Shown here in pieces: positions 1 to 64,000 of a stretch of DNA of 64,000 nucleotides (the first letter of the stretch is position 1; each line of letters starts with the position of its first letter). Where the stretch lies: positions 1 through 64,000 of the forward strand of contig NZ_JAJDNQ010000089.1 in NCBI RefSeq assembly GCF_022340605.1, in the 5' to 3' direction. The notes under the pieces were generated by a model. That model did not search any database and was not told where the DNA came from. It worked only from the letters and a program-made list of their open reading frames with translations. Position numbers and translations under genes: made by a program. This stretch comes from Thiohalocapsa sp. Lineage in GTDB: Bacteria > Pseudomonadota > Gammaproteobacteria > Chromatiales > Chromatiaceae.

Positions 1-1577
1 CGCTTGGCAATGATCTCGGCCGGCAGGAAGTCCTTGAGCGCCTGCTTGAAGAACCAGCGCAACTGCGTGCGCTTGAGCTGCATGCCGGGCGGCACGGACG
101 CGGCGAACGCCAACATCCGATCGTCCAGCAGCGGGTAGCGCACATCGATGCCGGCGAGTTGGCAGGCCTGGTTGACCTTACGCAGGTCGTTGTCGGCGAG
201 GGTGAGCTTGAGATCGAGGTGCATCATCCGGTTGATGGCGGAAGCGCCACGCGTGCGGCCATAGACCTCGCGCAGGTTCGCAAGCGGCGCCGCGGTGTCG
301 ACGCGGGCCAGGAAATCCGGCTCGAAGATGTCCGCGAGCGGCGAGCGGTGCAGAAAATTGTAGGTCTCGAAGCGGTCCGGCAGCGGCACCTTCGCCTGCT
401 CGATATAGCTGCGGGCCTTGCGCAACGGCGGCACGGCGGCGAGGCCGGGAAGCGCGACGGCACCCTCCAGCAGCGCCCGCAGCGCTCCGGGCACGTTGGC
501 GTATTGCTCGAACAGCCATTGGTTGGCATAACGCTCGTTGCCGCCGAAGATCTCGTCGCCGCCGTCGCCGGCGAGCATGACGTCGATGCCGTCCGACTTG
601 GCGAAGCGCGCGCACAGGTAGGCCGGCACGATGGAGGCGTTGCCGAAGGGCTCGTCGCAGAAGGCGGCCACCCGCGGCACGGCCTCCACCACGTCCTGCG
701 CGGTGACGTAATACTCGCGCGGCCGGGTGTCGAAATGCCCCGCGGCGATGCGCGCGTATTCCATCTCGTCGAAGCCCGCGGCGTCGAAGCCGATGGAGTA
801 GGTCGGCACCGGCGCCTCCTGCAACCGCCGCCAGGTGCCGGCGACGCTGGAGCTGTCGGTGCCGCCGCTGAGGAAACAGCCGACGCTGCCGTCGCCCGCG
901 CCCGCGTCCCCGACCACCTCCGGCAGGAGCCGGCGAAACTCGCCACGCAGGTCCGCGAAGCGCGCGCGGCCCTCCCGGTACGGCATGTGCCAGTAGAAGC
1001 GCTCGGCGGCTGGGGCCTCGACGCCGTCGAAGCGCAGCACCTGCGCCGGCAGCAGTTTGCTGACGCCGGTGTAGATGGTCCCGGGGCTGGGGACCATGTG
1101 GAAGTAGACGTACTCGAACAGCGCCTGGTCATTGACCTCGAGTGCCGGCCCCGGCAGCGCGCGCAGCGCCCCAAGCCGGGTCGCGAAGCCGATGCAGCCG
1201 CCACGGCGCACCACATAGAGCCCGCGCGCACCCGCCCGGTCCACCGCCAGCAGCAGGCGACGGCGCCTCAGGTCCAGCAGCGCCAGCGCGAAGGGGCCAT
1301 GCAGCGCATCGAGCAGTTGCTCGCCGTCGCGGCGGTAGCGCTCGGCCAGCTCGGCGCCGGTGCTGCCGGCACTGTCCGACAGCATCAGCACGCAGTCGTC
1401 GTCCTGGTGGCAGATTCCGCCGGCAGCGCCGTTGATGCCGCCGTGGACGTCCGCCGCCTGCACCCGCCCCGCCCTGCCGACGGCCCCGGCGCCGTCCGCC
1501 TGGAGCATCGCCTCCAGCACCGCATCGCCCGCCGCCGGCTCCGGCAGCGCGCCGAACCATCCGCAAATCCCCTTCAT
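1..1577 (-). CDS. Asparagine synthase (glutamine-hydrolysing)-like amidotransferase, 3' end outside the window
   Basis: This reading frame runs from an ATG at 1577 to the window edge without a stop, about 525 residues, so the C-terminus is missing and it is absent from the ORF track. The N-terminal third resembles a class II glutamine amidotransferase domain (MKGICGWFG start). The second domain carries the ATP-pyrophosphatase PP-loop 'CFLSGGTDSSS' and the later 'MLAGDGGDEIFGG' motif typical of the AsnB family. AsnB-like enzymes amidate a carboxylate using glutamine nitrogen; the substrate may be aspartate or a specialised acceptor. Odd: the catalytic Cys of the glutaminase half is normally residue 2, but here the first Cys is residue 5, so glutaminase activity may be lost or the true N-terminus may differ. 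Upstream lies repeat DNA; no operon partner is visible inside the window. Confidence 0.85.
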   Translation of the reverse strand, partial: MKGICGWFGALPEPAAGDAVLEAMLQADGAGAVGRAGRVQAADVHGGINGAAGGICHQDDDCVLMLSDSAGSTGAELAERYRRDGEQLLDALHGPFALALLDLRRRRLLLAVDRAGARGLYVVRRGGCIGFATRLGALRALPGPALEVNDQALFEYVYFHMVPSPGTIYTGVSKLLPAQVLRFDGVEAPAAERFYWHMPYREGRARFADLRGEFRRLLPEVVGDAGAGDGSVGCFLSGGTDSSSVAGTWRRLQEAPVPTYSIGFDAAGFDEMEYARIAAGHFDTRPREYYVTAQDVVEAVPRVAAFCDEPFGNASIVPAYLCARFAKSDGIDVMLAGDGGDEIFGGNERYANQWLFEQYANVPGALRALLEGAVALPGLAAVPPLRKARSYIEQAKVPLPDRFETYNFLHRSPLADIFEPDFLARVDTAAPLANLREVYGRTRGASAINRMMHLDLKLTLADNDLRKVNQACQLAGIDVRYPLLDDRMLAFAASVPPGMQLKRTQLRWFFKQALKDFLPAEIIAK

Positions 1578-1987
1578 GTCTTCCCCCAGCTTGAACGCGC
1601 CGCGAGTATACGCGAGCCATCCGTGCCGGCGGCCACGGAGAGCTGCAATGCACTAGCGCAACAGCGCGCAAGTCGCGAGACCTTCTCAGATCGTTGTCGT
1701 TGTCGTTGTCGTAATCGTGCTCTCAACCGTGCGGCCAGTCGATTACGACTCCGATTCCGACCACGACAACGCGGGAGCCCGGTCTCGGAATTTCCGCAGC
1801 GAAGCCCTGCCACGTCGGGCATCTCCGAGAGTTGCGGTTTGTTATGGCCCGCGGGCGGCCACCAGGCCATAGTCCGGCCTTGTCCGCGGTTGCATCGCGC
1901 GCAATGCAGTGCAAACCTGCCGCGCGCGCCTGCGACCGCGCCTGCTGCCTCATGCCCTCTCAACCACGCTTTCGGGAGACCGACACC
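1578..1987. repeat. Intergenic repeat region with GTTGTC hexamer palindrome
   Basis: No gene is seen in this divergent gap. At 1691-1714 the hexamer GTTGTC is repeated about 3.5 times, followed by GTAATCG, and at 1738-1770 the approximate reverse complement (GATTACGACTCCGATTCCGACCACGACAAC in pieces) follows, so the array can fold into a long imperfect hairpin. The same design recurs at about 12.9, 21.7, 29.0 and 55.6 kb. Promoters for the divergent genes at 1577 and 1988 must lie here but none stands out. Confidence 0.6.
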
Positions 1988-2569
1988 ATGCACAAGCACA
2001 TCCTCGCCGGCTCCGTGCTGGCCCTGGCCGCGGCGCTCGCCGCCTCCAGCCTCAGCTTCGCCGAGACCACTGCGGACGACGCCGTTCAGGCCCGCGCGCT
2101 GATCAAGCAGTTCACCACCACGCTGCAGGGCGAGCTGAAGGCCGGGCTGCAGCAGGGCGGCCCGGTGGCGGCGGTCGAGGTCTGCAAGAAGGTCGCACCG
2201 GGCATCGCCGCCGACTTGTCCGAGCAATCCGGCTGGGACGTGGGCCGCACCAGCCTCAAGCCCCGCAACAAGGCGCTGAACACGCCGGACGCGTGGGAGC
2301 GGCAGGTGCTGGAGCAGTTCGAGTCCCGCAAGGCGCACGGCGAATCGCCCATGGGCATGAGCTACGCGTCCGTCGAGCAGACCGACGACGGCAAGGTCTA
2401 TCGCTACATGCAGGCCATTCCGACGCAGGAGGTCTGCCTCGCCTGTCACGGCAAGGACATCGCCCCGGACTTGGCCGCGGCACTGGACAAAGCCTATCCT
2501 GATGACCAGGCGCGCGGCTTCGAGCTCGGCGACATCCGCGGCGCCTTCACGCTGTCGAAGCCCAGGTAG
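1988..2569 (+). CDS. Secreted DUF3365 (Tll0287-like) heme-motif protein
   Basis: A 193-residue protein with a clear Sec signal peptide (MHKHILAGSVLALAAALAAS then cleavage near SFA). The mature part contains a single 'CLACH' CxxCH c-type heme-binding motif near residue 158 and the 'GWDVGRTSLKPRNKALNTPD' stretch characteristic of the DUF3365/Tll0287-like family, a PAS-like periplasmic heme-sensing or electron-carrying fold. The ATG at 1988 was chosen over the long upstream frame because it begins the signal peptide. It is probably periplasmic after cytochrome c maturation. It stands alone between repeat DNA and an unrelated hypothetical gene; the physiological role is unknown. Confidence 0.8.
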   Translation: MHKHILAGSVLALAAALAASSLSFAETTADDAVQARALIKQFTTTLQGELKAGLQQGGPVAAVEVCKKVAPGIAADLSEQSGWDVGRTSLKPRNKALNTPDAWERQVLEQFESRKAHGESPMGMSYASVEQTDDGKVYRYMQAIPTQEVCLACHGKDIAPDLAAALDKAYPDDQARGFELGDIRGAFTLSKPR

Positions 2570-2678
2570 TCAGTCCGACGACGGCAATGCGGCGGCCACC
2601 CGATGGCGGCATTGGGCGGCTGCATTGGGCGGCTCGACGGCGTTATATCAACAGCGCCGCGCGGGGGACGTCCAGGAC

Positions 2679-3206
2679 ATGCCGGAGGATCGCTACAACA
2701 TCGTCTTCGCCGGAAAGCTGCTGAGCGGAACCGACCCCGCCAGGACACGGGAGAAGCTGGGCAGCACCTTCCGGCTCGATGACGCCCAGCTCGACAACCT
2801 CTTCAGCGGCCGGCCCGTGGTGGTGAAGCGCGACGTGGACCTGATCACGGCGACGCGCTTCCAGCAGGCCTTCCTCGCCGCCGGGGCACGGACCGAGATC
2901 GAGACGGTGACAGCACCGGTGAAGCTGTCGGCGTCCGCGGACGCGGCGCAAGCGCCGAGCAGGGCTACCGAGACTTCAACCCGCGCCGACGGTCCCCTTG
3001 CACTGGCGCCCGTCGGTGCCCCGCTCGACGAGATCGACGACCGGGGTCCGCCACGCCATCCCGATACCAGCGCATTGAGCCTGGTCCCCGGCGACGGCTG
3101 GGATCTCGCGGACTGCGCCCCGCCCCCGGTGCCGATCCCCGAGCTCGACCTGACCGACCTGACCCTGGCGCCCCTCGACGGCCGCCGACCGGACGATGGA
3201 CAATAG
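2679..3206 (+). CDS. Conserved hypothetical protein with an N-terminal 'FAGKLLSG' domain
   Basis: A 175-residue protein starting at ATG 2679. The first 75 residues (MPEDRYNIVFAGKLLSG, then a pattern of 'REKLGSTFRL', 'LFSGRPVVVKRDVD', 'AFLAAGARTEI') match an N-terminal module I remember from gammaproteobacterial membrane or secretion-associated hypotheticals, usually followed by a disordered or membrane tail. Here the second half is low-complexity and acidic/proline-rich, with no membrane segment. It follows the DUF3365 gene by 109 bases and precedes the oxidoreductase by 41 bases. Function unknown. Confidence 0.65.
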   Translation: MPEDRYNIVFAGKLLSGTDPARTREKLGSTFRLDDAQLDNLFSGRPVVVKRDVDLITATRFQQAFLAAGARTEIETVTAPVKLSASADAAQAPSRATETSTRADGPLALAPVGAPLDEIDDRGPPRHPDTSALSLVPGDGWDLADCAPPPVPIPELDLTDLTLAPLDGRRPDDGQ

Positions 3207-3247
3207 CCGGCTGTGTATCAGCAGCCAGCCACGCCAAGCGTCCTTTC

Positions 3248-4507
3248 ATGAGCGAGCCCATGAGCGAGCAGTCCCCCACTCACATCGTCATCGGCGGCGG
3301 TATCAGCGGCCTCAGTGCCGCCCACTACGCCGCCCGCCATGCGCCCCACGGCGCTGCCAAGAACGGCCACGACACCCTCGTGCTCGAGGCCGACGACCGC
3401 CCCGGCGGCTGCATGCACACGCGTGCCTTCGCGAACCTCAACGGCTTCTGGGTGGAGGCCGGCAGCCACAGCTGCTTTAACAGCTACGGCAACCTGCTCG
3501 GCATCATGGAAACGCTCGGCATCCTGGACCGCGCAACGCCCAAGGCCAAGCTCAGTTACAAGCTCTGGCGCGGCGGCAAGCGCACGTCCATCCTCTCCGC
3601 GCTACACCTGTTCGAGCTGGTGGGGTCGCTGCCGAAGCTCTTCGGCGGCGACAAAGCCGGCGCCAGCGTGCGCGAGTACTACGGCCGCGGCCTCGGCCAG
3701 AAGAACTATCGGGACCTGTTCGGCCCGGCGTTCCGCTCGGTCATCTGCCAGCCGGCGGACGACTTCCCGGCCGAGGCCCTGTTCCGCAAGAAGCCCCGGC
3801 GCAAGGACGTGCTGCGCAGCTTCACCATGCCCGGCGGTCTGAACGACATTCCCGTGTCCATCGCCGAGACGCCCGGCGTCACCCTGGCCACCGGCAAGCC
3901 GGTGACGGCCGTCGAGCGCGCCGGTGAAGGCTTCGCGGTCACCTGCACCGACGGCAGCCGATATACCTGCGAGTGGCTGACGCTCGCCGTGCCGCCGGAC
4001 GTGGCCGCCCGGCTCCTCGCCGACGTGGCGCCAGCTGCCGCCGCCATCGTCGGCCGCATCGGCATGGCCGAGATCGACACCCAGCTCCTGGTGCTCGACA
4101 AGGCCCATCTCGGCATCGACCCGCTGGCCGGCTTCATCAGCGTGGATGGCGCCTTTCTGTCCGCCGTGACGCGGGACTTTCTGGACGACCCGCGGCTGCG
4201 CGGCTTCGCGTTCCACTTCCCGGGCGATCTGCTGGACGAGGACGCGCGCATCGAGGCCGCCTGCCGGGCATTGGATGCCGAGCCCGGGCAGGTGCTCGCG
4301 TCGGCCAGCGTCCGCAACCGACTGCCGGCGCTGCGCAAGGGCCATGCGGAGCAGGTGGCGGCGCTGGACCATGCGCTGGCCGACGGGCGGCTCGGCCTCA
4401 CCGGCAACTGGTTCCTGGGCGTGTCCATCGAGGACTGCGTCACCCGCAGCCGCAGCGAGCACGAGCGGCGCTTCGGCGCCCTGCCGGAGCCGGCCGCGGC
4501 CGCCTGA
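3248..4507 (+). CDS. FAD-dependent protoporphyrinogen-oxidase-like / amine oxidoreductase
   Basis: A 419-residue protein opening with a dinucleotide-binding beta-alpha-beta motif, 'HIVIGGGISGLSAAHYAA', followed by an acidic residue cluster 'LVLEADDRPGGCMHT' that binds the ADP part of FAD, as in the HemY/carotenoid-desaturase/amine oxidase superfamily. A C-terminal 'LTGNWFLGVSIEDCV' is the usual FAD-closing motif. The family includes oxygen-dependent protoporphyrinogen oxidases and related dehydrogenases, but the exact substrate cannot be assigned. An alternative start is the ATG at 3260 (MSEQSP). No clear operon partner; a REP cluster follows immediately downstream. Confidence 0.8.
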   Translation: MSEPMSEQSPTHIVIGGGISGLSAAHYAARHAPHGAAKNGHDTLVLEADDRPGGCMHTRAFANLNGFWVEAGSHSCFNSYGNLLGIMETLGILDRATPKAKLSYKLWRGGKRTSILSALHLFELVGSLPKLFGGDKAGASVREYYGRGLGQKNYRDLFGPAFRSVICQPADDFPAEALFRKKPRRKDVLRSFTMPGGLNDIPVSIAETPGVTLATGKPVTAVERAGEGFAVTCTDGSRYTCEWLTLAVPPDVAARLLADVAPAAAAIVGRIGMAEIDTQLLVLDKAHLGIDPLAGFISVDGAFLSAVTRDFLDDPRLRGFAFHFPGDLLDEDARIEAACRALDAEPGQVLASASVRNRLPALRKGHAEQVAALDHALADGRLGLTGNWFLGVSIEDCVTRSRSEHERRFGALPEPAAAA

Positions 4508-4514
4508 GCCAGCC

Positions 4515-4690
4515 CGTGGCACGTCGCGGCGGGGACGCCGCTCCCACAGCCGCGCCGCGCCCACCCGTGGGAGCGCCATCCCCGGCGCGATTCAGCGCCC
4601 GACCGTGATTCATCGCGGTGGGGACGCCGCTGCCACAGCCGCGCCGCGCCCGCCCGTGGGAGCGCCGCCCCCGGCGCGATTCGACGCCAG
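4515..4690. repeat. Cluster of GC-rich REP-like repeats (family C)
   Basis: Alternating copies of GCGGGGACGCCGCTCCCACA and its near reverse complement GTGGGAGCGCCATCCCCGGCGCGA occur twice in tandem here, giving nested hairpins. Single or paired copies recur near 8.7, 16.13, 38.56 and 61.5-61.6 kb. This is the widespread 'GTGGGAGCGGCGTCCCC' REP type of high-GC gammaproteobacteria. It sits between two codirectional genes. Confidence 0.75.
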
Positions 4691-4713
4691 CCACGCACAG
4701 ACAGCAGACATCG

Positions 4714-5250
4714 ATGCCAAGCCTCCCTGCTCCGCACGACATCCCCCGCATCACCGCGCTTCGATACCCGCGGGCGAAAACCCTGAACGATCCGCTGGCG
4801 TTGGCCTTCGCCGGACTCGATGACACGGACTTCACGCACCGATCGCATTACATCGACGGCCGCTTCGAGAACCTCTATCTGGACCGCGAGCGCCTGCCCG
4901 GGCTGGACGACCTGCTGCGCTTCGCAACCGCTGCGGCCGCAGCGCGCCTGGGGCTGGAGTGCCCGCCCCTGCGCTGCGGCTTCTGGCTCAACGCCATGCC
5001 GCCCGGCAGCAGCACCAGCAGGCACAGCCACGAGGAGAACGACGAACTGCTGGCCGGTGTCTACTACGTGGCCGTGCCGGAGGCGAGCGGCGACGTCGTC
5101 TTCGCCGACGACCCCTTCGCGATCCGCGTCACGCCACGGCCGGGCCAGCTGCTGCTGTTCCCGCCGGCGCTGCCGCACTGGGTGGAGCCGCACCGCGGCG
5201 AGGGGCTCAGGCTGTCGGTGGCCCTCAACTTTGGACCGAAAAACGCCTGA
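4714..5250 (+). CDS. Putative 2OG-Fe(II) oxygenase family protein
   Basis: A 178-residue protein starting at ATG 4714. It resembles the short TIGR02466-like group of putative 2-oxoglutarate/Fe(II) dioxygenases: an N-terminal 'YPRAKTLNDPLALAF' segment, a central 'STSRHSHEENDELLAGVYYV' that supplies candidate iron ligands, a 'RPGQLLLFPPALPHWVEPHRGEG' stretch with the distal His, and a C-terminal 'LRLSVALNF' strand. The metal-binding HxD/E-H triad is plausible (HSHEEN and PHWVEPH) but not certain. Substrate unknown. It is one of three 2OG-Fe(II)-type genes in this window. It converges on the membrane protein gene that ends at 5269. Confidence 0.65.
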   Translation: MPSLPAPHDIPRITALRYPRAKTLNDPLALAFAGLDDTDFTHRSHYIDGRFENLYLDRERLPGLDDLLRFATAAAAARLGLECPPLRCGFWLNAMPPGSSTSRHSHEENDELLAGVYYVAVPEASGDVVFADDPFAIRVTPRPGQLLLFPPALPHWVEPHRGEGLRLSVALNFGPKNA

Positions 5251-5268
5251 GACCAGCGACAATCGGCG

Positions 5269-5667
5269 CTAATCCCGGACGATGATGCGCTCCACCTCCG
5301 ACACCCTGATCTGCCGGCCATCGAGGGTGCGGACGCTGTGGTCACCGACGTCGGTGCGCCGCGCCTCGAAGCGCTCGATGCTGCCGGTGATGGGATTCGC
5401 GACCTCCACGGTCACGACGTCGTGGCCACGCGTCCAGCGCTGCCAGAGCGCCAGGCCGCTGCCCGCCAGCATGACCACCACCACGAGTGCGGCGGCGATC
5501 TGGATCAGGCTGCGGCGCGAGCGCGGGCCAGCCGCGCGACCGGCCGCCTGCGCCCGCCGCCCGGCCCCGTCGGACCTGAGCCCGGACCTGATCTCGGCCG
5601 CGCGCTCGCGGATCGCATAGAAGGCCAGCACGATGATGGCCACGGTGAGGAGAAGCTTACCGAGCAT
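5269..5667 (-). CDS. Small two-helix membrane protein, hypothetical
   Basis: A 132-residue protein with an N-terminal membrane helix (LLLTVAIIVLAFYAI), an arginine/alanine-rich linker, a second helix (LIQIAAALVVVVMLAGSGLALW) and a C-terminal soluble tail of about 55 residues that looks beta-rich (VVTVEVANPITGSIERFEARR...). No family recognised. It is convergent with the oxygenase gene, with 18 bases between the stops. Confidence 0.6.
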   Translation of the reverse strand: MLGKLLLTVAIIVLAFYAIRERAAEIRSGLRSDGAGRRAQAAGRAAGPRSRRSLIQIAAALVVVVMLAGSGLALWQRWTRGHDVVTVEVANPITGSIERFEARRTDVGDHSVRTLDGRQIRVSEVERIIVRD

Positions 5668-5754
5668 GGATGTGGGTTGACCGGGGTTGTCGCCGGTCGA
5701 TGCCGCCGCTAGGGTGCGAAAGTGGCGCTGTTGCCAGAACCTGTGAGTGGGTGC

Positions 5755-5920
5755 CGCGTTGAGACTGTGAAAGTATTGCTCGCAACTCCAGAAAAGAGCG
5801 GATCGTAGGTCGGGTTAGCGATAGCGTAACCCGACTATCAACGGCGCACCGTCGCCCGTCGTCAGGTTACGCTGCGCTCTCCCCTTATCAATAGCTGACT
5901 ACACCGAATACTTTGACGGT
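5755..5920. repeat. Intergenic palindromic repeat (family B)
   Basis: Contains GGTCGGGTTAGCGATAGCGTAACC as a strong palindrome, a second partly matching copy (GTCAGGTTACGCTGCGCTC), and on both flanks the tail GAGACTGTGAAAGTATT or its complement ACACCGAATACTTTGACGGTCT. The same palindrome plus tail recurs at 13.03, 22.8, 31.1, 55.7 and 61.4-61.65 kb. The remainder of the 5668-5998 gap shows no gene. Confidence 0.75.
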
Positions 5921-5998
5921 CTCGTTGCGACGCGAGCGACCGCTCGGCACGCGGGCGATGTCGCCGCCCGCCCGCAGTCACCCTGCTTGGAGTCTCCC

Positions 5999-6664
5999 GT
6001 GCAACTGATGCGCAACATCCGATGCCTCGGCACCATACTCGGCTGCCTCCTGCTGCTGCAAGGCTGCGACGAGCCGCCGAAGCCAAGCGGCAATTTCCAT
6101 CACGCCGTGGAGACCGCGGACCTGGTGCAGATCAAGCGCCACCTGTACTGGGGGACGGACGCGAACACGCCGGGGCCGGGTGGCGAACTGCCGCTCGGCA
6201 TCACCGCGCGCCATGGCGATGTCGCCGTCGCCAAAGAGCTCATCAAGCACGGTGCGAACCCGAACCGCGCCGGCCCGGACGGCCGCACGCCGCTGACGGT
6301 GGCGCTCGAGCACGGCAAGGTGCCCATGGCGGAGCTGCTGCTGCGCAATGGCGCCGACGATGACCCGCAGGCGCTGCTGCGCGAGCTGGTGCAGGAGTCG
6401 CTGCTCGACCGCGACACGCTGGCGCTGCTGCTGAGCCAGGGCGCGACGCTCGATACCGCGGGCGCGGACGGCCGGACTCCGCTGGCGATCGCCGTCGACA
6501 CCGACAACATCAACATCGCCAAGCTGCTGCTGGAGCGGGGCGCACCGCTCGCGCCGGGCCAGCCGCCCAAGGACGCCGGCAGCGCCGCGCCCGTGCCCAC
6601 CGCGGCCGACATCGAGGACCCGCTGATGGCGCAGTTATTGCGGCGTTACGGGGTTATTGAATAA
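5999..6664 (+). CDS. Ankyrin-repeat lipoprotein
   Basis: A 221-residue protein with a lipoprotein signal peptide ending in the lipobox 'LLLLQGC', so it is probably anchored in a periplasmic-facing membrane. Behind it are about four ankyrin repeats: 'GGELPLGITARHGDVAVAKELI', 'DGRTPLTVALEHGKVPMAELLL', a degenerate third and 'DGRTPLAIAVDTDNINIAKLLL'. These are protein-interaction modules. The GTG at 5999 has a GGAG six bases upstream; the ATG at 6008 is the alternative. No operon partner; a short gap separates it from the antiporter gene. Confidence 0.8.
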   Translation: MQLMRNIRCLGTILGCLLLLQGCDEPPKPSGNFHHAVETADLVQIKRHLYWGTDANTPGPGGELPLGITARHGDVAVAKELIKHGANPNRAGPDGRTPLTVALEHGKVPMAELLLRNGADDDPQALLRELVQESLLDRDTLALLLSQGATLDTAGADGRTPLAIAVDTDNINIAKLLLERGAPLAPGQPPKDAGSAAPVPTAADIEDPLMAQLLRRYGVIE

Positions 6665-6781
6665 GGGAAGGCGCGGAGCAAGAGGTACGGAGTACTTGGT
6701 GCCTAAGCCCCGGTGCGGGCTCGTTGGCACTTGGCTTCATGGCAGTAACCTCCTGAAGACCTGAGACCCCACGGAGCGCCC

Positions 6782-8629
6782 ATGCACCACCTGACCGAGA
6801 TCCTCGCCCTACTGATGGTGCTCGGCATCGGCGCGCAGTGGCTCGCGTGGCGCTTCCAGGTGCCGGCCATCGTGCTGCTGAGTGCCTTTGGCCTGCTGAT
6901 CGGCCCGGTACTGGGCATCCTGCGGCCGAGCGAGGCCCTGGGGGATGCCTACCAGCCGATCATCAAGCTCGCCGTGGCCGCCATCCTGTTCGAGGGCGGG
7001 CTGTCGCTCAGGTTCGCTGAGCTGAAGCAGTCCGCCACGGTATTGCGCCGGCTCACCACCGTCGCCGTGGCGCTGTCGCTGACCCTGACCGCGTGGGCCG
7101 CGCATCGCATCGTCGGCATGGACTGGGCGGTAGCACTGGTGTTCGGCGCCATCACGGTGGTGACCGGGCCGACGGTGATCCTGCCGCTGCTGCGCCAGGC
7201 GCGCCTGAAGCGCCGCCCCGCGACCTTCCTGAAGTGGGAAGGCATCGTCAACGATCCCACCGGTGCGGTGCTGACGGTGGTGATGTTCGACTACTTCGTC
7301 GGCGCCGACGCGGGGCACCTGGGCGAGACCTTCGCGCACCTCGGCGCCGGCGTCGGCGTGGCGCTGCTGCTGGGCGGCGTCGGTGGCTGGGCGCTGGGAC
7401 GCGCCTTCCTCGCCGGACTGGTGCCGGAGTACCTCAAGGGCGCCGTGGCGCTGGCGGCCGCGCTCGGCGCCTATGCGCTCTCCAACCAGGTGCTGGAGGA
7501 GGCCGGCCTCATCGCCGCGACGGTGATGGGCGTGGTCCTCGGCAACATGAGCCTGCCGAGCATCGCCGAGATCCGCCGCTTCAAGGAGTACATCGCGGTA
7601 TTGCTGGTCTCCGGCATCTTTCTGCTGCTGACGGCAGACCTCGACCCGCACATCCTGGCCGCACTGGACTGGCGCAGCGCGGCGCTGATCGCCGCGGTGG
7701 TTCTCGTGGTGCGGCCGGTGGTGGTATGGACCGCCACCATCGGCGCCGGCATGAGCTGGCAGGAGCGCGCGCTGGTGGGCTGGATCGCGCCGCGCGGCGT
7801 GGTCGCCGCGGCCGTGGCCGGCGTGTTCGGCCCGCTGCTGGCCGAGCACGGCATGGACGGTGCCGAGCTGCTGCTGCCGCTGGTGTTCGTGCTGATCCTG
7901 GTGACCGTGGTGCTGCACGGCTTCAGTCTTCGCTGGCTGGCGCGCGGGCTGCACCTCAGCGCCCAGCGCCAGGGCGGTCTCATCCTCGCCGGCGCCGGCG
8001 CCTGGAGCAGCGGACTCGCGAAGAAGCTGCACGAGTTGGAGGTGCCGGTGATCGTCGCCGACAGCGCCTGGCACCGGCTGCGCGCCGCGCGCCAGGCCGG
8101 CGTGCCGGTGTACTTCGGCGAACTATTGTCCGAGCACGCCGAGCACTCGCTGGAGCTGGGCGCCTTCAGCAGCCTGCTGGCCACCACCAACAACGACGCC
8201 TACAACGCCCTGGTATGCGCCCGCTTCGCGCCGGAGCTCGGCCGGCAGAACATCTTCCAGCTCGCCACAGGCGAGGTGGCCGAGCCGCGCAAGCCCTCGC
8301 CCGAGCTGCGCGGCCGCACCGCCATGAGCGACGAGATCCTGTACGAGGACCTGCAACGGCGCTGGTACCAGGGCTGGAGCTTCCGCTGTAGCACCCTCAC
8401 CGAGACCTTCGACGTGGAGATGCTCAAGACCGCGCTGCCGGACGACGCCGTGCCGGTGCTGGTGATCGGCCCAAAGCAGGAGGTGCGCATGCTGGAGGCC
8501 GGCAAGGGGCTGCGCGCCGAGCCGGGCGAAGACGTGATCTGGTTCGGGCCCAAGGCCGCCGAGGCCGAGCCGAGGGACCCCGCCGACAATGGCACCACGG
8601 CGGCGGAGAAGCCGAGGCCGTTGGTTTAG
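6782..8629 (+). CDS. CPA1-type cation:proton antiporter with cytosolic TrkA-like tail
   Basis: A 615-residue protein with about 12-13 predicted membrane segments in the first 400 residues and the transport-site 'GIVNDPTGAVLTVVMFDYF' containing the Asn-Asp pair expected for electroneutral Na+(K+)/H+ exchangers of the NhaP group. Residues from about 395 onward form a soluble nucleotide-binding-like domain ('GGLILAGAGAWSSGLAKKLHE', 'PVIVADSAWHRLRAA') followed by a further regulatory region. It likely exchanges Na+ or K+ for H+ across the inner membrane for pH and salt homeostasis. Alone in its transcription unit as far as seen. Confidence 0.9.
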   Translation: MHHLTEILALLMVLGIGAQWLAWRFQVPAIVLLSAFGLLIGPVLGILRPSEALGDAYQPIIKLAVAAILFEGGLSLRFAELKQSATVLRRLTTVAVALSLTLTAWAAHRIVGMDWAVALVFGAITVVTGPTVILPLLRQARLKRRPATFLKWEGIVNDPTGAVLTVVMFDYFVGADAGHLGETFAHLGAGVGVALLLGGVGGWALGRAFLAGLVPEYLKGAVALAAALGAYALSNQVLEEAGLIAATVMGVVLGNMSLPSIAEIRRFKEYIAVLLVSGIFLLLTADLDPHILAALDWRSAALIAAVVLVVRPVVVWTATIGAGMSWQERALVGWIAPRGVVAAAVAGVFGPLLAEHGMDGAELLLPLVFVLILVTVVLHGFSLRWLARGLHLSAQRQGGLILAGAGAWSSGLAKKLHELEVPVIVADSAWHRLRAARQAGVPVYFGELLSEHAEHSLELGAFSSLLATTNNDAYNALVCARFAPELGRQNIFQLATGEVAEPRKPSPELRGRTAMSDEILYEDLQRRWYQGWSFRCSTLTETFDVEMLKTALPDDAVPVLVIGPKQEVRMLEAGKGLRAEPGEDVIWFGPKAAEAEPRDPADNGTTAAEKPRPLV

Positions 8630-9011
8630 GAACAGCGGAGTGCGAGTGCGGAGTGCGGAGTGCGCCCGCGCCGGCGGCCCGCCCCTGTGGGAGCGGCCTC
8701 CCCGCCGCGATGGGCCGCTCGTCGCGCCGGGGACGGCGCTCCCACAGCGGGTGCCCGAGTCGTGATGGGAGCCGGCGGGGCTCGCCGCGGCGAATCGACC
8801 TAGCCCGCGCTGCCGCCCAGCCCCGACGCCGGCGCCTGCCCAGAGCGTGCAGGAAAAAACCCGCGTAGGTCGAGCTGAGGAATGAAGCCCGACACGGCGC
8901 TCAATACAGCCGCCTGATCGTCATAGCCGCCTGCTCGTCGGGCCTCCTGCGTCGGCCCGACCTGCAGAGGCCACGTGACACCGAGGCTCCACAGTCTTTC
9001 CGTCCCTCTTC
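8630..9011. repeat. Repeat-rich convergent gap
   Basis: No gene seen. It begins with short direct repeats (GTGCGGA-type units at 8638-8666), continues with family C REP copies (GTGGGAGCGGCCTCCCCGCC at about 8685-8710 and its inverse by 8760) and ends with a GTAGGTCGAGCTGAGGAATGAAGCCCGACA-like stretch (about 8865-8895) that recalls family B. It lies between the convergent antiporter and CPBP genes. Confidence 0.6.
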
Positions 9012-9926
9012 TCAGACCCTCGGCCGCCCTTCATCCAACGCGGTGCCAACGATCCTGGGCGCCGACCGCCGTCCGGCGACGCCCCAGAAGCCCAGCGCCA
9101 GCACGCCAATCCAGGCCGCGGCAAGCAGGCCGATGACGCCGTCGTAGCGGCCGGCGAGGAAGCCGAGGGCGGCGGCGGGGTCGGAGTCCGTCAGCCGGCG
9201 GGTCATCTGGATCACGAACACCCAGCCCGCGTGCAAGCCCACGCCCCACGCGATGTGCCCGGCGCGCTCGCGCACCAGCGCCAGAAACACCCCCACCAGG
9301 AACAGCGCGAGCATGGAATCCAGATGGCGCCAGTCCGCCACGCCGGTGAACACGCCCGCGAACATGGCCCGGGTGCCGGCCCAGTCGAAGGGGACGCCCG
9401 GCGGTAGGTCGTGCGGCTTCAAGAAGTGCAGCAGCGCGTATAGGGCCGCTGACCAGACCACGGCGGCGCGCAGCCCGTTGCGCCGGCGGATGGCACCGTA
9501 GAGGGCACCGCGGAAGAAGGTCTCCTCCAGCAGGCCGATCAGTAGCCCACCCACCAGCGCACCGACGGCCTTCTCCAGCACGAGCCACACCAGGCCATGC
9601 TGCGGCAGGTCGGGCACGCGTATCTCAAGCGCCAGCAGCGCCCAGATGAGCGCCGTGAGAATCAGCACCCCAAGCGCCCAGCCCGCGGCCACGTCCAGCA
9701 GAAACCGCCGCCGCGGGAGGCCGAAGCCGAGCGCAGCGGCGTTGTCCAGCCGCAAGAGCTTCAGGAACGGCCACAGCCCGAGCAGGATATAGAGCTGCGC
9801 CAGCCGCCCCATGACGCGCCGCGGCGGCTCGTCGATGAGGCCCATGTCCAGGAGCGGATGGGCAGTGAGCGCCGCCAGCACCAGGCAGCAGAAGAGATAT
9901 GCGAAGAAGATTGCTGTTGTGCGCAT
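9012..9926 (-). CDS. CPBP-family intramembrane metalloprotease
   Basis: A 304-residue polytopic membrane protein. The diagnostic CPBP/Abi motif 'GLLEETFFRGALYGAIRR' (EExxxR) is at about residue 152, a second conserved element 'SAALYALLHFLKP' with a His follows, and a third 'VGLHAGWVF' carries the last His. These Glu/His residues coordinate zinc in the Rce1-like CAAX protease fold. Start placed at ATG 9926; the ORF track frame extends far upstream only because the antisense of modE lacks stops. Target unknown. Confidence 0.85.
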   Translation of the reverse strand: MRTTAIFFAYLFCCLVLAALTAHPLLDMGLIDEPPRRVMGRLAQLYILLGLWPFLKLLRLDNAAALGFGLPRRRFLLDVAAGWALGVLILTALIWALLALEIRVPDLPQHGLVWLVLEKAVGALVGGLLIGLLEETFFRGALYGAIRRRNGLRAAVVWSAALYALLHFLKPHDLPPGVPFDWAGTRAMFAGVFTGVADWRHLDSMLALFLVGVFLALVRERAGHIAWGVGLHAGWVFVIQMTRRLTDSDPAAALGFLAGRYDGVIGLLAAAWIGVLALGFWGVAGRRSAPRIVGTALDEGRPRV

Positions 9927-10133
9927 GGGGCTGAGGCGGAACGAGGGCAGAGTGGCGCGCAGCGAAACACGCCCGACCGGCCAGCGCAAGCACATTGGCC
10001 CCATCGCTCCAGCCCTGGCACGGAGGCTCATGCTCGCGCGTCGGTGACGCGTTGCTGGAGCCGATGCGGCGGATCTGCGATGCTGTCGCACGGCCGACCG
10101 CGGCCACCGCGCCCCCACCCGATTACCAGAACC

Positions 10134-11024
10134 ATGCCGAAGCAGCAGAAGCCGCCCGGACCAGCCCTCCGAGCGGGCGACCACAAGGCAGCCAGTCCGT
10201 CCAGCGGGGCGGGGGCGCAGCCCGCCAAGCCCCCGCTCAACGTCGCGGGCCAGGTCTGGCTCAACGTCGACGAGGTGGCCTTCCTCGGCGAGGAGCGCAT
10301 CGCGCTGCTGGAGCAGATCGACGCGCGCGGCTCCATCACCCAGGCGGCGAAGGCCGCCGGGGTCAGCTACAAAGCCGCCTGGGACGCCGTGGACGCCATC
10401 AACAACGTCGCGCCGGCCCCGGTGGTGACCACGGCCACGGGCGGGCGCGGCGGCGGCGGCGCCCGGCTCACCGACGAGGGCCGGCGGCTCATCGCCGCCT
10501 ACCGCACCATCGCCGCGGAGTATCAGCGCTTCCTCGCCGGCGTCAACGCCGCCCTCGGCGACTCCGGCGCGGCGCTGGACGTGCTGCGGCGGCTGGCGCT
10601 GCGCACCAGCGCGCGCAACCACTTTATGGGCCGCGTCGCCGCGGTCACCGCGCGCCCCGTGGACGCGGAGGTGCAGATCGCACTCCCCGGCGGGCAGCGC
10701 ATTGTCGCCGGCATCACCAACGAGAGCGTCGAGTGCCTGGGTCTCAAGCCCGGGCGCGACGTCTGGGCGCTGGTCAAGGCCGTGGCCATCGCCATCGCCC
10801 CGGCGCCGCAGGAGCCGGCACCCGGCACCAACACGCTCTGCGGCACGGTGCAGCGCATCACCCGCAGCGACGGCCCGGCCGAGGTGGTGATCGCCCTCGA
10901 GGGCGGCGTAACGGTGTGCGGCGTCATCGACGCGAGCCAACTCGAGCCGCTCGGTATCGAGGAGCAGGGACCGGCCTGCGCCGTCTTCTCCACCACGAGC
11001 GTCATCGTCGGCGTCGACGACTGA
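10134..11024 (+). CDS. modE: ModE-family molybdate-responsive regulator, copy 1
   Basis: A 296-residue protein. After a 35-residue basic/proline-rich extension comes a ModE winged-helix DNA-binding domain ('LGEERIALLEQIDARGSITQAAK', 'SYKAAWDAVDAINN'), then two Mop/TOBE molybdate-binding domains ('TSARNHFMGRVAAVTARPVDAEV' and 'NTLCGTVQRITRSDGPAEVVIALEGG'). ModE represses molybdate uptake and activates or represses Mo-enzyme genes when Mo is bound. The ATG at 10134 was chosen; the longer track ORF is an artefact. It overlaps no other gene and is codirectional with a small hypothetical gene. The second Mop domain looks more diverged than the first. Confidence 0.88.
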   Translation: MPKQQKPPGPALRAGDHKAASPSSGAGAQPAKPPLNVAGQVWLNVDEVAFLGEERIALLEQIDARGSITQAAKAAGVSYKAAWDAVDAINNVAPAPVVTTATGGRGGGGARLTDEGRRLIAAYRTIAAEYQRFLAGVNAALGDSGAALDVLRRLALRTSARNHFMGRVAAVTARPVDAEVQIALPGGQRIVAGITNESVECLGLKPGRDVWALVKAVAIAIAPAPQEPAPGTNTLCGTVQRITRSDGPAEVVIALEGGVTVCGVIDASQLEPLGIEEQGPACAVFSTTSVIVGVDD

Positions 11025-11433
11025 GTCGGTTTGACGACGTAGCGGCGCGCTTTGTCACCTTTCCGCCCGCGCATCCCGCGCCCCCTTTCCCAACCGCATC
11101 GGGTCGCCGCCGGCGCTGCGCGCCACCGCACAGGCCGCACGCAGCCCGCGCCGGCCGGCGCTTGCGCATAGGCCAGCGGCCCTTGGCGGGGCCGTGCGCC
11201 GGCATGCGCACAGGCCCCGCGGTCCTAAGCCCAACAAGGCACCAATTCTGCTTATCAAATAACGGTGCACCTCAAAATGGTGGCACAGATCTCTGACCAC
11301 AAATTTTCTGACTGAGCGATCCGATGCGAAATACATCAATGTATACAGCGCTCATCCATCCATCGGCCGGCATCAGGCCGATAGGGCGGCAAGCCGCCGT
11401 CGCGCCTTACCACGGCGGGCGAGGGAGGATCGC
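11025..11433. other. Intergenic region with an AT-rich inverted repeat
   Basis: GC-rich up to 11220, then a locally AT-rich segment that includes the perfect inverted repeat ATACAT-CA-ATGTAT at 11331-11344, flanked by GCG and CGC. This could be an operator or promoter element for the small gene starting at 11434. Its half-sites only loosely resemble a ModE box, so no regulator is assigned. Confidence 0.4.
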
Positions 11434-11853
11434 ATGGTGACGAGCCCATCCTGCATCTATGGGGAGTCAAAGCGTGACGGCACCGGTCAACGAGACTGCT
11501 CGCCGCGCTGGCGCGAGCGGCTGCCGCCCTTGTGGCACGGCCGGGTGGTGGAGCCGCGCCGGTTTCGCGTTCACCGCGAGCACGAAATGCCGGCGCGGCA
11601 GGCGTTCGGGTACGACGACGCCGGCAGGCGCTGCTTCCACGCCTACGACTATCGCCTGATCGAGCCGCGCCTGGACGACGACGCCGGCCTCTGCGCCGCC
11701 CTGGTCTACGCCGAGTCGCTGCGCGCCTGGCGCCTGCACGACGGCCGCTGGCTGGTGAGCCTGCGGCAATGGCCCGACGGCGACGAGGGCGAGCTCATCG
11801 AGATCATGACGCTGATGAATCACATGCCGGGTCAAGGCATCGGTCAGGGGTAG
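11434..11853 (+). CDS. Hypothetical protein in the molybdenum region
   Basis: A 139-residue protein with a good ribosome-binding site (GGGAGGATCGC before ATG 11434). The middle portion is charged and looks folded ('RFRVHREHEMPARQAFGYDD', 'WRLHDGRWLVSLRQWPDGDEG'); no signal peptide or membrane helix. Its last ten bases overlap the last ten of the convergent modD gene. I do not recognise the family. Its place between modE and modD suggests, but does not show, a role in Mo metabolism. Confidence 0.6.
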   Translation: MVTSPSCIYGESKRDGTGQRDCSPRWRERLPPLWHGRVVEPRRFRVHREHEMPARQAFGYDDAGRRCFHAYDYRLIEPRLDDDAGLCAALVYAESLRAWRLHDGRWLVSLRQWPDGDEGELIEIMTLMNHMPGQGIGQG

Positions 11854-12692
11854 AATCGCACCTGCACGTCCCGCGGCGGCGCCAGGTGCGGCGCCGTCGT
11901 TACCAGCAGCCGGGCGCCGGCGCGGGCATAGTCCTCGGCGTTCTTGGCATTGACACCGCCAGCGGCGCCGACGACGGCACCGGAGCCGCACGCGGCAAGC
12001 GCAGCGGCGGTCTCGGCCACCTGCCCCGGCGTGAACTTCTCCAGTTGCAGCACATCCGCGTCGGCCCAAGTCAGCGCTTCCTCGGGGTTTGCCACCTCGA
12101 CGACAACGCACTTCTCCGGGCACAGCCGGCGCAGTCGCGCAAGGCTTGCAGCCGGCGGCTCGCCGCCCAAGAACTGGCGGTGCTCGGCGAAGACCAGCAG
12201 CGTTTCGGACAGGCCGTTGCGGTGCATCACGGCGCCACCGGCCTTGAATGCCTTCACCGCCAGCTTGCGGTTGCCGGGCACGTTCTTGCGCGTACCGGCG
12301 ACCATGGCGTCCGGGTGTCCGCGACGGGCAGCGGCGACGATGGCCGCGGCGCTGCTGGCGATACCGCCGCACCACTCCATCAGCGTCTGCGCCGTCTTCC
12401 AGCCGCGGTGCAGGGCGCCGGCGCTGCCACGCGCCTCGAGCAGCAGGGTCTCCGGCGCCGCGTCCGCGCCGGAGGCGACCGTCGGCGCGGCCTCGGCGCC
12501 GCAGAGCTGGAACAGCCGCACCGCCTCCTCGACGCCGCAGACGGTCATCGGGTCGCGGGCGAAGAAGCGGATCGTGCCGGGCGCGGCCGCGATGCCGAGC
12601 GACTCCGTGGTGAGGTCGCCGAAGGGCACGTCCTCGGCGAGGAGGGCATGCAGCTCGTGGTCGCCGAGAACGGGTGGAGGGGTTGCGATCAT
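11844..12692 (-). CDS. modD: ModD, quinolinate-phosphoribosyltransferase-like pyrophosphorylase
   Basis: A 282-residue homologue of NadC. It shows the family features 'LLAEDVPFGDLTTESLGI' at the N-terminus, 'AGTRKNVPGNRKLAVKAFKAGGAVMHRNGLSE' in the middle (NadC has TRKT.PG.R) and 'VVVEVANPEEAL..ADADVLQLEKF' plus 'GAAGGVNAKNAEDYA' at the C-terminal barrel. In the ModD subfamily the Lys/Thr TRKT is replaced as here by TRKN. ModD is encoded with molybdate transport genes in several proteobacteria; its reaction is not established. Start ATG 12692 is preceded by AGAGG. The genes for mop, modE2 and modABC lie about 1 kb away. Confidence 0.85.
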   Translation of the reverse strand: MIATPPPVLGDHELHALLAEDVPFGDLTTESLGIAAAPGTIRFFARDPMTVCGVEEAVRLFQLCGAEAAPTVASGADAAPETLLLEARGSAGALHRGWKTAQTLMEWCGGIASSAAAIVAAARRGHPDAMVAGTRKNVPGNRKLAVKAFKAGGAVMHRNGLSETLLVFAEHRQFLGGEPPAASLARLRRLCPEKCVVVEVANPEEALTWADADVLQLEKFTPGQVAETAAALAACGSGAVVGAAGGVNAKNAEDYARAGARLLVTTAPHLAPPRDVQVRFYP

Positions 12693-12859
12693 GGATACCT
12701 CTTGACTCGCATTGAGCTCCGCGCAGCATGGACAGGCGCGGACACGGGGGTAACGACGGTGCGCAAGCAAATGCCGCGCCGAGTCGTCCCGGGCGACACT
12801 GATTGTTGACGGCGCCGAAGATCGCTCAGCGGCGCCAAATGGTTGTCGTGGAGTCACGT

Positions 12860-12962
12860 TTTTCGTTGTCGTTGCAGTTGTCGTCGTCGCTATCGCTATC
12901 GCTATCGTTGTCGTTGTCGTTGCTGTAATCGGCTACCCCACCACGACCACGACCACGATCGC
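12860..12962. repeat. GTTGTC/GTCGCTATC microsatellite array (family A)
   Basis: A run of GTTGTC and GTCGCTATC-like units (12864-12930) is followed by GTAATCGG and by the inverse CCACGACCACGACCACGATC, again giving a foldable palindrome. It lies upstream of modD in a roughly 1-kb gap with no convincing gene. Confidence 0.65.
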
Positions 12963-13028
12963 TGTTCGGCTTGCGAAAGCGATGATCATCACCCGTCGGT
13001 CTGAGGCGAAGCCTCGGCAGAGATCCGG

Positions 13029-13130
13029 CAAGTATTCGGTGTACGCCGGCTTATCGCAGCGTAACCCGACGATGAACCTCGGTAACCCATTGATTGTCGG
13101 GTTACGCTCTCGCTAACCCGACGATGCTAG
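13029..13130. repeat. Palindromic repeat (family B), inverted orientation
   Basis: The element starts with CAAGTATTCGGTGTA, the reverse complement of the family B tail, then CGCAGCGTAACCCGAC and GTCGGGTTACGCTCTCGCTAACCCGAC. It is about 100 bp long and matches the copies at 5.8, 22.8, 31.1, 55.7 and 61.4 kb. Confidence 0.7.
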
Positions 13131-13167
13131 TCCGGCGACGTGAGGGCTCCGCTACCGGTCGTTGCCC

Positions 13168-13243
13168 GTGTCGCCCTGGAGAACGACACGCGCTGGCGGC
13201 GGGCGGAGACTGTCGACCGGAGTGTCGCCCTCCAGGGCGACAC
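13168..13243. promoter_or_regulatory. Pair of 22-bp palindromes, possible operators
   Basis: Two near-identical palindromes, GTGTCGCCCTGGAGAACGACAC at 13168-13189 (given here in two parts GTGTCG...CGACAC) and a more perfect version at 13222-13243, share 18 of 22 positions and lie 54 bp apart, about five helical turns. Additional half-sites follow (GCGACGATTGTCGC at 13284-13297, CGACAC at 13334). A TATATT hexamer is at 13325-13330. I see no convincing gene directly downstream, so the regulated target is unclear. Regulator unknown. Confidence 0.45.
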
Positions 13244-13672
13244 AACCGCCGCTAGCGCCGACATCTCGAGCAGTCTCGGTAAGGCGACGATTGTCGCGAA
13301 GTCTACGCAACGTGATTACTTTTGTATATTACGCGACACGCTGTACGCTCCACTTCCATGCGCTTCGAGACGGTCAGGGAAGGCTGATGGCGGGTCAAGG
13401 GTTGCAGCGGGCGGCGCGCTCGCGGCGCAAGCGCGTTCGCGGCGATGTCGAGGCGGTCATCCGGGCCCAATGCTCCAGAGGCCGCGAGCCGTCTCATGCC
13501 AGCCATGCGCCTTTGGCGCCGAACGCGCGCGGGGTTGGAGCAACCGATTGCAGGATTGGCCGATTGCAGGATTGGCCGAAGCGTTGGCCGAGCGCCGACC
13601 ACATCGCACCATTTCGGTGCAGCAACCACCGCGCTCGGCCAGCTTCGCTATAGACTAGTGCATATTGCGTGT

Positions 13673-14101
13673 TCAGGCGGGAACGCCGAGAATAACCAAC
13701 GGCGCCTTGATCACGGCCGTAGCCGCAACACCTTCCTTGAGGCCCAGTTCATCGCTCGCCTTGTGCGTGATGGTGGCATGCACCTCGTCGCCGGAGGGCA
13801 GCGCGATGGTGACCTCGGCATTGATGGGGCCGATATCGAGGGCCTTGACGGTGCCCGGGAGACTGTTGCGGGCCGACAGACGCACGCCGGAAGCGTCGGT
13901 CATGACCAGCACGGACGATGCCTTGAACAGCGCGACAGCCTCCGCGCCAGGCTTTAGATTCAAAGACTTGACGCTCGCGTTCGTGACGACGGCAACGATT
14001 TCCTGACCGCCCGGCAGCGCCAACGTCACCTCGGCGTTGATGGCGCCCGGGGTGACGGAGACGACCTTGCCGTGGAATTGGTTGCGCGCGCTGATCTTCA
14101 T
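13673..14101 (-). CDS. mop: Tandem-Mop molbindin (molybdopterin-binding / molybdate storage protein)
   Basis: A 142-residue protein made of two Mop domains and nothing else: residues 1-70 ('KISARNQFHGKVVSVTPGAINAEV', 'TNASVKSLNLKPGAEAVALFKASSV') and 73-140 ('RLSARNSLPGTVKALDIGPINAEV', 'KASDELGLKEGVAATAVIKAPLV'). Such di-Mop molbindins bind molybdate or tungstate cooperatively and buffer it in the cytoplasm. It is transcribed divergently from the second modE with 179 bases between start codons, and a ModE-like box lies in that interval, so ModE control is likely. ATG 14101 is the only reasonable start. Confidence 0.9.
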   Translation of the reverse strand: MKISARNQFHGKVVSVTPGAINAEVTLALPGGQEIVAVVTNASVKSLNLKPGAEAVALFKASSVLVMTDASGVRLSARNSLPGTVKALDIGPINAEVTIALPSGDEVHATITHKASDELGLKEGVAATAVIKAPLVILGVPA

Positions 14102-14250
14102 GCAAATGGCCTCGTTGTCATTGGTTGGTATGGCGCCGCAGCGGACGGAGCCGGCGCGACGAGCACCGAGGCTAAGGTAACCCGCTCGGCAGATACAAGC
14201 TTAGCGCCGGAGGGGGTTGGCCCCTGGTTTGCAGTGCCTTGCGGGCCATG

Positions 14251-14275
14251 TCGTTATATCGTTCGAAATATAGAG
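14251..14275. promoter_or_regulatory. Candidate ModE box
   Basis: TCGTTATATCGTTCGAAATATAGAG is an imperfect inverted repeat whose left half CGTTATAT equals the conserved ModE half-site of Escherichia coli (CGnTATATA-spacer-TATATAACG) and whose right half ATATAGAG matches it partly. It ends six bases before the modE2 ATG and lies between mop and modE2, so it could mediate autoregulation and mop repression. Function inferred. Confidence 0.55.
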
Positions 14276-14280
14276 CCTCC

Positions 14281-15108
14281 ATGACAACTCCACGCGCGCG
14301 CTCCCCCCGCCTGGTCGGCCGACTCTCGCTGGCCACCGAGCTCGGCGATCTGCTGGGCGACACGCGCATCCGGCTGCTGGAGGCCATCGGCCGCCACGGC
14401 TCCATCGCCCGGGCAGCCAAGGCCGTGCCCATGTCCTACAGGGCGGCCTGGGATGCGCTGGATGCGATGAACAACCTGACCGCACAACCGCTGGTGGAGA
14501 GCTCGATCGGCGGGCGCGACGGTGGCGGCACCCGGCTGACGGCGCACGGCCGCAGGCTGGTGGCCCTCTACCGGGCCGTCGAGCACGAGTACCAGGAGGC
14601 GCTCGATCGCCTGGGCGCACAACTGGATCTGGTGAGCGACGGCGACGAGCACGCCTTCCGGGCACTGCTCAGTCGCATGTCGCTGCACACCAGCGCCCGC
14701 AACCGCTTTGCCGGCACGCTCGTCCAGCTCAGCACCGACCAGGTTGGCGCGCACGCGACGGTGCGGCTCGGCGCCGACACACAGGTCACCGCGCTGCTGA
14801 CGCGCGAGAGCGCCGAGGCGTTCGCGCTCAAGCCGGGCGCCGAGGTGCAGGCCCTGGTCAAGGCCACGGCCGTGATGCTGGGCACGGGCCGGGGGCTGCG
14901 CACGTCGGCGGCAAACCAGCTCTGGGGCGAGGTCAGCCGTATCCGGGAAGGCCCACTGGAGGCCGACGTGACGCTGCGGCTGCCCGGGGACTTGCGCCTC
15001 GCCGCCCTGATCACCCGCGCCGAACTGGAGCAGCTCGACCTGCGGCCCGGCCGCGAGGCATGCGCCGTATTTCAAGCGTCCAGCGTCATTCTGGCGAGCT
15101 GCGCGTAG
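14281..15108 (+). CDS. modE: ModE-family molybdate-responsive regulator, copy 2
   Basis: A 275-residue full-length ModE: winged-helix DNA-binding domain at about 10-110 ('LLGDTRIRLLEAIGRHGSIARAAK', 'SYRAAWDALDAMNNL') and two Mop domains ('TSARNRFAGTLVQLSTDQVGAHA' and 'TSAANQLWGEVSRIREGPLEADV'). It lacks the long N-terminal extension of the copy at 10.1 kb. It precedes modABC by 75 bases in the same direction, so it may be cotranscribed with them, and it is divergent from mop. Having a regulator at the head of the transporter genes is a common modEABC arrangement. Confidence 0.92.
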   Translation: MTTPRARSPRLVGRLSLATELGDLLGDTRIRLLEAIGRHGSIARAAKAVPMSYRAAWDALDAMNNLTAQPLVESSIGGRDGGGTRLTAHGRRLVALYRAVEHEYQEALDRLGAQLDLVSDGDEHAFRALLSRMSLHTSARNRFAGTLVQLSTDQVGAHATVRLGADTQVTALLTRESAEAFALKPGAEVQALVKATAVMLGTGRGLRTSAANQLWGEVSRIREGPLEADVTLRLPGDLRLAALITRAELEQLDLRPGREACAVFQASSVILASCA

Positions 15109-15939
<831 letters not shown>

Positions 15940-16026
15940 TACGGAGGACTGGCGCAGCAGTGCACTGAGTGCTCAAAGTGCAGGAGCGGAAAGAGTGCAT
16001 GAAGTGCAAGAGTGCACGCACGGCCC

Positions 16027-16114
16027 TGCACTCCTGCACTCCTGCACGCCTGCACTCCTGCACTCCTGCACTCCTGCACGCCTGCACTCCTGCACGCCTG
16101 CACTCCTGCACGCC
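16027..16114. repeat. 8-bp tandem repeat (11 units) between modA and modB
   Basis: Eleven head-to-tail copies of the octamer TGCACTCC or its variant TGCACGCC span 88 bp. The upstream 15966-16020 segment contains the inverse motif (GTGCAGGAG, GAGTGCA, AAGTGCAAGAGTGCACG), so the RNA could fold into alternative hairpins. A 7-bp echo (CACTCTG three times) lies just before the modB start at about 16160-16181. A single family C REP copy is at 16126-16150. Confidence 0.85.
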
Positions 16115-16190
16115 TGTAACCTTGATCGCGGCGGAGACGCCGCTCCCACATCGGCCCCGGCACTCTGCACTCTGCACTCTGAACTTCGAA

Positions 16191-16868
16191 ATGCCCCTAT
16201 CCGAAACCGACCTCGAAGCCATCGTCCTGACTCTGGAACTGGCGACGGTCACGACCCTGATCCTGTTCCTCGTCGGCACACCCATCGCCTGGTGGCTGTC
16301 GCGCACCCGCTCGCGCTGGAAGGGACCCATCGGCGCCGTGGTGGCGCTGCCGCTGGTGCTGCCGCCGTCGGTGCTGGGCTTCTATCTCCTGGTGACACTG
16401 GGGCCGAACGGCCCCGTGGGCTGGCTCACCCAAACCCTCGGCATCGGCCTCCTGCCCTTCACCTTCTGGGGGCTGGTGGTGGGCTCGGTGCTCTATTCCC
16501 TTCCCTTCATGGTGCAGCCGGTGCAGAACGCCTTCGAGGCCATCGGCGAGCGGCCGCTGGAGGCGGCCGCGACCCTGCGCGCGTCGCCACTGGACCGCTT
16601 CTTCACCGTGGCGCTGCCGCTGTCGCTGCCGGGCTTCGTCACCGCCGGTATCCTCACCTTCGCGCACACCGTTGGCGAGTTCGGTGTAGTGCTGATGATC
16701 GGCGGCAACATCCCGGGCGTGACTCGGGTCGCGTCGGTGCAGATCTACGACTATGTGGAGGCGCTGGAGTACGGCGAGGCGCACCGCCTGGCAGCGGTGC
16801 TACTGGTGTTCTCGTTCCTGGTGCTGCTGGCGCTCTACTCCTGGCGGCCGGACCACACACGGAAATGA
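16191..16868 (+). CDS. modB: Molybdate ABC transporter permease
   Basis: A 225-residue inner-membrane protein with about five helices. The cytoplasmic '[34 protein letters not shown]' is the EAA motif that contacts ModC, and '[26 protein letters not shown]' is a conserved ModB/CysTW signature. ATG 16191 was chosen because the upstream frame is repeat sequence. Its stop overlaps the modC start as ATGA, which indicates translational coupling. The unusually long 251-bp spacer after modA is filled by tandem repeats. Confidence 0.92.
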
Positions 16869-17968
16869 CCATGGCCAAGCCCGGCATCCAAGCCCGCGTC
16901 CGCGTCCAGTGGCCCGGCTTCGCGCTGGACGTGGACGAGCGCCTGCCCGGCCTGGGCGTTACGGCGCTGTTCGGCCACTCCGGCTCCGGCAAGACCACGC
17001 TGCTGCGCTGCATCGCCGGGCTGGAGCACGCGGCCGCGGGCGAGATCCGGTTCAACGGCGAGACCTGGCAGGACGCCAGCACCTGGGTGCCCACGCACCG
17101 CCGCCCCATCGGCTACGTGTTCCAGGAAGCGAGCCTGTTCCCCCACCTGACGGTGCTGAGCAACCTGCGCTATGGACAGAAACGCAGCCAGGCCAAGGGC
17201 CAAGGCCAAGATGCAAGGGAAGCCAGGTTCAGCCTGGAGCACGCCATCGAGCTGCTTGGCATCGGCCACCTGCTAAAGCGCCGACCGGCGTCGCTCTCCG
17301 GCGGCGAGCGCCAGCGCGTCGGCATCGCCCGCGCGCTGGCGGTGAGCCCGCGGCTGCTGCTTATGGACGAGCCGCTGGCGGCGCTGGACCTGGCGCGCAA
17401 GCAGGAGATCCTGCCGTACCTGGAGCGTCTGCACGACGATCTGGAAATCCCGGTGCTCTACGTGAGCCACGCCCCGGACGAGGTCGCGCGGCTCGCCGAC
17501 CACTTGGTGGTAATGGACGCGGGCCGGGTGCTGGCGAGCGGCCCGCTGAACCAGATCCTGTCGCGGCTGGACCTGCCGATTCGCCTGGGCGAGGACGCGG
17601 GCGTGGTGCTCGACGGCCGGGTGGCCGAGCGCGACGAGCGCTGGCACCTGCTGCGGGTCGCCTGCTGCAGCGCGAGCCTCTGGGTGCGCGACAGCGGTGC
17701 CGCCATTGGCGACCACGCGCGCATCCGCATCCTGGCGCGCGACGTCAGCATCGCCCACGAACCCAAGACCGGCACCAGCATCCTCAACACCCTGCCCGCC
17801 CGCGTGCTATCGCTCGGCAACGACGCCCATCCGGCGCTGTCGCTGGTGAAGCTGGACGTGGCCGGCTCCCCGGTGCTCGCCCGCGTCACCCACCGCTCCG
17901 CCGAGCAGTTGGGCCTCGCGCCCGGCATGACCGTCTGGATTCAGATCAAGGCTGTGGCTTTGTTGTGA
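16865..17968 (+). CDS. modC: Molybdate ABC transporter ATP-binding protein
   Basis: A 367-residue ATPase with Walker A '[13 protein letters not shown]', Q-loop '[12 protein letters not shown]', signature '[15 protein letters not shown]', Walker B '[12 protein letters not shown]' and the switch His in 'YVSHAPDE'. The C-terminal 70 residues form a TOBE/Mop domain ('[27 protein letters not shown]', '[19 protein letters not shown]') that binds molybdate in regulated ModC proteins. A short Gln/Lys-rich insertion '[17 protein letters not shown]' precedes the helical subdomain. Start ATG 16865 overlaps modB; ATG 16871 is an alternative. A bidirectional terminator follows 55 bases downstream. Confidence 0.93.
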
Positions 17969-18023
17969 GCTCAGCGGATCCCGGCACCGAGCCTGCCGCT
18001 CCCATATAACGCCACGACAAACG

Positions 18024-18057
18024 AAAAGGGCCAGCCCGAAGGTCGAGCTGGCCCTTT
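18024..18057. terminator. Bidirectional intrinsic terminator between modC and tRNA-Pro
   Basis: GGGCCAGC (18028-18035) and GCTGGCCC (18047-18054) form an 8-bp GC stem with an 11-base loop, flanked by AAAA on the left and TTT on the right. On the minus strand the stem is followed by TTTTCGTTT, so it terminates the tRNA transcript; on the plus strand it serves modABC. Confidence 0.8.
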
Positions 18058-18071
18058 GCGTTGGCTTGAAT

Positions 18072-18148
18072 TGGTCGGGGTGAAAGGATTCGAACCTTCG
18101 ACCCCTGCCTCCCGAAGACAGTGCTCTACCAGGCTGAGCTACACCCCG
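18072..18148 (-). tRNA. tRNA-Pro (anticodon CGG)
   Basis: The minus strand folds into a full cloverleaf: acceptor stem CGGGGTG/CACCCCG, D arm GCTC...GAGC, anticodon arm CTGTC-TTCGGGA-GGCAG with anticodon CGG, a five-base variable loop and T arm GAAGG-TTCGAAT-CCTTT. The CCA end is encoded (TGG at 18072-18074 on the plus strand). It reads CCG proline codons, which are common in this high-GC genome. Confidence 0.97.
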
Positions 18149-18314
18149 ATTGTGTCGTGCGATTGTCTAGCGCGCGTGCCGGCCGCCATGGAGCCGAACG
18201 CGTTTTCTTGCCGCTCCGCGGCGTCTTCAGTTCCGTTGTGATCGAAGGCGGCCGGGAACCGCTTTCAATCTTATCGCCTGCACCCGCTCCAGAGTGAAGA
18301 GGGGCGGCGTCCGG

Positions 18315-19283
18315 TCAGTAACGCCTAGCCACCGCGAAGTCCGCCGTGGCCAGCAGTGCGCGCTTCGCGTCCGAGTCCGGCAGGACGTCGAGGGCCTCGT
18401 GGGCGAGCTGCGCATGCCGCTTGGCAAGCTGCGCAGTGTATGACAAAGCGTCGGTTTCGACAATGGCTGAAACGACATCGCCGATGCGCTCGCGCCCGCC
18501 TTCCTCGATGACTTTGCGCAGCATGTTCCGCTGCGCCTCGCTGCCGACGGCCATGGCGCGGATCAGCGGCAGGGTTGGCTTGCCCTCTTCGAGGTCGTCG
18601 CCGATGTGCTTGCCGATGGTCTCGCTGTCTGAGTCGTAGTCCAGCGCGTCGTCCACCAGTTGGAAGGCGACGCCCAAGTGCATGCCGTAGGCGGCGAGCC
18701 GGTCCTCCACGTCCTGCGGGGCCTCCGACAGCACGGCGCCAAGCCGGGTGCCGGCCTCGAACAGGGTCGCGGTCTTGCGCTCGATGACCTCCATGTAGCG
18801 CGCCTCGTCGGTGTCCGGGTCGTGGGTGTTCAGCAGTTGCAGCACCTCGCCCTCGGCGATGCGGTTGGTGGCGTGCGAGAGCACGTCCATGACCCGCATG
18901 ATGCCGACGTCCACCATCATCTCGAAGGCGCGCGAGTACAGGAAATCGCCCACCAGCACACTCGCCTCGTTGCCCCAGACGGCGTTGGCGGTGTCGCGAT
19001 TGCGGCGCAGCTCGGAGCCGTCGACCACATCGTCGTGCAACAGCGTCGCGGTGTGGATGAACTCGATGATGGCGGCCATGTCGATGTGGCGCGCGCCGCC
19101 GTAGCCGCAGGCGCGCGCCGCCAGCAGCACCAGCAGCGGGCGCAGCCGCTTGCCGCCACTACCCACGATGTAGTGGCCGATCTGGTTTATAAGCACCACG
19201 TTGGACTGCAGGCGCTGAAGGATCAGCTCGTCGACTGCCTGGAGATCGTCGGTAACAGGTGCCCGAATTGCGGAGAGATCCAT
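18315..19283 (-). CDS. ispB: Octaprenyl diphosphate synthase
   Basis: A 322-residue trans-polyprenyl diphosphate synthase. The first aspartate-rich motif is in 'LLHDDVVDGSELRR' and the second in 'FQLVDDALDYDSDSE', with 'GGKRLRPLLVLLAA' near the N-terminus. These bind Mg-diphosphates while isopentenyl units are added to build the C40 tail of ubiquinone. ATG 19283 gives the usual length. In many gammaproteobacteria ispB is divergent from rplU-rpmA; here the neighbour is instead an unrelated kinase-like gene. Confidence 0.92.
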   Translation of the reverse strand: MDLSAIRAPVTDDLQAVDELILQRLQSNVVLINQIGHYIVGSGGKRLRPLLVLLAARACGYGGARHIDMAAIIEFIHTATLLHDDVVDGSELRRNRDTANAVWGNEASVLVGDFLYSRAFEMMVDVGIMRVMDVLSHATNRIAEGEVLQLLNTHDPDTDEARYMEVIERKTATLFEAGTRLGAVLSEAPQDVEDRLAAYGMHLGVAFQLVDDALDYDSDSETIGKHIGDDLEEGKPTLPLIRAMAVGSEAQRNMLRKVIEEGGRERIGDVVSAIVETDALSYTAQLAKRHAQLAHEALDVLPDSDAKRALLATADFAVARRY

Positions 19284-19690
19284 GGGCGACTTTGTGCGGT
19301 AAAGAGCCGGCGATGGTATGTGCCGGGCGCCGACACAGTCAAGTTGATGGCGCAATGGGGGGTGCCCGCATGCACCGGGCGGCCGCCCGCTGAGGCGACT
19401 TGGCAAGGCCCGGCCCGGGGAGCATGCCAGCGGTGCGGCGCCAGCCGGGCGCCGGCTTTGGCTTGCCGGCCGGGGGCTTAGCCCGTCGGGCGAGGCCATC
19501 GCCATCGCCGGCGTGCCGTCTGGTTCGCAGCCCGCGACTCGGTACGGGCCGGCCCGGGCCGTTGTCCAACCTGCATCACAGTCTCCGCACGACCGCTTCC
19601 GCTAGCTTGTGATCGAAGACTGGCCGCGCACCTTCTGCGCCTGCCGCCGACCCGCAGGGCCGGCCTCGCTTCAACGACGGAATCTCCCCC
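19284..19690. other. Divergent intergenic region, no gene seen
   Basis: A 407-bp gap between ispB and the kinase-like gene, very GC-rich with several GGCCGG-type short palindromes. No convincing ORF, RNA or member of the repeat families A-D was found; it must hold the divergent promoters. Confidence 0.4.
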
Positions 19691-20818
19691 GTGACCGACT
19701 CGCTGCTGCGCCTGCTGCTTCTCCTGCCTGTCGTGGCGGGTGTGCCGCTGCTCGCATGGTCGGGCGTGCTGGGGTCCGCCTTCGGTGTGATCTGGGGCAC
19801 CGCCGCAATGGCCGGCGCGGTCTACCTGGCCGGATCGTGGCTGCTGCGCCCGCGGCGGGCACTGGCCCGCCGCGCCCGGCAACTCGCGCCGGGCGGATCG
19901 CATGGGGGCGACGACTGGGCACAGCTCGACGCCTGCCTGGACGCGCTGGGCCGTCAGCGCGAGCAGGACCGCACCCGCATCCGCGAGCTGGAGGCACGTC
20001 TGCACCGCGCGCAGGCGGCCGCCGACAGCGCCGACACGGCCAAGCGCGCCTTCCTGGCCAACGTCGGCCACGAGATCCGCACCCCCATGAACGTGGTCGT
20101 CGGCATGACGCGTCTGGCACTCAAGCAGGCCGTCACCGCGCAGCAGCGCGATCACCTGCTGCGCGCCGACCGGGCCGCGCATGGAGTACTGAATCAGATC
20201 AACAACCTCCTGGACGTCGCGAAGCTGGAAGCGGGCGAGCTGCGGCTGGAACGGTCCGCCTTCGCGCCGGGCGAAATGCTGTCCCAGCTCGTCGCCGGCT
20301 ATGCGGAGCAGGCGCGGCGCAAGTGCCTCGCGCTGCGCGCCGAGCTGGACCCGCACGTGCCGGCGGCGGTCGTGGGCGACCCGGCCCGCCTGCAACAGGT
20401 GCTCGCTGGCCCGACGGACAACGCGCTCAAGTTCACCGACTCGGGCGAGATCGTGCTGGCCTGCAATCTCAGCGAACGAGCGGGCGGCCAGGCGCGGCTC
20501 GGCTTCGAGGTGCGCGACACCGCCGCGGACGACGCGCGCTCGGCGCCGCCGGATGAGCAACTGGACGCCCTGGCGGCACAGCGGAAGCTCGGCGTGCTGG
20601 GCGCACAGGTGCGCGCCATGGCGGTGCTGCTGGCGGATGTCGACGCCGCCGCCATCAACGCCTTCGAGCCGCTGCGCGGGCGCTTGGCTGGCGTGGTGCC
20701 GGGCGAGACCATCGACGCGCTGCAAAATGCCATCAACGGCTTCGACTTCAGCACCGCCGGCGAGCTCCTCCAGGATGTGGCCGAAGCGCTCGGAGTGGTG
20801 CTGGCCGAGGGCCACTGA
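19691..20818 (+). CDS. Eroded hybrid sensor histidine kinase, probably catalytically dead
   Basis: A 375-residue protein starting at GTG 19691. Order: N-terminal membrane hairpin (about 5-52), coiled linker (80-118), HisKA domain with 'NVGHEIRTPMNVVVGM' (phospho-acceptor His127), then the start of an HATPase domain. The N-box reads 'LAGPTDNALKFT' where NLxxNAxKFT is expected, and the G1 box reads 'VRDTAADDA' instead of DTGxGI. After G1 the ATP lid, G2 box and any receiver domain are missing, and the chain runs straight into a C-terminal helical tail ('LRGRLAGVVPGETIDALQNAINGFDFSTAGELLQ') like that following the REC domains of BarA/hybrid kinases. It looks like an internal deletion that kept the frame. 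Confidence 0.7.
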   Translation: MTDSLLRLLLLLPVVAGVPLLAWSGVLGSAFGVIWGTAAMAGAVYLAGSWLLRPRRALARRARQLAPGGSHGGDDWAQLDACLDALGRQREQDRTRIRELEARLHRAQAAADSADTAKRAFLANVGHEIRTPMNVVVGMTRLALKQAVTAQQRDHLLRADRAAHGVLNQINNLLDVAKLEAGELRLERSAFAPGEMLSQLVAGYAEQARRKCLALRAELDPHVPAAVVGDPARLQQVLAGPTDNALKFTDSGEIVLACNLSERAGGQARLGFEVRDTAADDARSAPPDEQLDALAAQRKLGVLGAQVRAMAVLLADVDAAAINAFEPLRGRLAGVVPGETIDALQNAINGFDFSTAGELLQDVAEALGVVLAEGH

Positions 20819-20966
20819 GCAAGCTCCCACGACCCGGACGAGGCAATGCCCCCCTGGCAGCGATGCCCATCGGCCCCCAATGTCTGAATCTCGACGCGAT
20901 GTCGCGGTCCCACAGGACATTCGACCTCCGCACCCGGGACGACACCGCCAACGCGAGGACTCAGCC

Positions 20967-21629
20967 GTGAAAAGCCCTTTTCTGCAAGCCTTCGCCGATC
21001 TGCCGCAAGCGCTGCCCATCTTCCCGCTCAGCGGCGCCGTGGTGTTGCCGGGCGTGCAGTTGCCGCTCAACATCTTCGAGCCGCGCTATCTGAACATGGT
21101 GGCCGCGGCCCTGGCACGGGACCATCTGATCGGCATGGTGCAACCGCGCGCCGATGCCCAGGAACCAGACCCGCCGGCGGTGTACCGCATCGGCTGCGCC
21201 GGGCGCATCACCTCCTACAGCGAGACCAACGACGGCCGCATCGTGCTGGTGTTGACCGGACTCTGCCGCTTCGAGATCGCCGAGGAGCTGCCGGAGCTTG
21301 ACGGCTACCGGCGCGTACGCCCGGACTGGAGCCGCTTCGCCGCCGACTATGACCTCGAAGCCGGCGCCATCAGTAACCGCGAGCGCTTCATGGGCTCGCT
21401 GCGCGCCTTCTGCGACCACCGCCGGGTGGAGGTGCCATGGGACGACATCGGCAAAATGGAAGACTTCGATCTGGTCAACCTGCTCTGCGCCCACCTGCCG
21501 CTCGGCGCCGATGACAAGCAGGCCCTGCTGGAGACCGACGGCATCGACGCCCGCGCCGACCTGATGCGGGGGCTGATGGAAATGTCACTGTTCGGCGGCC
21601 ACGCCTCTGGCGGTGAGCAGCGGCACTAG
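20967..21629 (+). CDS. LON peptidase N-terminal (substrate-binding) domain protein
   Basis: A 220-residue stand-alone LON N-domain: 'PIFPLSGAVVLPGVQLPLNIFEPRYLNMV', then 'LIGMVQP' and 'GCAGRITSYSETNDGRIVLVLTGLCRFEI'. There is no ATPase or protease part, as in many proteobacterial paralogues whose function is undetermined. GTG 20967 with GAGGAC upstream is the most likely start. It follows the kinase-like gene codirectionally with a 148-bp spacer. A long composite repeat begins at its stop codon. Confidence 0.88.
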   Translation: MKSPFLQAFADLPQALPIFPLSGAVVLPGVQLPLNIFEPRYLNMVAAALARDHLIGMVQPRADAQEPDPPAVYRIGCAGRITSYSETNDGRIVLVLTGLCRFEIAEELPELDGYRRVRPDWSRFAADYDLEAGAISNRERFMGSLRAFCDHRRVEVPWDDIGKMEDFDLVNLLCAHLPLGADDKQALLETDGIDARADLMRGLMEMSLFGGHASGGEQRH

Positions 21630-21850
21630 TACCGCGTTTGCGCCAATTTTGCAGGGCACCAACTCGGGTGGGGCCGGAGCCGAGGAACCTGATCGAAGTC
21701 TCTGCTCGTGGTCGTGGTCGGATACTCGACAACGACAACGAGGCTAGGACAAACGCTGCACTGGTCCAACCACACCGACATGCGGCTAAGCACTGGTGGC
21801 CGAGGCGAAGTCGAAATCGGCACCGGGATCGGTATCGATTTCGATGCCAA
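21628..21850. repeat. Composite intergenic repeat (family D), copy 1
   Basis: Starting at the stop codon, AGTACCGCGTTTGCGCCAA, TTTGCAGGGC, GGTGGGGCCGGAGC, GAGGAACCTGATCGAAGTCTCTG, then GTGGTCGTGGTCGGATACTCGACAACGACAACG and further AAATCGGCACCGGGATCGG. The same blocks in the same order occur at 28.97-29.19 kb with about 75-80% identity by eye. The internal hexamer part belongs to family A. Confidence 0.75.
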
Positions 21851-21966
21851 GGCGTCGGTGGGCAGTGGCAGCAGAAATCGGGTGCAGGCGTACTCGGACT
21901 TGAAATCCTGACGGGTAAGGTTTACTACCTTGTGCGATCGATTCTTACCGACACCGGAGCAGCACC

Positions 21967-22293
21967 ATGGCAGTCACCCTCACCGATGCCGCCGCGCGGC
22001 ACATCAGCAACATGATCGAGAAGCGCGGGCACGGCCTTGGGCTTCGCATTGGCACCAAGAAGAGCGGGTGCACCGGCTTCGCCTATGTCGTCGACTACGC
22101 CGACGAGGTCGCGGCAGGCGATCAGGTCTTCGAGAGTCACGGCGTGAAGGTGGTCGTTGACGACCAGAGCCTGCCGCGCCTGGACGGCATGGAGGTCGAC
22201 TTCGTCAAGACCAGCCTGCTTAACGAGGGCTTCGAGTTCCGCAACCCGAACATAAAGGACCAGTGTGGCTGCGGCGAGTCCTTCAGCGTCTGA
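21967..22293 (+). CDS. Iron-sulfur cluster assembly accessory protein (IscA/ErpA/SufA type)
   Basis: A 108-residue A-type carrier. The three conserved cysteines are present: one in 'KKSGCTGFAYVVDYAD' and two in 'IKDQCGCGESFSV' at the C-terminus. It holds a 2Fe-2S or 4Fe-4S cluster or iron and hands it to apoproteins. The gene lies 75 bases before sufE in the same direction, so the pair may form an operon. The sub-family (IscA, SufA or ErpA) cannot be fixed from the sequence alone. Confidence 0.9.
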   Translation: MAVTLTDAAARHISNMIEKRGHGLGLRIGTKKSGCTGFAYVVDYADEVAAGDQVFESHGVKVVVDDQSLPRLDGMEVDFVKTSLLNEGFEFRNPNIKDQCGCGESFSV

Positions 22294-22368
22294 GCACCAG
22301 GCATTGCACCGAGCCTCAGACCAAGCCCAAGCCGAAAGCCACCGCCGACAAGCCCCCCCCCCGCGCCT

Positions 22369-22788
22369 ATGACCACCGACCCCGAGATCCAGGACATCGT
22401 CGAGACCTTCGAGCTGCTCGGCGATTGGGACCAGCGCTACGAATATCTGGTTGAGCTCGGCGAGCAGCTGCCGCCCATGGACCCCGCGCTCAAAGTGGAT
22501 GCCAACCGCGTCATGGAATGCATGAGCACCGTGCACGTCATGCCCGAGCCGCTGAACGGTGGCCCGCGGCTCAGATTCCAGGGCGACTGCGACACCGCCA
22601 TCATCAAGGGCGTCGTGGCGCTGCTGGTGCAGGTGTTCTCCGGCAAGACGCCGGCGGAGATCGAGGCCACCGACGTGGACGACCTGTTCACGGGCCTCCA
22701 ACTCGAAGAGCACCTGAGCCCGAATCGCCACGTCGGCGTCTACGCCATCGTCAACAAGATGAAGGGCCAGGCGAAACAGAGGGGCTAG
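22369..22788 (+). CDS. sufE: SufE-type sulfur acceptor protein
   Basis: A 139-residue SufE-fold protein ('IQDIVETFELLGDWDQRYEYLVELG' at the start). SufE takes persulfide sulfur from cysteine desulfurase SufS and delivers it to the SufBCD scaffold. The active-site Cys lies in 'NRVMECMSTVHVM', where most SufE proteins have NRVxGCxSxVW; Gly and Trp are replaced by Glu and His. The Cys itself is kept. Neighbour IscA-like protein supports Fe-S assembly. A poly-C stretch (CCCCCCCC) just precedes the start. Confidence 0.88.
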   Translation: MTTDPEIQDIVETFELLGDWDQRYEYLVELGEQLPPMDPALKVDANRVMECMSTVHVMPEPLNGGPRLRFQGDCDTAIIKGVVALLVQVFSGKTPAEIEATDVDDLFTGLQLEEHLSPNRHVGVYAIVNKMKGQAKQRG

Positions 22789-22792
22789 GATC

Positions 22793-22846
22793 GTAGGTCC
22801 GGTTAGCGATAGCGTAACCCGACCTACACGGAATGCTTTCACAGTC
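22793..22846. repeat. Palindromic repeat (family B), short copy
   Basis: GTAGGTCCGGTTAGCGATAGCG-TAACCCGAC followed by CTACACGGAATGCTTTCACAGTCTC. It sits four bases after the sufE stop and directly precedes the convergent hydroxylase gene. The rest of the gap has GCACTTCGCACTTCGCACTTT-type direct repeats at 22932-22955. Confidence 0.7.
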
Positions 22847-22955
22847 TCCGCGCTCGGCCACCCTGCGCGCCTGCGCTACGCGTGATCGGCCCACACTGCC
22901 AAGCAGCCGGACCGAGTGGCGAGCATCGGCCGCACTTCGCACTTCGCACTTTTCT

Positions 22956-23630
22956 TCAGATTTCCCCCCACATCCGCACCAGGTTGCTGTAGCTGCGGTC
23001 CACCAGCCCCGTGTGCTCGGCTTCGGGCGCGGTCTTCAGCAGGTGCTCCCGGGCGAGGTTCAGCTCGTACAGCAGCTCGCGCCGCGCCGGGTCCCGCACG
23101 TAGCTCTGTATCCAGGTGAGCGCCACCAGCCGCTCGCCGCGGCTGACCTCGGCCACACGATGCAGGCTGGAGGACGGGTAGACCACCGCATCACCGGCCG
23201 GCAGCTTGACTCGGCGCTCGCCGAAGCTGGTGCGGATGACCAGCTCGCCGCCGTCGTATTCCTCGGGCGCGTTCAGGAAGACGGTCATGGACACGTCGGT
23301 GCGAAAGCGCGGCCCGCTCGCGCCCATGATCGGGTCGTCCACGTGGTCGCCGTAGGCCATGCCGGGGCGGTAACGGGCGAAGATCGGGTCCGCCACCCGG
23401 TGCGGCAGCACACCGAAGCGAAAGGTTTCGTTGTAGCCGAGGCTCGCCATCAGGATCCGAATCAGGCGCTGGATGCGCTCCGGCTCCTGCCCGAGCTCCT
23501 CGTTGTGCTTGACCCGCGCCGCCGCAAAGCCGGCCGTGAGCTTGCCGTCGACGAAGTCGCCGCCACGGATGATCTCGCGCATCCTGTCGAGCTGGGCGGC
23601 ATTGAGCAGGTTCGGGATGGTCAGCAGCAT
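22956..23630 (-). CDS. PKHD-type 2OG-Fe(II) hydroxylase (PiuC/YbiX family)
   Basis: A 224-residue Fe(II)/2-oxoglutarate dioxygenase. The iron triad is 'YGDHVDDPIM' (HxD) and the distal 'SSSLHRVAEVSRGERLVALTWIQ' (His, then Arg for 2-oxoglutarate). The N-terminus 'MLLTIPNLLNAAQLDRMREII' and end 'LARE..L' motif are those of the YbiX/PiuC group, often linked to TonB iron-uptake genes. No iron receptor gene is adjacent. Substrate unknown. ATG 23630 gives the usual family length. Confidence 0.9.
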   Translation of the reverse strand: MLLTIPNLLNAAQLDRMREIIRGGDFVDGKLTAGFAAARVKHNEELGQEPERIQRLIRILMASLGYNETFRFGVLPHRVADPIFARYRPGMAYGDHVDDPIMGASGPRFRTDVSMTVFLNAPEEYDGGELVIRTSFGERRVKLPAGDAVVYPSSSLHRVAEVSRGERLVALTWIQSYVRDPARRELLYELNLAREHLLKTAPEAEHTGLVDRSYSNLVRMWGEI

Positions 23631-23765
23631 GGTGGGCTCGGGGTCGCGGGTGACTTGGACGGACGCGGCACGGCCAGGGCCTGTTGGCAGGAGCCGATCG
23701 CGGCGGCGGGCGCGTTTGATACCATACCGCGACAACGCGCACCGCAGCTCATTGGAGGTCGACGT

Positions 23766-24413
23766 ATGCTCCTCAAGGCCATCATCGAGGACCAGGAATA
23801 CACTCTGAACGTTCCGGAAAATGTGCTCGCCGGTAGCGCGGACTTCTGCGCGAAGCTGGACGCGGACATGGACGGCGGCTGGCAGATGAGCCGCGAGTGG
23901 GTGCAGTCGCCGAACCTCGAGCAACGCTGCCAGATCGTCGCCGACAAGCTGCTCTCGGCGCTGGAGAAGGAGAACCACAAGGTCGGCATGCTGATGGCCG
24001 CCTACATCCTGAAGCGGCTGCCGAACGTCGAGGCGGTGGAGCTCGACGTGCGAGGCGAGATCCAAAACAACACCTTCCGCTTTCGCGAGGCCCCGCCAGC
24101 CCGTCCGGCCGCAACGCCCGCTGCAACTCCGGCCGCGGTGGCACCGGCGAGCGAGCCGGCGGCAACACCGGCCACGGGCGCCGGCATGCCGGCAGGCCTG
24201 AATCGCATGCAGGCCATGGCCCAGGCGGGTAGTGATGTCACCAAGGTCTTCAAGGTGGGCAAGGCGTGGCGGTTCTCGGTCTACGACCATGGCAGCGGTA
24301 CCTGGCAGGAGTCCCCGCTCATCGCCACCGAGCAGGAGGCGGAGCGGCTGCGCCAGGCGGCCTTCAAGGAGCGTTATGAAGCGCTCATCGGCACGGGTGC
24401 GGGCAACGGTTGA
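23766..24413 (+). CDS. Conserved hypothetical protein, two-part architecture
   Basis: A 215-residue soluble protein. Residues 1-100 form a folded helical domain ('MLLKAIIEDQEYTLNVPENVL', 'REWVQSPNLEQRCQIVADKLLSALEKEN'), then a Pro/Ala linker of about 40 residues (APPARPAATPAATPAAVAP...), then a C-terminal 'VFKVGKAWRFSVYDHGSGTWQESPLIATEQEAERLRQAA' module that looks like a compact alpha-beta domain. I do not recognise the family. It is the first of three codirectional genes (spacers 22 and 40 bases). Confidence 0.75.
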   Translation: MLLKAIIEDQEYTLNVPENVLAGSADFCAKLDADMDGGWQMSREWVQSPNLEQRCQIVADKLLSALEKENHKVGMLMAAYILKRLPNVEAVELDVRGEIQNNTFRFREAPPARPAATPAATPAAVAPASEPAATPATGAGMPAGLNRMQAMAQAGSDVTKVFKVGKAWRFSVYDHGSGTWQESPLIATEQEAERLRQAAFKERYEALIGTGAGNG

Positions 24414-24435
24414 CACGGCCACTCTCAGACGAGCA

Positions 24436-24861
24436 ATGACCGTCGCCGGCCCCAAGCCCTATGACGTGACAGCCCCGCTGGCGCTGCGCTGGCGCGCGCC
24501 GGGCCGGCGCCCGGACGGAAGGCCAACAGCGAGCCCAGATGGAAACCCAGAGGGGATTGGGGCCAAGGTCATCGCCGCCTGCTTCCCGCATTCCGAGGGG
24601 CTCCTGTACCTGGACCTGTTCTGGCACCAGAGCGCGCCGCAGCAGGCCGCACACCTGCTCCGCGGTGAGCTCACCGGCAACGGCCCCTGGCGCATCGGCG
24701 ACTGGGTCATCAGCGTGCTCGGCTGCCACAATACGGACGCGGACCTGGCCGACGACTTCGCCCGCTGGCGCGACTACCTGGCCAGCAACGCGGCCGCCGC
24801 CGAGTACCCGCCGCCGGCGCAGATTCGCGACATCGCGCGCCGGCTCGGCGCGTCGGTCTGA
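24436..24861 (+). CDS. Hypothetical protein
   Basis: A 141-residue protein. A conserved-looking core 'KVIAACFPHSEGLLYLDLFWHQ' and 'GPWRIGDWVISVLGCHNTDADLADDFARWRDYL' suggests a small globular protein with several aromatic residues; no signal peptide or helix. It is 22 bases after the previous gene and 40 before the permease, likely one transcription unit. Family not recognised. Confidence 0.65.
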   Translation: MTVAGPKPYDVTAPLALRWRAPGRRPDGRPTASPDGNPEGIGAKVIAACFPHSEGLLYLDLFWHQSAPQQAAHLLRGELTGNGPWRIGDWVISVLGCHNTDADLADDFARWRDYLASNAAAAEYPPPAQIRDIARRLGASV

Positions 24862-24901
24862 TCAACCCATCCCACTGCGCAGCACAGACGACAGCACCGC
24901 C

Positions 24902-26716
24902 TTGGACGGCCCCTCCATCACGGAAACCCTCGGCAGCGTTAGCGCCCTCGGCTGGCAGGGCTGGCTCAGCATTGCGCTGGTGGTGTTCTGCTTCGTGCTG
25001 TTCGCCCGCACGCGCATCGCGCCGGACATCGTCACCTCCGGCGCCCTGACCCTGCTGCTGGTGACCGGCGTGCTGAGCGTGGACGAAGCGCTGGCGGGCT
25101 TCGCGAATCCCGGCGTCATTACCGTCGCCGTGCTCTACGTGGTGGTCACCGGGCTTACCGAGACGGGCGCGGTGGGCTGGATCGGTCAGTCCCTGCTGGG
25201 GCACCCGCGCAACGAGACCAACGCCAGGCTGCGGCTGATGCTGCCGGTGGCGGGCATCAGCGCCTTTCTCAACAACACGCCGGTGGTGGCGATCTTCATC
25301 CCGGCAGTGCTGGACTGGGCCAAGCGCCATCGGCTGTCGCTGTCCGGCCTGCTCATCCCGCTCAGCTACGCGAGCATCGCCGGCGGCACCTGCACCCTCA
25401 TCGGCACCAGCACCAACCTGGTGGTGGATGGCATGTACACCGCGCGCACCGGACGTGATGGCCTGGCACTGCTGGAGCTGGCCTGGATCGGCGTGCCCGT
25501 GGTGCTGACGGTCATCGTCTACCTGACGCTCTTCGGCCGGCGGCTGCTGCCGGCGCGCATGCCCGCCACCGAGAGCTTCGCGGACGTGCGCAGTTACACG
25601 GTTGAGATGCTGGTGCCGGCCGGCAGCCCGCTCGCGGGCAAGAGCATCGAGGCGGCCGGCCTGCGCCAGTTGCCCGGCCTCTACCTGGTAGAGATCGAGC
25701 GCAACGGCCAGATCATGCCGGCGGTGTCGTCGCAGGCGGAGCTGCGCGGCGGCGACCGGCTGGTGTTCGCGGGCATGCTGGATTCGGTGATGGACCTGCA
25801 GCGCATGCGCGGACTGCGCCCGGCGACAGACCAAGTGTTCAAGCTCAGCGGCAGGCGGCAGGACCGCTGCTTCGTGGAGGCGGTGCTGTCCAACAAGAGC
25901 CCGCTGGTGGGCCGCTCGGTGCGCGCGGGCCGCTTCCGCGCCCATTACAACGCCGCCATCATCGCGTTGTCCCGCAACGGCGAGCGGGTGCAGCGCAAGA
26001 TCGGCGACATCGTGCTGGCGGCCGGCGACACCCTGCTGCTGGAGACGCATCCGGAGTTCGTGCTGCAACAGCGCAACGCGCGGGACTTCTTGGTGGTGGC
26101 GCAGCTCGGCAACGACCATCCGCCGGCCCACGAGCGCGCACCGGTGGCCCTGGCCATCGTCACCGCCATGGTGGTGAGTGTCGCCACCGGGCTGCTCAGC
26201 ATGCTGGAGGCGGCACTGCTCGCCGCGGGCGGCATGGTGCTGACCCGCTGCACCGCCGGCCGCGTCGCGCGGCGGGCACCGGACTGGCAGGTGCTCGTCG
26301 TCATCGCCACGTCGCTGGGTATCGGCACCGCGCTCGAGAAGACCGGCGCCGCGAGCATGCTCGCCGGCTCTGTCATCGGCCTGGCGCATGGCCTGCCCTG
26401 GCTGTCGCTGGCGCTGGTATTCCTGGCGACGGCACTGCTGACGGCACTGGCCACCAACAACGTCGCCGCCGTGCTGGTGTTCCCCATGGCGATGGACGCC
26501 GCCCGGCTCATGGGCGTCAGCCCGGTGCCGTTCATGGTCGCGGTGATGGTCGCCGCCTCCGCAGCCTTCGCCACCCCCATCGGCTACCAGACCAACCTGA
26601 TGGTGTACAGCGTCGGCGGCTACCGCTTCGGCGACTTCCTGCGCGCCGGTATCCCGCTGACGCTGCTGGTCGGCATCGTCACCGTCGGCCTAGTTCCGCT
26701 CATCTGGCCATTCTGA
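24902..26716 (+). CDS. SLC13-family permease with internal TrkA-C (RCK-C) domains
   Basis: A 604-residue polytopic protein of the divalent anion:Na+ symporter (SLC13/ArsB-like) fold. The two hairpins carry 'SAFLNNTPVVAIFIPAV' with 'GTSTNLVVDGM' and 'ALATNNVAAVLVFPMA' with 'TPIGYQTNLMVY'; these NNTP/NNVA and S/T-N motifs are the family transport sites. Between them (about 225-400) lie two RCK-C/TrkA-C domains ('EMLVPAGSPLAGKSIEAAGLRQLPG', 'EAVLSNKSPLVGRSVRAGRFRAHY'). It likely moves sulfate, dicarboxylates or a related anion. No ATG fits; TTG 24902 is the best start and is uncertain. Confidence 0.85.
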   Translation: MDGPSITETLGSVSALGWQGWLSIALVVFCFVLFARTRIAPDIVTSGALTLLLVTGVLSVDEALAGFANPGVITVAVLYVVVTGLTETGAVGWIGQSLLGHPRNETNARLRLMLPVAGISAFLNNTPVVAIFIPAVLDWAKRHRLSLSGLLIPLSYASIAGGTCTLIGTSTNLVVDGMYTARTGRDGLALLELAWIGVPVVLTVIVYLTLFGRRLLPARMPATESFADVRSYTVEMLVPAGSPLAGKSIEAAGLRQLPGLYLVEIERNGQIMPAVSSQAELRGGDRLVFAGMLDSVMDLQRMRGLRPATDQVFKLSGRRQDRCFVEAVLSNKSPLVGRSVRAGRFRAHYNAAIIALSRNGERVQRKIGDIVLAAGDTLLLETHPEFVLQQRNARDFLVVAQLGNDHPPAHERAPVALAIVTAMVVSVATGLLSMLEAALLAAGGMVLTRCTAGRVARRAPDWQVLVVIATSLGIGTALEKTGAASMLAGSVIGLAHGLPWLSLALVFLATALLTALATNNVAAVLVFPMAMDAARLMGVSPVPFMVAVMVAASAAFATPIGYQTNLMVYSVGGYRFGDFLRAGIPLTLLVGIVTVGLVPLIWPF

Positions 26717-26865
26717 CGCCAACCACTCGCGTCTCGTGGCCGGACTTACCTGCGCAGGCGGCAGATCAGGCCCCGGCGAGCGCTGACCGCACGACCACAA
26801 GCCCATGTCCGATAAAGACTTTTTTGAATCTTGGCGCCACGGGACTGACGCGAATGTCATCTTTG

Positions 26866-26897
26866 ATTGACACTCGCCGCCCGTTTTTTGTGTCAAT
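26866..26897. promoter_or_regulatory. Inverted repeat ATTGACAC/GTGTCAAT in an AT-rich gap
   Basis: A perfect 8-bp inverted repeat flanks a 16-base CG-rich loop ending in TTTTTT. The 26717-27057 gap between permease and membrane protein is locally AT-rich (26810-26930) and probably holds the promoter of the downstream gene. No regulator can be assigned. Confidence 0.35.
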
Positions 26898-27057
26898 CAT
26901 TCTTCACACAAGGACAAAATGGTTTAGACTCTAGCGTGGCTGTCCCGCCGACGGCCCACCTGCCCCCGTGCCCGGACCCACCGCTGCGGCAGGCTTGCCC
27001 GACGCGAAGGGCTCAGCGGCTGTCGGCCCCTTCCCATGCTCAGTTGGAGGATTCGAC

Positions 27058-27696
27058 GTGTCCGCTGCCGCAACCACAAACGCCAAGAAGCACAACGACA
27101 ACGGGATGACCCCGCTGCCGATGGCGCTACTACCCCTGCTCATCCTGTTCGTAGCCACCTTGGTCCTCTTCTGGCTCACCCAGAAGGGCGTCGGCGCCAC
27201 CACCACCTATTGGGAGTTCTTCCTGCCGGTGGTGGCGGTGGTGTCGCTGATATCGGGCTGGTCGCAGTCGTACGTCAGCAACAATAACCGCGTCTGGTAT
27301 CTGGTGCGGCAAATCGTCAACTGGGGCGCCATCATCGGCCTGCTCTACATCCTGAACACGCAGGGCTATCGTGAGCTGATGAACGACCAGCAGTACACCG
27401 GCCTCGTGATCTACCTGCTGGCCCTCGGCACCGTGCTCGCAGCCATCCAGATGGACATCAAGATGGTCTTCTTCGCGGTATTCCTGGTGTACTGTGCCTT
27501 CCTGGTCGCCGTGCCCACCAACAACCCCACGCTCGCGGGTGTCGGCAACTTCATGAATATCTCCGACCCGCAGAACAAGCCCATGCTGGTCAGCAGCCTC
27601 TTGGCGCTCGCCGGCTTCGCGGCCAGCCTGTTCGTGGTGCTGATGATGCGCGGGGCGGTCATCGCCAAGCGCGCCAGCAAGAAGCGCCGCAAGTAG
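27058..27696 (+). CDS. Integral membrane protein of unknown function
   Basis: A 212-residue protein starting at GTG 27058, seven bases after a strong GGAGG. About six helices are visible: 'ALLPLLILFVATLVLFWL', 'FFLPVVAVVSLISGW', 'IVNWGAIIGLLYIL', 'LVIYLLALGTVLAAIQM', 'MVFFAVFLVYCAFLVAV' and 'LLALAGFAASLFVVLMM'. The C-terminus is very basic (KRASKKRRK). No transport motif recognised. Codirectional with mepA downstream across a 367-bp gap in which I see no gene, only low-complexity C-rich sequence. Confidence 0.75.
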   Translation: MSAAATTNAKKHNDNGMTPLPMALLPLLILFVATLVLFWLTQKGVGATTTYWEFFLPVVAVVSLISGWSQSYVSNNNRVWYLVRQIVNWGAIIGLLYILNTQGYRELMNDQQYTGLVIYLLALGTVLAAIQMDIKMVFFAVFLVYCAFLVAVPTNNPTLAGVGNFMNISDPQNKPMLVSSLLALAGFAASLFVVLMMRGAVIAKRASKKRRK

Positions 27697-28063
27697 CACA
27701 CCGCTTGCCCGACGACCCAGGGGCCGGACGCCGCCCCTCGAGGTGCCGCCTCGCCGCGGCGCCGCACGCCAGGGACGGCGCCCCCCCACCCCCCGGCGAC
27801 ACCCCCGCCCTCTCCGCCGCATCGGCAACAGCAGCCGCCCCCCTGTGCCAGGCTCCAGCCACGCCGACCGCGACGCCGTGCCCGCGAACAGCCGCTGCCG
27901 CCAGTGCGATGCAGACCGGCCTGTCGACCGGCACACCGGCCCATTGCCGGTGACAGCAGGCGCCGGCGCCCGGATTTCCGCTAACATCCCGGCATGGCTG
28001 CGCAAAGCGGCCTCCGACAACAGCAGCAAAGCGCCCAACGAAGCGCACAAGCGGGGGAATCGA

Positions 28064-28969
28064 ATGATGACGTTACGGCAGGCGCGACAGACATCCCGAC
28101 GGCCGCGAGCACAACAGCTCGGCAGGATCGCGGTGAGGCTGGGTCCCAGCTTGATCGTCGGCCTCATCGTCGCGGGCCCGGCACCGCTGGCAGGCGCCGC
28201 GGAGACACCCTGGTCACGCGTCGAGCACGCGTCCCTGGGCAAGCCGACGGCCATCGGCGGGCCGTCCAACGGTTGCATCGCGGGCGCACAGAGCCTGCCG
28301 GCCACCGGCACCGGCTTCGTCAGCATCCGCCGCCACCGCAACCGCTTCTACGGCCACCCGGAGACCATCCGCCTGGTCAAGGATCTCGGCAAGGCCATGG
28401 ACACCCACAACGGCCGGCTCATCATGATCGGCGACCTCTCCCAGCCCCGCGGCGGGCGCATGAATTCATCCCACGTGAGCCACCAGAACGGCCTTGATGT
28501 CGACGTTTGGCTGACCCTCGTGGACAGCCCCGCCGGGGCGGTGCGCGCGGCACCGGAGGGCCAGGACCCACCCAGCATGGTCACCCCGGACGGGCTCGAG
28601 CTCAGCTCGCGCTTCGGCCCGGACCAGCTCTTCCTCATCCGGACCGCCGCCGCCGAGCCCACCGTGGACCGCATCCTGGTCAACCCGGGCATCAAGCGCG
28701 CCCTGTGCAGGATGGAGCACAACGCCGCCTGGCTGCGCAAGCTCCGCCCCTGGTGGGGCCACGACGCCCACATGCATGTGCGCCTCAAGTGCCCGCCCGG
28801 CAGCCCGCATTGCCAACAACAGGCCCCCGTGCCGGCGGGCAGCGGCTGCGGCGCCGAGCTCGCCTGGTGGTTCAGCCCCGAGGCCCGCACCCCCACGGCA
28901 TCATCCAGCAAGCCTCGGGCCCGGCCGCGGCCGCCTGCGCAGTGCCAGGTGTTGTTGCGAGGCTCCTAG
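28064..28969 (+). CDS. mepA: Penicillin-insensitive murein endopeptidase
   Basis: A 301-residue secreted zinc peptidase of family M74. A signal peptide or anchor spans 'GPSLIVGLIVAGPAPLAGAAE'. Zinc ligands are in 'NSSHVSHQNGLDVDVWLTL' (HxxxxxxxD) and 'WWGHDAHMHVRLKCPPGSPHC', as in E. coli MepA. It cleaves D-alanyl-meso-diaminopimelyl cross-links in peptidoglycan. Start: ATG 28064 after GGGGGAA, with ATG 28067 as alternative. The C-terminal tail after 'AWWFSPEA' is low-complexity. The second copy of the family D repeat begins at its stop codon. Confidence 0.92.
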   Translation: MMTLRQARQTSRRPRAQQLGRIAVRLGPSLIVGLIVAGPAPLAGAAETPWSRVEHASLGKPTAIGGPSNGCIAGAQSLPATGTGFVSIRRHRNRFYGHPETIRLVKDLGKAMDTHNGRLIMIGDLSQPRGGRMNSSHVSHQNGLDVDVWLTLVDSPAGAVRAAPEGQDPPSMVTPDGLELSSRFGPDQLFLIRTAAAEPTVDRILVNPGIKRALCRMEHNAAWLRKLRPWWGHDAHMHVRLKCPPGSPHCQQQAPVPAGSGCGAELAWWFSPEARTPTASSSKPRARPRPPAQCQVLLRGS

Positions 28970-29190
28970 TACCCCGTTTCAGCCAACTTTGCAGGGCGCC
29001 AACCCAGGTGGGGCCGGAGCTGAGGAACCTGGTCGAAGTCTCTGGTCTTGGTCGTGGTCGTAATCGGATACTCGACAACGACAACGACAACGACAGCAAA
29101 GTAAGGACAAGCGCTGCACTAGGACGATTGCGCCGAACCGCGACTGACCGCTGCTGGCCGGCGCGACATCGAAATCGGGATCGGCTCCGC
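28968..29190. repeat. Composite intergenic repeat (family D), copy 2
   Basis: Begins with AGTACCCCGTTTCAGCCAA at the mepA stop and proceeds through TTTGCAGGGC, GGTGGGGCCGGAGC, GAGGAACCTGGTCGAAGTCTCTGG, GGTCGTGGTCGTAATCGGATACTCGACAACGACAACGACAACGACAG and a final AAATCGGGATCGG block. Order and spacing match the copy at 21.63 kb, including its position at a gene stop codon. The gap continues to 29341 without a gene. Confidence 0.75.
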
Positions 29191-29341
29191 ACCGGCCACA
29201 ACACGGGCGGAAGCCGGTGCGGCCAGCCGCGGTCACCGCGACGTCAACAGCCTGTTTTCGCAAGGCTGTCCCAGTCGCGAAGCGCATTCATCACAAGCCG
29301 GGACGGCGGATGCGCTTCCCCTATGAACGCTTGCGCGCGTC

Positions 29342-29782
29342 TCAATCCGGCCAGAATCCGTCTTCCAGCAGATCGTCGGCTCTGTATGGGCAATCGGCGG
29401 GGAAGGTGGACGGATCAAGTCCGGTCTCTTGCGTCGCGATGCGCAACGCATCGGGGTAGGCTTGGGATACCGCTTCCGGGAGAAATGGCTTGAGGCTCGG
29501 ACTCAGCCGGAGCTCCCGATCGATCTGGACGCGCTGTTCCACGATGGAGCCGCGCCAACTGGAGGAACGATGGGCAGGCTGATACTGCCACTTCAGCAAA
29601 TGGGCGATTAGGATGATGAGCCGGCTGACCAGTTCGTTGCGCTCGCGACGACTCATAGCTTCCAGTTCCTCTGCGAGCTGCTCGGCGTCGAGCTCTTGCA
29701 AGCGCCCCGTGCGGAGGAGGACAGCCTGGGCGTTGATCCAGGCGTCATAGTCGGCTGCGTAGGGATCGGCGTTGGCGTGCAT
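29342..29782 (-). CDS. DUF29 domain protein
   Basis: A 146-residue protein with the DUF29 hallmarks: 'YAADYDAWINAQAVLLRTGRLQELDAEQLAEELEAMSRRERNELVSRL' then 'HLLKWQYQPAHRSSSW' and 'ELRLSPSLKPFLPEAVSQAYPDA'. DUF29 proteins are common and often multi-copy in cyanobacteria and purple bacteria; the fold is helical and the function unknown. ATG 29782 was chosen because the upstream part of the track ORF does not fit the family. A 118-base gap separates it from the next minus-strand gene. Confidence 0.85.
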   Translation of the reverse strand: MHANADPYAADYDAWINAQAVLLRTGRLQELDAEQLAEELEAMSRRERNELVSRLIILIAHLLKWQYQPAHRSSSWRGSIVEQRVQIDRELRLSPSLKPFLPEAVSQAYPDALRIATQETGLDPSTFPADCPYRADDLLEDGFWPD

Positions 29783-29900
29783 GTCAGTGCCCGTTGCAGA
29801 TTCGTGCTTATCTACCCGAGTGTAGGCCCGCACAAGGTGCCTTGAAAGACCTGGCAGCATGGCAGCGGCGGCAAGCCGGGCCTCGGCCGCCAGCCTCGCC

Positions 29901-30308
29901 CTACACTTCAGCCGCCAGGCCGATCGCCCGGCGCAGCGCCGCCTCCATCGCCGCCTCGCTCACCGGCAGCGGCAGCGCCGCGAACACGGGGAAGCGCGCG
30001 CGCAGAATGTCCAGCTTGGGCTGGTGCTCGGGCTGGTAGATGCAGATGACGCGGACTTCCGGGTGCTTCTGGAGCCGGGCCATCAGGGTCTCGAGGTTAC
30101 TGGTGCGGTCGCGGAAGTCGGACTGGAAGTTGTACTCCGCGACAATGACGTTCGGGATGCGGCGCTTGAGGGCCGCTTGCGCCTTGCGCTGGGAATTGAC
30201 CAGCTCGGCGTCGAAGCCGAGACGCTGGTAGAGGGGAGTGAAGTTGGGGTAGCCGCCGAGCTCGATGATGGCCAGCAGATGTGGTGAGTTTGGGATGGCC
30301 GTGGTCAT
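29901..30308 (-). CDS. Receiver-like hypothetical protein
   Basis: A 135-residue protein with a Rossmann-like alternating pattern ('HLLAIIELGGYPNFTPLYQRLGF', 'NVIVAEYNFQSDF', 'EVRVICIYQPEHQPKL', 'FAALPLPVSEAAMEAALRRAIGL'). It recalls a response-regulator receiver fold with an acidic 'AEYN' at the position of the phospho-Asp strand, but the Asp is not where expected and the N-terminal DD pair is absent. Function unknown. Transcribed in the same direction as the downstream DUF29 gene. Confidence 0.6.
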   Translation of the reverse strand: MTTAIPNSPHLLAIIELGGYPNFTPLYQRLGFDAELVNSQRKAQAALKRRIPNVIVAEYNFQSDFRDRTSNLETLMARLQKHPEVRVICIYQPEHQPKLDILRARFPVFAALPLPVSEAAMEAALRRAIGLAAEV

Positions 30309-30412
30309 GGCGATGCCGGGTGGGGCTTCGGGGTGGGAGTATGAGTGCGAAGTGCGGAGTGCTGCGCGGCAGGCTTACGCCCCGTACGTCATGCTCCGTA
30401 CTCCGTGCTCTC

Positions 30413-31027
30413 TCACGCAAAAACCACCCAGGTCGTCGCGATGTACTTGACGCCGTCTTCGACGCGGTTCGCACGATGCTCATGCGTCCAGAAGGGCGGG
30501 AAGAGGACGAGCTTGCCGCGCTCGGGACGTACGCTCAAGCCTTGGTAGAGAAACTGGGTCTCGCCACCGGGACCGGGTACGTCGTTGAGGTACCACAGCG
30601 CCACGAGTTGGCGCTGGCTCAGCTCATGGCTGCCGCCGTCTACATGCCACTGGTAGAACTGGCCTGGCAGGTAGCGCTGCACCTGGTAGCCCAGGTCCTT
30701 GAACGGCCCCTTGAAGTAAGGGTAAGTCTCGCGAAACTCGCGCATCGCAGCGGCAAGCGACTGGAAGAACATCTGGTCGACATCGCGCCAGTCTTCCTTG
30801 TTGCTGACGACGAGATCCATGGTCTGCTTGACGGAGCTGTCCTCCTCGCGGAGCTGGCCGACGCGGCCGGCGTACTGCTGCTCGGGATTGGCCTCGAAGC
30901 GCTCAACGACCTCATCGCAGAAACTGGGCGGCAGCGCGCCGCGGCGCTCGAAGATGAAGCTGCCGGGCTTGACCTCACGCAGGGTCGGCAACGGCGCGAA
31001 AGGACGTTCGGGATCGAGCTGGATCAT
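30413..31027 (-). CDS. 2OG-Fe(II) oxygenase (prolyl-4-hydroxylase-like)
   Basis: A 204-residue double-stranded beta-helix dioxygenase. 'YQVQRYLPGQFYQWHVDGGSHE' gives the HxD metal ligands and 'LVLFPPFWTHEHRANRVEDGVKYIATTWVVF' the distal His and the Arg/Lys for 2-oxoglutarate. 'LVALWYLNDVPGPGGETQF' is the usual linking region. Third member of this superfamily in the window; their sequences are clearly different. Substrate unknown. 104 bases separate it from the receiver-like gene downstream. Confidence 0.88.
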   Translation of the reverse strand: MIQLDPERPFAPLPTLREVKPGSFIFERRGALPPSFCDEVVERFEANPEQQYAGRVGQLREEDSSVKQTMDLVVSNKEDWRDVDQMFFQSLAAAMREFRETYPYFKGPFKDLGYQVQRYLPGQFYQWHVDGGSHELSQRQLVALWYLNDVPGPGGETQFLYQGLSVRPERGKLVLFPPFWTHEHRANRVEDGVKYIATTWVVFA

Positions 31028-31059
31028 GGATGCTGTGCCGTGTTGCTAGTGCGGATTGG

Positions 31060-31181
31060 CGGACGCGCTTTGAGACCGTGAAAGCATTGGATGTATGAGA
31101 GGTCAGGTTAGCGCAGCGTAGCTCGACGCTGGGCGCCAGTAAGAGCGCGAGTGAGCCATTGATTGTCGGGTTACGCTATCG
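31060..31181. repeat. Palindromic repeat (family B) abutting the NRDE gene end
   Basis: Reads TTTGAGACCGTGAAAGCATT, then GAGGTCAGGTTAGCGCAGCGTA, and finally TTGATTGTCGGGTTACGCTATCGTTA. The last block runs into the stop codon of the NRDE-protein gene, so the terminal codons of that gene appear to come from the repeat edge. Confidence 0.65.
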
Positions 31182-31988
31182 TTACTCATCTTCCGTTTCG
31201 GCTGCGTCGCCGGCGGCGACGGCAATGCGCTCAAAGGGCACGCGGTCCGGCGGTCCATCGGCATGCAGGAATACGGGCAGGGCGTCGAAGCCAGGATAGG
31301 CGGGGATCGCCACAAGGCTGCTGGCGACGGTGCCGTACGGCTCGCCCTGGACCTCGATGCCGTCCAGGTTCATGGCGTTCTGCCGCTCGGCGGCGGACAT
31401 ATCGTCGGCGGCGCGCTGTCCGAGCAAGGCGATCCAGTCCTGCCAGTCGCCGCCGTCCGCGCTGGGTTGGGGCTCGGCCGCGGCGCGGAAGGCCGGCAGG
31501 AAGCGGGCGATACGCGGCTGCGTCACGTCATCCAGCTCGGTGGCGGTGAGCATGTGCAGGCCGTCGGGCACGGGGTGGACGCGGATCTCGCCGTCACCGC
31601 CGTGGCGCAACCAGTAGCAGTCGCGGGGGTCTGCGACGAGCAGGTTGAAGGGGCGATAGGCGTCCGGATGCAGATCGGCCAAGGCACCGGCAGCCGCGCT
31701 GGCCTCGGCGTGGTCCAGCGCCTCCAGCACCAGTTCGCCACGGCTGCGGCGCCCGGGCTGCGGCCCGAGCGTGCCGGTGCGGTTCAGCACGCAGGCGACG
31801 AGGCCGTGGTCGTTGATGCCGAGCCAGCTGCCCTCGGCCTCCAGGTCTAATCCGGCGACGACCTCCGGCCGGTCCGGCCAGTGCCTGGCGGGCGGCCGCG
31901 ACGGGCGCGAGCGCAATTCGTCGCGGTTCGCTGCCAGCAGCAGCGGCCAGTCATGTCCGGGGCGGCGAAGGACGACGACGGTGCACAT
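31182..31988 (-). CDS. NRDE-family (TANGO2-like) protein
   Basis: A 268-residue protein of the NRDE family. It starts 'MCTVVVLRRPGHDWPLLLAANRDEL', where Cys2 would be the N-terminal nucleophile after Met removal and NRDE is the family tetrad; 'LVACVLNRTG' and 'FNLLVADPRDCYWLRHGG' are also conserved. The family is Ntn-hydrolase-like; TANGO2 relatives have been linked to heme or lipid handling, but the bacterial role is unsettled. Start ATG 31988 was selected so that Cys is residue 2. Confidence 0.88.
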   Translation of the reverse strand: MCTVVVLRRPGHDWPLLLAANRDELRSRPSRPPARHWPDRPEVVAGLDLEAEGSWLGINDHGLVACVLNRTGTLGPQPGRRSRGELVLEALDHAEASAAAGALADLHPDAYRPFNLLVADPRDCYWLRHGGDGEIRVHPVPDGLHMLTATELDDVTQPRIARFLPAFRAAAEPQPSADGGDWQDWIALLGQRAADDMSAAERQNAMNLDGIEVQGEPYGTVASSLVAIPAYPGFDALPVFLHADGPPDRVPFERIAVAAGDAAETEDE

Positions 31989-32065
31989 GCACAAGAGAGG
32001 GCCAAGGGCCAAGCGCCGTGGGCCTTGCGGGGCCGGCACTTTGCACTCGGCCCTCGGCCCTTCCT

Positions 32066-33022
32066 TTATGGACGATCATCCACTACCTGCCCTTCCTTCG
32101 CGACCGGCGAAGGCACCAGGTCCGCCTTGCTGATGCCGAGCCAGACGGCGATGGCGGTGGCGATGTAGATGGTCGAGTAGGTGCCGACGACGATGCCGAT
32201 GATGAGCGCCAGTGAGAAGCCGGCGATGGCCTCGCCGCCCAGGAAGTACAGCGCCAGCAGCACCATGAGCGTGGTGCCGGAGGTGATGATGGTGCGCGAG
32301 AGCGTCTGGTTGATGGAGCGGTTGCTGATCTCCAGCACCGTGCCCTTGCGGATCTTGCGGAAGTTCTCGCGGATACGGTCGAAGATGACGATGGTGTCGT
32401 TCAGCGAGTAGCCGATGACCGCCAGCACGGCCGCGAGCACGGTGAGGTCGAACTCGATCTGGAAGATGGAGAACATGCCCACCGTGAAGATGACGTCGTG
32501 CACCAGGGCCGCGACAGCACCCACCGCAAAGCGCCACTCGAAACGGAAGGCGACGTAGATCAGGATGCCGATCAGCGCGAACAGCACCGCCAGCCCGCCC
32601 TGCTCGCGCAACTGCTCGCCCACCTGCGGGCCGACGAACTCCACGCGCCGGACCTGCACGTCATGCCCTGCGGACTGGCCCAGGATGCGCACCAGCCGAT
32701 CGCTGAGCTGGGAGCTGCTGCCCTCACCCTCGGGCCGCGGCGGCAGCCGGATCAGGATGTCGGTACGCGAGCCGAAGTACTGGACAATGGCGTCCGGAAA
32801 GCCATTGTCGGCGAGGGTGCCGGTGACATCGGCGATCTCGACAGGGTTCTGGTAGCCGAGCTCGATGACGGTGCCGCCGGTGAAGTCGAGCCCGAACTCG
32901 AACCCGCGAAATAACATCGACAGCAGGCAAATGATCAACGCCACGCCGGAGGCGATGGCGGCGATGTACCGCTTGCCCATGAAGTCGATGTTGAGCTCCT
33001 TGCGCGTCTGTGCTTTGGCCAT
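32066..33022 (-). CDS. secF: Protein translocase subunit SecF
   Basis: A 318-residue inner-membrane protein with six helices. 'FRGFEFGLDFTGGTVIEL' is the N-terminal SecD/F 'DFTGG' motif and 'GYSLNDTIVIFDRIREN' is the conserved transmembrane segment 4 motif used in proton-driven pulling of exported proteins. It is the last gene of the yajC-secD-secF set, 12 bases after secD. Confidence 0.96.
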   Translation of the reverse strand: MAKAQTRKELNIDFMGKRYIAAIASGVALIICLLSMLFRGFEFGLDFTGGTVIELGYQNPVEIADVTGTLADNGFPDAIVQYFGSRTDILIRLPPRPEGEGSSSQLSDRLVRILGQSAGHDVQVRRVEFVGPQVGEQLREQGGLAVLFALIGILIYVAFRFEWRFAVGAVAALVHDVIFTVGMFSIFQIEFDLTVLAAVLAVIGYSLNDTIVIFDRIRENFRKIRKGTVLEISNRSINQTLSRTIITSGTTLMVLLALYFLGGEAIAGFSLALIIGIVVGTYSTIYIATAIAVWLGISKADLVPSPVAKEGQVVDDRP

Positions 33023-33034
33023 GGCTTGATGTCC

Positions 33035-34891
<1,857 letters not shown>

Positions 34892-35096
34892 GATGGGGAC
34901 ATCTCGGGAACTGCCGCGGAACAAGCTAGGGATGGTGCCGGAAACGCGGGCCGCGACAGCGGCACGCCGCGCATGGCAGCGGTTGGCGGCGGCCCATGGC
35001 GGCCGCAGCGGTGAACAGGCGCATGCTGCCGCCCGGTTGGCGGCGGCGCAGAGGGCGGCGCGGCGGACGGCGCGACGGATGACAGGGCGCCAGCCC

Positions 35097-35426
35097 TCAG
35101 AGCTCCTTCAGCTGCCCCTTGGGCAGCAGCACTTCCACCGCGGAGCGGCGGATCTTGATGCGCACGTTGTCGGCGACCTCCACCTGGATGAAGTTATCGC
35201 CGAGGTCGACGATGCGCCCGGCAAGCCCGCCCATGGTGACGACCTCGTCGCCCTTGCTCAGCCCCTCGACGAGCTTCTTGTGCTCCTTCTGGCGCTTCAT
35301 CTGCGGGCGGATCATCAGGAAATACAGGATGATGATGAGCCCGAGCGGGAACAGCATGCCGATCCAGCCACCGCTTGGGGGCGCACCCGGGGCTTGGGCC
35401 ATGGCGTCGGAGATGAAAAAGCTCAT
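35097..35426 (-). CDS. yajC: Preprotein translocase subunit YajC
   Basis: A 109-residue protein with one N-terminal membrane helix ('MLFPLGLIIILYFLMIRPQMKRQKEH') and the conserved 'GDEVVTMGGLAGRIVDLGDNFIQVEVADNVRIKIRRSAV' domain. It joins SecDF in the holotranslocon. The gene follows tgt in the same direction, 128 bases apart, and precedes secD. Start preceded by AGGTCCTCC. Confidence 0.95.
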   Translation of the reverse strand: MSFFISDAMAQAPGAPPSGGWIGMLFPLGLIIILYFLMIRPQMKRQKEHKKLVEGLSKGDEVVTMGGLAGRIVDLGDNFIQVEVADNVRIKIRRSAVEVLLPKGQLKEL

Positions 35427-35554
35427 TGGAGGACCTCTAAAGCCAGCACCGACGCGGCTGCGCCGGCGTGGTGCGTGGAATGGGGCACGCGCGCGGGGTC
35501 GCCACGTGCGGCCGGGTGAGAAAAATCAGCCGCCGATTATGACACAGGCCGCGG

Positions 35555-37436
<1,882 letters not shown>

Positions 37437-37573
37437 CGCGGGCCCTGGGTTGGGTAAGCAGGAGACGGCGCCCAATTCTGCACGCGTGCGCAGGCGGGCG
37501 AAAGCGAGACCCGCCGCCGGACCCGCCGGAGCCAGCCCAACAGCGCCCGGCAACCGACCCTTGGAGGCAATTG

Positions 37574-38218
<645 letters not shown>

Positions 38219-38371
38219 GTCAGACCAGGCGGCGGCGCGGACTTGCGGTTTCGCAACCGAACCAGGTCAAGGCGTGGACAGGTAAGTTTTGCGGGTCGTC
38301 ATTTTCTGGACATACATCAAGAAACGTCGGTTTCAGGCCGACACCTACCCGGCCCAACGGGTTGGATGGGC

Positions 38372-38466
38372 TTGACAGTTTGATCGGTATATCAGAAACT
38401 GTTGATGTACTGAAGATTCGCAGTTCTTCAGTGCACTCCTCCATCCTCCTTTGGTGGTAACTTTGA
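38372..38466 (+). ncRNA. Possible small RNA with an anti-Shine-Dalgarno stretch
   Basis: This segment in the 390-bp msrA-queA gap is less GC-rich than its surroundings. It contains TTGACA (38372), a hairpin CTGAAGA...TCTTCAG (38411-38432) and then CTCCTCCATCCTCCTTTGG, whose CCTCCTTT equals the 16S rRNA 3' end. It runs directly into a strong intrinsic terminator. No credible protein is encoded on this strand. The promoter is not clear (the TATATC is too close to TTGACA), so the 5' end is arbitrary. The alternative is that it is just the msrA 3' UTR. Confidence 0.35.
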
Positions 38467-38493
38467 AGCGCGGCATCCGCCGCGCTTTTTTTT
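38467..38493 (+). terminator. Strong intrinsic terminator
   Basis: AGCGCGGC (38467-38474), a four-base loop ATCC and GCCGCGCT (38479-38486) form a perfect 8-bp stem followed by a run of eight T (38486-38493). Orientation fits transcription from the left, either the msrA mRNA or an independent small RNA. Confidence 0.85.
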
Positions 38494-38609
38494 GCCTTCC
38501 GTTCAGAGCCTTAGCTGACGCTCGCCGACACATCCGGTGCTGTGACCGCGGCCATCGCGGCGCGGACGCCGCTCCCTCGGCACGACCGCGCGCCCTCCGC
38601 CGTGGCGCT

Positions 38610-39635
38610 CTACCCGCGCCGGCTCAGGAACATCGCATCACCATAGGAGAAGAAGCGGTAGCGCTCCGCTACCGCGTGCCGGTAGGCCGCCATAACGGGC
38701 TCGTAGCCGGCGAAGGCGCAGACCAGCATCAGCAGCGTCGACTCCGGCAAGTGGAAGTTGGTCAGCAGCGCGTCGACGACCCGGAAGCGATAACCCGGGC
38801 GGATGAAAAGCCGGCTGTCGCCGCGGAACGGCCGCAGCTCGCCGGACGACGCCGCGGTCTCGAGGCTGCGCACCGTGGTGGTGCCAACCGCCACGACGCG
38901 CCCGCCGCGGGCACGCGCGGCCGCCACCTGCTCGCACACGCGCTCGTCCACGGCCAGCCATTCCGCATGCATGCGGTGCATGTCGAGGTCGTCCTCGCGC
39001 ACCGGCTGGAAGGTGCCGGCACCCACGTGCAGGGTGACATGGGCGATGTCCACGCCCATCGCGCGCAGCCGCGACAAAATTGCGTCGTCGAAGTGGAGTC
39101 CGGCGGTGGGTGCCGCAACGGCGCCGGCGCTGCGCCCGTAGACGGTCTGGTAGCGCTCGCGGTCGCTGGCGTCGTCGGCGCGCTCGATGTATGGCGGCAA
39201 CGGCATGTGCCCGTGGCGCTCCAGCAGGGTGGCGAAGTCCACCCCCTCGCTCTCCAATACGAAAAGCGCCTCGTCGCGACCCATCACCCGGACACGCTCC
39301 CCCCCCGGCAACAGCAGTGGATTATCCGGCTTCGGCTTGCGGCTGGCACGAAGATGTGCCAGGACACGTCGGGGCGCGAGCACACGCTCCACCAGGACTT
39401 CCACCCGCCCCCCGGACGCCTTGCGGGCATGCAGCCGCGCGGGAAGGACACGGGTGTCGTTGAACACCACGAGATCCTTCGGTTCCAGCAGCGCCGGCAA
39501 GTCCCGGAACAGACGATCGGCGCACACGCCCGGCGGCCCGTCCAGCACCAGCAGGCGGCTCGCGGAACGCTCAGGCAAAGGGTGCTGCGCGATCAACTGA
39601 GGCGGGAGATCGAAACGGAAATCGCTGCGCTGCAT
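38610..39635 (-). CDS. queA: S-adenosylmethionine:tRNA ribosyltransferase-isomerase
   Basis: A 341-residue enzyme that adds the epoxycyclopentanediol ring from SAM to preQ1 at position 34 of tRNA. Recognised by '[27 protein letters not shown]', '[15 protein letters not shown]', '[14 protein letters not shown]', '[14 protein letters not shown]' and '[18 protein letters not shown]'. ATG 39635 is the family start. It is expected beside tgt but is separated from it here by msrA and the HAD gene; orientation is kept. A short TGCTGCCGGCCC tandem repeat lies just upstream at 39657-39690. Confidence 0.95.
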
Positions 39636-40242
39636 GGGCGGTGGCATCGGCGGGCTGCTGCTGCCGGCCCTGCTGCCGGCCCTGCTGCCGAGAGCGATCG
39701 TCGGCGCGTGTTTCGTTGCGGGCGCTTCGCGACGGAGGAACGTCCGAACATTATGCCAGCAACTCGACCCCAAGGGCGCAACCGGTCCGAACTCCCGTCG
39801 AGCACTTCGCCAATCACCAACGCGGCTCCTTTCCACCACTCGGCGCACGGCCAGCCAGGCAAGCTCCGCCGACCCCCGGCGCCGATCGCTCCGCCAAGTC
39901 GCGCCAGACGCGGTGCAACTTTCATGGACCATGGCCTAATCGATATCACGATAACAATGCGAGGCAATCCACCTACCACCACGGCGGCCTCTCCCCTTGG
40001 CCGCATCCGCCATCTTCTCAAGCAAGCATAAGACATCCTGAATTCATCGAAGCCGGCCTCCTGTATATCGCATAGGCCCATCAGGAGTATTCCCCTCACA
40101 CGCGCCGCCGCGATCGACCCAGGACCGAATCTACTGCCGTCCAAAGCGATCCTAAACCGCGTTCCATTGGCCAGACATCAGGGATTTCATAATCTAGACG
40201 CGGTAGTCACCCAAGTCCCTCGCCGCAACGGAGAGCAGGTCA
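39636..40242. other. Intergenic region before the polysaccharide genes, no gene seen
   Basis: About 600 bp between divergent queA and the glycosyltransferase gene. The first 60 bp hold short GC-rich direct repeats. From about 39925 onward the base composition becomes more AT-rich than the surrounding chromosome and stays so through the following genes, a sign of acquired DNA. Overlapping ORFs in the track show no folded-protein pattern. Confidence 0.4.
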
Positions 40243-41478
40243 TTGATCAGTCTCGGCTTGACGCATTCCCTCGCGCAACTAAGCGCCGCCAACCGCCTGC
40301 AAACGACGGCGCTACTGAGCGATGTGGAAATCGACCGCGCGCCCGGCCACCGCGGCACGCATTTGCGCGCCGGCACAACCGGCGATCGCCCACCGCGCTA
40401 TCGCTGGACCAATTGGCGCTGGTGGCTTGGACTCAACCCCAGTTTTCCAACCACGACCGCACCACGCACGGTCGCCGTGATCATTCCGGCACATAACGAA
40501 GAAGCGTGCATAGCAGAAACAATCAAGAGCGTACTCGCACAAACCGCAGCTATCGAGCAGGTCATCGTCGTCGATGATGCGTCCACCGACAGGACCGGGG
40601 AAATTGCCTCGCAATTTCCAGAGGTAGAGCTGGTTCGACCCACCGTGAACCAAGGATCGAAGCCGCGCGCCCAGAACTACGCGCTGAAGTTCGTTCGCGC
40701 CGACTTGTTCGTGACCATCGATGCAGACACCCTCCTTGCGCCCGATGCGATCGAACAGCTACTTCCCTACTTCTCCGACCCGAAGACGGGGGCGGTCTGC
40801 GGCTTCGTCATTCCCCAGCGAGTCAATACACTGTTTGAGAGGGGCCGCTTCATCGAGTATCTCTTTGGCTGCACCCTATCTAAAGGAGCGCAGAACCAGG
40901 TGGGCGCTGTCGTCGTAGCCTCTGGATGCTTCGCCGCCTACCCCACCGAACTCGTGCTCGGCCAAGGAGGGTTTCCGCCAGGAACGATGGCAGAGGATAT
41001 GGATCTGACGTGGCGCCTGGCGAAGAAAGGATACGAAGTCTACTTCCACGACACCGCGTATTGCTATCCGATCGATCCACCGAACCTGAAGATATTTGTC
41101 GCACAGGTTGACCGCTGGTACCGAGGTGTGCTGCAAAACCTGAGCACGCACAGCTTCCGCGGCCGACTGCGGCTCGGCCTATTTGTCTATTGGTACATGT
41201 TCGACGCGTTGCTGACGCCGCTGATCCTGTTCTTTGCGGTCTACGCCTACACCGGCGATGTCGCTCTGCCCTTGGCGGTCATGCTGCTTCACGACTTGGC
41301 CATCGTTGCCCCGCCGGCGTTCTTCAAGGCGGCCTCCATCGGGCGATTCTGGCAGGCAGTCGTCTCGTTTCCCGCCTTTCTTGTCCTCAGGCCCATCAAC
41401 AAGTTCATCCTATGGCGCGCAATGTGGCGCGAATGGATCAAGCGAGACAAGCTCAAGCACTGGGTCAAAGGGCATTAA
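40243..41478 (+). CDS. Family 2 glycosyltransferase, processive polysaccharide synthase type
   Basis: A 411-residue membrane glycosyltransferase. Catalytic motifs in order: 'VAVIIPAHNEEACIAETIKS', 'IVVDDASTDRT', 'LFVTIDADTL' (DAD, metal), 'GTMAEDMDLTWRL' (ED) and 'AQVDRWYRG' (QxxRW), which together mark processive synthases such as PgaC/IcaA, NodC and hyaluronan synthase. Three C-terminal helices follow ('LFVYWYMFDALLTPLILFF', 'AVMLLHDLAIVAPPAFF', 'VVSFPAFLVLRPIN'). Unlike most relatives no N-terminal helix is visible; TTG 40243 has GGAGAG upstream but a later start is possible. Thirty bases before the deacetylase gene. Sugar unknown; GlcNAc is suggested by the neighbour. Confidence 0.88.
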   Translation: MISLGLTHSLAQLSAANRLQTTALLSDVEIDRAPGHRGTHLRAGTTGDRPPRYRWTNWRWWLGLNPSFPTTTAPRTVAVIIPAHNEEACIAETIKSVLAQTAAIEQVIVVDDASTDRTGEIASQFPEVELVRPTVNQGSKPRAQNYALKFVRADLFVTIDADTLLAPDAIEQLLPYFSDPKTGAVCGFVIPQRVNTLFERGRFIEYLFGCTLSKGAQNQVGAVVVASGCFAAYPTELVLGQGGFPPGTMAEDMDLTWRLAKKGYEVYFHDTAYCYPIDPPNLKIFVAQVDRWYRGVLQNLSTHSFRGRLRLGLFVYWYMFDALLTPLILFFAVYAYTGDVALPLAVMLLHDLAIVAPPAFFKAASIGRFWQAVVSFPAFLVLRPINKFILWRAMWREWIKRDKLKHWVKGH

Positions 41479-41508
41479 CCAAATCCGCAAACCCCAACAG
41501 GTAAAAAC

Positions 41509-42288
41509 ATGAAGAAGTCACTTAAGCATGCTCTGGCGGCTCTTGCCGCTTCGGCAAGCCTTCTTGCGGCACCACTCGCCTGGAGCCAAGCGCCGACAGG
41601 GGGCAAGGCATACATAACGTTCACTTTTGACGATGCGCCGGTGAGTGTCTACACCAACGCTGGCCCCCTCTTCGCAAAGTACGGCTTTCCCGCGACTTTG
41701 TTCGTCATCACGAACGCGGTGGCTGGACCGGCGGAACAATCCTGGCACATGGACTGGAACCAGATTCACGACCTGTACCAACAGGGATGGGAGATCGGCT
41801 CCCATTCCCATACGCATCCTTATCTGACGCAAATTTCCGACGCGGACCTCTCAAAAGAGGTGGAGCAATCATTCAGTGCGTTGGCGCAGGAGCAACTGCA
41901 TCCCGAAGTGTTTGCCTCGCCTTACGGAGACTATAACGCGAAGGTCGTCAAGGCCATAGCCAAACGCTTTACCATGCACCGACGGACATTCGGCGCCGAT
42001 CCTGAACTGAATGGATTCAACGATACGAGCTCCCTCGATTGGATGGACATTTCGGCGCATGTCGTCACGGCCGGCGAATCCGCCGGCGACCTCTCCGCAC
42101 TGATCGACCAGGCCATCCAGGAAAACCAATGGCTGGTACTCTGTTTCCACGGGATCGTCAAGGGGACGCCTGCCACAGAGTATGAATATGGCTATGCCGA
42201 CCTCGACGCAATACTCCAGTACGCATACTCCGCGGGCATCTCCGTCGTCAACTTCGAACAAATGCGAGGCATTGTGGGTGACAAATAA
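41509..42288 (+). CDS. Secreted polysaccharide deacetylase (NodB domain)
   Basis: A 259-residue protein with a signal peptide (KHALAALAASASLLAAPLAWSQA). The NodB fold is complete: MT1 'ITFTFDDAPVS' (catalytic base and metal Asp), MT2 'EIGSHSHTHPYL' (metal His pair), MT3 'FASPYGDYN', MT4 near 'LDWMDISAHV' and MT5 'WLVLCFHGIV' (catalytic His). It probably removes N-acetyl groups from the polymer made by the preceding synthase, in the periplasm, as PgaB and IcaB do. Its last 11 bases overlap the start of the small protein gene, indicating coupling. Confidence 0.9.
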   Translation: MKKSLKHALAALAASASLLAAPLAWSQAPTGGKAYITFTFDDAPVSVYTNAGPLFAKYGFPATLFVITNAVAGPAEQSWHMDWNQIHDLYQQGWEIGSHSHTHPYLTQISDADLSKEVEQSFSALAQEQLHPEVFASPYGDYNAKVVKAIAKRFTMHRRTFGADPELNGFNDTSSLDWMDISAHVVTAGESAGDLSALIDQAIQENQWLVLCFHGIVKGTPATEYEYGYADLDAILQYAYSAGISVVNFEQMRGIVGDK

Positions 42289-42742
42289 GACACTGTGCCT
42301 GTGCGCATCGCTTCTCGCGCTGTCGCTGCCCTCTCTGGCGCCGAAGGCAGAGCCCGTTGGCTACCCATACTCGGGGTATGCCGCGTTGAGCAACACCTGG
42401 GGATCGGAAGATGAGGATGGCTACAAGCTCGACGGCTACGGAGAGCAAGGCATTGATTGGGTGCGTCTCGGATCGTCGCGCTGGCTGTTCAACACCTTTG
42501 TTGGCGTGGCAGGAACGGTGAGCGACCAAAAGGAGCGCTACTGGGACAACAAGGCCGGTCCCCGTGCCGGCCTGAAGCTCCGGTGGGAAGGACCTGCACC
42601 GGGTAGCGGGTGGTCCAACATGGCCATCGGCGTACGCGCTGAGAACTATCAGTATTTTGGCGATAACCAACCGTACGACAGCGACACTAGATTCGTGCTG
42701 TTTCTAGAGGCGGCGGTCGGCGGTGACTGGAAGAAACGGTAG
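42278..42742 (+). CDS. Small secreted protein of the polysaccharide module, copy 1
   Basis: A 154-residue protein starting at GTG 42278, inside the deacetylase 3' end. The start is supported by base-by-base alignment with the copy at 44741, which has a GTG at the same place. Signal peptide 'LCLCASLLALSLPSLAPKA'. The mature 128 residues have alternating hydrophobic strands ('WLFNTFVGVAGTVS', 'AGLKLRWEG', 'SNMAIGVRAENYQYF', 'TRFVLFLEAAVGGDW') and many aromatic/Gly residues, suggesting an outer-membrane or periplasmic beta-structure. I do not recognise a named family. Context suggests a role in export or anchoring of the deacetylated polymer. Confidence 0.8.
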   Translation: MTNKTLCLCASLLALSLPSLAPKAEPVGYPYSGYAALSNTWGSEDEDGYKLDGYGEQGIDWVRLGSSRWLFNTFVGVAGTVSDQKERYWDNKAGPRAGLKLRWEGPAPGSGWSNMAIGVRAENYQYFGDNQPYDSDTRFVLFLEAAVGGDWKKR

Positions 42743-42752
42743 GGGGTCAAAC

Positions 42753-43145
42753 ATGGTCATGTGTGGTGGTTACTCCAGTATCATCCATCTGTTTTTGCGC
42801 TTTCCGATACTCGCTCCGGCTCTGGCGATGACGTCGGTCGGGTATATGGTCGCGCCCATTCTGGTCAACGAAGTGCCCGATCATCCCGGGATGATAGGAC
42901 CACAGCCACGGCAAGTCCTTGTGGCAGGACGGAGAGCAACTCCGGAACAGACGCCCATGGGTTGGCCGCTGAACCGGGAGCGGGTCATTCGCCGGGGAGC
43001 GATCGAGCCGAGAACCGGGGAGTCGCTTCTCGCGGAAACGGAGGACTCGTCGAAGCGTACGCCTATGGGGTGGCCCACGGCTGACGGCACTCGGATGCCT
43101 TACAACTCGGTTCCGCTGGATAGGTCTCTGGCCCTGAATCCGTGA
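42753..43145 (+). CDS. Doubtful ORF downstream of the small secreted protein
   Basis: A possible 130-residue product beginning at ATG 42753. One hydrophobic segment ('HLFLRFPILAPALAMTSVGYMVAPILV') and a twice-repeated 'TPMGWP' motif are visible, otherwise low-complexity. No ribosome-binding site is convincing beyond GGGGGTC. It could be a membrane-anchored peptide or a chance frame. Confidence 0.25.
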   Translation: MVMCGGYSSIIHLFLRFPILAPALAMTSVGYMVAPILVNEVPDHPGMIGPQPRQVLVAGRRATPEQTPMGWPLNRERVIRRGAIEPRTGESLLAETEDSSKRTPMGWPTADGTRMPYNSVPLDRSLALNP

Positions 43146-44567
43146 CGTGATGGCGACGTCGAGCCCTCGGTGGGCGTGGATCGACCGGGCAACCGGGTGC
43201 ATCGCCGCCTGCACGCCGGCGCGCATACGCCGGCGCGCGGCCTTGCGGCCCCGCGAAATATGGGAGCCGACAAGTGCCACTTGGACGATCCGGCGCAGTT
43301 GGCTCTAGGAAGACGCCGAGGATTGGCCTTGCCGGCCAGAGTCGGCGCGGGACTCGAACACTCGGCCTCCGAACCCGGTCATGCCCTTGCCGCAGCACAC
43401 TTGAGGGTGGCGGAATGGCCTGCCCGCCCGGAGACCTTGATTTGTCGGCGCGTCCTCGGCGGTACTGGGCACAGGTGACGAGCGAGGCAAATAATGTCGG
43501 CGTATGACCGACACTCACCGAGGTGATTGCCAGTAGCGCTTCGCTCAACCGAGCAGGTCGGCGGGTTGCACGCTGACGGACTCGTCTCTTGATTCGGCAG
43601 CAACTGACCGGCCACCAGCGCACGGCGCTTAGCCCCATGCGCTGTCAGACGCAGGCGCTCCATCTCGAAACCACCCGGGCGGGCCGGTTGGCGCCCACAT
43701 CACTTGGACTCCTGCCCCGGCGCACCATGCGCCGCCACCAGCCTGCGCTACCAACTTGCACTACTGGCCGAACGGCGGGGCGCACAAGCGTACAAGCAAT
43801 TGCACCGCAGCCAAGCGCCACCCTCAGGGCACGGCACCGCCTGAGCTGCAAGCAGTTGGACGATGCTCGTCGGCTGCAGACGGCATTCGCCAGGTCCGAC
43901 GCTAGAGCGTCGGCTCGGACAGCGATGCCGTCGTCTCGCTCATCCTTGCCGTCACCCGGACGCCCAAGGGATTCGTTGTATAAGACTACGGAAAGCGACT
44001 GTCGGGCCTGAGGTTGACACGTAGGGCGTCATCAGGTACCTCTTGAGGCGGACCCTGATGAAATGAGGACCGAACAACGTGAGCGCTCCCATGCAGCCTC
44101 CGGGCGCTCCGCCAGGCATCTGTCGGGCTGCCGCAGGTCCCGTGGAGCGCGGGCGGGCAAATCCGTTTGCGTTAGATGCCACGCGATAAGCGCATGCACG
44201 GAGTTGGCATGGCGGCCGGTTGGAATAGGGGATATGGCGATCGCCGGGCGTCGCGCAGCGTTCCAGGATCTCTGCGAGGTGCTCGCCGAGCGAATGTCGA
44301 TCACGGCCGGGTCTGCGCTGAGACGCCCGTCGGGTCGCCTACGGCGTACGAGCGTGCGTCTGCGCGCTCGCTCAGGCGGACGTCGATGGCCGGCTCGCCG
44401 CAGAATCGGCGGACGTGCTGGCTGCTGATGGACCTTGTCTCAGAGGGCATACGACAGCGGAGCTTTTTCCATGAATCATCCCCGACTCAACGCCTACCCC
44501 ACCGCGCACGCGCCAGCCGAGCACTCAACTTGGCCGAGACGATGGTGCATCGCCGCCGGCTGCCAAG
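43146..44567. other. Long region without recognisable genes (decayed DNA)
   Basis: About 1.4 kb with only scattered, overlapping ORFs in several frames, none with a signal peptide, domain motif or good ribosome-binding site. GC remains high but codon periodicity is not obvious. It lies between two copies of the duplicated module and ends in a deacetylase remnant, so it is probably pseudogene or insertion debris. A short GTTCGAGTCCCGC string on the minus strand (about 43345-43357) recalls a tRNA T-arm but no cloverleaf forms. Confidence 0.45.
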
Positions 44568-44712
44568 ACAATCCATGAGCACACGTGGTTCGTCAGTTCG
44601 CACTCCGCTGGCGCGGAATCATCACGGGCACATCTGGAGGGATTACAAGCACAACGATGCCAACCTCGACGCCATCCCCCAATCTGCACACTCTGCAGGT
44701 GATCCCGCAGAC
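44568..44712 (+). pseudogene. Remnant of the 3' end of a second polysaccharide deacetylase
   Basis: Aligned to the intact deacetylase (42114-42263), this segment keeps 'TIHEHTWFVSS' against 'AIQENQWLVLC', a frame-shifted 'RGIITGTS' against 'HGIVKGTP', and 'ANLDAIPQSAHSAGD' against 'ADLDAILQYAYSAGI'. In the last block GCCAACCTCGACGCCATCCC corresponds base by base to GCCGACCTCGACGCAATACT. The reading frame is broken by indels and the catalytic His motif is lost. It directly precedes the second small-protein copy, as in the intact module, so it is the decayed partner of a segmental duplication. Confidence 0.65.
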
Positions 44713-44740
44713 ATCTATTGACAAGTGAGAGGAATTTCTG

Positions 44741-45205
44741 GTGATAAAAAAGACAATGGTCCTGTGCGCGTCGTTTCTCACGCTGTCGTTGCCCCCTCTG
44801 CTATCGCGGGCAGAGCCGATTGGATATCCATACTCGGCGTATGCCACGTTGAGCAACACTTGGGGGTCCGAGGATGAGGATGGCTACAAGTTCGATGGCT
44901 ACGGAGAGCAAGGCATAGATTGGTTGCGTCTCGGAGCGTCGCGCTGGCTGTTCAACACCTTTGTTGGCGTGGCCGGAACGGTGAGCGACCAAAAGGAACG
45001 TTACTGGGACAACAAGGCCGGCCCCCGCGCCGGCCTGAAGCTCCGGTGGGAAGGGCCGGCGCCGGGTAGCGGATGGTCCAACATGGCCGTCGGCGTACGC
45101 GCCGAGAACTATCAGTATTACGGCGACAATCAACCGTACGACAGCGACACGAGATTCGTGCTGTTTCTAGAGGCAGCCATCGGCGGTGACTGGAAGAAAA
45201 AATAG
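44741..45205 (+). CDS. Small secreted protein of the polysaccharide module, copy 2
   Basis: A 154-residue paralogue of the protein at 42278, equal in length and about 87% identical by my count (some 20 substitutions, roughly half of them in the signal peptide). The block from 'LSNTWGSEDEDGYK' to 'GGDWKK' is nearly unchanged. Start GTG 44741 follows GAGAGGAATTTCTG, a better ribosome-binding site than in copy 1. Its own deacetylase partner is a remnant, yet this copy has no stop or frameshift, which suggests it is still selected. Predicted secreted, probably beta-rich. Confidence 0.8.
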   Translation: MIKKTMVLCASFLTLSLPPLLSRAEPIGYPYSAYATLSNTWGSEDEDGYKFDGYGEQGIDWLRLGASRWLFNTFVGVAGTVSDQKERYWDNKAGPRAGLKLRWEGPAPGSGWSNMAVGVRAENYQYYGDNQPYDSDTRFVLFLEAAIGGDWKKK

Positions 45206-45383
45206 GACGTCGGGCATGGTCATCGGTATTAAAGACCATCCCCTTTGCCCATTGTTCTGGACCTGCCGCACTCGTTGCGGTGCGGCCGCCGCGGTGAGCC
45301 CCTGCTTCTTGCGAAAAGCCGCTCTCTGCCTTATTGGCTAAGAGACGGCACGATACTCGCAAACGCGGCCGCCAAGATCGCTC

Positions 45384-45412
45384 ATGTTCAGCGCCTTATC
45401 GGCGCTGAACAT
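45384..45412. repeat. Perfect 12-bp hairpin
   Basis: ATGTTCAGCGCC, loop TTATC, GGCGCTGAACAT. No T-run follows, so it is not a classical terminator. Its shape (CAT-TTC-GCGCC) resembles the two hairpins at 45.71 and 47.00 kb. Confidence 0.7.
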
Positions 45413-45706
45413 CGCGAAATCGAATGCCCGCTACCTTCGCCGTCGCGACGAGCTGGCACAGAGATGGGCAATCTGCGCCGCACTTTCTCAAGAGAGACGC
45501 CGATGGGCCTGGAGCGTAATTGGGGTCACCGCCTTTCTCCCGCGGAAGCGCCGTACTCGCCGCAACTGGACGACCGTCGCGCCGAGGGCGGCGCCGCCAC
45601 ATGGTTGGACGGGGTGATGATCGACGCCCGCCGATAATTGCCCTTCCCAGGCAAAATCGACCCGAGCTCCGAACCTTTGCAGGAATAGGGGCATTCTGGG
45701 TCCATT

Positions 45707-45736
45707 CATTCTCGGCGCTTTAGGGCGCCGAAAATG
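45707..45736. repeat. 12-bp hairpin, CATTTTCGGCGC type
   Basis: CATTCTCGGCGC, loop TTTAGG, GCGCCGAAAATG; 11 of 12 arm positions pair. It lies downstream of the secreted DPBB-like gene (minus strand), 170 bp past its stop, and has a degenerate relative at 46998. Confidence 0.65.
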
Positions 45737-45908
45737 ACGGAACACTCTGCCCGCACTCGAAGCACCGATAAACCGGCGTCTTCCAAGGCCCTCGACAGCC
45801 TGCCATTTCCGGCTGGAAAGCACCCTGATCTCGATTGAGATAAAGTGCACTGCCCACCCGTGGCGCGCCGCGGGAGATGGAGCGACCAGCGTTGAGCCTG
45901 GCCTCCAC

Positions 45909-46574
45909 CTACCAGCTAACGCCGCGTGTCGTAATCACCTTCGTCCAAGGGCCGTCTGGCACATCTTCGTCGTCGACGAACCGCCAATCCACTGTGTCGA
46001 CGTTATCAATTTTCAGGTAATCGCGAACAGCCGGGGAGACGTCGAGGCCGGCTCCGACACCGATCTTGTTCTTGGGACGGGCGCTACCGAAAACATAGTT
46101 GACGTCGTGGCTCAAGTATGGGCCTACGTCTTGCCATTGGGCGTAGGCGACCCGGCCGCCTTTCTTGATCTGTATCCAGCGGTTCTTCAACATGCTCCCG
46201 CGTTCGCTCCAATCTTCATCCTCAGCCCAGTACACCTCATCGTAAGCGGATTGTCGGGGCCGTCCGTCTTCGAGCAGGTCATCGTATGGCAGCGCGAAGT
46301 AAAACGGATTTTCCTTCGGCGTGAATTTCTTTGGACGGTAGCCGCTTCGGCTATTCGGATCATCATAGCCGCCATAGTGCATCTTCCAGTTCCGGTCCCA
46401 CGAACTTGCCGAGTTGGGAATGTGGCTGTTGTCGTTCGTAGCCTTTTCTCCCACCCAAAAGACAGTGGTTTTGATGTTGCGATGGACTGGGTAATCTGAA
46501 GCGGCCATGCATTGCGCCAGGGTGAGGAAACTGAGGAGAAAGACTACGGTTGCGAGGGCTCTGCGGCTTGTCAT
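45909..46574 (-). CDS. Secreted protein with a double-psi-beta-barrel-like C-terminal region
   Basis: A 221-residue protein with a signal peptide (ALATVVFLLSFLTLAQCMA). The N-terminal part 'KTTVFWVGEKATNDN' is followed by Trp/Tyr-rich sequence with many Asn/Asp; the C-terminal 'AYAQWQDVGPYLSHDVNYVFG', 'GVGAGLDVSPAVRDYL' and 'VDWRFVD' resemble the 'D.GPF...iDLS.aA...L' signature of RlpA/expansin double-psi barrels. Such domains bind or cleave peptidoglycan or polysaccharide. Its place beside the synthase-deacetylase module suggests a cell-surface role. Opposite orientation, flanked by hairpin repeats. Confidence 0.65.
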   Translation of the reverse strand: MTSRRALATVVFLLSFLTLAQCMAASDYPVHRNIKTTVFWVGEKATNDNSHIPNSASSWDRNWKMHYGGYDDPNSRSGYRPKKFTPKENPFYFALPYDDLLEDGRPRQSAYDEVYWAEDEDWSERGSMLKNRWIQIKKGGRVAYAQWQDVGPYLSHDVNYVFGSARPKNKIGVGAGLDVSPAVRDYLKIDNVDTVDWRFVDDEDVPDGPWTKVITTRGVSW

Positions 46575-47201
46575 TTTACGCTCGATTGAGACAGCGCGTG
46601 AGGCGACGAAACCTCATGCCATGGAAGACGCGAAAGTGTACCGTCGCCCCATCTCCTTTCGCAACGTCGGCTCGATAAATACGCGAATCCACCACCCACA
46701 ATAGGAACAGCCGACCTAAGCATATTCCCGCAGGAGGCCGGGTGATACCCGACGACGCGTCCCGGCCGTGAGGCCGCGCCCAATCGCCTTGGCCAAGCAA
46801 GCGGCTGATTTTTCGGCTGCATTGTCGGACGGACTGCGCCGCCAAGCTCGACGCCGCAAGAAAGCCGCGGCGAAAGCACTTTCGCGACATTGCGTGTCGT
46901 CGGCGCCGACAGCTGGCATGATCGCGGCGCAAGCCCGTGGCAACGCCGAAGGACTACGCGTTTCCCCCATGCGGGGCACCCGGACAGTACGTCTGGACAT
47001 TTTCGGCGCCGTTTAGGCAAAGAGAATGGCGGCATCCGAGAACCGCCTTTTCGAATACCGTCCTGATTGCCGACGAAAATGGCCAATAATGCGCATCTAC
47101 GAAGCCATTTAAGGCGAAACAGAACCGGAGCCCTGTTGTCGCCTCACTGACCGAGCCTGGCCAAGCAGAACCGATGAGCAGCGTCTCCCGCTTGCCCGCG
47201 G
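46575..47201. other. Intergenic region without recognisable genes
   Basis: About 625 bp upstream of the DPBB-like gene and downstream of msrB. It contains one degenerate hairpin repeat (46998-47028). Track ORFs on both strands show no family signature. Confidence 0.4.
46998..47028. repeat. Degenerate copy of the CATTTTCGGCGC hairpin
   Basis: CATTTTCGGCGCC-GTTTAGGC-AAAGAGAATG aligns with the reverse complement of 45707-45736 (CATTTTCGGCGCCCTAAAGCGCCGAGAATG); the right arm has decayed. Confidence 0.5.
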
Positions 47202-47609
47202 CTACTCCTCGGGCTCGAACTCGAGCGATACCGAGTTGATGCAGAACCGCTGCCCGGTCGGCTTCGGCCCGTCCAGGAACACGTGCCCCAAGTGCGAGCC
47301 ACAACGGGCGCAGTGCACCTCGGTGCGGAGCATGCCGTGGCTCATGTCCTGCTCGGTTTCGACGGCGTCTTCGGCCATTGGCTGCGAGAAGCTCGGCCAG
47401 CCGGTGCCGGAGTCGAACTTGTGCTGGGCGCCGAACAACTCCGCGCCGCAACCGGCGCATAGGTAGCGGCCGGGGTCCTTATTGGACCAATAGGCACCGG
47501 TGAATGCCGGCTCGGTGCCCTGCCGACGCAACACGCGGTATTGCTCCGGCGTCAATGCGTCCCGCCATTCGGCATCGGACTTTTCGATCTTGTCGGTCAT
47601 GTTGGTCAT
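47202..47609 (-). CDS. msrB: Peptide-methionine (R)-S-oxide reductase
   Basis: A 135-residue MsrB. Zinc-binding CxxC pairs are in '[11 protein letters not shown]' and '[14 protein letters not shown]', with '[14 protein letters not shown]' between them and the catalytic Cys in '[13 protein letters not shown]'. It reduces the R epimer of methionine sulfoxide. Start 47609 or the second Met at 47600. Divergent from the aminotransferase gene. The matching msrA is at 37.6 kb. Confidence 0.95.
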
Positions 47610-47769
47610 GTCGATCTCACTAGAGGCTCGCCGTCGTTGCCGCAGGAGCCCTGCCGGACGACATATCCCGCGACGGTTGTGGGGTCGGCGGCGGCGCGGC
47701 TATACTCAAAGGTCCACTAGGGCACTCCAGCCCAACACGCCAATCGGCTGAATCAAAAAGGAAAATGCC

Positions 47770-48963
47770 ATGCATGCCAGCTCCTTCCAGCCGCCCCCCC
47801 GCACCCTTATGGGGCCCGGTCCCGCCGATGTCCACCCGCGCGTGCTCGCCGCGCTGGCGCGTCCCACCATCGGCCATCTGGACCCGGCCTTCAGCGCCAT
47901 GATGGAGGAGCTGAAGGGGCTGTTACGCTATGCCTTTCGCACCGACAATACGCTGACGATGCCGGTCTCGGCGCCAGGCTCGGCGGGCATGGAGACCTGT
48001 TTCGTCAACCTGGTGGAGCCGGGCGACAAGGTCATCGTCTGCGTCAATGGCGTCTTCGGCGCTCGTATGCGCGAGAACGTGCTGCGCGCCGGCGGCACGC
48101 CGGTGGTCGTCGAGGACCCATGGGGCCGGGCGGTGAACCCGAGCATGCTGGAGGACACCCTGCAACGCCACCCGGACGCCCGGCTGGTGGCTTTCGTGCA
48201 CGCGGAAACCTCCACCGGGGCCTGCTCGGACGCAAAGACCCTGGCGGAGCTGGCACGCACATACGACTGCCTCACCATCGTCGACGCGGTAACCAGTCTC
48301 GGCGGCTCTCCGCTGGAGGTGGACGCCTGGGGCATCGACGCGGTCTACGCCGGCAGCCAGAAGTGCCTGTCCTGTACACCCGGGCTCGCGCCCGTCAGTT
48401 TCAGCGAGCGCGCGCTGGCCAAGGTGAAGGCACGCCAGACACCGGTGCGGAGCTGGTTCATGGACCTGAACCTGGTACTGGGATACTGGCAGGCGAGCGA
48501 TTGCGGCGGCGGGCGGCGCTCCTACCATCACACTGCCCCGGTGAACGCCCTCTACGCCCTGCACGAGGCCCTGGTGATGCTCGCCGAAGAGGGCATCGAG
48601 AACGCTTGGGAGCGCCATCGGAACAACCACTTGGCGCTGCGCGCCGGTCTGGAAGCCCTGGGCCTGGAAATGGTTGTGCCGGAGCCGGAGCGGTTGCCGC
48701 AGCTCAACGCCGTCGCCGTGCCCGGGGGCATCGACGAGGCCGCGGTGCGCAGCCGGCTGCTCGCGACCTACAACCTGGAGATCGGCGCCGGGCTCGGCGC
48801 ACTGGCCGGCAAGGTCTGGCGCATCGGTCTCATGGGCTGGTCCAGCCGGGCCGAGAACATCCTGCTCTGCCTCGGCGCGCTGGGCAGCGTGCTGAACGAC
48901 ATGGGCCACTCCGCCGACACCGGCGTGGCCCTCAGCGCGGCCCAGGCCGCCCTCGGGCGCTGA
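47770..48963 (+). CDS. Class V aminotransferase, alanine-glyoxylate type
   Basis: A 397-residue PLP enzyme of the AGXT/serine-pyruvate group: 'LMGPGPADVHPRVLAALARPTIGHLDPAF', 'VSAPGSAGMETCFVNLVEPGD', 'VDAVTSLGGSPLEVDAWGIDAVYAGSQKCLSCTPGLAPVSF' with the Schiff-base Lys in 'SQKCLS'. It likely moves an amino group between alanine or serine and glyoxylate or a similar keto acid. The gene is 10 bases upstream of the SCO-like gene, so they may be cotranscribed with psd. Confidence 0.92.
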   Translation: MHASSFQPPPRTLMGPGPADVHPRVLAALARPTIGHLDPAFSAMMEELKGLLRYAFRTDNTLTMPVSAPGSAGMETCFVNLVEPGDKVIVCVNGVFGARMRENVLRAGGTPVVVEDPWGRAVNPSMLEDTLQRHPDARLVAFVHAETSTGACSDAKTLAELARTYDCLTIVDAVTSLGGSPLEVDAWGIDAVYAGSQKCLSCTPGLAPVSFSERALAKVKARQTPVRSWFMDLNLVLGYWQASDCGGGRRSYHHTAPVNALYALHEALVMLAEEGIENAWERHRNNHLALRAGLEALGLEMVVPEPERLPQLNAVAVPGGIDEAAVRSRLLATYNLEIGAGLGALAGKVWRIGLMGWSSRAENILLCLGALGSVLNDMGHSADTGVALSAAQAALGR

Positions 48964-48973
48964 AGCCGCCGCC

Positions 48974-49669
48974 TTGGCCAGGCAAAGCGACCGCCCCTCA
49001 AGCGACCGCCCCCGGCGGCGCAGGCGCGGCCAGCCGTTGCTGGCACGGCTGGTGATGGCCGTCGCCGCGGTTGGCCTGTTCCTGGTGGCCTACCAGTGGG
49101 GCAACCAGTTGCGCTTCGGCAGCGGCGAGCCCCCCACCATCGGTGGCGTGCTGCTGCGCCCGGCGCCGTCGCTGCCGGATTTCGTGCTGACGGACACCCT
49201 GGGCGAGCCCTTCGGCCGCGGCGACCTGCTCGACCACTGGAGCCTGCTCGGCATCGCCAATCTCGCTGGCGCGAGCGGCCATCGGGGTATGGTGCGGCTG
49301 GTGGAGGTCTACAACCGCCTCGCCGACCGCCCGCAGATCCACGACAGCCTCCGCCTGCTGCTGGTGACCGCCGATGCGGCCCCCAAGCTGGCACGAGACT
49401 TCGAGGGCCTGTCGACCGCCATCGCCGTCCTCAGCGGCGATCGCACCGCCGTGGCGGACCTGGCGACGGCGCTGGGCGCCGACCCGGACACGGCACTGAA
49501 CGGGCACGACACCGAGCCACCGGCCCTGTTTCTGCTGGACCCGGACGCCCGGCTCGTGGCCGTCTTCCCGAGCGCAGAGACACCCGCGACCATCGCCGAC
49601 GACCTGGCGGCCCTGGCGCAATTCCGCAAGCAGCGCCCACACCAAGGCAACGATGACGCACCGCACTGA
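48974..49669 (+). CDS. SCO1/SenC-like membrane-anchored protein lacking the copper cysteines
   Basis: A 231-residue protein with a basic N-terminus, one membrane helix (LLARLVMAVAAVGLFLVAY) and a thioredoxin-like fold recalling SCO proteins ('PAPSLPDFVLTDTLGEPFGRGDLLDHWSLLGIANL', 'LRLLLVTADAAPKLARDFEGL', 'PPALFLLDPDARLVAVFPSAETPATIADDLAAL'). At the position of the copper-binding CPxxC there is 'NLAGASGHRG' with no Cys, and the protein has no cysteine at all. A metallochaperone role is therefore unlikely. TTG 48974 is the probable start. It overlaps psd by 17 bases, implying a functional or translational link. Confidence 0.7.
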   Translation: MARQSDRPSSDRPRRRRRGQPLLARLVMAVAAVGLFLVAYQWGNQLRFGSGEPPTIGGVLLRPAPSLPDFVLTDTLGEPFGRGDLLDHWSLLGIANLAGASGHRGMVRLVEVYNRLADRPQIHDSLRLLLVTADAAPKLARDFEGLSTAIAVLSGDRTAVADLATALGADPDTALNGHDTEPPALFLLDPDARLVAVFPSAETPATIADDLAALAQFRKQRPHQGNDDAPH

Positions 49670-50603
49670 GTCACCAGCACCAGCACCAGCACCAGCACGG
49701 GCACCCGCACGCACCCGTGATCCAGTTACGGCACCCGCCGCCGCCGGGGAGTGGCTGTTCGCCACCCTTCAGCGAGCATTGCCGCAGCACCGCCTGTCGC
49801 GGGTCGTACACCGGCTCACCCGCCTGCGCGCCGGACCGCTGACGCGTGCTGCGATCCACACCTTCGTTCGCGCCTTTGACGTGGACCTCCGCGACGCGGC
49901 GGAGCCCGGCCCGGGCCAATACGACAGCTTCAACACCTTCTTCACCCGCGCGCTGCGCCCGGACGCACGCCCGCTGGACGCGCGCGCGAACGCCCTGCTC
50001 TGCCCCGTGGACGGGGCCGTCAGCCGGCTCGGTCGGCTCGACGAGGGGCGTTTGGTGCAGGCCAAGGGGCACGCATACGACGTCGCCGCGCTGCTGGGCG
50101 GCGACACCGAGCTGGCCGCGCGCTTCAAGGATGGCGCGTTCGCGACCCTGTACCTGTCGCCACGGGACTATCACCGGGTGCACATGCCCATCGACGGTAC
50201 GCTCACACAGACCATCCACGTCCCGGGGCGGCTCTTCAGCGTCAACGCCGCCACCACGGCACAGATCGCACGGCTCTATGCCCGCAACGAGCGCGTCATC
50301 TGTCTCTTCGACACAGCGCTGGGGCCATTCGCGGTGGTGCTGGTGGGCGCCATCTTCGTCGGCAGCATCGAGACGATCTGGCACGGCGAGCTGACACCGC
50401 CGCGCGGGCATCGCGTGCGACGACTGCCGCCGCCAATGCCGGCACCGACGCTGGCACGCGGCGCCGAGCTTGGACGCTTCAACATGGGCTCCACCGTGAT
50501 CCTGCTGCTACCAGCGGGCGCTGCCCGCTGGCGGCAGGACCTCGGCACGGGCAGCCGGATACGCGTCGGCGAGGCGCTGGGCTGGCTCGAGGTGAACGCC
50601 TGA
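49653..50603 (+). CDS. psd: Phosphatidylserine decarboxylase proenzyme
   Basis: A 316-residue proenzyme that makes phosphatidylethanolamine at the inner membrane. 'QYDSFNTFFTRALRPDARPLD' and 'DGAVSRLGRLDEGRLVQAKGHAYDVAALLGG' are family motifs, and the catalytic 'LYLSPRDYHRVHMPIDG' is intact. The self-cleavage site reads 'GRFNMGSTVILLL', MGST in place of the common LGST; the Ser that becomes the pyruvoyl group is kept. The N-terminus has an unusual Ala-Pro repeat (PAPAPAPARAPA). Overlaps the SCO-like gene. Confidence 0.93.
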   Translation: MTHRTESPAPAPAPARAPARTRDPVTAPAAAGEWLFATLQRALPQHRLSRVVHRLTRLRAGPLTRAAIHTFVRAFDVDLRDAAEPGPGQYDSFNTFFTRALRPDARPLDARANALLCPVDGAVSRLGRLDEGRLVQAKGHAYDVAALLGGDTELAARFKDGAFATLYLSPRDYHRVHMPIDGTLTQTIHVPGRLFSVNAATTAQIARLYARNERVICLFDTALGPFAVVLVGAIFVGSIETIWHGELTPPRGHRVRRLPPPMPAPTLARGAELGRFNMGSTVILLLPAGAARWRQDLGTGSRIRVGEALGWLEVNA

Positions 50604-50785
50604 CGCGGTCCTCATCGACGGCAGCCATCCGGCTTGCGCACGCTGCGCGCCCCAAGGCCCCAAGAATGTAGAGACGGCCTCGCAGCCGTGCAGCGACCAC
50701 GATCCCGGAAGTCGTTGGCCGGGGCGCCGGTCGGGAATGTAGGCGGGCCGGCGCCGAACGGGTCGTCCGGCGCGGAGATAGCGAC

Positions 50786-51451
50786 TCAGCGACGCTCCGG
50801 CAGCGGCGGCATGGGCGAGAACTGCGGCGCCCAGCGCGGTGCACCATGGCTCGGCGCCAAATGCCTGGGAGCCACCGGCACCGTGTAGGTGTTGCCGGGG
50901 CCGCCGGACGGCGCTGTCGTGGCCGGCTGGGCCGGCACGGCTGGGGCCTGCGCGCTCTGCGGTTCGGCGGCTGCTGGCGCAGCCGCCCCCGCCTCGGCTG
51001 GGGCAGACTCGGCAGGCGCGGACTCTGCGGCGGGCGCGTCGGCTGCACCAGGCTCCGCGGCGGCAGCCGGCTCGGACGCGGCGGGCTCGGACGCAGCGGG
51101 CGGGGCGGCCTCTGCCGGAGCAGATTCTGTCTGGGCAGATTCTGTCTGGGCAGGCTTCGCCGGGGCAGGTTTTGCTTCAGCGGCAGGCGCAGGCGCGGCC
51201 GCCGGAGCAGCAGGCTTGGCCGCGGGCTCAGCCGCTGGCGGAGCGGCAACGGAAACGCTACCGATGGGCTCCAGATTCGTCGCCACCTGCTCCGGCGAGA
51301 GTACCACGGGGGACTGCGTCGTCTGACCGAACACCAAGTAGACAAGCCCGGCCACCAGCAAGGCGGCGGTCACCTTCACAATGATGGTGCCGGGGTCGTC
51401 CTTGGTGATCGTGGAGATTTGCTCGGCCAGCCAGGACAGTGCGTTGTTCAA
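50786..51451 (-). CDS. Ala/Pro-rich single-helix membrane protein
   Basis: A 221-residue protein with an N-terminal helix-anchor region ('GTIIVKVTAALLVAGLVYLVFG') after a 25-residue cytoplasmic leader, then about 130 residues of Ala/Pro/Glu repeats ('AESAPAESAPAEAG' style) and a C-terminal 'NTYTVPVAPRHLAPSHGAPRW'. This architecture suits a periplasm-spanning spacer. Low-complexity bias makes homology assignment unsafe; no family recognised. Confidence 0.55.
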   Translation of the reverse strand: MNNALSWLAEQISTITKDDPGTIIVKVTAALLVAGLVYLVFGQTTQSPVVLSPEQVATNLEPIGSVSVAAPPAAEPAAKPAAPAAAPAPAAEAKPAPAKPAQTESAQTESAPAEAAPPAASEPAASEPAAAAEPGAADAPAAESAPAESAPAEAGAAAPAAAEPQSAQAPAVPAQPATTAPSGGPGNTYTVPVAPRHLAPSHGAPRWAPQFSPMPPLPERR

Positions 51452-51878
51452 GGTCGTATTCCTCTATTGCGGCAAAAGGGATTTTTTTGGCTGTGCATCC
51501 GCCGCGACTTCAGGCCGCAGCGGCGCACGGGAAACCGATGGGCGGTGGTGAATGTTACCGTCACCAGGGAGGGCGGACGCGGACACCCCGCGGGCGGCGT
51601 ACGCTGCCTGAACGCGGGCGCTGATGCAAGGCCCGGCGGCAAACTCACTGCCCGATGCAGGCCGCGCCGCCCCTGCTGCAAAGCGTGGCCCGGGCCACCG
51701 ACAGCGGTGCGCTCGGCGCTACCGCACGGAAGAGCGCCCGCAGCATGTGCGGGCGGGAACGCGCCAATCCACCCACACGAGCGGGGATTTTAGTGGCAAA
51801 CAAGCCGAGATGCATGCGCGGCCGGCCAGAACAGGGCCCGCGGCAGCCTCCGCCGCAGCAACATCCGGCCCGGCGCCG

Positions 51879-52304
51879 TCAATGGGACGGCACCTGCACC
51901 CCGTGGTCGGCGAGCCAGCGCACGTCGAGGCGCCAGTCCACGCGTTCTACGTCCGGTTGGCCCAGCATCAGGGTTTGGGCGCGCTTCTGGTGCTTTATCA
52001 GATCCTGCTGGGCGGCGATCATCGCCGGATCGTCCTGGGCCTTGCCGGCGAGCTCGGGCCTGACGATCTCCAGATAGCGCATGGCGGGCACGTCGAAGGA
52101 GCGCGGCGTGGAGATCACCGCGACGCCGTTGTCGTAGTCTACGACGCGGAACTTGTAAACGTAGCTGGCGAGGTCGGGGTCGGCCTCGAGGACCTTGTTC
52201 AGCTCGCTGACGCGCGGGTTCCAGTTGGCGGAGAACAACCAGAAGCCGAGCCCCACGAGGATGACGACCAGCGCGATGCTGTAGTTGCGGGTGAATTTAT
52301 CCAT
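51879..52304 (-). CDS. Conserved hypothetical membrane-anchored protein
   Basis: A 141-residue protein with an N-terminal helix ('YSIALVVILVGLGFWLFSANW') and a soluble C-terminal domain ('NKVLEADPDLASYVYKFRVVDYDNGVAVISTPRSFDVPAMRYLEIVRPEL'). Probably inner-membrane anchored, facing the periplasm. Family not recognised. The 51452-51878 gap upstream of the previous gene shows no gene. Confidence 0.65.
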   Translation of the reverse strand: MDKFTRNYSIALVVILVGLGFWLFSANWNPRVSELNKVLEADPDLASYVYKFRVVDYDNGVAVISTPRSFDVPAMRYLEIVRPELAGKAQDDPAMIAAQQDLIKHQKRAQTLMLGQPDVERVDWRLDVRWLADHGVQVPSH

Positions 52305-52485
52305 CTTGCTGTCCTAACGTGAATAATCAGGATGACAGTCGGCCGAGGCCGAGCACTTGCTTCTGCGCAAGCATGCCTGCGACAGCCTTGGCAGCACTAT
52401 GAAAATGCGCAAGCTAATGTAAACGCCGAGACGTCGGCGCTTCCCTGGGGCCGGGACTCGACGCACAGCGCAAAGGAGGCATCCC

Positions 52486-54309
52486 ATGAGCGACTCCCTC
52501 GAAACCGCGGGCGGCGTAGCCACACCGCCCACCATCCTGGACGGCTATTGGCTGCGCCACTGCTGGCACGGTGCCGCAACCGCGCTGCTCGACGCCCGCG
52601 CACGCCTGGACGACGCCAACGTCTTCCCGGTGGCGGACGGCGACACCGGCACCAACATGGCCGCGACCCTGGCCGAGGCCGTCGCCGACTGCGGCCCGGA
52701 ACCCCACGCCGGGCGTCTGCTGGCCAGCCTCGCGACCGCCGCGCTGGCCGAGTCACGCGGGAATTCGGGCATTATCCTCGCGCAGTTCCTGGACGGCTTC
52801 GCGGCACCCCTCACGGACGACGCGGCGATGGACACCCGAGCGCTTGCAGCCGCCGCCCGGCGCGGGGCACAGAGCGCGCGCAGTGCCGTCGCCGCACCCG
52901 TGGAAGGCACCGTGCTGACGGTGATGGATACCTGGGCAGCGGCGCTGGCGTCCACGGCACCGGACACGCCGGTGCCGACGGCACTGGCCGCCGCCTTGGG
53001 CATCGCCGAGGCGGCGCTGGCGGCCACACCGGCCAAGCTCAAGGTTCTCGCCGATGCCGGCGTCGTCGATGCCGGGGCGGACGGCTTCGTCTGCCTGCTG
53101 CGAGGCTTCTCGGCGGCACTCGCAATGCCGCCGCGCGCGAACCCGCGGCTTGCGGCCGCGGACGCCCTGGCAGCGCCGCCCGACGCCGGGCATCACCCGG
53201 CGCATGCGCCAACGCAGCCGAACTTCCGCTGGTGCACCGAGATCGTGCTGGAAGATGCAACCGCGTCCTCGGAACAGCTGCGGACCGCGCTTGCCGACCT
53301 GGGTGATTCGCTCATCACCGCCGGCCGCCCGCCACGCCTGAAGGTGCACCTGCACACCAATGAGCCCCACCGCGCCGCCGCCCGGCTGCGTGCCCACGGC
53401 CGGCTCGGGCGACAGAAAGTGGAGGACATGCGCCTGCAATACGCCGCCCATCACAGCCCGGCGGCTCCCGTCGGACTAGTAACGGACAGCGGCTGCGACC
53501 TGCCGGAGCCGTTGCGGGAGCGCTTCCAGATTCACGAGGTGCCACTGACCATTCAATGGGGGCCGCACCAGTACATCGACGGCCGCACGCTGACCGCGGC
53601 GGATTTCTATCGGCTGCAGGGCGAACTGCCGGAACATCCCACCACCTCCCAACCGCCGCCGGGACGCTTCGAGCGCCTTTATGCCGACCTGCTGGGCAGC
53701 CACGAGTCGGTGCTGTCGCTGCACCTGTCCGGGCGGCTCTCCGGCACGCTGGGCGCCGCGCGGCTGGCCGCCGAGCGCACCGGGCAGGGCCGCGTGCACT
53801 GCGTGGATAGCCACCAGCTTTCGGCCGGACTCGGGCTCATCGTGCTGGGCACGGCGGAGGCTCTCGCCGCGGGCGCCGATGCCCTGGCCGCGACCGCGGC
53901 GGCGCGCCGACTGGCCGAGCGCACGCGGATCTTCGTGGCGGTGCCGCACGTGGCGTTGCTGGTGCGCGGCGGGCGCGTGCGCCCCGGCATCGCCCGGCTC
54001 GCCCGCTGGAGCGGTTTGAAGCCGCTCGTGTCCGTCGGCGGCTCGGGGAAGTCGGGTCTGAGCGGTGCGGCCTTCTCGGCGGCCGGGCTGGAGCGGCAAT
54101 TGCTGGCCCGCCTGCGGCGGGAGGCGCGCCGGCGCCCGGCATTGCGCTGGGCCGTGGTGCATGCAGGGGCGGCGCAGGCGGCGGCGCGCCTGGCAGACAA
54201 CGCGACAGTGGCGCTCGGCCGCGCGCCCGCGTACGTCATGGAGACGTCACCGCTGCTGGGCATACACGCCGGCATCGGGTCGGTGGCACTCGCGGTGACC
54301 TGGCAGTAG
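52486..54309 (+). CDS. DAK2-DegV fusion (FakA-like kinase fused to FakB-like fatty-acid-binding protein)
   Basis: A 607-residue fusion. Residues 20-210 are a DhaL/DAK2 kinase domain ('DDANVFPVADGDTGTNMAATLAEAV', 'ESRGNSGIILAQFLDGFA', 'GTVLTVMDTWAAAL'); residues about 245-320 match the FakA C-terminal region ('FRWCTEIVLEDA', 'LKVHLHTNEPHRAAARL'); residues 325-605 are a DegV domain ('PVGLVTDSGCDLPEPLRERFQIHEVPL', 'TSQPPPGRFERLYADLL', 'LSLHLSGRLSGTLGAARLAAE'). In Firmicutes FakA phosphorylates fatty acids held by separate FakB proteins; here both are in one chain. The 26-bp region upstream has a GGAGGCATCCC ribosome-binding site. Confidence 0.88.
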   Translation: MSDSLETAGGVATPPTILDGYWLRHCWHGAATALLDARARLDDANVFPVADGDTGTNMAATLAEAVADCGPEPHAGRLLASLATAALAESRGNSGIILAQFLDGFAAPLTDDAAMDTRALAAAARRGAQSARSAVAAPVEGTVLTVMDTWAAALASTAPDTPVPTALAAALGIAEAALAATPAKLKVLADAGVVDAGADGFVCLLRGFSAALAMPPRANPRLAAADALAAPPDAGHHPAHAPTQPNFRWCTEIVLEDATASSEQLRTALADLGDSLITAGRPPRLKVHLHTNEPHRAAARLRAHGRLGRQKVEDMRLQYAAHHSPAAPVGLVTDSGCDLPEPLRERFQIHEVPLTIQWGPHQYIDGRTLTAADFYRLQGELPEHPTTSQPPPGRFERLYADLLGSHESVLSLHLSGRLSGTLGAARLAAERTGQGRVHCVDSHQLSAGLGLIVLGTAEALAAGADALAATAAARRLAERTRIFVAVPHVALLVRGGRVRPGIARLARWSGLKPLVSVGGSGKSGLSGAAFSAAGLERQLLARLRREARRRPALRWAVVHAGAAQAAARLADNATVALGRAPAYVMETSPLLGIHAGIGSVALAVTWQ

Positions 54310-54403
54310 TGCAACGCCGATAAGACAGCGTTTCCCCGGGGCCGGATAATGCAGTGGTTCCTGCTGCCCTCTCCTGCTGCCCTCTCACGACCCGGACCTC
54401 GAC

Positions 54404-55603
54404 ATGACCAAGACCAACCTCAACAAGCTCGTCCTGCTGGGCCTGGTGGCGGCCATCTCGCTGCTGTTCCTCGGCATGATCGCGCAGTTCCTGATGGCCA
54501 TCCTGATGGCCGGGCTGTTCGCCGCGCTGACCCAGCCGGTGTTCCACTGGCTCACCCGGCTCTTCGGCGGCAGGCGCTATCTGGCGGCCTCGGTCAATCT
54601 GATCCTGCTGGTGCTGGTGGTGCTGCTGCCGCTGACGGTGCTGGCCGGCGTCGTCATCGCGCAGGCGGTGGAAGTGGGCAAGTCGGTCACCCCCGTTGCC
54701 GTGCAGTTCGTGCGCGAGCCGGAGACGGTCTTCACCTGGCTGCACAAGCTGCCCTTCTACCACGACCTGATGACCTACGAGGACACGCTCAGAGACAAGC
54801 TCGCCGCCTCCATCGAGGCCGCCGGCACCTTCCTGGTGAACGGCATTTCCGTGGTGGCCATCGGCACCGCGAACCTGCTGTTCATGTCGGTCGTGTTCCT
54901 GTACACGTTTTTCTTCTTCCAGCTCGACGGGCACAAGGTGGTGCACGCCATCCTCTACTACCTGCCACTGGAGGATCGCGTCGAGCGGCGCCTGCTCACC
55001 AAGTTCACGCTGGTGACCCAGGCCATGATCAAGGGCACGCTCCTGATCGGCCTGCTGCAAGGGGCGCTGGCGGGCATCGCCTTCGGCGTCGCCGGTGTCC
55101 CGCATGCGGTGTTCTGGGGCACCGTCATGGCGGTGCTGTCCATCGTGCCCGGCATCGGCTCGGCGGTGGTCTGGGTGCCGGCATCCATCATCCTGATGGT
55201 GCAGGGGCACGCGGTCGCCGGCATTGGTCTGTTCGTCTTCTGTGCCCTGGTGGTCGGCAGCATCGACAACGTGCTCCGGCCCATCCTCGTCGGCAAGGAC
55301 ACCAACATGCACGAGCTGATGATCTTCTTCGGCACCCTGGGCGGGCTCGTCACCTTCGGCATGTCGGGGCTGCTCATCGGGCCAGTCATCGCGTCGCTGT
55401 TCCTGACCGTCTGGGAGATCTACGGCGAGGCCTTCCGCGACGTGCTGCCGCAGGTGGGTGAGGAAACCATGGAGGCGCCCGTCCGCGCCATCGCCGAGGA
55501 CGGCCTCTACGACGATGAGACCGCCGCGGCCATGGCCGCTGATCTGGCGGTGCCGGACGGCGGCACCAGCGCCGGCGAGGACGATGGCAAGTGTTCCGGG
55601 TGA
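54404..55603 (+). CDS. AI-2E family transporter
   Basis: A 399-residue membrane protein of the AI-2E/PerM family: N-terminal helices 'LVLLGLVAAISLLFLGMIAQFLMAILMAGLFAAL', and the C-terminal 'VWVPASIILMVQGHAVAGIGLFVFCALVVGSIDNVLRPILVGK' plus 'LGGLVTFGMSGLLIGPVIASLFLTVWEIY' signatures. Members export diverse small molecules or exchange Na+/H+; the name does not imply quorum signalling. It follows the fusion gene by 94 bases and may be cotranscribed. A repeat cluster separates it from the convergent ABC genes. Confidence 0.9.
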   Translation: MTKTNLNKLVLLGLVAAISLLFLGMIAQFLMAILMAGLFAALTQPVFHWLTRLFGGRRYLAASVNLILLVLVVLLPLTVLAGVVIAQAVEVGKSVTPVAVQFVREPETVFTWLHKLPFYHDLMTYEDTLRDKLAASIEAAGTFLVNGISVVAIGTANLLFMSVVFLYTFFFFQLDGHKVVHAILYYLPLEDRVERRLLTKFTLVTQAMIKGTLLIGLLQGALAGIAFGVAGVPHAVFWGTVMAVLSIVPGIGSAVVWVPASIILMVQGHAVAGIGLFVFCALVVGSIDNVLRPILVGKDTNMHELMIFFGTLGGLVTFGMSGLLIGPVIASLFLTVWEIYGEAFRDVLPQVGEETMEAPVRAIAEDGLYDDETAAAMAADLAVPDGGTSAGEDDGKCSG

Positions 55604-55621
55604 GGTGAGCTTGCAGTTGAG

Positions 55622-55830
<209 letters not shown>

Positions 55831-55834
55831 CCGC

Positions 55835-56950
55835 TCAAGCCATCCGATGCCGAAACATCCATGCCGCGATCAGCGCGCTGATCAGCGCGATCAGCGCCAT
55901 TGGCCAGTAGGTATTCGCGAGCGAGGCATAGCCGTCGCCTTCGAGCAGCACGCCGCGGGCGACGATGAGGAACCAGCGCAATGGATTGATCACGGTCAGG
56001 TGCTGGACGGCCTCGGGCATGTTCTCGATCGGCGTCGCGAAGCCGGACAGAATGACTGCCGGGACCAGGAACAGGAAGGCGCCGAGGATGCCTTGCTGCT
56101 GGGTAGTCGCAAGGGAGGAGATCATCAGCCCGATGCCGACGGCCGAGAAGATGAAGAGCAGCATCCCGAGCAGCAGCGCACCCAGTTCGCCCCGCAGTGG
56201 GACCTCGAACCAGAACAGGGTGGCGAGCAGGATGAAGCCGCCCTCGATCAGGCCGATCAGCACCGAGGGCAGGGCCTTGCCCAGCAGAATTTCCGCGGGG
56301 GTCAACGGCGTCACCAGGAGCTGGTCGAAGGTACCGAGCTCGCGCTCGCGGGCGACCGACAGGGCCGTGACGATGGTGGTTACCACGAGGGTCAGGATGC
56401 CGATGATGCCAGGCACGATGAACCATTGCGATCGCAGGTCCTGGTTGTAGAGGGCATGCACCTTCAGCACCGCGGGCGGCGGGGCCTGGCCGTGCGCGCT
56501 GCGCCAGTCGGTGCCGAAGGTCGTGACGATCTCGCGCACATAGCCGAGCAAGACCAGCGCCGTGTTGGAGTTGCGCCCGTCGATCAGCAATTGCACCGGC
56601 GCCGGCTCGCCGTGCAGCAGGTGCTGGCTGAAGTGCGGCCCGAGATGCAACACCGCCAGCACGCGGCGATTGTCGATCAGGGGCGCGATCTCGCCGTCGT
56701 GGCCAATCTCCCGGATCAGCCGAAAGTTCGGCGAGCCGACGACGCGGGCCACGAGCTCGCGGGCGGGCGCGGAGCGATCTTCGTTGTAGACGGCGATCGG
56801 CACCCGGTTGAGGTCGAAGGTGGCGCCGTAGCCGAAGACGAAGAGTTGCAGGATCGGCGGCCCGATCAGGATCAGGCGGCTCTTGGTGTCGCGCAGGAGC
56901 GCCAGCAGCTCCTTTAGCGCCAACGACAGGATGCGCGCGACGACGTCCAT
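55835..56950 (-). CDS. ABC-2 type exporter permease (YbhR-like)
   Basis: A 371-residue membrane protein with one N-terminal helix, a 150-residue periplasmic domain and five C-terminal helices. 'LALLRDTKSRLILIGPPILQLFVFGYGATFDLNRVPIAVYNED' and 'VARERELGTFDQLLVTPLTPAEILLGKALPS' are typical ABC-2 family features. It forms the membrane part of an ATP-driven exporter with its upstream neighbour. Start ATG 56950 immediately abuts the stop of the preceding gene. Confidence 0.9.
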   Translation of the reverse strand: MDVVARILSLALKELLALLRDTKSRLILIGPPILQLFVFGYGATFDLNRVPIAVYNEDRSAPARELVARVVGSPNFRLIREIGHDGEIAPLIDNRRVLAVLHLGPHFSQHLLHGEPAPVQLLIDGRNSNTALVLLGYVREIVTTFGTDWRSAHGQAPPPAVLKVHALYNQDLRSQWFIVPGIIGILTLVVTTIVTALSVARERELGTFDQLLVTPLTPAEILLGKALPSVLIGLIEGGFILLATLFWFEVPLRGELGALLLGMLLFIFSAVGIGLMISSLATTQQQGILGAFLFLVPAVILSGFATPIENMPEAVQHLTVINPLRWFLIVARGVLLEGDGYASLANTYWPMALIALISALIAAWMFRHRMA

Positions 56951-58135
56951 CTAGTCGAGCCGCTTCCTGAACGAGCCGCGCGCACGCCCTAGCAGCAGGA
57001 CCATCATCACCAGCAGCGCCGCGCTGTTGAACAGAATGATGCGCCAGACATCGCCGGCCAGAAACAGCGTTTGCAGGATCGCGACGAAGTAGCGCGCCGG
57101 CACGATGTGGCTGATCCACTGGATCGGCGCCGGCATCGAGCCGATCGCGAAGATGAAGCCGGACAGGATGAACGCGGGCAGGAAGGTGGTGATGATCGCC
57201 ATCTGGCCGGCGACGTACTGGTTCTTCGCGATGATGGAGATCAGCAGGCCCATGCCCAGCGCGACCAGCATGAACAGCGCCGAGGTGGCCAGCAGCACCA
57301 ACACGGAGCCACGCAAGGGTATGCCGAACAGCCCGACCCCGACCGCGACGCACAGCAGCATGCTGCCCATGCCGAGCGCGAAATAGGGCGCGAGCTTGCC
57401 GAGCATCAGCTCCGGGATGCGGATCGGCGTGACCAGCAGGGCCTCCATCGTGCCCCGCTCCCATTCCCTTGCGACGACCATCGAGGTCAGCAGCGCGCCG
57501 ATCAGGGTCATCAGGATCGCGATCAGGCCCGGCACCAGGAAGTCTCGGCTGCGTACCGCGGCGTTGAACCAGATGCGCGGCTCCAGCACCACCGGCGGGG
57601 CGCCATCGATGCCCTGTTCGCGCAGCCAGCCGGCGAGCCATTTGCGCCAAACGCCTTGGATGTAGCCGGTGCCAATGCGGGCCTGGTTGGCATCGACACC
57701 ATTAACGATGACACCGATCGGCGCATCGCCATGGCCCCGCAACCGGCGCGCGAAATCGCTCCGCAGCCAGACTAGCGCAAACACCTGCCGCGCCGAGAAG
57801 GCCCGCTCGGCCGTTTGAATGTCCCGGTACTCGCGCGGCTCGAACAGCGGCGACCGGCGGAAGGCACCGAGCAGCGACGCGGTGTCGGCGTCCGGCTGCT
57901 CGACGACGAAGGCAATGCCGAGATTGCGGGCATCCAGCGAGACGCCGTAGCCGAACAGTAACAGCAGGACCACGGGCAGCACGAAGGCGATGGCCAGACT
58001 CGACGGGTCGCGCTTGATCTGCTGGGTCTCCTTGCGGATCAGGCCGAGCAGGCGCATGCGCCGGGCGGCGATCGAGCCCACCGTGTCCACCGTGTCGCGG
58101 TAGTCGGTCCGCGTGCCCTGGTGCGCGTCGCTCAC
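56951..58135 (-). CDS. ABC-2 type exporter permease (YbhS-like)
   Basis: A 394-residue homologue of the following gene. 'GLIRKETQQIKRDPSSLAIAFVLPVVLLLLFGYGVSLDARNLGIAFVVEQP' and 'VVAREWERGTMEALLVTPIRIPELMLGKLAPYF' identify it as an ABC-2 permease. It probably heterodimerises with the downstream permease. Its GTG start overlaps the end of the ATPase gene by four bases. Confidence 0.9.
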   Translation of the reverse strand: MSDAHQGTRTDYRDTVDTVGSIAARRMRLLGLIRKETQQIKRDPSSLAIAFVLPVVLLLLFGYGVSLDARNLGIAFVVEQPDADTASLLGAFRRSPLFEPREYRDIQTAERAFSARQVFALVWLRSDFARRLRGHGDAPIGVIVNGVDANQARIGTGYIQGVWRKWLAGWLREQGIDGAPPVVLEPRIWFNAAVRSRDFLVPGLIAILMTLIGALLTSMVVAREWERGTMEALLVTPIRIPELMLGKLAPYFALGMGSMLLCVAVGVGLFGIPLRGSVLVLLATSALFMLVALGMGLLISIIAKNQYVAGQMAIITTFLPAFILSGFIFAIGSMPAPIQWISHIVPARYFVAILQTLFLAGDVWRIILFNSAALLVMMVLLLGRARGSFRKRLD

Positions 58136-60099
58136 GCGGCCTGCTCGCTCGCTTTGCGGTGCGCCGAGATCAACGCGATAAAGGCGTCTTCGAACGTCGG
58201 CTCGGGCTGCTGCGGCCGCCGTGCCCGCTCGATCAGCGCCATCGGCGTGCCCGCCGCCAGCACCTCGCCATCGGCCATGATCACGAGCCGGTCGCAGTAG
58301 TTGGCCTCATCCATGAAATGGGTCGTGACCAGGATGGTCGTGCCGGACTCGGCCAGGGCGTTGATGCGCTGCCAGAACTCCCGCCGCACCAGGGCATCGA
58401 CGCCTGACGTGGGCTCGTCGAGGAACAGGATCTCCGGCTCGTGCAGCAGCGCCGCGGCCATTGCCAGACGCTGCTTGAAGCCCAGCGGCAGATCGCCACT
58501 GCGCTCGCGCTGAATGTCTTCGAGCTCGAAGGTCGCGAGCGCCCAATCGATGCGCGCTCGCTGATGCTCACCGCGCAGCCCGTAGGCGCTGGAGAAGAAG
58601 CGCAGGTTCTGCAGGACGCTGAGGTCGCCGTACATCGAGAAGCGCTGCGCCATGTAGCCGAGCCGCCCACGCGCCCGGGGTGCGGAGCGGCGCATGTCGA
58701 GGCCGGCGACGCGGACCTTGCCGGCCGAGGCGGGCAGCAGACCGCAGAGCATCCGGAAGGTCGTCGACTTGCCGGCGCCGTTGGCGCCGAGCAGGCCGAA
58801 GATCTCGCCCCGCCGGACCTCGAAGTCGAGCCCCTTGACCGCGACGAACCGGCCGAAGCGGCGCTGTAGCCCGCTGACCTCGATGACCGGAGCATCGATC
58901 GCTGGGGCGTCGATCGGCGGGGCATCACCACCGGGGCGCACGGCATGCGTCGCCTTCGACGGTTGCTCGCGCGAGGCCCCGGAGCCGGGCCGCGACGTAG
59001 TGGCCGCCGTCGGTAAAGGCGCCGGTGCTCGACCGCTGCCCACCGCGGCGGCGAGCCGGTCGATGAACGCATCCTCGAAGCGTGGCTCCACGGGCCGAAT
59101 AACGAGATCGGAAACCTCGGCCGCAAGCGCAGGCAGCGACAACGCGCCCGGCGCGCGCGCCACGACCCGCGCCCCCGCCCCCTCGAGCACGACGTCGAGC
59201 ACCGCCGGATCGCGGCTCAGGCGCAGCTGCAAGGCGCGGCGACGCATCGAGCCAGCCGACACATGGAAGCAACGCCCGCGCATCGCCTCGCTGAAACGTC
59301 GGGGTGGCCCCTGTCCGAGCAGTCGGCCGCGGTGCAGCAGCACGATGTCGTCGCAGTGCTCGGCCTCGTCGAGATAGGCCGTGCTGACCAACACCGTGAC
59401 GCCGTTGTCGCGGGCCATTGCCTGCACGATGGACCAGAGGTCCCGGCGCGAGACCGGGTCGACGCCCACGGTCGGCTCGTCGAGCAGCAGCAACGGCGGC
59501 GGGCGCACCAGCGCGCAGGCAACGCCGAGCTTCTGCTTCATGCCCCCGGACAGGCGCCCGGCGAGGCGCTCGGTAAAGCGGCCCAGGCCCGTCAGCTCCA
59601 GCAGCTCGGCGAAGCGAGACGCGCGCGCCGCGTGGGCGACGCCATGGAGATCGGCGTAGAGCTCCAGGTTGCGGCGGACGCTCAGGTCCTCGTACAACCC
59701 GAAGCGCTGCGGCATGTAGCCGATGGTCTCCTGCACGCGCATGGGCTCGGCTAGGACGTCGATGCCGAGGACGCGGAGCTCGACCGTCGGATCGCGCTGC
59801 TGCCGTGACCGGTGCACGGTCGCGGAGCTCGCGTTCGGATCGGGTGTGAGCAGGCCGGTCGCGAGTCGCATCAGGGTCGTCTTGCCGGCCCCGTCCGGAC
59901 CGATCAGACCGGTGATGCCGCCACGGGCGATGTCCAGAGCCAGCCCATCGACTGCGCGGACCTCCATACCACCGGCGCGAAAGGTCTTGCTGATGGCACG
60001 CAGGCGCAAAGCAAGGCCGGCGCCTGCATCCGGGGTGGTTGCGGACAAATCGTCGCGGCCGGGCTGCCCTGGTCCCGGCGCCCTCGCTCGCGTCGCCAC
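58132..60099 (-). CDS. ABC exporter ATPase with two nucleotide-binding domains (YbhF-like)
   Basis: A 655-residue tandem ATPase. Domain 1: Walker A 'GPDGAGKTTLMRL', signature 'LSGGMKQKLGVACAL', Walker B 'LLLLDEPTVGVD'. Domain 2: Walker A 'GANGAGKSTTFRM', signature 'LPLGFKQRLAMAAAL' (LPLG replaces LSGG, as in YbhF) and Walker B 'ILFLDEPTSGVD'. A Pro/Ala linker joins the two. It drives the pair of ABC-2 permeases encoded downstream. An acidic N-terminal 30-residue leader precedes domain 1. Start GTG 60099. Confidence 0.92.
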   Translation of the reverse strand: MATRARAPGPGQPGRDDLSATTPDAGAGLALRLRAISKTFRAGGMEVRAVDGLALDIARGGITGLIGPDGAGKTTLMRLATGLLTPDPNASSATVHRSRQQRDPTVELRVLGIDVLAEPMRVQETIGYMPQRFGLYEDLSVRRNLELYADLHGVAHAARASRFAELLELTGLGRFTERLAGRLSGGMKQKLGVACALVRPPPLLLLDEPTVGVDPVSRRDLWSIVQAMARDNGVTVLVSTAYLDEAEHCDDIVLLHRGRLLGQGPPRRFSEAMRGRCFHVSAGSMRRRALQLRLSRDPAVLDVVLEGAGARVVARAPGALSLPALAAEVSDLVIRPVEPRFEDAFIDRLAAAVGSGRAPAPLPTAATTSRPGSGASREQPSKATHAVRPGGDAPPIDAPAIDAPVIEVSGLQRRFGRFVAVKGLDFEVRRGEIFGLLGANGAGKSTTFRMLCGLLPASAGKVRVAGLDMRRSAPRARGRLGYMAQRFSMYGDLSVLQNLRFFSSAYGLRGEHQRARIDWALATFELEDIQRERSGDLPLGFKQRLAMAAALLHEPEILFLDEPTSGVDALVRREFWQRINALAESGTTILVTTHFMDEANYCDRLVIMADGEVLAAGTPMALIERARRPQQPEPTFEDAFIALISAHRKASEQAA

Positions 60100-60102
60100 T
60101 GG

Positions 60103-61161
60103 TCAGTCCCTGGACTTGCCCGGCGCGGCCGCAAGACAGTCGGGCGCCTTGCCGTCTGCCGACGGCGGCTCATCGAGCCGAAGGGTCACCGTCGCGGGCA
60201 TACCGAGCCGCAGCTCGTCGTCGGCGTTGCAGGCATAGACCCGCACTTGATAGACCAGCTTGGTGCGCAGGTCCGGGGTCTCGACGTTCTGCGGCGTGAA
60301 CTCGGCCGTGGGCGAGATGAAGCCGACCCAGCCGTCATAGACCTTATCGGCATAGCTGTCAGTCGTGATCGACGCACGCATGCCCAGCTGAAGCCGGCCG
60401 AGCGCGGTCTCCGGGGCGTAGGCGCGCACCCAAACCGGATTGGTCAGGGCCAGCGTCAGCGTCGCCGTTTGCGGCGAGGCCAGATCGCCTGGCTGCTGGA
60501 TGCGGTCGCGGATGACGCCGTCCTGCGGCGCGTACAGGTCGGCCTCCTTCAGCACGACCTCGGCGAGCTCCAGCCGGGCCTCTTCCGCATTCAGCGTTGC
60601 CCGTGCCGCGTCGATGTCCTCCACCCGCGGACCGGCCAGCGCCAAGGCCAGTTCCTCCTCGGCGGCCTTCACCTGCGCCTCGGCCAGGTTCAGCCGGGCC
60701 TGGGCGTCGTCGCGCTCCTGCGCCGAGGCCATCTTCTTGGTGAACAGATCGTCGGCGCGCCGAAAGCGCTGCCTTGCATCGACCAGTTCCGCCTGTTGCG
60801 CCGCGAGATCGGCCCGTGCCTTGCGGATCTGTTCCGGCCGAGTGCCCGCCAACAGTCTCGCCAGGGTTGCCTGCTGTGCGGCGACGCTCGCCCGGGCGGT
60901 GGCCAGCTCGGCATTCAGGCGCGCCTTTTTCAGGCTGGCGAGCAGCTGGCCCTGCTGGACGCGATCGCCCTCCTCAACGAGGATCTCTGCGATGTGCTCG
61001 GTGTTATTGAAGGCGAGCGCCACCTCGCGAATATCGACATTGCCATAGAGCAGCAAGCGATTCGCATCAGGCTCCGTGCGACTGCTCTCGTAGAGCCAGA
61101 AGCCGACGGCAGCCCCGCCCGCGAGCAGCAGAACGACTACGAGAAGAACCCTTTTTTTCAT
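60103..61161 (-). CDS. HlyD-family periplasmic adaptor (membrane-fusion protein)
   Basis: A 352-residue adaptor anchored by an N-terminal helix (RVLLVVVLLLAGGAAVGFWLY). It has the lipoyl/barrel half-motif 'LLLYGNVDIREVALAFNNTEHIAEILVEEGDRVQQGQLLASL', a long alpha-hairpin coiled coil (about 95-205) and a beta-barrel 'PQDGVIRDRIQQPGDLASPQTATLTLALTNPVWVRAYAPE'. It links the inner-membrane ABC exporter to an outer-membrane channel, as YbhG does for YbhFSR. First gene of the four-gene operon. Confidence 0.92.
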   Translation of the reverse strand: MKKRVLLVVVLLLAGGAAVGFWLYESSRTEPDANRLLLYGNVDIREVALAFNNTEHIAEILVEEGDRVQQGQLLASLKKARLNAELATARASVAAQQATLARLLAGTRPEQIRKARADLAAQQAELVDARQRFRRADDLFTKKMASAQERDDAQARLNLAEAQVKAAEEELALALAGPRVEDIDAARATLNAEEARLELAEVVLKEADLYAPQDGVIRDRIQQPGDLASPQTATLTLALTNPVWVRAYAPETALGRLQLGMRASITTDSYADKVYDGWVGFISPTAEFTPQNVETPDLRTKLVYQVRVYACNADDELRLGMPATVTLRLDEPPSADGKAPDCLAAAPGKSRD

Positions 61162-61797
61162 CGCTCACCTGTGGTCCGGGGCAGAGCCGTGTCCCCATTC
61201 CGGTCCCTATGCGAGACGGCGGAGGCGCAGTTGCACAATACTAACGGCCGTACGAAACGTTGCGAAAGTTGTGTCAGCCGCGGAGCCGAAGAAGAGGAAC
61301 TACGAAACACGCAAAAGGCGCGGAAAGACGCGATCTCGTCAAAAATTCCCTCCGTTTCGCGTGTTTCGTGCATTTCGTAGTCACAGAATTCTAGGATCGC
61401 AGGTCGGGTTGGCGATAGCGTAACCCGACCATCAGCGGCCTACCGACGCCCGGTGTCGGGTTACGCTGCGCCAACCCGACCTCCCATCAGGCGTGCTCGA
61501 TGCGCCGGTGTGGGAGCGCCACTGCCTTTTGCGGCGCGATGGCGGCTGCGCCGCTGCCTGGCGCTTGGCAGTGACCTGAGGCGTGGTTTATTGCATTGCC
61601 GCCGGTCGCGGCACCCAGAGTGCCGCTCCCACAATAGCTGCACCGAATACTTTCGCAGTCTATGAAGTGCATCCACCGCGGGCGAGGACGGCGGACGCGC
61701 TGCGCCCAATCTCTGGACAAGGTCCGCCCTACGCTGTTCACGTCGTCTTTGAACCGTTGCTTATCGCTCCTCGCTGGGCGCCACGCACCCGCCGTGC
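61162..61797. repeat. Repeat-rich gap without a gene
   Basis: Contains a dispersed-type inverted repeat (CTACGAAACACGC at 61300-61312 against GCGTGTTTCGTG...TTTCGTAG at 61358-61380), a family B palindrome (GTCGGGTTGGCGATAGCGTAACCCGAC at 61402-61430, GTCGGGTTACGCTGCGCC at 61456-61473), family C REP copies near 61510-61540 and 61603-61632, and the family B tail ACCGAATACTTTCGCAGTCT at 61643-61662. ORFs in the track are shadows. Confidence 0.7.
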
Positions 61798-62034
61798 TCA
61801 GTCGCGCACCCAGGCGCGCACCTGATCCGGAGCGGGAATGCCGCCGGCGTGCACCACCTTGCCGTCCAACACCACGCCCGGTGTGGACATGACGCCGTAG
61901 CCCAGGATCTCGGCCATATCCGTGACCTTCTCCAGTGTGATATCCACTCCCGCCTCCCGGGCCGCCTGAGTGATCACATTGGCGGTCACCTCGCAGTTGC
62001 GGCAGCCGCCGCCCAACACCTTGAATGTCTTCAT
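61798..62034 (-). CDS. Small thioredoxin-fold redox-active disulfide protein
   Basis: A 78-residue protein of the redox-active-disulfide-protein-2 (TIGR00412) type. The active-site 'GGGCRNCEVTANVI' CxxC follows the first strand and 'GYGVMSTPGVVLDGKVVHAGG' provides the cis-Pro loop of the thioredoxin fold. These mini-thioredoxins are often encoded next to ArsP-like permeases and arsenic genes. It lies nine bases after the permease gene, so they are surely one operon. Confidence 0.92.
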   Translation of the reverse strand: MKTFKVLGGGCRNCEVTANVITQAAREAGVDITLEKVTDMAEILGYGVMSTPGVVLDGKVVHAGGIPAPDQVRAWVRD

Positions 62035-62043
62035 CGTAAATCC

Positions 62044-62997
62044 TCAATGGATCAGGTTGAAGCCCCACCCCACCAGGGTGAAGGCAACGGCCAGCACGCC
62101 GGCGAACAGGGCCAGGGCCGGCCAACGGATGACCTTGCGCAGGATGAGCATCTCCGGCAGCGAGAGCGCGGCGACGCTCATCATCAGCGCGAGCGTCGTA
62201 CCCACGGCAACGCCTTTGCTCAACATCGCCTCCGCCACCGGGATGATGCCGGTGGCGTTCGAGTAGAGCGGGATGCCCAGCAGGACCGCCGCCGGGACGG
62301 TGGACCAGTCATCGCCGCCCAGGTGTGCGGTGACCCAGGCGGCCGGCACGAAGCCGTGGAAGAGCGCGCCGACCGCGATGCCGATCAGCACCCAGCGCCA
62401 GATGCGCCCGACGATCTCCTTCACCTCGCCCACCGCGTAGCGATGCCGGCCCAGGAGACTCGTGTCGGGCTCAATGGTCGCCGCCTCGCCCATGTGGATC
62501 TTCCAGACATAGTCCTCGACCCAGCGCTCGGGGCGGAACGCCTGCATGGCCATGCCGCCGAACCAGGCCACGAGCAGCCCCGCCACCACGTAGAGCGCAG
62601 CGAGCTGCCAGCCGAGGATGCCCACCAGGATGACGGCCGCGACCTCGTTGATCATCGGGCTCGCGATCAGGAACGAGAAGGTCACGCCCAGCGGGATGCC
62701 GGCCTCGACGAAGCCGATGAACAGCGGCACCGAGGAGCAGGAGCAGAACGGCGTCACCGCGCCGAGGGTGACGGCCATGCCGCGCGCCTGCCAGTCCGGC
62801 CGGTCGCGCACGAAGGCGCGCACACGCTCCGGTGAGAGCATCGCACGCAGCAGCCCCATGACATAGATGACGGCGACCAGCAGCACGAAGATCTTGGCCA
62901 CGTCCATGACGAAGAACTGCACGGCCGCCCCCGCGTGGGAGGCGGGATCGAGCCCGAAGAGCTGGAAGGCGACCAGATTGCCGAGGCGCTCAAACAT
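62044..62997 (-). CDS. ArsP/YraQ-type (DUF318) permease
   Basis: A 317-residue polytopic protein. 'LGAVTPFCSCSSVPLFIGFVEAGIPLGVTFSFLIASPMINEVA' is the conserved CSCSS motif region of the DUF318/ArsP permease family, some of which export organoarsenicals. About eight helices. It overlaps the ACR3 gene end by eight bases and precedes the mini-thioredoxin, forming an arsenic-type operon. The substrate remains inferred. Confidence 0.9.
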   Translation of the reverse strand: MFERLGNLVAFQLFGLDPASHAGAAVQFFVMDVAKIFVLLVAVIYVMGLLRAMLSPERVRAFVRDRPDWQARGMAVTLGAVTPFCSCSSVPLFIGFVEAGIPLGVTFSFLIASPMINEVAAVILVGILGWQLAALYVVAGLLVAWFGGMAMQAFRPERWVEDYVWKIHMGEAATIEPDTSLLGRHRYAVGEVKEIVGRIWRWVLIGIAVGALFHGFVPAAWVTAHLGGDDWSTVPAAVLLGIPLYSNATGIIPVAEAMLSKGVAVGTTLALMMSVAALSLPEMLILRKVIRWPALALFAGVLAVAFTLVGWGFNLIH

Positions 62998-64000
62998 GGA
63001 CAGACACCGCCTGGCCTCGTTCGTACCAGCCCCGGGTCCGGTTCACGACCCGCACCACGAGCAGCATCACCGGCACCTCGATCAGTACCCCGACCACGGT
63101 CGCCAGCGCCGCCCCGGACGCGAAGCCAAACAGGGAGATGGCCGCCGCCACCGCGAGCTCGAAGAAGTTGGACGCGCCGATCAACGCGGACGGACAGGCG
63201 ACGCTGTGCTTCTCACCGACCGTGCGGTTGAGCCAATAGGCCAGGCCGGCGTTGAAGAAGACCTGGATCAGGATGGGCACGGCGAGCAGCAGGATGATCA
63301 GCGGCTGTGCCAGGATCGCCTCCCCCTGGAAGGCGAAGAGCAGGATCAACGTGGCGAGCAGCGCCAGGATGGAGGCGTGCCCCAGGGTGTCGAGGGTGGC
63401 GTCGAAGCGCGCCTGGCCCTGCTTCAGCAGCGCCTTCCGCCAGACCTGGGCGATGAGCACCGGGATGACGATGTAGAGCACCACCGAGGTCAGCAGCGTG
63501 TCCCAGGGCACCACGATGGACGACAGCCCGAGCAAGAGTCCCACAATGGGCGCGAAGGCAAAGACCATGATGGTGTCGTTGAGCGCGACCTGGCTCAGGG
63601 TGAAATAGGGGTCACCGCCCGTCAGCCGGCTCCAGACGAAGACCATGGCCGTGCAAGGCGCGGCGGCGAGCAGGATCAGGCCGGCCACGTAGGCGTCGAT
63701 CTGGTCGGCCGGCAGCCATTGCGCAAAGAGCCCGCGGATGAACAGCCAGGCCAGCAGCGCCATGGAGAAAGGCTTGACCGCCCAGTTGACGAAGAGCGTC
63801 ACGCCAATGCCCTTCCAGTGGTCGCGCACCTGATGCAGTGCGCCGAAATCGACCTTGATCAGCATCGGGATGATCATCACCCAGATCAGCAACCCGACGG
63901 GTAAGTTGACCTGGGCCACCTCCAGCTTGCCCAGGAACTGGAACGGCGCGGGGAAGAACTGCCCCAGTCCGATGCCGGCCACGATGCAGAGCGCGACCCA
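62990..64000 (-). CDS. acr3: ACR3-family arsenite efflux transporter, 5' end outside the window
   Basis: The frame is open to the window edge (WVALCIVAGIGLGQFF at the edge), so the N-terminal residues are missing; the ATG-less start given in the track is artificial. Visible features: 'QVNLPVGLLIWVMIIPMLIKVDF', 'AGLILLAAAPCTAMVFVWS' with the conserved Cys that binds arsenite, 'VALNDTIMVFAFAPIV' and 'GASNFFELAVAAAISLFG'. About ten helices. ACR3 exports As(III) across the inner membrane driven by proton-motive force. Confidence 0.94.
   Translation of the reverse strand, partial: WVALCIVAGIGLGQFFPAPFQFLGKLEVAQVNLPVGLLIWVMIIPMLIKVDFGALHQVRDHWKGIGVTLFVNWAVKPFSMALLAWLFIRGLFAQWLPADQIDAYVAGLILLAAAPCTAMVFVWSRLTGGDPYFTLSQVALNDTIMVFAFAPIVGLLLGLSSIVVPWDTLLTSVVLYIVIPVLIAQVWRKALLKQGQARFDATLDTLGHASILALLATLILLFAFQGEAILAQPLIILLLAVPILIQVFFNAGLAYWLNRTVGEKHSVACPSALIGASNFFELAVAAAISLFGFASGAALATVVGVLIEVPVMLLVVRVVNRTRGWYERGQAVSVHV

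What the first reader, a model, noticed from the sequence alone, without database searches (positions are those of the whole stretch)
40243..42742. Compact three-gene polysaccharide module: processive GT2, NodB deacetylase and a small secreted protein
A complete processive glycosyltransferase (DDAS, DAD, ED, QVDRW motifs), a secreted NodB deacetylase with all metal ligands and a 154-residue secreted beta-rich protein lie in one overlapping unit (30-base gap, then an 11-base overlap). It resembles a minimal Pga/Ica system but lacks PgaA porin, PgaD and a C-terminal hydrolase domain. The small protein is not in a family I know and could be the outer-membrane or anchoring component. The DNA becomes more AT-rich near 39.9 kb, hinting at acquisition.
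Basis: partly seen in the sequence, partly recalled or inferred. Interest (0 to 1): 0.65.

Follow-up and report, generated by a model that had tools for sequence, protein, structure and literature searches.

The report
Half-barrel exporter for secreted sugars
A small unnamed secreted protein next to a sugar-polymer synthase belongs to a rare new family that sits where the usual outer-membrane export channel should be, and it looks like half of a channel, so two copies may have to join to let the polymer out of the cell.

Summary
The three genes exist as described: GT2 (40243-41478, start uncertain), NodB deacetylase (41509-42288) and a 154-aa secreted protein (42278-42742). No Pfam, NCBIfam, PHROGs or PDB family matched. 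Iterated profile searches found relatives in ten other genomes, always beside polysaccharide synthase genes: GT2/NodB loci or fusions, cellulose-synthase-like GT2s, and bcs (cellulose) operons. In one complete bcsA-B-Z-G operon a free two-domain version stands where BcsC is expected. In three others two domains end a TPR-type protein in place of the BcsC barrel. BCSC_C is absent from all 11 genomes. One domain is predicted to have six strands; two in tandem have twelve and match outer-membrane barrels (55 PDB hits at E<=0.001). Tandem pairing arose at least twice. Best reading: an outer-membrane half-barrel used as the exporter of synthase-made polysaccharides. Single-domain forms, as here, must oligomerise. 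Membrane location, pore activity, dimerisation and the polymer are inferred, not shown.

The parts
40243..41478 (+). Family-2 glycosyltransferase (polysaccharide synthase type); true start uncertain, catalytic part about 40459-41475; three C-terminal hydrophobic segments, none found at the N-terminus
   Evidence: Pfam PF00535 1.1e-31; D, DxD, ED, QxxRW invariant; hydropathy and start scan
41509..42288 (+). Secreted NodB-type polysaccharide deacetylase, no hydrolase domain
   Evidence: Pfam PF01522 1.4e-25; TFDD, H99 and H103 kept
42278..42742 (+). Small secreted six-strand outer-membrane-type domain, copy 1 (154 aa)
   Evidence: ORF; AF2 six strands, pLDDT 80; homologues beside synthase genes
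44741..45205 (+). Copy 2 of the small protein (154 aa), 87% identical; mature part dN/dS 0.09 against copy 1
44602..44740 (+). Decayed remnant of the nodB 3' end carried along with the duplicated small gene (64% DNA identity to 42138-42277; no open nodB frame)

Best explanation
The small protein is the outer-membrane exporter, or exporter subunit, of a synthase-dependent polysaccharide system. The GT2 polymerises and extrudes a polymer across the inner membrane, the NodB enzyme partly de-N-acetylates it in the periplasm, and the small protein lets it cross the outer membrane. Each copy of the domain supplies six beta-strands, half of a 12-stranded barrel. In some relatives two copies are fused into one chain, alone or behind TPR repeats. 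In the window the halves are separate chains from two paralogous genes (42278 and 44741) that would homo- or hetero-oligomerise. Shown by computation: the homology, the gene neighbourhoods, the predicted strand numbers, the absence of BCSC_C, and purifying selection on both copies. Inferred: outer-membrane insertion, pore function, oligomeric state and polymer identity.
For: Eleven loci including the window carry the domain, each with polysaccharide-synthesis genes nearby. L043 is a complete bcsA-bcsB-GH8-bcsG operon followed by a free two-domain protein and no BcsC. L023, L024 and L033 have two domains at the C-terminus of a repeat protein (SPOR and TPR in L023), the position of the BcsC barrel. 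PF05420 BCSC_C is in 0 of 11 of these genomes while the E. coli control rings. AF2: single domain six strands, pLDDT 80, all five models alike in confidence; tandem twelve strands. Foldseek: the tandem matches 55 PDB chains at E<=0.001; the 50 listed are outer-membrane barrels, including 12-stranded ones (Hbp, EspP, VhGalP, PcoB; TM about 0.5-0.6) and PgaA 4y25. Tandem pairing arose at least twice by starred branches. The two window copies have mature dN/dS 0.09 while the co-duplicated nodB tail decayed. Signal peptides are apparent in the single-domain forms (sequence).
Against: Only one of five AF2 models of the tandem is confident (81 against 50, 39, 38, 26), from four sequences. TM-scores near 0.5 and rmsd 6-8 A are modest. 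The single domain has no PDB match at E<=0.001; the best, the OmpA transmembrane domain, has E 0.19. Alternating hydrophobicity is clear in only 3 of 6 strands. A 12-strand pore is smaller than the 16-stranded BcsC and PgaA barrels (general knowledge). In L008 and L034 the gene is not in the same transcription unit as the synthase. No dimer could be modelled here. Other porins were not searched for in these genomes, apart from BCSC_C.
Confidence: 0.58

Rival explanations
1. The domain is an outer-membrane protein of these systems that does not conduct the polymer: a monomeric small barrel or sheet that anchors the polymer at the surface or holds the exporter in place, while an unrelated porin exports.
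For: The best single-domain fold match is the 8-stranded OmpA transmembrane domain (prob 0.91, E 0.19); a weak OMP_b-brl hit for copy 1 (0.029, below cut-off); single-domain forms predominate in GT2-NodB loci.
Against: Six strands are predicted, not eight. In the complete L043 bcs operon no other outer-membrane gene is present, and BCSC_C is absent genome-wide. It occupies the BcsC barrel position behind TPRs in L023, L024 and L033.
Confidence: 0.22
2. The domain is a periplasmic beta-sheet or polysaccharide-binding protein that guides or protects the nascent polymer and is not in the outer membrane.
For: No sequence family ties it to known barrels; membrane insertion has not been shown; amphipathic alternation is weak in three strands.
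Against: The tandem fold search returns outer-membrane barrels at prob 0.99-1.00. The strands are long (mostly 12-16 residues) with short turns, as in outer-membrane proteins.
Confidence: 0.12
3. The window locus is a decaying transferred remnant: the relatives' domain is a true exporter, but here the GT2 lost its N-terminus and the module no longer works.
For: No N-terminal hydrophobic segment or good start for the GT2; no hydrolase domain; little recognisable coding sequence between the two small-gene copies; island-like GC.
Against: Both small-gene copies are intact and their mature parts are under strong purifying selection (dN/dS 0.09); GT2 and NodB are open with catalytic residues kept.
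Confidence: 0.15

Closest known systems
BcsC C-terminal barrel (Pfam BCSC_C, PF05420) of bacterial cellulose secretion
   Same: Same position: behind TPRs in L023, L024 and L033, and as the only outer-membrane candidate in the L043 bcsA-B-Z-G operon.
   Different: No PF05420 match in the proteins or genomes; 2 x 6 predicted strands rather than a 16-stranded barrel (known structure); often encoded as separate single domains.
PgaABCD / IcaADBC (poly-N-acetylglucosamine)
   Same: GT2 plus NodB deacetylase; the PgaA barrel 4y25 is among the tandem's fold matches.
   Different: Far below the PgaC cut-off (115 against 422 bits); no TPR-barrel PgaA, PgaD or hydrolase domain in the locus.
Pga-like operons without detectable pgaA and pgaD, with GT-deacetylase fusions (PMC7112194)
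   Same: L007 and L022 are GH18-NodB-GT2 fusions with no PgaA gene beside them; [quoted passage not shown]
   Different: That paper, in the passages read, proposes no alternative exporter; this domain is a candidate for at least some such loci. Overlap of its loci with ours was not tested.
12-stranded outer-membrane barrels (autotransporter beta-domains, KdgM-type porin VhGalP, PcoB)
   Same: Predicted strand number and fold.
   Different: No sequence relationship detected; there one chain makes the whole barrel.

Membership tests
PNAG (Pga/Ica) system | PgaC/IcaA-type synthase above curated cut-off | tested here: not met
   TIGR03937 115.4 bits, cut-off 422.3
PNAG (Pga/Ica) system | NodB deacetylase of PgaB/IcaB equivalog type | tested here: not met
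   NodB domain present (PF01522 1.4e-25), but IcaB model 42 against 248 bits and PgaB model 29 against 322
PNAG (Pga/Ica) system | PgaA TPR-barrel exporter in the locus | tested here: not met
   No such ORF at 36-47 kb; the rest of the genome was not searched
BcsC | BCSC_C domain | tested here: not met
   Absent from the tandem proteins and from 11 genomes
BcsC-like role (works like) | Outer-membrane barrel candidate encoded in a bcs operon that lacks BcsC | tested here: met
   L043 complete operon
Outer-membrane beta-barrel | Barrel fold with an even number of strands, 8 or more | tested here: inconclusive
   Tandem 12 strands with 55 PDB matches at E<=0.001, but one confident model of five; single domain 6 strands
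Outer-membrane beta-barrel | Located in the outer membrane | not testable with these tools
   Needs fractionation
Six-strand export domain (this family) | Linked to processive polysaccharide synthases | tested here: met
   11 of 11 loci lie beside synthase or bcs genes

The most novel reading that the evidence does not exclude
A polysaccharide export pore of the outer membrane built from half-barrel subunits: two separately encoded six-strand proteins, here two paralogues, close into one 12-stranded pore. The same unit has been fused in tandem more than once and swapped into cellulose and deacetylated-polymer systems in place of BcsC and PgaA.
Probability: 0.42. Interest if true: 0.86.

Novelty: new variant of a known kind. 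Interest (0 to 1): 0.7.

Why it matters
[quoted passage not shown] This family is a concrete, testable candidate exporter for some such loci and for bcs operons without BcsC. If the half-barrel reading holds, it would be an unusual case of an outer-membrane barrel closed from two chains, with fused and split forms to compare. It also gives a profile with which to annotate a missing component.

Tried and rejected
Known family: no Pfam, NCBIfam, PHROGs or PDB sequence match for the small proteins above noise. 8-stranded barrel: rejected as first choice because six strands are predicted. Mobile spread on plasmids: no hit for either form. Viral contigs: none; the broad alignment was too diverse for that scan. 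L036 (E 0.006) was a chance match inside a flippase-like protein. The first L010 deacetylase reference was in the wrong frame (no hit); its NodB motifs were read by eye in the neighbouring frame. Scattered short repeats around the locus are chance level apart from the gene duplication. Literature searches returned no report of a half-barrel polysaccharide exporter or of a BcsC substitute in Geobacter; the library lacks most subscription journals and all bioRxiv preprints.

Full report
Observation. The three ORFs are at the stated places with the stated 30-base gap and 11-base overlap. The first is a family-2 glycosyltransferase (PF00535 1.1e-31) and the second a NodB deacetylase (PF01522 1.4e-25). 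The third is a 154-aa protein with an apparent signal peptide and no family above cut-off in Pfam, NCBIfam or PHROGs, nor any PDB sequence match. The GT2 keeps D, DxD, ED and QxxRW, but no N-terminal hydrophobic segment and no convincing start was found, so its 5' end is uncertain. NodB keeps its metal-ligand motifs. GC falls from about 0.68 to 0.57-0.59.

A second copy. A paralogue of the small gene lies at 44741-45205 (87% identical); the genome has no others. DNA similarity starts upstream of the gene, inside the last 150 bases of nodB, so copy 2 came from the operon with a nodB tail. That tail has decayed (64% identity, no open nodB frame; unrelated 140-base pairs average 50%, maximum 60%), while the mature protein has dN/dS 0.09; the signal peptide diverges faster. 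Both mature proteins therefore appear to be kept by selection.

Relatives. The gene is rare: none in 55 other relatives including 9 congeners, two other genomes of 274 in the class, none further in 399 of the phylum. The GT2 is likewise absent from the relatives, which fits acquisition. Iterated searches gave ten other genomes: L007 (Geobacter MAG) and L008 (Ectothiorhodospiraceae MAG), L010, L022-L024, L033-L035, L043.

Neighbourhoods. L007 and L022: the small gene is directly beside a GH18-NodB-GT2 fusion. L008: GT2 and a GHL10-NodB protein on the opposite strand. L010: GT2, then NodB motifs and a GHL10 domain in adjoining frames, then a two-domain protein. L034 and L035: cellulose-synthase-like GT2s, with GH26 or with PilZ and a PMT-type transferase. 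L023: BcsB, GH8, an SPOR-TPR protein ending in two domains, BcsG. L024 has the same order by sequence similarity. L033 has the two-domain protein and the BcsG-like gene at a contig end. L043: BcsA with PilZ, BcsB, GH8, BcsG, then a free two-domain protein and no BcsC. All 11 loci thus carry polysaccharide-synthesis genes. BCSC_C is found in none of the 11 genomes, while the E. coli control rings.

Structure. AF2 gives six antiparallel strands for the window protein (pLDDT 80, five similar models). For the L023 tandem it gives twelve strands (pLDDT 81 in the best model, the other four poor). Foldseek finds no confident match for the single domain (OmpA best, E 0.19). The tandem has 55 matches at E<=0.001; the 50 listed are outer-membrane barrels, among them autotransporter domains, VhGalP, PcoB and PgaA. 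Alternating hydrophobicity is significant in three of six strands.

Tree. The two halves of L010 pair with each other (96/95), and those of L043 pair less firmly (90/94), whereas first and second halves of L023, L024 and L033 form separate groups. Starred branches force at least two origins of the paired state. With the separate duplication in the window, the unit has repeatedly come in twos, which is what half-barrels would need.

Mechanism. Best reading: synthase extrudes, deacetylase trims, and a pore made of two six-strand units exports. Steps shown by computation are homology, neighbourhood, predicted strand numbers, absence of BCSC_C and selection. Membrane location, pore function, oligomeric state and polymer are inferred.

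Known systems. It works like BcsC or PgaA by position but fails membership in both. [quoted passage not shown] No report of such a half-barrel exporter was found in the library searched, which omits most subscription journals.

Limits.

Noticed in passing
45909-46574 (-): A 221-aa apparently secreted protein with no Pfam, NCBIfam or PHROGs family lies just downstream of copy 2 on the other strand, in the same lower-GC stretch.
   Followed up: partly
40000-47500: Lower-GC stretch (about 0.57-0.66 against about 0.68-0.72 around) between queA and a class-V aminotransferase gene; little recognisable coding between the two small-gene copies. Possibly an acquired island.
   Followed up: partly
42723-43145 (+): An ORF after copy 1 reads a repeated TPMGWP motif; it may be non-coding.
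   Followed up: no
L010 4566-7189: The deacetylase and GHL10 domains lie in two adjoining frames: a real split, or a frameshift of the assembly.
   Followed up: no
L022 5076-6083: A beta-lactamase-family (PF13354) protein directly precedes the small gene of the GH18-NodB-GT2 locus.
   Followed up: no
18075-18148 (-): A tRNA gene, the only Rfam match in the window.
   Followed up: no
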